Source of the DNA: a virus
Virus record (IMG/VR): IMGVR_UViG_3300048625_000556
Span: 1-25,332 of that record
Reading direction: 5' to 3' (one strand)
DNA length: 25,332 nt
Part shown: piece after piece, positions 1 through 25,332 of the stretch
How positions within the stretch are numbered: position 1 is the stretch's first letter
How the letters are laid out: every line of letters starts with the position of its first letter
Position numbers and translations under genes: made by a program
The notes under the pieces: generated by a model
Databases searched by the model: none
What the model saw: only the letters and a program-made list of their open reading frames with translations
What the model was told of the DNA's origin: nothing

Positions 1-98
1 CCTACCTGCGCAAAACCCTGACCGCCATCGCTAACGGCCATCCCGCGTCGCGCATCGACGACCTCATGCCCTGGGCCTTCCAAAGCCCGTCAAGCTGA
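1..98 (+). CDS. IS66-family transposase, C-terminal fragment (partial, runs off the left edge)
   Basis: The reading frame beginning at base 3 encodes YLRKTLTAIANGHP followed by SRIDDLMPWAF and stops at 96-98. The RIDxLxPW signature is the extreme C-terminus (IS66_C region) of IS66-type DDE transposases. Only the last 31 codons are in the window, so nothing can be said about whether the element is intact. A terminal inverted repeat follows 7 bp after the stop, consistent with this being the transposase gene at the right end of the element. Family assignment rests on the motif alone but is distinctive. Confidence 0.8.
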   Translation, partial: YLRKTLTAIANGHPASRIDDLMPWAFQSPSS

Positions 99-127
99 AA
101 GCATGACGGGGATCACGCACCGCTTAC
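1..127 (+). mobile_element. Right end of an IS66-family insertion sequence
   Basis: Downstream of the transposase stop, bases 105-127 end in ...CACGCACCGCTTAC. Read on the other strand this begins GTAAGCGGTGCG, the usual start of IS66-family terminal repeats. The element therefore ends at about base 127. The next 8 bases (aacgaaga) would be the target duplication if the left end could be seen. It lies inside the acyltransferase gene and supplies that gene's stop codon. Confidence 0.7.
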
Positions 128-1104
128 AACGAAGAGACGATGACCGCTATGACTAATCCAGCCGCAGCAAATCCCGGTCCGCCAATCAGGTCCTTCACTC
201 CGGCGGCCTTCAGTTCGCCCAATATCGGTTGATGTACCAAATAAAACGCAAAAGACGCATTCCCGAGAAACACTATGCTCCGGCTACAAAGCAGATCGCG
301 CATGACACCCGCCATGTTCAGGCTGGAAAACAGAAGGATGCAGACGAACGGCAAGTAATAGAGGGAGTATCTAAACTCCTCTGGAACCTCTTGACCAAGG
401 AACATCGCTGCAATCAACGATGCAATCGTCAACGGAAAAACAAAGGAGGACACTCGGAAACCTCGTGACCACATCTCGAAGATCAGCATGCCCGCCATGA
501 ACTCCAACAATCGAAAACCTGGGAAGATGTAAAAAAGATAATGCGACATGCTTCTTGAGCCGAAAAGGACAAGGCTGGGCACCGTAAAATGCACCACCGC
601 CGCGCTCAGAGTAACAAGGCAGGCAAGCAAAGTGAAAAAGTGGATCAGCCGATTGAAAGGCAGGAACGCCAAAAACAGGAAGGCGGAGTAAAAGAACATT
701 TCATTCGAAAGTGACCATGATGGCGCGTTGAGAGAAAAATAGACAGAGGAATGTGGAATCCAGCTTTGCAAGAACGTAAGGTTGAGCAGTCCGACTGCGA
801 CATGCTTCCATCCCTCCGGAAACGTAATGAAAATGAAAGGCAGCGCAGACAGGACGTGAAGAGGCGTCAACCTTGCAAATCTCAGCAGAATATAGGTTTT
901 TCTCCCGATTTCACCATGTCGAAGCCTTTCCGCATAGGAATGAGACAGAACAAATCCCGAGAGAACGAAGAAGCAGGAAACCCCGACATAACCTTCAGCA
1001 AATATCCGACCCAGCATTGATGCATTAGGATTAAGACTCAGGTGGCTAAGAAAGACAGCCATTGCCGCCACGAAGCGCAGCCCTGTCAGTTGGTCGATCT
1101 TCAT
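124..1104 (-). pseudogene. Acyltransferase-3 family membrane protein, 3'-truncated by IS66
   Basis: This is an integral-membrane O-acyltransferase of the Acyl_transf_3 (OafA/NodX/ExoZ) family, which transfers acyl groups to envelope polysaccharides. The N-terminus reads KIDQLTGLRFVAAMAVFLSH, with the family GLRF motif and the catalytic-type histidine at the end of the first helix. About nine further hydrophobic segments follow. I chose the ATG at 1104 because the family normally starts at M-x-x-x-xLTGLR; an in-frame ATG at 1122 adds six residues. The last helix ends in AVIVSSL and then a TAA (126-124) that lies inside the IS66 terminal repeat, so the final helix and basic tail are lost. About 326 codons remain. 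The substrate cannot be inferred. Confidence 0.8.
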
Positions 1105-1149
1105 GTCACTCACATTCCCCAAGCTGCCAACTGTATTTCCTCAAGAATC

Positions 1150-1278
1150 CTACGTAGCCATGATGTCAACTGTCTGTTGCTCAGTATCACGCTTAGCACT
1201 GTGCAAGCGGCTCTGCTGATGGCGTGGATGGCTGGACCAGTTCGTCGTGCGGTAGCGGGCAGGTGTCGGCTTGCTCAT
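1150..1278 (-). pseudogene. IS5-family transposase, 5' remnant
   Basis: From the ATG at 1278 the minus strand encodes MSKPTPARYRTTNWSS, the characteristic N-terminus of IS5-group transposases (MSQPTPxRYRTTNWxxYN in typical members). Similarity ends after about 16 codons. The frame then runs into unrelated sequence and stops at 1150, 42 codons in all. It cannot encode a working transposase. The break marks a later deletion or rearrangement between this element and the upstream flank of the acyltransferase gene. Confidence 0.6.
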
Positions 1279-1345
1279 GGGGCCCGTCTAACCGCATGGA
1301 TTCACGATGTGAATCCTTGGCAGACAGAATTATGCAACAACGCCG
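1230..1345 (-). mobile_element. IS5-like element, left-end remnant
   Basis: On the minus strand, GGCGTTGTTGCATAATTCTG begins at about 1344, about 66 bp ahead of the transposase ATG at 1278. It resembles the terminal repeat of IS5-group elements (GGxxTTGTTGCATAA). Its outer edge coincides with the point where the DprA-like protein loses similarity, after YPQKLRDA, so the element inserted into that gene. The inner boundary near 1230 is approximate. Confidence 0.55.
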
Positions 1346-1628
1346 CGTCACGCAGCTTTTGCGGGTAGTCACCCGCGTGGTTTATCCGCACGCCGAACCG
1401 ATGCACTCCACGCCCCTTGAGCATTTTCATCACACGCAGAGCATGTTCGTCAGCTATTGAAGGTTCAACAAAATCTGAAGTCAGCGCGGTGGGATCACTA
1501 CGGAACTGATCTGCCAGACGTTCAGGTGTCCCTTGGGTCGCCCACAACGCCTCATACGCACCCATCTCACGCATTGGCGAGATCGAATCAATTCCAAAGC
1601 TATTATCGTTCAAAGCAAGCCTGTTCAC
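1302..1628 (-). pseudogene. DprA/Smf-like protein, N-terminal fragment cut by IS5-like element
   Basis: The frame encodes MREMGAYEALW, a helical LADQF/TALTSDFV segment and a stretch ending in RFGVRINHAGDYPQKLRDA. This pattern, a small helical domain followed by 'G..DYP..LRDA', is the N-terminal part of DprA/Smf-type proteins just before the Rossmann fold. Immediately after RDA the sequence becomes IS5-like terminal repeat and stops at 1302, so the whole nucleotide-binding fold is missing. The start is uncertain: a GTG at 1628 is used here, with a TTG at 1613 as an alternative, and the frame stays open to 1706 without recognisable similarity. This type of DprA-like protein is found in bacterial defence loci as well as in competence, and the neighbouring WYL regulator favours the former. 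Confidence 0.5.
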
Positions 1629-1674
1629 GGCTCTATGTACGCTGATTTGGTCACAATCTTCGCATCTCCCCGTG

Positions 1675-1767
1675 TCAGAGAGTATGAACGACCAATGCCA
1701 CAACAATCAATAGAGTCTGGTAAACCGCAACGAAAAGCAACGCAATCGCGCCCACGACTGTAACCAT
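1675..1767 (-). CDS. Possible small membrane peptide (30 aa)
   Basis: A short frame between the WYL and DprA-like genes encodes MVTVVGAIALLFVAVYQTLL followed by IVVALVVHTL, which would form a single transmembrane helix. No convincing ribosome binding site precedes the ATG at 1767, and an in-frame ATG at 1863 would give a 62-residue version. It may equally be a decayed part of the locus. It is listed because the uninterrupted run of hydrophobic residues is unlike the neighbouring spurious frames. Confidence 0.2.
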   Translation of the reverse strand: MVTVVGAIALLFVAVYQTLLIVVALVVHTL

Positions 1768-1933
1768 GACACGCCGCTTGCAAGGTCCAGTGCGGCAGGG
1801 CGGGTTGTGGAACGGCAGAAATGAGTGGCAAGTGAGGCTTTGACAGGCCCGCTTCCTGCGCATCTCCGCCGGTCGTGATCGGCGCGTCGAATGCCAGGAG
1901 TCCGCCCTTCACGCCAGCGCGGAATAGCTCCCG

Positions 1934-2926
1934 TCACGGCAGCACCTCCATCTCACCGCGCCGAACTTGCTCCAGACTTTCAATCAGCTCCGGCGGTTCG
2001 AGAACCTCGACAGCATCCCCCCAAGACATCAGATGCCACGCCATCTCAACCCAGCCACTGGCCGTGAATTCCACCAGCAGGCTGCCGTCAGGGATGTCGG
2101 TCAGAACCTGTGTTGGGTGAAACACGAACTCGCGCGCCACTGCCGCCGCGCTTGGGGTGAAGCGCCATCGCACGAGCCCATGTTCCGCCTTGGAAAAGTA
2201 TGACCCGAAGGCGAAGGTGCTGTAGATTTCGATATCGAAATCAGGGTCTCGCGCGAACAGCGTCGCCGTGCCCCTCATCTCGCTGATCCGGTCAAGCCGG
2301 TATTGCTTGAACTCACGATCGCCCTGACCATCGCGCGCCACCAGGTAATGACGCGTGCCGACGATTACCCCGTGTGGCTCAACAAGCTTGGTGCGGGGCT
2401 CGGGGTTGCGTGCACTGGTATAAGTGATCTCGATCATGGTCGGATGGACCAGTGCGTTGAACAGCGCCTCGAGGTGTTCCTTCTGTATTTTTGTGGCAGG
2501 TCCCGGACGGCATGCGAAGCCATTTGCAAGCATCATGATCTCAGAGCTGACCTCTGCTGACCGCGCATGCACCCGGGGGACCGATGCAACAAGGTGATCA
2601 CGCACGCGTTGCAGCGCCGCCACCTCGTTTTCAGCGCCGTCGCGGGCGGCACGCCGAATTGCCAGATCAAGCGCCGAAAGCTCCTTTTCATGAACGACGC
2701 GGTGGTCGATGAACGGAACCTGTGCCAGCTTCCAGAAGCGCCGCCGTTCCTCATCTTCGGTGATCAGAACCTTGGGGCAAAGATCCTCCAGCTCGCGTGC
2801 CATACGTCGTGCGGTCCGCTCGTTCACGGACAACTCGCTCATGATGTCCCGAAGGCTAACCCCGCGGTATCGCGCCTTGGCCATTTCAGCGATGCGCAGC
2901 AGTTCCCGTGCCTTGACGAACGACAT
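1934..2926 (-). CDS. WYL-domain transcriptional regulator
   Basis: A 330-residue predicted DNA-binding regulator. Residues 1-60 form a winged helix-turn-helix (RGVSLRDIMSELSVNERTAR, then RMARELED). Residues of about 150-230 form the WYL fold, here HYLVARD in place of WYL, followed by the conserved FKQYRLDRIS strand. The C-terminal 80 residues match the WCX extension. WYL regulators sense nucleic acid or nucleotide ligands, and many repress defence islands (BrxR/CapW type). The start is well supported: GGAGGT lies 6 bp upstream of the ATG at 2926. A palindrome at 2965-2985 just upstream is a likely autoregulatory site. The genes it would control run on the same strand (the DprA-like remnant). 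Confidence 0.85.
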   Translation of the reverse strand: MSFVKARELLRIAEMAKARYRGVSLRDIMSELSVNERTARRMARELEDLCPKVLITEDEERRRFWKLAQVPFIDHRVVHEKELSALDLAIRRAARDGAENEVAALQRVRDHLVASVPRVHARSAEVSSEIMMLANGFACRPGPATKIQKEHLEALFNALVHPTMIEITYTSARNPEPRTKLVEPHGVIVGTRHYLVARDGQGDREFKQYRLDRISEMRGTATLFARDPDFDIEIYSTFAFGSYFSKAEHGLVRWRFTPSAAAVAREFVFHPTQVLTDIPDGSLLVEFTASGWVEMAWHLMSWGDAVEVLEPPELIESLEQVRRGEMEVLP

Positions 2927-2964
2927 TGAACACCTCCGCAGCGAAAATGCTCAAGCGGCATCGA

Positions 2965-2985
2965 GGGGGTAAGATTCTTACCTCC
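2965..2985. promoter_or_regulatory. Candidate operator for the WYL regulator (imperfect 21-bp palindrome)
   Basis: GGTAAGA-T-TCTTACC at 2968-2982 is a perfect inverted repeat with one central base. It extends with one mismatch to 2965-2985. It lies 39-59 bp upstream of the WYL start codon, in the spacer shared with the divergent gene at 3135. This is where WYL-type regulators usually bind their own promoter. The palindrome is seen directly; the role is inferred. Confidence 0.45.
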
Positions 2986-3134
2986 ATCGTAAATTACCAT
3001 GGCCTTGTGGTCGAGCCGAATCATCAAGACGGGCCCCTCTGGGCCTCGCCCTTCATCTCGAGACACAGCCTGGATGCTGCTCTGAATGGAAATCATTCGG
3101 CGCAGCAGCAACGCAATTGAAAGGATTTCTGCCA

Positions 3135-3746
3135 ATGGGACTGCCACAACGCGCCTTCTACCCCGTCCATGAAACAGCCGCGCGCTGGGGCTGCACGGTT
3201 TCAGACATTGCGGGCTGGGCCGCGACGGGATCGCTCAAAATCGTCACAGGCATACCACCCGTGCTCTGCGGTGAGGAACGGGTGGCCGGCATGATCAGCA
3301 TTGACCCAGCCGATATCCTGCCCATGTTCAGACGCTGCGGGACAGGCCCGCAGGAAGCCAGTCTTCTGCGCATCAGACGGATCGAAGCGGCTGACTGGCT
3401 CTATATCACGACGCCTGAGAAAGGCGTTCTGGTCTCGATCGGTGACATGATGATCCTCGGCCAGGATGTCCAGAAGTTCGAGATGACCAATGACCTGTTC
3501 GGCCGGGTCGCCGGAGGCGCTGGGCTGGGAGATGGCGGGGATTATGACTGGGCAGGGATGAATGTCGAAATCACCCGCCGCGTCTTCGAGGAAGGCCTGC
3601 CAAAGTCGCAAGGCGAGTGGATCCGGGAGTTGCAGGACTGGTTTTCGATGCAGTCCGAGGATGGAAGCTTCCCGGACGAAAAATCGATCCGGCTGCGACT
3701 GGCGCCGATCCTGAAGGCGTTGAAATTCAAACACCCGAAGCGATGA
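3135..3746 (+). CDS. Conserved hypothetical protein, integrase-adjacent
   Basis: A 203-residue soluble protein of unknown function. The N-terminus (AFYPVHETAARWGCTVSDIA followed by GWAATGSL) looks like a MerR/AlpA-type helix-turn-helix in which a short segment selects a cognate target. The middle contains RRCGTGPQEASLLRIRRI. The ATG at 3135 is preferred over the upstream TTG at 3117 because AAGGA at 3121-3125 sits 9 bp before it. Its last 20 bases overlap the 3' end of the integrase gene on the other strand. As I recall, similar proteins accompany integrases in Rhodobacteraceae genomes. Whether it belongs to the prophage or to the flanking chromosome is unclear. Confidence 0.7.
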   Translation: MGLPQRAFYPVHETAARWGCTVSDIAGWAATGSLKIVTGIPPVLCGEERVAGMISIDPADILPMFRRCGTGPQEASLLRIRRIEAADWLYITTPEKGVLVSIGDMMILGQDVQKFEMTNDLFGRVAGGAGLGDGGDYDWAGMNVEITRRVFEEGLPKSQGEWIRELQDWFSMQSEDGSFPDEKSIRLRLAPILKALKFKHPKR

Positions 3747-5025
3747 GTGGGCTGGTCTCAGGGAGAGGAACGTCGGCAGGCTTCGGTTGGGCATTGTGTA
3801 CGAGGCGAGGCTTTGGCTTGAATGCGCTGGCCACGGCGCCCACGCCCGCGCGCAGGGGCGAGTCCATCAGATGTGCATAGCGCTGGGTTGTCTGCATCTG
3901 GCTGTGACCCAGCAACTTGCCGATCATCTCCAGCGACGCACCCCCGCTCACCAGCAGCGAGGCGAAGGTATGGCGCAGGTCGTGAATGCGCACGTCCTCA
4001 ATCCCGATGTCCTTCTGGATGCGCGCCCAGAACCGGCGAATTTCCTGCACGGGCTGGCCCGGCGTGTCGCCCGGGAAAAGCCATGGCGAGCCTTTGACGG
4101 CAGCGATGCTCCGCTGCCGGACGATAGCCGCAGCCTCATCGGAAATCGGCACGCGATGCACACGGCGTTGCTTGGTCGTGCTGGCAGGCTTGGTCCAGCT
4201 CAAATGCTCGAGGTTGAAATCCTCAAAGCGGGCTTGTCGAACCTCGCCCACTCGCGCGCCTGTCAGCATGCACAGGCGGATGATCCCCGCTGCGCGGTCG
4301 TCCTGCGCCGCATCCAACGCCACGGCGAGGCGTGAGATTTCCTCTTGCGACAGATATCGCTCGCGCGGCGTCTCCATACGGCGGCGAAACCCCATGGCAG
4401 GGTTGTCCTCGCGCCACCCCCATTTGATGGCATAGGTAAACATCTTGCGGATCACCTCGCCAACCCGGTTTGCACGCACCGGCGTGGGCTTGGTACCTTG
4501 CAGCTTGCGCGCGCGGTTGTTCGGCTTGGCTTTGGCGGGACGTGCGCGTCCTTCGGCAACCTTGTTCAAAAGCAACTCGACATCATAGGCCGAGACTTCG
4601 GTGACCAGCATCCTGCCCCACGCGGGGCCAATGAACTTTTCCATCATGGAGCGCTGATCGACAGCATTCAGAGCCGCGAGATGAGGCAAATGCACCTCGA
4701 CATAGCGCTCGATCAGGTCAGTAACGCGCGGCGCTTCACGAAGCGCGCCACGCGTTGCCAGCGGGTCACCCCCTGCGTCAATTTCGCGGCGCAACTCCTT
4801 GGCGCGTTCCCGCGCCGACGTGACACCCCACTCTGGCCAGCGCCCGAAGGTCATCCGGCGCTGGCGTCCGGCGTAGCGATAGTCGAGCGTGAAGGCGCGG
4901 CCGCCCCCCCGATAGATGCAGGCGGCAAAGCCACGCACATCGGTGTCGAAAATCTGATAGTCGCGCCCATCGGCGGGAATAGCCTCGCGCAGAACCTTCT
5001 CGGTCAGTTTCTGTCTGTTTGCCAT
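3727..5025 (-). CDS. int: Tyrosine-type site-specific integrase
   Basis: A 432-residue phage integrase that would recombine attP with the chromosomal attB. Residues 1-95 form the DUF4102-like arm-binding domain (GFAACIYRGGGRAFTLDYRY). Residues of about 98-200 are the SAM-like core-binding domain. The catalytic domain follows, with R258 (TGARVGEVR), H348 and R351 (HDLRHTFAS), H374 (LLGHSQ) and nucleophile Y383 (TTQRYAHL). All expected catalytic residues are present and the length is typical, so it is probably functional. The start is the ATG at 5025 with AAAGG 7 bp upstream; an in-frame TTG at 5031 is less likely. It lies at the left edge of the prophage and is transcribed away from it. Confidence 0.93.
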   Translation of the reverse strand: MANRQKLTEKVLREAIPADGRDYQIFDTDVRGFAACIYRGGGRAFTLDYRYAGRQRRMTFGRWPEWGVTSARERAKELRREIDAGGDPLATRGALREAPRVTDLIERYVEVHLPHLAALNAVDQRSMMEKFIGPAWGRMLVTEVSAYDVELLLNKVAEGRARPAKAKPNNRARKLQGTKPTPVRANRVGEVIRKMFTYAIKWGWREDNPAMGFRRRMETPRERYLSQEEISRLAVALDAAQDDRAAGIIRLCMLTGARVGEVRQARFEDFNLEHLSWTKPASTTKQRRVHRVPISDEAAAIVRQRSIAAVKGSPWLFPGDTPGQPVQEIRRFWARIQKDIGIEDVRIHDLRHTFASLLVSGGASLEMIGKLLGHSQMQTTQRYAHLMDSPLRAGVGAVASAFKPKPRLVHNAQPKPADVPLPETSPLIASGV

Positions 5026-5574
5026 GCACAAACCTTTCTCCTGGACCTGTCATCAGGCGTGGAACCGGACCGTGGTCAAGCAGAGCATGGCGGCCGGGGT
5101 GGAAGGCTGGAACAGGGTGGCATCGTGGAGACAGATCTCTTCCACCCCCAAGATCTATTGAAGAATGTGCCGCTTCGGGACGTGTTATGGTCGTGCTGTC
5201 GGACATTGCCACACCCGCAGACAGGCCATTTGAGCCACCATCCGGGCGCCAATCCGCACTGAAGGCTACGCATCTCCAATAAATTAAGGGGGTGGAACGG
5301 GTTTTGCGGCGTTCCACCCCCGATTTGCACGCGAATGCCGGGATATCCGGGGATTTGCCGCTGCGTGTTGCCGAAACCGGTTTGAGGGTGACCTGCGGGG
5401 TGCCTTCAGCTTTGGAGACGGCGGGTCCACGGCGCGCGAAATCACCAATGAAATAAGGGGGTGGAATGGGTTTCGCGATTTCATTCCACTCCGTTCCTCC
5501 CTTCCACCCTCCATCCTGTGCCTGAGTAGCCCTTGGAAATGGCCCGCATCAGGGCGCAAAACTGGAGGGATGTC
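5026..5574. promoter_or_regulatory. Intergenic control region between integrase and excisionase-like gene
   Basis: About 550 bp with no convincing gene. It contains three inverted repeats built on GGGGTGGAA: 5096-5105/5139-5148 (10-bp arms, perfect), 5288-5298/5311-5321 (11-bp arms, perfect) and 5458-5467/5483-5492 (10-bp arms, one mismatch). There is also a single half-site (TTCCACCCT) at 5502-5510. The second and third copies share a longer direct repeat that begins AAAT(T)AAGGGGGTGGAA. The position suits operator or Int/Xis arm-type sites and the early promoters. The repeats are seen directly; the roles are inferred. Confidence 0.5.
5288..5321. repeat. Perfect 11-bp inverted repeat (GGGGGTGGAAC / GTTCCACCCCC)
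   Basis: The arms at 5288-5298 and 5311-5321 are separated by 12 bases. No T-tract follows, so it does not look like a terminator. It is the best-preserved of the three related inverted repeats between int and the HTH gene. Confidence 0.7.
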
Positions 5575-5832
5575 ATGCAATCGCACGAACTCGGTGAAAG
5601 CATCGCAAGGCCGTCAGGTGGCTTGCTGGGAGGATGGATCAGCAGGACCGACCTCGCGCAACAACTCGGAGTGTCCGAGGACACCTTGCGTCGATGGGAC
5701 GTTCTGCGATCCGGTCCACCCTGCATTCGGGCAGGGCGCAAGGTCTTCTACCGCCGTGCCACCGTGCTGGAATGGCTCGAGGAGCAGGAAGCAACCGCAT
5801 CACGGCGCAAGCGCCATGGGGGACGTCGATGA
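5575..5832 (+). CDS. Excisionase-type helix-turn-helix protein
   Basis: An 85-residue small DNA-binding protein. The central segment (ISRTDLAQQLGVSEDTLRRW, then a wing with GPPCIRAGRKVFYRRATVLE) fits the MerR-like HTH_17/excisionase family that helps the integrase excise the prophage or acts as an early regulator. The ATG at 5575 is chosen because GGAGGG at 5564-5569 precedes it; in-frame TTG and ATG codons at 5533 and 5539 lack such a site. It is first in a tightly packed early operon, and its stop overlaps the next ATG (ATGA). It sits opposite int across the repeat-rich control region, as expected of a xis gene. Confidence 0.75.
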   Translation: MQSHELGESIARPSGGLLGGWISRTDLAQQLGVSEDTLRRWDVLRSGPPCIRAGRKVFYRRATVLEWLEEQEATASRRKRHGGRR

Positions 5833-6098
5833 GTATACCCCTGCCCTTCCGCAAGCCCATCGCACGCGATCGCGTCCGCCAGGACTGGATTGATGATCGG
5901 CGACGCGAGGCACGCATCGTCGTGGCCGATGTTGTGAACCATTCCGATCACCTGATCCGGCTGGCCTGCAATGTGCTCGTCCAGCATGGCGAAACGCCCG
6001 AGGAGCGCGAAGATGCCCGGATCCTGCTTGTCGTCATTGATGCAAAGTCGCCCGGGCGCGTGGAGCGTCATCGGCCCGAACAGGAGGGCGGCCGATGA
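5829..6098 (+). CDS. Hypothetical phage early protein (89 aa)
   Basis: This starts at an ATG overlapping the previous stop by 4 bp and ends overlapping the next ATG, so it is translationally coupled on both sides. The product is highly charged (DWIDDRRREARIVVADVV) and predicted helical, with no recognisable catalytic motif. Its reality rests on the coupled spacing and normal codon use. I do not recognise the family. Confidence 0.6.
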   Translation: MSIPLPFRKPIARDRVRQDWIDDRRREARIVVADVVNHSDHLIRLACNVLVQHGETPEEREDARILLVVIDAKSPGRVERHRPEQEGGR

Positions 6099-6490
6099 AG
6101 CGGCGCGGCACACCCGAAGCGGACCTACAGCGCGCTGTGGTCACGAACCTGCGTTTCGCGCTGCCCAAAGGCGCGATCATTCACCATTGCCCCAATGAGA
6201 TCACCGAGGCTGGCCCGCGGGGCGCCAAAAGGCAGGCGATCCTCGTCGGCATGGGCGTCCATCCGGGCTTTGCCGATCTGGTGGTGCTCTGTGCAGGGCG
6301 CGTCCTCTTCCTCGAATTGAAATCCCTCAAGGGTCGACTGAGCCCAACGCAAGAGGCGTTTCGTGATGCGGTCATCGCGCTGGGCTTTGGCTGGGCGTTG
6401 GTGCGGTCACTGGACGATGCGCTGGGTGCATTGGCGGATCATGGCTTCACCACGCGCGTGGCGCGTCCAATCAGGAGACCAGCGCCATGA
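6095..6490 (+). CDS. VRR-NUC domain nuclease
   Basis: A 131-residue stand-alone VRR-NUC protein, a PD-(D/E)xK-type nuclease seen in many phages near replication genes. The core HPGFADLVVL provides D61, and LFLELKSLKGRLSPTQ provides E74 and K76, giving the D...ExK metal-binding triad. The Q of the SPTQ helix is also conserved in the family. The length matches single-domain phage members. The start overlaps the upstream stop (ATGA), and the stop overlaps the replication gene start. It probably processes branched DNA during phage replication or recombination, though the exact substrate is unknown. Confidence 0.85.
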   Translation: MKRRGTPEADLQRAVVTNLRFALPKGAIIHHCPNEITEAGPRGAKRQAILVGMGVHPGFADLVVLCAGRVLFLELKSLKGRLSPTQEAFRDAVIALGFGWALVRSLDDALGALADHGFTTRVARPIRRPAP

Positions 6491-7497
6491 GCCATGCCGC
6501 CACCAACTGGGCCATCCAGCAGCGCGGGCTGAAGCCCACGACCAAGATCGTGCTCTGGCACCTCTGCGATCGCTTCAATCCTGATTTCGGCTGCTTCCCC
6601 TCCCAGGAGCAGCTGGCCGACGACTGCGAGATCAGCCGATCGACGCTGAACGAGCATCTGGCCCTGCTTGAAACCGCCGGATTGATCCGGCGCGTGCAGC
6701 GGCTAAATCCAGGCAACAAGCGGCAGATGCCCACCCGCTACATCTTGGCCTTCGAGCCAGGCTTTGCCCAACATCAGGGGACCCCGTGTCCGGAAACCGG
6801 ACATGGCAGCGACGCGCAAGACGACCTGCCTTTCGCGATCCCCGAAAACGCTGCCGAAATCGACGCTGCGGCTGTGGATAACCAGAATCCGTGTCCGAAA
6901 ACCAGACGCGGGGCCGTGTCCGATTTTGACCTCGAGCCATGTCCGGAAAATGCCCCGAGCCGTGTCCGAAATCCGGACAGTAACCTTGTAAGAGAACCAG
7001 TAAGTAAACCAGTAAAGGAGGAGGAGGGCGCGCAGGCGCGTGACGGCCTCGATGAGGGGTTCTTCGGAACGCTGCTCACTGCACTGGGGTTCGACCCTGA
7101 CTGCCCCCTGCCCGGCTGGTGGCAAGGTTGGCCGCCCCGTGAGCATGTTCGGCGCTGGCAAACCGACCTCGGGTTGAGCGAGGCCGAAATTCTCGAGGCG
7201 GCAGAGGCGTCGCGGCAGGAACACCCCGAGCCACCCGACGGGCCCAAGGCGCTGGACCGTGTCATGCAGCGCGTCGGCCAGTGGAAGGCGGATGATGCAT
7301 CACGAAAACGGCGCAAGCCAAAGGCGGCCATGGCGCAGGAAACCCGCCCGATCACGGATCTGCCGGTCTTCTACGCCGAAATGGTCAACTCCGACCGCTA
7401 TGTGCCCGTGAGCGCGATTTCGAATTCCATGCGCGACGCGATGCTCGCGCGCGGTTTGGTGACAGCAGAGCGCCTTCGTGAACGGGGGATCCGATGA
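6487..7497 (+). CDS. O-like replication initiator with winged HTH, containing putative origin
   Basis: A 336-residue protein. Residues of about 5-70 form a winged helix-turn-helix (GLKPTTKIVLWHLCDRF, SQEQLADDCEISRSTLNEHL) like the N-terminal origin-binding domain of lambda-O type initiators. Residues 98-170 form a low-complexity linker with repeated PCPExx/PCPKTR units. These units arise because the DNA carries five TGTCCGG-type repeats at 6787-6979. The C-terminal part (DGLDEGFFGTLLTALGFDPD, a WWQGWPP region) may contact the helicase-loading machinery. Gene order (after xis-like and nuclease genes, before the late genes) fits replication. The direct experimental role is inferred. Confidence 0.75.
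   Translation: MSHAATNWAIQQRGLKPTTKIVLWHLCDRFNPDFGCFPSQEQLADDCEISRSTLNEHLALLETAGLIRRVQRLNPGNKRQMPTRYILAFEPGFAQHQGTPCPETGHGSDAQDDLPFAIPENAAEIDAAAVDNQNPCPKTRRGAVSDFDLEPCPENAPSRVRNPDSNLVREPVSKPVKEEEGAQARDGLDEGFFGTLLTALGFDPDCPLPGWWQGWPPREHVRRWQTDLGLSEAEILEAAEASRQEHPEPPDGPKALDRVMQRVGQWKADDASRKRRKPKAAMAQETRPITDLPVFYAEMVNSDRYVPVSAISNSMRDAMLARGLVTAERLRERGIR
6787..6979. repeat. Iteron array, putative phage replication origin
   Basis: Five copies of a 17-bp unit based on TGTCCGGAAACCGGACA, itself a 7-bp inverted repeat around AAA, start at 6787, 6892, 6917, 6940 and 6963. The last four are 25, 23 and 23 bp apart. The first and last copies are the best; the third is degenerate. The array lies inside the O-like gene, as lambda iterons do. 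The origin role is inferred from this architecture. Confidence 0.65.
6980..7017. other. A+T-rich segment beside the iterons, candidate unwinding element
   Basis: Immediately after the last iteron, 38 bases contain only about 14 G or C in an otherwise GC-rich gene. They include two direct repeats of AACCAGTAA (6995-7003 and 7007-7015), 12 bp apart. In lambda the A+T-rich unwinding region also follows the iterons within O. Confidence 0.5.
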
Positions 7498-8192
7498 AAC
7501 ATGATCGCAATTTGCATGCACGCGCGGGGCGTACCGGGTCGGGCCGCCCGAAGCGGTCCATGTCGGTTCAGCAAGCGCTGGAATGGGCCTTCCGCCTGGA
7601 GCATGCCCAGCTTGAGCTGCCGGAGCCGCCCGACCCCGAGCGCGTGCAAGGGTTTGGCTTCGGACTGGAATACGTCCTGTTGCAACGCGCCATCCTCGGC
7701 TGCAAAGTTGACGGTGGCCAGTACAAACTCGGCAGCTACCCCCATGAGGACGCCGAGGTCATTGCGGCCACCGTTGCCGGCATGCCTGACAGCCTCGGCG
7801 GCAAGCGCATGGCCATCCGGGTGACCGAACTTGCCCGCGCTGGGCTGACGCCGGACTGGATGCCGGGAGCCGTGCCGCGCTGTGTGCCGGTCGAGGTGAA
7901 GCGCAACCAGCATGGAGAGCGGTCCACCACGATCGTGGTTGGGACCGAGCGCGTGTTGTCGCGTGGAAAGTGGCGAACGGTGGAGGTGCTGGCGTGCCCA
8001 GTGACCTTCTCGCCCCATCCGCAGCAGATCGAGGCGGCGCGGCGGGCTTATGACGACTGGTGGCGGGCACTTGACTGGGTCCGGTGCGGTTTGCTCGCAG
8101 GGGGGATGCTGCGCGAGGTCGAGTTGGTGGAAGGGATGCCACGGGGGCAACCATGGACAGCATACCAGCGCAGGAAGCACGCTGACTGCTGA
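7494..8192 (+). CDS. Conserved hypothetical phage protein (lambda Q/antiterminator position)
   Basis: A 232-residue protein of unknown function that overlaps the replication gene stop (ATGA). Recognisable blocks are RSMSVQQALEWAFRLEHAQL, GFGLEYVLLQRAILGCKVDG, SYPHEDAEVIAATVAGMP and ARAGLTPDWMPGAVPRCVP. It has a basic, Gly/Arg-rich N-terminus and no transmembrane segments. My recollection is that close relatives are common in Rhodobacterales prophages as hypotheticals. It is the last gene of the early operon, where lambdoid phages keep the late-gene activator, so a regulatory role is possible, but no sequence motif proves it. Confidence 0.75.
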   Translation: MKHDRNLHARAGRTGSGRPKRSMSVQQALEWAFRLEHAQLELPEPPDPERVQGFGFGLEYVLLQRAILGCKVDGGQYKLGSYPHEDAEVIAATVAGMPDSLGGKRMAIRVTELARAGLTPDWMPGAVPRCVPVEVKRNQHGERSTTIVVGTERVLSRGKWRTVEVLACPVTFSPHPQQIEAARRAYDDWWRALDWVRCGLLAGGMLREVELVEGMPRGQPWTAYQRRKHADC

Positions 8193-8202
8193 TCGGGCCA
8201 GG

Positions 8203-8244
8203 TTGACTTCCACCACGGAAACGTATAAACATATCGTATAAACA
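8203..8244 (+). promoter_or_regulatory. Candidate promoter/operator of the AbrB-Doc cassette
   Basis: TTGACT at 8203-8208 and TATAAA at 8224-8229 (15-bp spacing) resemble a sigma-70 promoter. CGTATAAACA is directly repeated at 8222-8231 and 8235-8244, overlapping the -10. Such a repeat is a plausible binding site for the AbrB-type antitoxin. The stretch is clearly A+T-richer than the phage genes around it. Confidence 0.4.
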
Positions 8245-8277
8245 GCCTTACAGAACAAGCAAAGAGCAACGCGCACC

Positions 8278-8523
8278 ATGGTGACCACGACCAACAAGAT
8301 TAAGAAGATCGGAAATGGTCACTTCATACCTCTGTCTGCTGTGACAATGGACGCATTACAACTACGCGCGGGGCAACAGGTCACGCTTTCGACGGATAAT
8401 GGCACATTAATCGTACGTACCGTCGACGATGCCTACGCCAAAACACGCGAGGCTGCCTCTAAGGTAACCCAAAGGTATCGGCGCACCCTTGTTAAGCTTG
8501 GTCGCGAAGGCGAAATAGCGTGA
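8278..8523 (+). CDS. AbrB/MazE-type antitoxin
   Basis: An 81-residue predicted swapped-hairpin AbrB-fold protein. The N-terminal half (KKIGNGHFIPLSAVTMDALQ, then LRAGQQVTLSTDNGTLIVRT) matches the 'kIGNs..ipLp...l..l.l..G..v.l...ggtlii' pattern of MazE/AbrB/SpoVT antitoxins. The C-terminal tail (YAKTREAASKVTQRYRRTLV) would wrap and neutralise the toxin. The stop overlaps the toxin GTG by 4 bp. It would also repress its own promoter, probably through the CGTATAAACA repeats upstream. Confidence 0.75.
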   Translation: MVTTTNKIKKIGNGHFIPLSAVTMDALQLRAGQQVTLSTDNGTLIVRTVDDAYAKTREAASKVTQRYRRTLVKLGREGEIA

Positions 8524-8927
8524 CCGCAGAGGGTAACGGTTACGGTTGGCCGAATGCTGATGCGATCCTGGACGAAACTGCGGAGTTCATGGAGTCCATG
8601 GGGCATCGAATGGTATTAAACGACCGCGATGCGTTTGAAGCCGGGCTTGAACGAGCGAAGGCGGCGGCCGAATACCAACCCGAGGCCAAATTAGCCTATC
8701 TCGCTGCATTGATGTACGATGGAATCGCGACGCGACATGCATTTCTAGATGGGAACAAGAGGGCGGGTGCGATCGCAGCACTAACTTTTATCGCCATGAA
8801 CGGTTCGTTCCTCGATGTGTCAGAGAATGAACTGGAAGGTAAATTACGAGCGCGCGTTGCGGGCCAACTGAGTGTCAACGACCTGGCAGAGTATTTCGAG
8901 GCGAATATCTATCCGGAAATTGAGTAA
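8520..8927 (+). CDS. doc: Doc-family (Fic fold) toxin
   Basis: A 135-residue death-on-curing toxin. Doc kinases phosphorylate elongation factor EF-Tu and arrest translation. The active-site motif HAFLDGNKR at residues 73-81 matches the Doc form HxFx(D/N)xNKR rather than the AMP-transferring Fic form, and the flanking helices (LAALMYDGIATR, AGAIAALTFIAMNG) are typical. The GTG start at 8520 overlaps the antitoxin stop, so the two are translationally coupled. Doc is classically paired with Phd, whereas here the partner is AbrB-like. The cassette is a phage moron: its own promoter region, lower GC and unrelated neighbours. Confidence 0.85.
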   Translation: MTAEGNGYGWPNADAILDETAEFMESMGHRMVLNDRDAFEAGLERAKAAAEYQPEAKLAYLAALMYDGIATRHAFLDGNKRAGAIAALTFIAMNGSFLDVSENELEGKLRARVAGQLSVNDLAEYFEANIYPEIE

Positions 8928-8958
8928 CCCGAACGGTAAAGCGCAAGGAGCCAGAAAG

Positions 8959-9069
8959 GTGAGCCTTCGTACTGTCAGCACCGATGAGGAGCTGGACCAA
9001 GCGCTCAGCGAAATCGAAGAATTCTTCATCTCTCCGCCTGAGCCTGGCTCGGAAGGCGCACGCACCTGA
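8959..9069 (+). pseudogene. HigA-like antitoxin, N-terminal remnant
   Basis: A GTG at 8959, 8 bp after AAGGAG, opens a 36-codon frame: SLRTVSTDEELDQALSEIEE, FFISPPEPGSEGART. The pattern 'hR.i.t.eeld.AL.EIe.hf...P.pGs' resembles the start of HigA-type XRE antitoxins, but the frame stops before the DNA-binding domain. No continuation is visible in the other frames. The well-placed ribosome binding site suggests it was once a real gene. It could also be a short peptide in its own right. Confidence 0.35.
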
Positions 9070-9239
9070 GCTATGCTTGATTTTGGGTGACGCGGCCTGA
9101 CGATCAACGGACGGTCGGAATTGTTCGACAGCGATCCGCGTCGGGCGTGAGCCCCCCACCCAATGGTTCCTCCCGGGCCCCTAACGTATGCGGGGGGGCG
9201 CAGCGCGGCATTTCGCTAGCGACAGGCAGTTTCACCGGG

Positions 9240-9384
9240 GAATCCACCTGGAATCCAGCGCGCAAAGATCGTGATTTTTAATCTCGTTATATCAAATACT
9301 TGCAAAATCACGACTTCGGCGTGCTGGATTCTTTTGCGGAATCCAGAGAATCCACTTTTCGGAAGCCACCTAGGCCGGAATCCA
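9240..9384. repeat. Cluster of GAATCCA repeats
   Basis: GAATCCA occurs directly at 9240, 9251, 9339, 9348 and 9378 and inverted (TGGATTC) at 9325-9331, with GAAGCCA variants at 9362 and 9391. The spacing is irregular, and neither unit nor spacer length fits a CRISPR. Confidence 0.6.
9251..9331. repeat. Long imperfect inverted repeat (28-bp arms)
   Basis: The arms at 9251-9278 and 9304-9331 match at 23 of 28 positions and enclose a 25-nt A+T-rich loop. Each arm starts or ends with GAATCCAGC and finishes in a TCGTGATTTT block. It could form a stable RNA or cruciform hairpin. No T-tract follows. Confidence 0.6.
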
Positions 9385-9622
9385 GCCGCGGAAGCCACCC
9401 TTTTCGATCGGGTCGCATGGCGAATCCTCCTTGGGATGAAAAAGGTGCCCTTGATCGCATGTCTGGCGGCCTCCGGTCCAGTATTTTCATGGGATGCGCA
9501 TTTGGCGCGAAATATCGACGATGCAGGTTTCTGACCCACACATCGAATCCCGTTGATTCCGCTTCATTTTTTCATTTGACAAAGCTGCCCCCCTTGACCT
9601 ACCCCTTGATTATCGAAGAATT

Positions 9623-9658
9623 GCGCCCGGAGGAAACCCTCGCGGGCGCTTTCGTTTT
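9623..9658 (+). terminator. Rho-independent terminator
   Basis: GCGCCCG (9623-9629) pairs with CGGGCGC (9643-9649). An inner GAGG/CCTC stem closes an AAAC tetraloop, and TTTCGTTTT follows at once. It is oriented to stop rightward transcription just before the methyltransferase gene. Confidence 0.7.
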
Positions 9659-9739
9659 CCCCACATCGCGGATCCTGATCGTGCCGTTGGCATCGCCCGG
9701 CGCGCATCGGCACCGCCCTGTCCCAGATGAGAATCGCCG

Positions 9740-10999
9740 ATGGACCTGGTCTTTGCACCGAGCCAGATCGAGACTTGGCCTCTCGACCGGCTGCGCCCCT
9801 ATGCCCGCAATGCAAAAATCCACGGCACGGACCAGGTCGCCAAGATCGCCGCCAGCATGGCGAAGTTCGGCTGGACCGTTCCGTGCATGGTGGCCGACGA
9901 TGGCGAACTGATCGCCGGGCATGGGCGGGTGCTGGCGGCAGCCATGCTTGGGCTGAAGGACGTGCCGGTGATCCGGCTCAGCCACCTCGATGAAGCGGAA
10001 CGCCGAGCCTACCGGATCGCCGACAACAAGCTTACCGAATTGGGCGAGTGGGACGAGGCCATGCTGCGCGACGAAATCGCGGGGCTATTGGCCGAGGATT
10101 TCGACGTGTCGCTGCTGGGGATCGCCGACGAAGACTTGGATGCCCTCCTGCGCGATCCGGATCAGGTGGACGGTGGCGCAGTCGAAGGCGAGGATGACAT
10201 TCCCGAACCGCCGGTCACGCCGGTGTCGGTGGCGGGCGACCTCTGGCAGCTTGGATCGCACCGGCTGATCTGCGGCGACAGCACATCAGCAGATGTGGTT
10301 GGGCGGCTGCTGGGAGATGTGAAGCCACTCCTGATGGTGACGGACCCGCCCTATGGCGTGGAATACGATCCATCCTGGCGCAACCAGGCGGGGGCCGCCA
10401 AGACCAAGCGCACCGGCAAGGTGCTGAATGACGACCGGGCTGACTGGCGCGAGGTATGGGCGTTGTTCCCCGGCGACGTCGCCTATGTCTGGCACGGTGC
10501 GTTGCACTCCTCGACCGTGGCCGAGAGCCTGGTTGCTGCGGGTTTCGCGGTGCGGTCACAGATCATCTGGGCCAAGGACCGGCTTGTTCTGAGCCGTGGC
10601 GATTATCACTGGCAGCATGAGCCCTGCTGGTATGCCGTCAAGAAGACCGGCAAGGGCCATTGGGCAGGTGATCGCAAACAGACCACACTGTGGCACATCT
10701 CCGGCAAGGACCAGGACGCGGCCACTGTGCATGGCACGCAGAAGCCGGTCGAATGCATGCGCCGCCCGATCCTGAACAACTCAAGCCCCGGCCAAGCGGT
10801 GTTTGAACCCTTCATGGGCTCCGGCACAACGCTGATCGCGGCGGAAACCACCGGCCGCGTTTGCCTTGGGATCGAATTGAACCCGGCCTACGTCGACGTG
10901 GCCATCGAGCGGTGGCAGCAATTCACCGGCGCCAATGCCGTGCTGGCCGACACCTGCGAATCCTTCGCCGATCTGAAGGCCAAACGACTTGCGGCGTAA
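9740..10999 (+). CDS. DNA methyltransferase with N-terminal ParB-like domain
   Basis: A 419-residue orphan phage adenine-N6 or cytosine-N4 methyltransferase. Residues of about 8-95 form a ParB/Srx-like fold (LDRLRPYARNAKIHGTDQVA, ELIAGHGRVLAA). The catalytic motif DPPY is at 202-205, a target-recognition region lies between, and the AdoMet motif FMGSGTT is at 358-364. This order (DPPY before FxGxG) is the beta class. No restriction endonuclease gene is adjacent, so its role is probably protection against host restriction or marking DNA for packaging or expression. It is separated from the early operon by a terminator. ParB-methyltransferase fusions of this kind are common just upstream of terminase genes in alphaproteobacterial prophages. 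Confidence 0.9.
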   Translation: MDLVFAPSQIETWPLDRLRPYARNAKIHGTDQVAKIAASMAKFGWTVPCMVADDGELIAGHGRVLAAAMLGLKDVPVIRLSHLDEAERRAYRIADNKLTELGEWDEAMLRDEIAGLLAEDFDVSLLGIADEDLDALLRDPDQVDGGAVEGEDDIPEPPVTPVSVAGDLWQLGSHRLICGDSTSADVVGRLLGDVKPLLMVTDPPYGVEYDPSWRNQAGAAKTKRTGKVLNDDRADWREVWALFPGDVAYVWHGALHSSTVAESLVAAGFAVRSQIIWAKDRLVLSRGDYHWQHEPCWYAVKKTGKGHWAGDRKQTTLWHISGKDQDAATVHGTQKPVECMRRPILNNSSPGQAVFEPFMGSGTTLIAAETTGRVCLGIELNPAYVDVAIERWQQFTGANAVLADTCESFADLKAKRLAA

Positions 11000-11012
11000 T
11001 GGCAGGGTGTCG

Positions 11013-11555
11013 TCAAGCCGCCGGGCTTATCCGATACACCAATCCCCTGCCGTCCTCCTTGGTCGAGCCAACCACCAAACCCAGCTTTTTCTTCAGCACA
11101 CCCGAGATCACACCTCTGGCAGAATGAGCCTGCCACGCAGTCGCTGCAACGATCTCGGCGATTGTGGCTCCCTCGGGGCGCTGTAGCATAGCGATGATCT
11201 GAGCCTGCTTGGTTCCGGCGCGCAGGGTTGTTTGTCTCAATGCCGAGGCCTTGGCTGCATGTTCCCGGATCGCGACCACCGTCTTCACCACCACCGGCTC
11301 GATCCCGACAGCCAGCAACCCCTCGTCGGTGACGATCAGGGTGGTGCCATGGCCATCGCCGGTTTCGCGCCAGAGCGGGTCACCGCGCCGCAGATTGGCG
11401 TCGACCTCCTGCAGCCAGCCATGTTCGATCATCTTGGTGATGGCCATTTTCGCCGCCGCACCGGCCAGCCCCTTGGGCAGCGGCAGGGCAATGTTCTCTG
11501 GGCGCTGGGCCCCAGCGGCAAGGACAAGGATCTGGGTTTCTGTGAGTTTGGTCAT
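11013..11555 (-). CDS. DUF3489 domain protein
   Basis: A 180-residue protein whose C-terminal 70 residues (RAGTKQAQIIAMLQRPEGAT, IAEIVAATAWQAHSARGVIS, GVLKKKLGL, GRGLVYRI) match the DUF3489 domain, a predicted winged helix-turn-helix. The N-terminal part also looks like a helical DNA-binding region (MTKLTETQILVLAAGAQRPE). The ATG at 11555 has GGAG about 7 bp upstream; a TTG at 11570 is a less likely start. It lies on the opposite strand to its neighbours and converges with the methyltransferase gene (13 bp apart). A regulatory role is plausible but unproven. Confidence 0.8.
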   Translation of the reverse strand: MTKLTETQILVLAAGAQRPENIALPLPKGLAGAAAKMAITKMIEHGWLQEVDANLRRGDPLWRETGDGHGTTLIVTDEGLLAVGIEPVVVKTVVAIREHAAKASALRQTTLRAGTKQAQIIAMLQRPEGATIAEIVAATAWQAHSARGVISGVLKKKLGLVVGSTKEDGRGLVYRISPAA

Positions 11556-11605
11556 AGTTGGCTCCGTCAAATCGGCGCAGGATGCGCCCCCTTCTACTGA
11601 GGCAA

Positions 11606-11623
11606 GCCCCGCAATAGCGGGGC
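11606..11623. terminator. Hairpin GCCCCGC-AATA-GCGGGGC, possible weak terminator
   Basis: A perfect 7-bp stem with a 4-nt loop lies between the two minus-strand genes, downstream of the 87-residue one. There is no clear T-tract on either side, so it may act as an attenuator or mRNA-stabilising structure instead. Confidence 0.4.
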
Positions 11624-11645
11624 AGCTCTTGGCCAGTGTTGTCCG

Positions 11646-11909
11646 TCAGTCGGCGTGCTCGCCCTCCTTGAAGGCGCTGTCGGTGATCTGGCGCAGCAGG
11701 CTGGCGTAATGGTTCAGGGTGCCAACATGGCCCCAGTTGATCTGGTCGGGCTGGGTCTCGAAATGGTCATCGCTCAGGGCCTTCAGGCGCACCAGCATCG
11801 CGTCGATCTGGAACTTCGCGGTCACGAAGGCGTCGAGGGCGTTCGACCGGTTCCTCGAACCGGTGGCGAAACCGGTCTCACCATTGTCGGTGGCGCGGCG
11901 GGTGGCCAT
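11646..11909 (-). CDS. Hypothetical phage protein (87 aa)
   Basis: A small, charged, predicted helical protein. It has an N-terminal flexible basic part (MATRRATDNGETGFATGSRN) and a helical remainder (ALDAFVTAKFQIDAMLVRLK, LNHYASLLRQITDSAF). The ATG at 11909 is preceded by GGAG at 8 bp. It precedes the DUF3489 gene on the minus strand and may form an operon with it. The function is not recognised. Confidence 0.6.
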   Translation of the reverse strand: MATRRATDNGETGFATGSRNRSNALDAFVTAKFQIDAMLVRLKALSDDHFETQPDQINWGHVGTLNHYASLLRQITDSAFKEGEHAD

Positions 11910-11943
11910 GGCGTGATCTCCGGGAGAAGGTTGCGTCGTTCTG

Positions 11944-12006
11944 GTGCAATCAGAATCGCTCCCGCCCGAAGTGCAATCAACTGAAAATCAAGCAATATTA
12001 TTGCTT
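11944..12006. promoter_or_regulatory. Divergent control region before terminase with palindrome and direct repeats
   Basis: AAGCAATA-T-TATTGCTT (11990-12006) is a perfect 8-bp-arm palindrome with one central base. GTGCAATCA is repeated directly at 11944-11952 and 11971-11979. The block lies between a minus-strand gene and the terminase small subunit, and it is A+T-rich in a GC-rich region. It may hold the late promoter/operator or terminase-binding boxes. Confidence 0.45.
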
Positions 12007-12026
12007 CAGTCGAGGCGAACATCACC

Positions 12027-12566
12027 ATGGACGGCATGAGCGAACGCGAGTATTCCGCCCACTCCGGCCTTTCGCGCGGGGCAATCCAGAAGGCACGCAA
12101 ATCCGGGCGGCTGGTGGTCTTTGCAGACGGCTCGATCAACGCCGCAGCCTCCGATGTGCGCCGGGCCGACATGACCGACCCGGACCAGCAGCGCCGCAGC
12201 ACCGGTGGCGATAGTGGGTTCTCGGGTCCGGCTGACAGCTCGTCCTATATGAAGGCCCGCACCGCGCTGACTGTCTACCAGGCGCAGGACAAGCAGCTGG
12301 GCATCCAGAAGAAGAAAGGCACGCTGGTTGATCGCGGGCGGGCGGAAGCGCTGGTGTTTCGCCTCGCGCGGCAGGAGCGCGATACTTGGGTCACTTGGCC
12401 CAACAGAGTGGCGGCGCTGATGGCGGCCGAAATGGCCTTGGAGGTGGAAAAACAAACCGGAACACCGGTGATCATCGAGGCCGCGATCCTGCAGAGGGTG
12501 CTGGAAACCCATGTCAGACAGCACCTCGACGCCCTCGCCGATCTCCGGGTCAGCCTCGGATCATGA
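12027..12566 (+). CDS. Terminase small subunit-like DNA packaging protein
   Basis: A 179-residue protein. The N-terminus (SEREYSAHSGLSRGAIQKAR, KSGRLVVFADGSI) is a winged-helix DNA-binding domain similar to the Nu1/terminase-small type. The middle, SSYMKARTALTVYQAQDKQL, forms a helical oligomerisation segment common in small terminases. The start is the ATG at 12027, with a second in-frame ATG at 12036. It overlaps TerL by 56 bp in another frame, an overlap seen in lambda-like packaging operons. It would recognise the packaging site and recruit the large subunit. Confidence 0.75.
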   Translation: MDGMSEREYSAHSGLSRGAIQKARKSGRLVVFADGSINAAASDVRRADMTDPDQQRRSTGGDSGFSGPADSSSYMKARTALTVYQAQDKQLGIQKKKGTLVDRGRAEALVFRLARQERDTWVTWPNRVAALMAAEMALEVEKQTGTPVIIEAAILQRVLETHVRQHLDALADLRVSLGS

Positions 12567-14541
12567 TGACCTGACCGACGATCTGGACCTCGAGTTTGAC
12601 GGGGCCGACGACATTCTGCGCTCTTGGCGCAAGGGCATGCGGCCCGACCCGGATCTGACGGTGTCGGAATGGGCGGATCAACATCGCTGGCTGTCGTCGC
12701 GCGGTGCAGCCGAACCGGGGCGCTATCGCACCGCCCGCGCGCCCTACTTGCGCGAGATCATGGATGTGCTGTCGCCGCGCCACCCGGCACAGCGGGTCAG
12801 TTTCATGAAAGCTGCACAGGTTGGGGCGACCGAGGCTGGCAACAATTGGATCGGCTTTGTCATCCATCACGCGCCGGGGCCGATGCTGGCGGTGCTGCCA
12901 TCCCTGGAACTGGCGAAACGCACGTCGCGCGGGCGGCTTGATCCGCTGATCGCAGAAAGTCCGGCCCTGCGCGAGAGGGTCAATCCGGCCCGGTCACGCG
13001 ATGCTGGCAATTCGATGCTGTCGAAGGAATTCCCGGGCGGCATCCTGGTGCTGACCGGTGCGAATTCGGCGACCGGCCTGCGGTCGATGCCCGCCCGCTA
13101 CATCTTCCTCGACGAGGTCGACGCCTATCCAGCTTCTGCCGACGAGGAAGGTGATCCGGTCACACTGGCCGAAGCGCGGACCACCACCTTCTCGCACCGG
13201 CGCAAAGTGTTCATGGTCTCGACCCCGACGATCCGGGGGCTGAGCCGGATAGAGCGCGAGTTCGAGGCATCGGATCAGCGCCGGTATTTTGTGCCCTGCC
13301 CCCACTGCGGCGCGATGCAATGGCTGCAATTCGAACGCTTGCGCTGGGACAAGGGGCGGCCCGACACCGCAGCCTACCGTTGCGAGGGCTGTGAAAAGCC
13401 CATCGCCGAGCACCACAAGACGCAGATGCTGGAGCGGGGCGAATGGCGGGCGACGGCCGTTTCCGCCGATCCGCATTCGATCGGCTTCCACCTCTCGGCG
13501 CTCTATTCGCCCTTGGGCTGGAAAAGCTGGCAGCAGATCGCGCGGGAATGGCTGGCGGCGCAGGGCTCGGAGGAAACGCTGCGCGCCGCGCGCAATACCC
13601 TGCTGGGCGAAACTTGGGTGGAATCGGGCGATGCGCCTGAATGGCAGCGGCTGGCCGAACGCCGCGAGGCCTATGGTGGCGTGCAAATCCCGATGGGCGG
13701 GTTGTTCCTGACGGCTGGCGTCGATGTGCAGAAGGACCGCATCGAGGTCGATGTCTGGGCCTGGGGCCGGGGTCTGGAGTCCTGGCTGGTCGATCACATC
13801 GTGATCGCCGGTGGTCCGGACGATCCCGCCTGCTGGGACAAGCTGACAGCATTGCTGGGTCGGACTTGGGCTTGCGCCAATGGCGCGGTGATGGTGATCG
13901 GCAAACTCGCCATCGACACCGGCTATGAAGCCCCGGCGGTTTACGCCTGGGCGCGCAAGCAAGGCTTCGATCAAGTGGCCCCGATCAAGGGTCTGGAAGG
14001 GTTCAATCGCGCGACGCCGGTGTCGGGGCCTACCTTTGTCGACGCCACCATCGGTGGCAAACGTCTGCGCCGGGGCGCGCGGCTGTGGTCGGTGGCCACC
14101 GCCACCTTCAAAACCGAAACCTACCGCTTCCTGCGGTTGGAGCGGCCTTCGGATGAAGATCGAGCGCTAGGTGTACTGGACGCGCCCGGCACCGTGCACT
14201 TGCCCGACTGGATCGACAGCGAATGGCTGAAACAGCTGGTGGCCGAGCAGCTGGTCACCATCCGCGATCGGCGCGGCTATGCCCGCCAGGAATGGCAAAA
14301 GATGCGCGAGCGGAACGAGGCCCTCGACACTCGGGTATACGCGCGGGCCGCAGCGTGGATCCTTGGTGCCGACCGCTTCGACGAGCGGATGTGGCGGCAG
14401 CTGGAGAAACAGGCGGGCGTGGAAACGGCGGCCATTGCGCTGACCGCCGAGCCAGAGAAACCGACAGCGCCCGAGGCCGGGCGCGTTACCACCCCGCGGA
14501 GACGTGGCTGGAAGATCAGCACGCCCAAATACATGGAATGA
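12511..14541 (+). CDS. Terminase large subunit, lambda gpA family
   Basis: A 676-residue packaging motor ATPase and nuclease. The Walker A-like segment is MKAAQVGATEAG (residues 99-110). Walker B is IFLDEVD (198-204) and the coupling motif is STPT (237-240). A zinc-ribbon pair of CxxC motifs (CPHC 263-266, CEGC 291-294) is typical of the gpA/GpA_ATPase family. The C-terminal half carries the RNase H-like nuclease with GVDVQKDRIEVDVWAWG and the later acidic residues. The length fits gpA. It overlaps the small subunit and is followed 3 bp later by gpW, at the head of the morphogenesis operon. Confidence 0.95.
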   Translation: MSDSTSTPSPISGSASDHDDLTDDLDLEFDGADDILRSWRKGMRPDPDLTVSEWADQHRWLSSRGAAEPGRYRTARAPYLREIMDVLSPRHPAQRVSFMKAAQVGATEAGNNWIGFVIHHAPGPMLAVLPSLELAKRTSRGRLDPLIAESPALRERVNPARSRDAGNSMLSKEFPGGILVLTGANSATGLRSMPARYIFLDEVDAYPASADEEGDPVTLAEARTTTFSHRRKVFMVSTPTIRGLSRIEREFEASDQRRYFVPCPHCGAMQWLQFERLRWDKGRPDTAAYRCEGCEKPIAEHHKTQMLERGEWRATAVSADPHSIGFHLSALYSPLGWKSWQQIAREWLAAQGSEETLRAARNTLLGETWVESGDAPEWQRLAERREAYGGVQIPMGGLFLTAGVDVQKDRIEVDVWAWGRGLESWLVDHIVIAGGPDDPACWDKLTALLGRTWACANGAVMVIGKLAIDTGYEAPAVYAWARKQGFDQVAPIKGLEGFNRATPVSGPTFVDATIGGKRLRRGARLWSVATATFKTETYRFLRLERPSDEDRALGVLDAPGTVHLPDWIDSEWLKQLVAEQLVTIRDRRGYARQEWQKMRERNEALDTRVYARAAAWILGADRFDERMWRQLEKQAGVETAAIALTAEPEKPTAPEAGRVTTPRRRGWKISTPKYME

Positions 14542-14544
14542 CGG

Positions 14545-14754
14545 ATGACCCTCGATGACCTGAAACTTCGCCACAGCGCCCTGCTGGCCGCGCGCTACAG
14601 CGGCACGCGGTCGGTCAGCTATGATGGCAAGACCGTGAATTACGGGACCGATGCTGAACTGGCCGCTGCGATCGGCGATGCCGAACGGCGCATAGCCAAG
14701 CTGGAGTACGGTTCAGGGCGTGTGCTTCGGCCCTATAGCGTGAAGGATCTGTGA
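14545..14754 (+). CDS. Head-tail joining protein gpW-like
   Basis: A 69-residue protein with the gpW layout: two helices around a beta hairpin (LKLRHSALLAARYSGTRSVS, YDGKTVNYGTDAELAAAIGD, AERRIAKLE). Lambda gpW is 68 residues and sits in the same place between terminase and portal. It would close the portal before the tail is attached. Its stop overlaps the portal start. Confidence 0.85.
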   Translation: MTLDDLKLRHSALLAARYSGTRSVSYDGKTVNYGTDAELAAAIGDAERRIAKLEYGSGRVLRPYSVKDL

Positions 14755-16259
14755 TGAACTGGCGGCAACGCTTGGGCGCCTTCATCGGTGGGTTCGATGC
14801 CGGCCAGCATCATCGTCGGTTGCGCGGATTCCGGGCAACGCGCGCCCATGTCAACGCGCTGATCGCCGCCTCGGGACCTGACATCACCGCCCGCGCGCGG
14901 TGGCTCGTGCGCAACAACGGCTATGCGGTGAACGCGGTGGAAAGCTGGGCAGCCAACACGGTTGGCGATGGGATCAAGCCGATCTCGAAACTCCCCGATG
15001 CCGCGCGGAAGGAAGAGCTGCAGCGAATATGGCTCGCCTGGACCGATGAGGCTGACGCTGAGGGGCTGACCGATTTCTACGGGCTGCAGCGCCGTGCAGC
15101 ACGCGAGGTCTTCATGGCAGGAGAGGTGTTCTTCCGGATCCGGATGCGCCGCGCGGACGACGGGCTGACCGTGCCTGTGCAGTTGCAGATGCTCCCGGCC
15201 GAGATGTTGCCGCTCGAGCAGACCGGTATCGCGGCCAATGGCAATGTGATCCGGCAGGGGATCGAGTTTGACCGGATTGGTCGCCGCGTCGCCTATCACT
15301 TCCTGCGCCGTCATCCGGGCGACAGCACTGATCCGGGGCTGGCGGGTGATATCGTTCGCGTGCCCGCATCAGAAGTTATCCACGTCATCGACCCCGTCGA
15401 GGGTGGCCAGTTACGTGGCGTGTCGAAACTGGCACCGGCGATCGTGAAGCTGTTCCTGCTCGACCAATATGATGACGCCGAACTCGATCGCAAAAAGGTC
15501 GCGGCGATGTATGCGATGTTCGTGACCTCGCCCGCACCGGAGAACCCGTTCGCGCCAGCCGAGGAGGAGGATGTGCCGACAGGGGTCGAGATCAGCCCCG
15601 GCCAGATCGTGCGGCTGGATCCGGGCGAGGATGTGACCGTGGGCCAGCCTGCGGACAGCGGCGCGACCTATGAACCGTTCCAGTACCGCACACTGCTGCA
15701 AATCTCGGCAGCACTGGGTATCCCCTATCCCTATCTCGCCAATGACATGGTGAAGGGGAACTTCTCAAACTCACGCTTGGCGCTGATCGAGTTCCGCCGC
15801 CGCGTCTCGGCCTGGCAACATTCAGTGATGGTCTGGCAGCTCTGCCGCCCAGTTTACGCGCGCTGGATGGATGCGGCCGTCTTATCCGGTGCGCTCACCC
15901 TGCCCGACTACGAGACCAACCGCGCCCGGCTGCTCACTGCCGACTGGCTCCCGACCAAATGGGACTGGGTCGATCCGCTGAAAGATGCCAATGCCGAAAT
16001 CGCCCAGATCGAAGCAGGGCTGAAATCCCGCACGCAAGCCATCGCCGAGCGTGGCTATGACGCCGAGCAGGTCGATCGCGAGATTGCCGCGGAACGGGCG
16101 CGCGAACGGACGCTGGGCCTCGACTTCCGCCGCCCAGGCTCGCCAGCGCAAGGCGTGCAGGCGGTGCCCGCCGGAGTCGATGGAGCGGACCAGACTGACA
16201 ACACCGACACAACCGACGGCGCGGAAGACCGCCCGCGCATAGACGAGGGCCAACCCTGA
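14754..16259 (+). CDS. Phage portal protein, lambda gpB family
   Basis: A 501-residue portal (head-tail connector) forming the ring through which DNA enters and leaves. N-terminal YAVNAVESWAANTVGDGIKP and FYGLQRRAAREVFMAGEVFF, the GISKLAP-like VSKLAPAIVKLFLLDQYDDA and the C-terminal YPYLANDMVKGNFSNSRLAL are hallmarks of the family. The ATG at 14754 overlaps the gpW stop and has AAGGA 6 bp upstream; a GTG at 14751 is an alternative. The C-terminus is charged and disordered. The stop overlaps the protease start. Confidence 0.94.
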   Translation: MNWRQRLGAFIGGFDAGQHHRRLRGFRATRAHVNALIAASGPDITARARWLVRNNGYAVNAVESWAANTVGDGIKPISKLPDAARKEELQRIWLAWTDEADAEGLTDFYGLQRRAAREVFMAGEVFFRIRMRRADDGLTVPVQLQMLPAEMLPLEQTGIAANGNVIRQGIEFDRIGRRVAYHFLRRHPGDSTDPGLAGDIVRVPASEVIHVIDPVEGGQLRGVSKLAPAIVKLFLLDQYDDAELDRKKVAAMYAMFVTSPAPENPFAPAEEEDVPTGVEISPGQIVRLDPGEDVTVGQPADSGATYEPFQYRTLLQISAALGIPYPYLANDMVKGNFSNSRLALIEFRRRVSAWQHSVMVWQLCRPVYARWMDAAVLSGALTLPDYETNRARLLTADWLPTKWDWVDPLKDANAEIAQIEAGLKSRTQAIAERGYDAEQVDREIAAERARERTLGLDFRRPGSPAQGVQAVPAGVDGADQTDNTDTTDGAEDRPRIDEGQP

Positions 16260-17665
16260 TGCTCCACGCCCGGATTGCCGCGCGCGCCTTCAACACGCCG
16301 TTGCTTGTCGAACCCTCCAAGGCCATGGCCTTTCTGTCCGGCCTCGGGCCGCGCATCCTCGGACGGCGAATTGAACTGGCGGGGGGAAATGATGCGCTTG
16401 AGGGCGTAGCACCCCTGCCCGCCCGCACCGGCATTCTGGCCGGGAACCTCGCCGAGCGCCTGCAGCACCATGGCGACGCGCCATATCCGGTCATGGACGG
16501 CGTCGCCGTGATCGAGATCGCCGGCGTGCTGATCCACCGGGGTGGGTGGATCGGGCAGTCTTCGGGCCAAACCAGTTACGAAGGGATCGCGGCCCAGATC
16601 GAGGCGGCGGCCAGCGATCCGGCGGTCCGCGGCATCGCATTGGAAATCGACAGTTTCGGCGGCGAGGTTGCCGGGGTCTTTGATCTTGCAGATCGCATTC
16701 GTGCAATTCGCACGGCCAAACCTGTCTGGGCTTTCGTCGCCGAACATGCCTTCTCGGCGGGCTATGCGCTCGCCTCCCAAGCCGACCGTATACTCCTGCC
16801 GCGCACCGGCGCACTGGGCAGCATCGGGGTCGTTGTGCTGCATGCCGACATGAGCGGACAACTCGATCAGGATGGGCTGCGCGTGACGCTGATCCATTCA
16901 GGCCGCCACAAGGTCGATGGCAATCCTTACGAGCCACTGCCCGAGACCGTGCGGGACGACATCCAGCGCGAGATCGATGTCTTGCGGTTTCTCTTTGCCG
17001 AGACTGTCGCCGCTGGCCGGGCCGGTCAGCTGAGCCAGGCGGCGGCGCTGGCGACCGAGGCCGCGACCTTCCGAGGGGCCGAAGCTGTCGCCGCAGGCCT
17101 CGCCGATGAAGTCACCGATCTGGCGCGCGGCTTCTCGGCCTTTCGCCAGATGCTGTCCAGCACGCCAACACTCTCATCCATGCGCGCGCGGCGCGCAGCC
17201 CTTCCCCAGAACCGACAGGAGGCACTTATGGCCCAAGAGAACCAGCCCGACGACAGCCCGCAACAGACCGACGCTGACGTGACGGACAGCGCAGAGGGCG
17301 ATGCAACCGATGCGCCGCCCTCAGCGCCAACCCCGGCCCCCGCAGCAGCTCAGCCGCCTGTCGCGGCGGCCCCCGCTCCTACCAATCTGGCGGACCTGTC
17401 CGCGCAATTGCGCGAGGCGGCGGCGGAGATCGCCGAAATCTCGGCGCAAGCGGGCCGCCTCGGCATAGCGATAGATGCCGCTAAGGCGCTGCGCGAGGGT
17501 ACCGCACCGGAGGCGCTGCGTCGGCTGGTGTTGGAACGCGCCAGCGCTGCCGCTGACGCGCGCGACATAGTGGCCGCTCCGCCTTCGCCGGTGCTCCCCA
17601 AATCCGCGGAAAGCCCAATTGTGGCTGCCGCGAAGAAGGCTGCCTCGGCGGGCAGCCGGGGCTGA
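16259..17665 (+). CDS. S49 (SppA-like) prohead protease fused in frame to scaffold, lambda gpC type
   Basis: A 468-residue protein. Residues of about 80-300 are a ClpP/SppA-fold S49 peptidase with nucleophile Ser166 (EHAFSAGYALAS) and likely base Lys218 (SGRHKVDGNPYEPL); GSIGVVV stabilises the oxyanion region. It matures the capsid and degrades the scaffold. Residues of about 320-468 are Ala/Pro-rich and helical (LADLSAQLREAAAEIAEISA) and correspond to the scaffold. An internal start at 17228 with a strong ribosome binding site indicates a separate scaffold product, as for lambda C/Nu3. It overlaps the portal stop by 1 bp. Confidence 0.92.
   Translation: MLHARIAARAFNTPLLVEPSKAMAFLSGLGPRILGRRIELAGGNDALEGVAPLPARTGILAGNLAERLQHHGDAPYPVMDGVAVIEIAGVLIHRGGWIGQSSGQTSYEGIAAQIEAAASDPAVRGIALEIDSFGGEVAGVFDLADRIRAIRTAKPVWAFVAEHAFSAGYALASQADRILLPRTGALGSIGVVVLHADMSGQLDQDGLRVTLIHSGRHKVDGNPYEPLPETVRDDIQREIDVLRFLFAETVAAGRAGQLSQAAALATEAATFRGAEAVAAGLADEVTDLARGFSAFRQMLSSTPTLSSMRARRAALPQNRQEALMAQENQPDDSPQQTDADVTDSAEGDATDAPPSAPTPAPAAAQPPVAAAPAPTNLADLSAQLREAAAEIAEISAQAGRLGIAIDAAKALREGTAPEALRRLVLERASAAADARDIVAAPPSPVLPKSAESPIVAAAKKAASAGSRG
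17228..17665 (+). CDS. Nested scaffold protein (Nu3-like), internal in-frame start
   Basis: AGGAGG at 17217-17222 lies 5 bp before an in-frame ATG inside the protease gene. It opens a 145-residue product that starts MAQENQPDDSPQQTD, has an Ala/Pro-rich linker and then a predicted coiled coil (LSAQLREAAAEIAEISAQAG). In lambda, the scaffold Nu3 is made in the same way from within C. The ribosome binding site is the strongest in the gene, which supports high-level synthesis of scaffold compared with protease. Confidence 0.75.
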   Translation: MAQENQPDDSPQQTDADVTDSAEGDATDAPPSAPTPAPAAAQPPVAAAPAPTNLADLSAQLREAAAEIAEISAQAGRLGIAIDAAKALREGTAPEALRRLVLERASAAADARDIVAAPPSPVLPKSAESPIVAAAKKAASAGSRG

Positions 17666-17700
17666 GCCGCCTCCCCTCACATCTGCGCCGCCCACCTGAT

Positions 17701-17736
17701 CCCCCGCCGTTCCGCCCCGGCGGGGGAATTCTTTTT
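17701..17736 (+). terminator. Terminator-like hairpin between scaffold and decoration gene
   Basis: CCCCCGCC (17701-17708) pairs perfectly with GGCGGGGG (17719-17726) around a 10-nt loop. AATTCTTTTT follows. It lies inside the head operon, so it may attenuate transcription or protect the 3' end of a processed mRNA rather than end the operon. Confidence 0.6.
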
Positions 17737-17762
17737 GACGCTCACATCTTCGGAGATTGCCC

Positions 17763-18143
17763 ATGTCCGCGCTGATCCAACCGCCCACCATGGGCGATGT
17801 TGTCAAATACGAGCTGAACCCCAACTTTACCCGCGAGACCGTCACGCTGCTCGCTGGCAGCACCTACCGCGTTGGTGCCGTACTCGGCCGCATCACCGCG
17901 AGCGGCAAAATGAAGCTTAGCACCGTCCCTGGCACCGATGGCGCACAGATCGCGGCGGCTGTCCTGCTTTACGACATTGATGCCACGGCTGCGGATGCCA
18001 GCGCTGTGGTGCTCCTGCGCGGCCCCGCCGTCGTGTCGAAGGCCGCGCTCGTGTTCGACGCCAGTGTCGATGACGCAGCCAAGACGGTGGCCAAGCACGC
18101 CCAGCTGACAGCGCTCGGCATCATCCCGCGCGACGCCGCCTGA
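17763..18143 (+). CDS. Head decoration protein, lambda gpD family
   Basis: A 126-residue capsid-stabilising protein that trims the major capsid lattice. The pattern (GDVVKYELNPNFTRETVTLL, AGSTYRVGAVLGRITASGK, AAAVLLYDIDATAADASAVV, LLRGPAVVSKAALVF) matches the HDPD/gpD fold, and lambda gpD is 110 residues. The ATG at 17763 has GGAG 7 bp upstream; a TTG at 17757 is in frame but lacks support. It comes right before the major capsid gene, as in lambda D-E. Confidence 0.9.
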   Translation: MSALIQPPTMGDVVKYELNPNFTRETVTLLAGSTYRVGAVLGRITASGKMKLSTVPGTDGAQIAAAVLLYDIDATAADASAVVLLRGPAVVSKAALVFDASVDDAAKTVAKHAQLTALGIIPRDAA

Positions 18144-18210
18144 TCCGGCGGATTGTCCGTTCTCCCCGTCGCGCTTTCGCGCTTCACCTCTCATTCCCCG
18201 GAGTTCTCCC

Positions 18211-19233
18211 ATGACCATCACCCGCAACCCGTTTGACGCGGGCGGCTATTCGCTCGCCGAGATGACGCAGGCCATCAACATCCTGCCCAACCTCTACACC
18301 CGCCTTGGCCAGATCGGCCTTTTCCGCTTCGAGGGCATCACCCAGCGATCCATCGTCATCGAGCAGCGCGAGGGCGTCCTGAGCCTTCTGCCCTCGGTGC
18401 CGCTGGGCGCGCCCGCCACTGTCGGCAACCGCGAAGCCCGCTCGATGCGCAGCTTCGCTTTACCTTGGATCCCGCATGACGATGTCATCTTGCCTGCCGA
18501 TATCCAGGGGATGCCGGCACTGGGGCTGTCGGACGCAGCCGATCCGCTGGTCGAGGTGATGAACCGCAAGCTCACGCTCATGCGCCGCAAGCACGCCCAG
18601 ACCCGCGAATACATGGAGATGAACGCGCTGCGTGGCATCGTGAAGGACGGCGCAGGCACCACCCTCTACAACTATTTCACCGAATTCGGGCTCGAGCAGA
18701 TCTCGGTCGACTTCGTCTTCGGCACGGCGGGCACCAATATCCAGGGCAAGGTCCGCACCGTCTTGCGCGGGATCGAGGACAGCCTTCTGGGCGAGACCAT
18801 GACCACGGCGCATGCCCTGGTCAGTTCCGAATTCTTCGACAAGCTGATCAGTCATCCGAAAACCGAAGAAGCCTATAAGTTCTTCTCCGCCACCGGCGGC
18901 CAGCCCTTGCGCGAGGACATGCGCCGGGCGTTTCCCTTCGCCGGCATCCTCTTTGAAGAATACAATGGCTCGGTCACCCTCTCGAACGGGACCGCGGAAC
19001 GGCTGATCCCCGCTGGCGAGGGCATTGCCTTCCCGATCGGCACGTTCGACACCTTCACCACCTATGGCGGGCCGGCGAACCTGCTGGAAACCGCCAATAC
19101 AATCGGACTGCCGCTCTATGCGCGGCAGATGATGGACGCCAAGGGCCGCTGGATTGACCTGATGACCGAGGCCTCGATCCTGCCGGTGAATAAGCGGCCG
19201 CGCCTCGCGATCCGGATCTTCAGCTCAAACTGA
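18211..19233 (+). CDS. Major capsid protein, lambda gpE family
   Basis: A 340-residue protein with the HK97-like capsid fold as found in the gpE family; lambda E is 341 residues. Typical segments are FDAGGYSLAEMTQAINILPN, GQIGLFRFEGITQRSIVIE, TMTTAHALVSSEFFDKLISH and GEGIAFPIGTFDTFTTYGGP. CGGAG lies 8 bp before the ATG. It is separated from D by a 67-bp leader without obvious extra features. It is the main structural component of the head. Confidence 0.95.
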   Translation: MTITRNPFDAGGYSLAEMTQAINILPNLYTRLGQIGLFRFEGITQRSIVIEQREGVLSLLPSVPLGAPATVGNREARSMRSFALPWIPHDDVILPADIQGMPALGLSDAADPLVEVMNRKLTLMRRKHAQTREYMEMNALRGIVKDGAGTTLYNYFTEFGLEQISVDFVFGTAGTNIQGKVRTVLRGIEDSLLGETMTTAHALVSSEFFDKLISHPKTEEAYKFFSATGGQPLREDMRRAFPFAGILFEEYNGSVTLSNGTAERLIPAGEGIAFPIGTFDTFTTYGGPANLLETANTIGLPLYARQMMDAKGRWIDLMTEASILPVNKRPRLAIRIFSSN

Positions 19234-19244
19234 GGCGAGACAGT

Positions 19245-19556
19245 GTGACCGCCTTTGCCTTTGCAATAGATCTGCTCTTCGCTGACCCGAACCTCGCCCA
19301 TGAGGCCTGGCATCGCAACAGCGAAGGGCAGTTCACCCGCATCCGCATCATTCCGCGGCGGAGCGATGCCATTACGGAATTTGGTGCCGCACGCCTCTGG
19401 TCAGAAACCTTTCGCTTCGACGTCCGGATATCAGAGCTGCCAAATCCCCGGCCGCAGGAGCAGGTGCTGTTCCGCGACGAGACCTTCCTGATCCAAGGTG
19501 AGCCGACCCGAGATCGGGATCGCTTGATCTGGACCATAGAGGCTACGCCCGCATGA
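19245..19556 (+). CDS. Head-tail joining protein (FII-like position)
   Basis: A 103-residue protein, predicted mainly beta (FRFDVRISELPNPRPQEQVL, FRDETFLIQGEPTRDRDRLI), in the slot of lambda FII between capsid and tail genes. A GTG at 19245 is used as start. The stop overlaps the next ATG. The assignment relies on position and on resemblance to small beta-barrel head-tail connectors. The exact family is not certain. Confidence 0.7.
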   Translation: MTAFAFAIDLLFADPNLAHEAWHRNSEGQFTRIRIIPRRSDAITEFGAARLWSETFRFDVRISELPNPRPQEQVLFRDETFLIQGEPTRDRDRLIWTIEATPA

Positions 19557-20185
19557 AAATCGGCATGGAAATCACCGGCAATCTCGCGGCAATGATGGCC
19601 GCAGAGATCAAGGCCGGAGAGAGCGCCGTCAGCAAGGCCGTCGGCGAGGCGGGAAATAGCCTCAAGACCGCCTGGCGTGGCCAGATCACTGGCGCAGGCC
19701 TCGGGGCGCGGCTTTCGCGCACCATCCGCTCCGCGCAGTTTCCAAAGGGCAAGAACAGCCTAAATGCTGCCGCGCTGGTATGGTCCAACGCGCCCGTGGT
19801 CGTGGGCGCGCATGACACCGGCCCACTGATCCGCTCGAAAAGTGGTCTGTGGCTTGCGATCCCTACGGCGGCTGCCGGGAAATCCACGCGGGGTGGGCGT
19901 ATCACGCCGGGCGAATGGGAGCGACGACGGGGGATTCAGTTGCGGTTTGTCTACCGTCCGCGCGGCCCAAGCCTTCTGGTGGCGGAAGGACGGCTAAACA
20001 GCCGAGGTCTCGCTGTGGGCTCGCGGTCAAAGACCGGGCGCGGGGCGACTACAGTGCCGATCTTCCTGCTGGTGCCACAGGTCAAGCTTCGTAAGCGGCT
20101 CGATCTCATCCGCGATGCCAAGGCCGCGCAGGAACGCATCCCGGGCGCAATCGTGGCCAATTGGGTGGAAGGAAAAGTCGGATGA
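19553..20185 (+). CDS. Minor tail protein, gpZ-like (DUF6441-type)
   Basis: A 210-residue protein with an N-terminal helix rich in Ala/Lys (NLAAMMAAEIKAGESAVSKA), then basic RSAQFPKGKNSLNAAALVWS and a C-terminal basic helical end. It fits the tail completion component that follows the head-tail joining gene, corresponding to lambda Z, which joins head and tail. Its ATG overlaps the previous stop and its stop overlaps the next ATG. The DUF label is from memory of similar proteins. Confidence 0.65.
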   Translation: MKIGMEITGNLAAMMAAEIKAGESAVSKAVGEAGNSLKTAWRGQITGAGLGARLSRTIRSAQFPKGKNSLNAAALVWSNAPVVVGAHDTGPLIRSKSGLWLAIPTAAAGKSTRGGRITPGEWERRRGIQLRFVYRPRGPSLLVAEGRLNSRGLAVGSRSKTGRGATTVPIFLLVPQVKLRKRLDLIRDAKAAQERIPGAIVANWVEGKVG

Positions 20186-20604
20186 CACCCCGCGAAACCA
20201 TCCTGACCGCCCTGGCGGACCTCTTGCGCACGATCCCGCATGTGCCGGTGCTGCGCGGCGAGGTCTTGCCGGAACGCATCCCTCCTGCAGGGTTGATGAT
20301 CTTGCGCGATGGCAGCCCGGGCGAGCCTGGCGTGACGCTGTCGCCCCTGATGTACCATTACCAGCACCGGGCAGAGCTTGAGATGATTGTACAAAGCGCC
20401 TCGGCACGGGACGCACTCTTCGACGCGCTGGCGGCGCAGGTTGGCGCCGTGCTTTCTGCCGACCGGACGCTGCAGGGTCTTTGCGAATGGGTTGAACCTG
20501 ACGCGCCCGAGCCGGTTGATCTCGCCATTGACGGGGCTGCGTCTCTGAAAGCGGCGATAATTACCATCACGCTGCACTATTCAACAGCCCACCCGCTGGC
20601 CTGA
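20182..20604 (+). CDS. Tail terminator-like protein (gpU position)
   Basis: A 140-residue protein. It has an N-terminal helix (TPRETILTALADLLRTIPHV) followed by beta strands (YHYQHRAELEMIVQSASARD) and a C-terminal strand AAIITITLHYSTAHP. This matches small tail-terminator proteins that cap the tail tube. It uses an ATG overlapping the gpZ-like stop rather than the upstream in-frame codon at 20161. It lies directly before the tail tube gene, as U precedes V in lambda. Confidence 0.7.
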   Translation: MTPRETILTALADLLRTIPHVPVLRGEVLPERIPPAGLMILRDGSPGEPGVTLSPLMYHYQHRAELEMIVQSASARDALFDALAAQVGAVLSADRTLQGLCEWVEPDAPEPVDLAIDGAASLKAAIITITLHYSTAHPLA

Positions 20605-20629
20605 CCCTTAGTCACGATAGGAGAATACA

Positions 20630-21568
20630 ATGGCACGAGCCCATGGGGCGCGGGCGCAGATGGCGCTTGCGTTCGAGACTGTTTACGGCACGGCGCCCGC
20701 CACGGGGTTCCGCACGGTGCCGTTTGCCAGCACCACACTTGGGTCTGAGCAGCCCTTGATTGCATCAGAACTCTTGGGCCAGGGGCGCGATCCGCTGGCC
20801 CCGATCCGGGATGCCGTCACCGCCGATGGCGATGTCGTGGTGCCAATCGATGTCGAGAACCTTGGCTTGTGGCTGAAGGCGGCTTTCGGGGCGCCTGTCA
20901 CGTCCGGCACAACGCCGAAAACCCACACCTTCCAGTCTGGTAACTGGACGCTGCCGAGCCTGGCCATCGAGACGGCGATGCCCGAGGTGCCGCGCTATGC
21001 GATGTACACGGGCTGCGTTTGCGATCAGCTGAGTTGGCAGATGGGGCGCTCGGGGCTCCTAACGGCGACGGCACGATTGGTCGCGCAGGGTGAAAGCGTC
21101 GCGGCTGCGACGGCCGCGGGCACGACGACTGCGCTGGCACTGCAAAGGTTCGGGCACTTCAACGGGTCCATCACCCGCAACGGCGCGGCCCTTGGCAATA
21201 TCATCTCTGCGGAAGTGACCTATTCGAACGGGCTCGACCGGATCGAAACCATAAGAAGTGACGGGCGCATCGAGGGCGCAGACCCCGGCATGGCGGGGCT
21301 CACCGGACGGATGGAGGTGCGTTTTGCCGACACGACCCTGATCACACAGGCGCTGGATGGAACCCCTTGCGAGTTGGTCTTCGGCTGGAGCCTCGGGGCC
21401 AGCGCCAGCTTTACCTTCACCGCCCATGCCGTTTATCTGCCGCGCCCGCGTATCGAGATCCCCGGGCCGCAAGGCATTCAGGCCACGTTTGATTGGCAGG
21501 CCGCAAAGGCTGCAAGCCCCGCACGCCTGTGCACCGCCGTCCTCGCCAACACCGTTGTAGGATACTGA
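20630..21568 (+). CDS. Phage tail tube protein
   Basis: A 312-residue protein with N-terminal ARAHGARAQMALAFETVYGT and the central segment DGDVVVPIDVENLGLWLKAA, FGAPVTSGTTPKTHTF typical of the Siphoviridae tail tube family (Phage_TTP). It would polymerise around the tape measure. AGGAG lies 7 bp before the ATG. The C-terminal half resembles an additional beta domain (SASFTFTAHAVYLPRPRIEI). It is followed 2 bp later by the G gene. Confidence 0.88.
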   Translation: MARAHGARAQMALAFETVYGTAPATGFRTVPFASTTLGSEQPLIASELLGQGRDPLAPIRDAVTADGDVVVPIDVENLGLWLKAAFGAPVTSGTTPKTHTFQSGNWTLPSLAIETAMPEVPRYAMYTGCVCDQLSWQMGRSGLLTATARLVAQGESVAAATAAGTTTALALQRFGHFNGSITRNGAALGNIISAEVTYSNGLDRIETIRSDGRIEGADPGMAGLTGRMEVRFADTTLITQALDGTPCELVFGWSLGASASFTFTAHAVYLPRPRIEIPGPQGIQATFDWQAAKAASPARLCTAVLANTVVGY

Positions 21569-21570
21569 CC

Positions 21571-22008
21571 ATGATCAGACTGAACCTGACAACCACCCCT
21601 GCATGGCTGACCCTCGCGCCTGGCTTGCGTTTGCAAGTAGCGCCGCTGACCACCGCGCTTATGGTGTCGGCCCGTGCCGACCCCTCCATCGAGACCTTGC
21701 CCGAAGGCGCCAGCCAAGAAGCCCTGGCGCTTGCCATGGCAAAGGCCATCGCCCGTCGCGCGGTACTGGATTGGGACGGTGTTGGTGATGATACGGGCCA
21801 GCCCCTGCCTGTTACCCCCGAAGGCATCGACGCCCTTCTCGAGATCTGGCCGGTCTTCGAGGCGTTCCAGACCCAATACGTCGGCAAGGGTCTGATCCTG
21901 GATGCCGAAAAAAACGTCTCCGCGCCCTTGCCGAATGGTCCTTCGGCGGGGGCGAAAGCTATTGCGCCGCCTGCGCAGGGCGCTGCCCCGACTGTCCGGC
22001 ACGATTGA
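21571..22008 (+). CDS. Tail assembly chaperone G-like protein
   Basis: A 145-residue helical protein (LEIWPVFEAFQTQYVGKGLI, preceded by MAKAIARRAVLDWDGVGDD) in the slot of lambda G. It would bind the tape measure during tail assembly. The ATG at 21571 follows the tail tube stop by 2 bp. The zero-frame end is Ala/Pro-rich and low in information (APLPNGPSAGAKAIAPPAQG). After residue 115 lies a slippery A AAA AAC. A fraction of ribosomes should shift to -1 there and make a 223-residue G-T fusion. Confidence 0.8.
   Translation: MIRLNLTTTPAWLTLAPGLRLQVAPLTTALMVSARADPSIETLPEGASQEALALAMAKAIARRAVLDWDGVGDDTGQPLPVTPEGIDALLEIWPVFEAFQTQYVGKGLILDAEKNVSAPLPNGPSAGAKAIAPPAQGAAPTVRHD
21909..21954 (+). promoter_or_regulatory. 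-1 programmed ribosomal frameshift signal
   Basis: The heptamer A AAA AAC (21909-21915) is in the correct phase (GAA AAA AAC in the G frame). After a 7-nt spacer, 21923-21935 pairs with 21942-21954 in a 13-bp stem with two U.G pairs and a 6-nt loop. The -1 frame is open from here to 22241. Slippery site, spacing and stem are all standard. Confidence 0.8.
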
Positions 22009-22241
22009 ACCAGCCGTTAACATTTGAGGGTTGGCAGGTCTGGGACCTTGTAGGCCGGCTTGGGGGTCAGTTGCGCATCGTCCCCGGCGCGGTGATCGGC
22101 TGGGACATGGGAGCCGCGCTGGCAATGGCGCAGGCCCTTGGAGTCAATACGCTGATCACAGCAGAGTTGCTGCCCGTGATCGAGGCGGTGACGGTGCGCA
22201 AACTGAACGAGCAGATCGGAGAGGCGCAGATAGATATCTGA
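22005..22241 (+). CDS. T part of the G-T tail chaperone, made by frameshift
   Basis: The frame encodes NQPLTFEGWQVWDLVGRLGG and ITAELLPVIEAVTVRKLNEQ, a small helical protein similar to those following G in Rhodobacterales phages. Its only independent start is a TTG at 22005 with no ribosome binding site. The frame is in fact open back to the slippery site at 21915, so the natural product is the G-T fusion. The extra 30 residues before 22005 contain CAACAGRCPDC, a CxxC-x3-CxxC cluster. The stop is 5 bp from the convergent antitoxin gene. Confidence 0.75.
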   Translation: MNQPLTFEGWQVWDLVGRLGGQLRIVPGAVIGWDMGAALAMAQALGVNTLITAELLPVIEAVTVRKLNEQIGEAQIDI

Positions 22242-22246
22242 CGCCG

Positions 22247-22537
22247 TCAGCCCGCGAGCGTGCGCTGAACGATCTGGGGGTCTTTGGAAATCAGCGCCAA
22301 CAGAACCCGCGCAGGTCCATCTGGGCTGCGACGACGCTGCTCCCAGTTCAGCAATGTGCCCTTCTTGACCCCGATGCTGCGGGCGAACTCATTCTGTGAA
22401 AGACCCGTGCGCGCGCGGATCGCCTGCACGTCAGGTTCCGGCAGATCAATCTGATGGACCACGCCCAAGGCTTCGCCACGGGCGTGCGACAGCGCTTCCT
22501 TCAGGCCCTGCTCGATACTCTTGAATGCGTCGGTCAT
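22247..22537 (-). CDS. XRE-family antitoxin (NadS/HigA-like)
   Basis: A 96-residue helix-turn-helix protein. HTH region: IRARTGLSQNEFARSIGVKK, then TLLNWEQRRRSPDGPARVLL, typical of antitoxins that follow their toxin gene. AGGAGA lies 5 bp before the ATG, which overlaps the toxin stop (ATGA). It would neutralise the RelE-like toxin and repress the shared promoter. It lies on the strand opposite to the tail operon. Confidence 0.85.
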   Translation of the reverse strand: MTDAFKSIEQGLKEALSHARGEALGVVHQIDLPEPDVQAIRARTGLSQNEFARSIGVKKGTLLNWEQRRRSPDGPARVLLALISKDPQIVQRTLAG

Positions 22538-22875
22538 GTCGTTCTCCTGTAGGTCGCCGAAAGCAGTTCGCCCAAGGATCTGACAGCCTCGGCCTCGGCA
22601 CTCGTCAGATTGGCTTTCTCGTTCTTGGCAAAGACGGTGATCAGAAAGATCGGCGTGCCGTCATCCGCGTTGAAAAAATGGATCACGCGAAAGCCGCCGC
22701 TCTTGCCGCCACCGTCTCGGGCAAAGCGAAACTTCCTGACCCCGCCCCCGATTGACACACCCGTTCCCGGATTGCGCGCCACGAAATCGATCAGGGCCAG
22801 TCGCTCGGCCTCTGACATCAGGCTGCGCGCACGGCGCTGGAATTCGGGTGTTTCGACGACGGTGACGATGGCCAT
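22534..22875 (-). CDS. RelE/HigB-type toxin
   Basis: A 113-residue RelE/ParE-fold toxin, typically a ribosome-dependent mRNA endonuclease. Key segments are VETPEFQRRARSLMSEAERL, GVRKFRFARDGGGKSGGFRV, IHFFNADDGTPIFLITVFAK and the C-terminal AKNEKANLTSAEAEAVRSL. The R-x-x-x-R and basic strand residues expected of RelE/HigB members are visible. The ATG at 22875 is chosen; another at 22884 lies within the -10 of the promoter. The candidate transcription start falls on or next to the start codon, so the mRNA may be leaderless. Toxin comes first, then antitoxin (higBA order). Confidence 0.85.
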   Translation of the reverse strand: MAIVTVVETPEFQRRARSLMSEAERLALIDFVARNPGTGVSIGGGVRKFRFARDGGGKSGGFRVIHFFNADDGTPIFLITVFAKNEKANLTSAEAEAVRSLGELLSATYRRTT

Positions 22876-22881
22876 GACACC

Positions 22882-22910
22882 CATATGTGCGCCAATGGCG
22901 CATATGTCAA
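22882..22910 (-). promoter_or_regulatory. Promoter and operator of the toxin-antitoxin cassette
   Basis: On the minus strand TTGACA (22910-22905) is followed after exactly 17 bp by CATATG (22887-22882) at the -10. TGCGCC-AAT-GGCGCA (22888-22902), a 6-bp-arm palindrome, fills the spacer. A regulator bound here would block RNA polymerase, as XRE antitoxins do. The -10 is weak (3 of 6 consensus bases). Confidence 0.6.
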
Positions 22911-22938
22911 TGACGTATCATTTTGAGGATGCCAACAC

Positions 22939-25242
22939 ATGGCCGAAAAACGCGTTTCCGTGCGCCTTGTCGCGGTTGGCGGGCGGCAGGTTCGCGCCGA
23001 ATTGGAGGGCATTGGCGAGGCTGGAAGCAAAGGCATTGGCCGTTTGTCCTCCGAGATGACAACAGCCAATGCGCGTCTGGCAAGTTTTGCGACGAAAGCC
23101 GGCATCGCTTTCGCGGCGATGACGGCCGCGGCCGCTGCAGCCGGTGTGGCAATGGTGCGCTCCGGCCTGCAAACCATCGGCGCGCAGGTTGATATGGCGG
23201 CCTCGCTGGATACGACGGTGGAAAGTTTGCAGGTTCTGACCTGGCCGGGCGAATTGGCGGGCGTCTCGATGGGTGAGATCGAGACCGCCACCCGCAAGTT
23301 GACCGGTCGGTTGTCTGAAGCGGCAACTGGTTCGGGGGCTGCGGTCAAAGCGCTGGATCGGCTGAATCTGTCTGCGGGCGACTTGCAAAAGCTACCGCTG
23401 GATGAGCGGTTGATTGCGATCCAGGAGGCCTTGGTGCGGTATGTGCCGCAGGCCGAACGCGCCGCAGTGGCGTCAGACCTGTTTGGCGACAAGGCAGCTT
23501 TGGCCTTCCTGCGCATTGATCCGGCCACGTTGCGCGAAGCAGCCCAAGATGTGCGCGACTTCGGGGTGGCGGTCAGTGCCGCAGACGCAGCCCAGATTGA
23601 TCGGGCGGGCGATGCGCTGGCGCGGCTGAGCCTTGTGGGGCTTGGCCTGACCAACCGCCTGACGGCGGCTCTGGCCCCTGCGCTGGAGGCGCTTGCCAAT
23701 ACGCTGGCAGCGGCGGCGCGCGGGACAGGGGTTTTGGGTGCGGCACTTACAGGGGTTTTTGACAACCTCGGCCGGCTTACGACTTACGCTGCGAGTTTTG
23801 CGGTCGTAATGGCGGGACGCTGGGTGGCAGGGCTGGCCGCAGCCGCATTGTCGGTGCGCGGCCTCGCCACTGGTCTCGTGGTCCTGCGCGGCGCGTTGAT
23901 CCGCACCGGCATCGGGGCGCTGATCGTTGGGGCGGGGGAACTGATCTACCAGTTCACGAGACTTGCCGAAAAGGTCGGCGGGATCGGTGCGGCCTTTGGA
24001 CTGTTGCGTGATGTGGCGGCTGAAGCCTGGGACCGCCTCGCCTTGGCAGCCACGGCCGTCTGGTCTCGCGTCGAAGCGGGTTGGGCCGGGGCGCAGGCGG
24101 GGATTTACGAAGGGGTGCAATCGGCCCTGTCGGCTGTCTTGGGCTGGGGCAACAGCGCTGTCGGCACATTCCAAGGTGCGTTTGACGCGGTGAATGCGAT
24201 CTGGGGAGCCTTGCCGCAAGCCATCGGCGATTTTGCCTTCCAGGCCGCGAATGGGCTGATCGACGGGGTGGAGTCGATGCTGAATGCGGTCGTCACCCGC
24301 ATCAACCTCTTCATCGAGGGCCTGAACGCGGCACTGGCCTTGCTGCCAGACTGGGCCACGGGCGAAGGCGGGATCAAGATTGGCACGTTGGAAGCTGTCG
24401 ATCTTGGTGGTCTGACCAATCCTTTCGAAGGTGCAGCCTCGGCTGCAGGCACGGCGGCGGCGGATGCCTTCCGCGCCGCGATGGGCAAGACCTATATAAA
24501 TCCCCCAGATCTCTTCGGCGGCATGGCAGAGGCGGCAAAGACGCGCGCTGCGGGATACTCCGAGGCGGCGGGTATGCTGTCGGAAGCAGCGTCGCGCCCG
24601 ATGACGGCTTGGGAAGCCCTCAAGGCGGCGATAACCGGTGCAGGTGCTGAAGAGGAAGACGCGTTGAATGATGCCGCTGCGGCGGCAGGTGCTTTATCTG
24701 ATGAGTTTGACGAGGCAGGTCGATCTGCGGGCGGCGCAGGTGGCGCTGCCAAGAAGGCCGCTGAGGAGGCCGCCACCGGCTGGGCGCAAGTCACGAAGTC
24801 ATTGGCCGATTATGCCAAGGGCGCGATGGACTGGGGCAAGGGTCTCGGCGAGACGCTGACCTCGGCCTTCAGTTCGGCCGAAAGCGCGTTCCGGGATTTT
24901 GTCACCACCGGCAAGCTCGACTTCAAGGGGCTGATCTCCTCGATCCTGGCGGACCTTGCCACCCTGGCCTTCAAAAACTCGGTGCTGGGACCGATTGCCT
25001 CGGCCCTCTCGGGCGCCTTCGGCGGAGGCTTGTTTGGCGGTGGGGGCGGTGCCGGTATCAATCCGATGGTCAATGCCAGCATCTGGCATACCGGCGGCAC
25101 GGTGGGTGCGACTACAACGATGCGGTCGGTGCCAGCTTCTGCCTTTGCCGCAGCACCCCGGATGCACGCTGGCGGTTGGGCGGGTCTGAAGCCTGACGAA
25201 GTACCTGAACCGCGCCGGATTTGCTGGAGACCTTCAACCTGA
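22939..25242 (+). pseudogene. Tail tape measure protein, 3' end replaced by IS3-family insertion
   Basis: A 767-codon frame, lambda H type. The N-terminus (AEKRVSVRLVAVGGRQVRAE) and long helical/hydrophobic middle (ASFAVVMAGRWVAGLAAAAL, VLRGALIRTGIGALIVGAGE) are typical of a protein that sets tail length and is ejected into the host. The C-terminal module (YAKGAMDWGKGLGETLTSAF, GLISSILADLATLAFKNSVL) is the conserved lambda_tail/TMP end. Homology ends at GWAGLKPDEVP. The last residues (EPRRICWRPST) come from the IS, so the normal end, often a further 50-70 residues, is missing. Confidence 0.85.
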
Positions 25243-25332
25243 CTAAGGATGATGGTTATGGAAAAGAGTAAGACATCAAATCGTTATTCACCTGAGATGC
25301 GGGCGCGGGCCGTTCGCATGGTGCTGGAGCAT
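25206..25332 (+). mobile_element. IS3-family insertion sequence, left end (runs off the window)
   Basis: The first bases of the element, TGAACCGCGCCGGATTTGCT, resemble IS3-family terminal repeats. A transposase orfA starts about 50 bp later. Insertion is inside the tape measure gene. The right end and target duplication are outside the window. Confidence 0.7.
25258..25332 (+). CDS. IS3-family transposase OrfA, N-terminal part (partial)
   Basis: The frame MEKSKTSNRYSPEMRARAVR, MVLEH matches the start of the HTH_Tnp_1 OrfA proteins of IS3-family elements, which bind the IS ends. The ATG at 25258 has AAGGA (25245-25249) 8 bp upstream; ATGs at 25249 and 25252 are in the same frame but too close to it. 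The gene continues beyond the window. Confidence 0.8.
   Translation, partial: MEKSKTSNRYSPEMRARAVRMVLEH

Follow-up and report, generated by a model that had tools for sequence, protein, structure and literature searches.

A Probable Lambda-Type −1 Frameshift Signal Linking a Tail Assembly Chaperone to a DUF7697 Extension in a Prophage-Like Sequence

Frameshifted tail chaperones and the locus in the window

The conservation of −1 frameshifting in the tail chaperone genes of phages is well established (Xu et al., 2004, as cited in PMC5009743), with the G/GT chaperones of phage lambda serving as the classical example (Levin, 1993; Xu, 2004; Xu, 2013; Xu, 2014; all as cited in PMC5009743). The lambda genes are ordered tube, G, T and tape measure, the shift occurs near the 3′ end of G, and the GT fusion is made in small amounts. 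Tape-measure chaperones with the slippery heptamer A AAA AAC have been reported for Caulobacter phage phiCbK and Acinetobacter phage Loki, and with G GGA AAC for Caulobacter phage Colossus (PMC3556154; PMC5313236), and the tail chaperone of the haloarchaeal virus HCTV-2 likewise carries A_AAA_AAC (PMC5009743). Rhodobacter capsulatus phages RcKemmy, RcKvothe and their relatives encode a joined “tail assembly chaperone” with an annotated frameshift (PMC8601537), homologous over the whole fusion considered here at 43–45% identity; the portion of that paper's text that was found does not describe the frameshift site itself.

The window analyzed here, the whole 25,332-nt stretch of IMG/VR record IMGVR_UViG_3300048625_000556, is a prophage-like viral contig that can probably be placed in the Rhodobacter/Paracoccus group, its host being judged from relatives in Rhodobacteraceae and other alphaproteobacteria. 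Its gene G (21571–22008, + strand) encodes a zero-frame product of 145 aa that matches the “Tail assembly chaperone” family phrog_313 (E 9.7e-24); the AlphaFold2 model of G has a pLDDT of 87.8, with the last four residues disordered, and the HK97 chaperone 2ob9 ranks second among its fold matches, not significantly (E 1.7). Pfam identifies the neighbors on either side, namely a tail tube gene upstream (20630–21568; Phage_tube_2) and a lambda-type tape measure gene downstream (22939–25242; Tape_meas_lam_C), and the G/T pair therefore lies between the two, as it does in lambda.

Within G, codons 113–115 read GAA AAA AAC (21907–21915), and the heptamer A AAA AAC (21909–21915, + strand) thus stands in X XXY YYZ phase. 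A 7-nt spacer (21916–21922, + strand) separates it from a hairpin (21923–21954, + strand) with a 13-bp stem, in which 21923–21935 (CGCCCTTGCCGAA) pairs with 21942–21954 (TTCGGCGGGGGCG) through a helix that includes two U·G pairs, closed by the 6-nt loop TGGTCC. The −1 frame is open from 21792 to a stop ending at 22241, overlaps the G frame by 90 nt, and from 21915 to 22241 (+ strand) supplies a T extension of 108 aa, so that a fusion of G residues 1–115 with this T domain would comprise 223 aa. An earlier note on this DNA had described the heptamer, spacer, stem, open frame and fusion, all of which were confirmed base for base, and it had rightly pointed to lambda as using the same strategy with a different heptamer (G GGA AAG there, A AAA AAC here). 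Its description of the heptamer as unusual for a bacterial phage does not hold up, given the reports for phiCbK, Loki and Colossus, and for HCTV-2 outside the bacteria; moreover, Rhodobacter phages such as RcKemmy already have this frameshift annotated, by way of a joined CDS, in the same protein family.

The locus also differs from lambda in its strong, conserved hairpin and in a T half that bears a four-cysteine motif and has no sequence similarity to any solved structure. It shares with phiCbK, Colossus and Loki the two heptamers, the place in the operon and the joined CDS, and its T model resembles the chaperones of Loki and Colossus (E 0.02 or worse); in phiCbK and Loki, however, the zero-frame stop directly follows the heptamer rather than leaving a 90-nt overlap, and the cysteine motif is missing from the T halves of these two phages. 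RcKemmy has G GGA AAC with a matching hairpin, unlike the A AAA AAC of the window.

Taken together with the homologue comparisons below, the signal very probably directs programmed −1 ribosomal frameshifting as in lambda G/GT. Most ribosomes would stay in the zero frame up to the G stop at 22008 and yield the 145-aa chaperone. A ribosome whose P site is on AAA and whose A site is on AAC would be held by the hairpin that lies 7 nt ahead; on a minority of occasions, its two tRNAs would move back by one base, from A AAA AAC to AAA AAA, and translation would continue in the −1 frame to 22241, giving G residues 1–115 followed by the 108-residue T domain with its DUF7697 part. By analogy with lambda, excess G would coat the tape measure protein, and a few copies of GT would bring in tail tube subunits. 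We infer the slippage itself, its rate and this division of labor between G and GT; GT would be made in small amounts, as in lambda. Among the points against the reading, A_AAA_AAC slips far less readily in E. coli than A_AAA_AAG does (PMC5009743).

Genes of another kind occupy the space between T and the tape measure gene. The gap in the window is filled by two reverse-strand genes, a RelE-type toxin and HTH antitoxin pair (22247–22884, − strand), and 35 of 186 relatives carry more than 400 nt inserted at the same junction, on the reverse strand (e.g., L010, L020, L024, L001, L086, and L074). These inserts mostly encode a protein of ~126 aa that looks PIN/VapC-like by eye only, and others look RelE/HigB- or HigA-like; the junction appears to be a hot spot at which toxin-antitoxin-like genes are carried as cargo. 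Elsewhere in the window (8278–8927, + strand), a small AbrB/MazE-looking ORF without a Pfam match overlaps a Fic/Doc-family ORF, which looks like a second toxin-antitoxin pair.

Conservation of the site and of the −1 frame

Conservation was assessed in 81 non-redundant homologues, whose T halves share less than 90% identity, with values as low as 30%. An in-phase site is present in 80 of them, as A AAA AAC in 70, G GGA AAC in eight and A AAA AAA in two, the remaining one being an out-of-phase contig, and the pattern also holds in relatives with 30–65% identity. The homologue check for conservation of heptamer and stem that had been proposed earlier was thereby passed. AAAAAAC is found at the equivalent place in 160 of 165 loci, a count in which one prophage can appear both as a genome copy and as a viral copy. 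The loci kept from the homologue searches numbered 160, beyond which lie 345 genome and at least 598 viral loci. As the sequences were chosen by their heptamer, the zero diversity of codons 113–115 is circular, the unfiltered figure being the 160 of 165. Scans with single distant T halves returned few or no new loci.

The alternation of A AAA AAC, G GGA AAC and A AAA AAA is as expected for tandem slippage. Lysine codons elsewhere in the G genes of the group are predominantly AAG (138, vs. 25 AAA); AAA is nonetheless the codon at the site, and none of the homologues read uses AAG in the A site. A tRNA-Lys(CUU) was considered as the reason for this avoidance and is not supported, given that among the 42 tRNA genes of a Paracoccus yeei draft only tRNA-Lys(UUU) and tRNA-Asn(GUU) are present for these codons. 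Five rare loci count against the frameshift reading. In the viral contig L083 the heptamer is AGAAAAC and both frames stay open, L018 has AAAGAAC next to masked bases, and three (L112, L120, and L173) have one A fewer and are out of phase. All five may reflect sequencing error, decay of the copy or genuine loss of the site. In a different respect, the zero frame stops within one codon of the heptamer in L169, L179, L175, L223, and L235, as against the 90-nt overlap of most relatives, and the G tail of ~30 residues is therefore optional.

Beyond the heptamer, it is the −1 frame that is conserved, from its first codon onward and down to about 30% identity. Mean identity over T residues 1–14 is 90% in the −1 frame vs. 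74% in the overlapping zero-frame tail, and over residues 15–30 it is 75% vs. 56%. No ATG, GTG or TTG occurs in the −1 frame of the window between 21792 and a TTG at 22005, and none is found within 150 nt after the heptamer in 55 of the 81 homologues, or within 180 nt in 15 of the 81. These counts support the view that the T half has no usable translation start of its own in most homologues. The annotation of one cyanophage treats the T half as a hypothetical protein of its own, which begins 120 nt past the site.

The hairpin and the rival explanations

The segment 21909–21960 folds with a ΔG of −25.0 kcal/mol (z −3.26), a stability reached by none of 200 dinucleotide shuffles, and none of ~3,600 33-nt windows sampled along the record matches the site segment in folding stability. 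Because both are conserved in homologues, the occurrence of heptamer and stem together is far beyond chance. Given that overlapping frames alone could create a false signal, the contribution of the RNA was separated from that of dual coding in three ways, by synonymous diversity, by shuffling and by homologues without overlap. Synonymous diversity in the T frame falls to 0.28 of expected in codons 1–14, which cover the stem and, with codons 1–3, the spacer, and stands at 0.74 in codons 15–30, which also overlap G, and at 0.75 in the non-overlapping rest. Likewise, synonymous shuffles of the T frame give weaker hairpins, with a mean z of −2.59 over the 81 homologues and 66 of the 81 below the 5% level. 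Finally, five homologues have a zero-frame stop one codon after the heptamer and therefore no dual coding under their stem; their hairpins have z values of −2.9, −2.9, −2.6, −1.8, and −1.2.

Covariation adds to this evidence. In 20 sequences that share the stem register, 94.2% of stem cells pair, and three stem pairs are changed on both sides (shuffled mean 0.6). As this subset was picked by its register, and the register slides among distant members, the covariation is modest and supporting rather than decisive: the compensatory changes sought by the earlier note are present in those three pairs, but not as a fixed stem throughout the family, and hairpins are weak in some distant members (L177, L244, L226, and L209). 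The results nevertheless support selection on the spacer and hairpin as RNA, apart from dual coding, and a stable hairpin 5–9 nt past the heptamer under such selection is what characterizes a −1 signal with a stimulatory structure. Additional elements were considered and rejected. A pseudoknot partner left no sign, as T-frame codons 15–30 are without extra synonymous constraint, and a signal of the dnaX type (Shine-Dalgarno, A AAA AAG and hairpin) is not supported, as a Shine-Dalgarno-like stimulator ~10 nt upstream is present in only three of the 81 homologues, a point that also speaks against the frameshift reading.

These data also bear on the ways in which the sequence could be read without a stimulated ribosomal shift. 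T might be a normal gene of its own, with translation beginning at the TTG (22005–22007, + strand) through coupling to the G stop, since G ends in the TGA of TTGA (22005–22008) and phage operons often have stop and start codons that overlap. That this TTG is the only other start for T, and that it lacks a ribosome binding site, was already remarked in the earlier note and is borne out, no Shine-Dalgarno sequence being visible before it by eye. Only three of the 81 homologues have a start codon at this place, on which ground the TTG was rejected as the start of T, and thirty conserved residues, including four cysteines, precede it and could not be made from it; we regard a separate T gene as extremely improbable. 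A stem that arises only because two codes overlap in G+C-rich DNA, with slippage proceeding unaided, would agree with the weak or shifted stems of some distant members and is improbable rather than extremely so; synonymous diversity is suppressed in the stem region (0.28) but not in the remainder of the overlap (0.74), and stems are retained where the zero frame ends directly after the heptamer.

The fusion might alternatively arise from altered mRNAs rather than slipping ribosomes, through transcriptional slippage on the run of seven A (21908–21914), which stands out in G+C-rich DNA. Seven A is, however, short for transcriptional slippage. Eight of the 81 homologues have G GGA AAC, without a long run, and L139 has GGGAAAAAAC with the heptamer retained, and the constraint on spacer and hairpin fits a ribosomal stimulator; hence, even though bacteria are known to show such slippage at runs of A (reviewed in PMC5009743), it is very unlikely here. 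The lambda-type −1 ribosomal frameshift proposed in the earlier note is, by contrast, supported by the homologue comparison through the site, the missing T starts and the RNA-level constraint. Gene position, the chaperone family of G, a conserved in-phase heptamer ahead of an open −1 frame and a T half without a start are all found at this locus, as in lambda G/GT.

The T half and its family

The −1 extension ends in a match to PF24752 (DUF7697; E 5.9e-26) and phrog_11212 (E 2.6e-28), both families without an assigned function. The two models, 52 and 55 positions long, cover only T residues 53–105 (22080–22226), i.e., the last ~52–55 residues, even though the homologues align from the first codon. 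This suggests that the DUF7697/phrog_11212 models were built from mini-ORFs called at internal starts, and genome annotation probably misses the front half of T in most prophages.

That front half holds a four-cysteine motif, C-x2-C-x3-C-x2-C, at T residues 17, 20, 24, and 27 (21963–21995, + strand). The C..C..C..C pattern is present in 240 of 243 homologues and a strict YCxxC in 77 of the 81 non-redundant ones; the spacing is variable (CxxC...CxxC-like), with longer inserts in the relatives of L177 and L179. Lying inside the overlap and read in the −1 frame, the motif can be made only by frameshifting, and the four cysteines hint at a metal site that the frameshift product alone would have. 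The AlphaFold2 model of T has a mean pLDDT of 92.7, including the part encoded in the overlap, and its best viral fold matches are tape measure chaperones, among them those of Loki and CcrColossus, with probabilities of 0.9–1.0 but E values of 0.02 or worse; sequence and fold searches of the PDB with T gave nothing significant among solved structures. It is tempting, albeit doubtful, to view DUF7697 as the C-terminal portion of a separate class of chaperone extensions made by frameshifting, whose front would contain a metal-binding four-cysteine knuckle; a metal-dependent step in tail initiation would then be open to the minority GT and never to G.

Tail chaperone frameshifting and both heptamers are established, and the present locus is another instance of them. 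What the sequence comparisons would add is the identity of DUF7697, a cysteine motif confined to the frameshift product, quantitative evidence for RNA-level selection on spacer and hairpin, and the strength of the conservation, which would place the signal among the better conserved −1 signals of bacteria. A domain family of unknown function, DUF7697/phrog_11212, would become the T half of a tail assembly chaperone, the first ~55 residues of which are absent from the family models and the long form of which is mostly missing from databases. In addition, the natural variants of heptamer and stem could serve to calibrate frameshifting in alphaproteobacteria, in which A AAA AAC takes the place of A AAA AAG.
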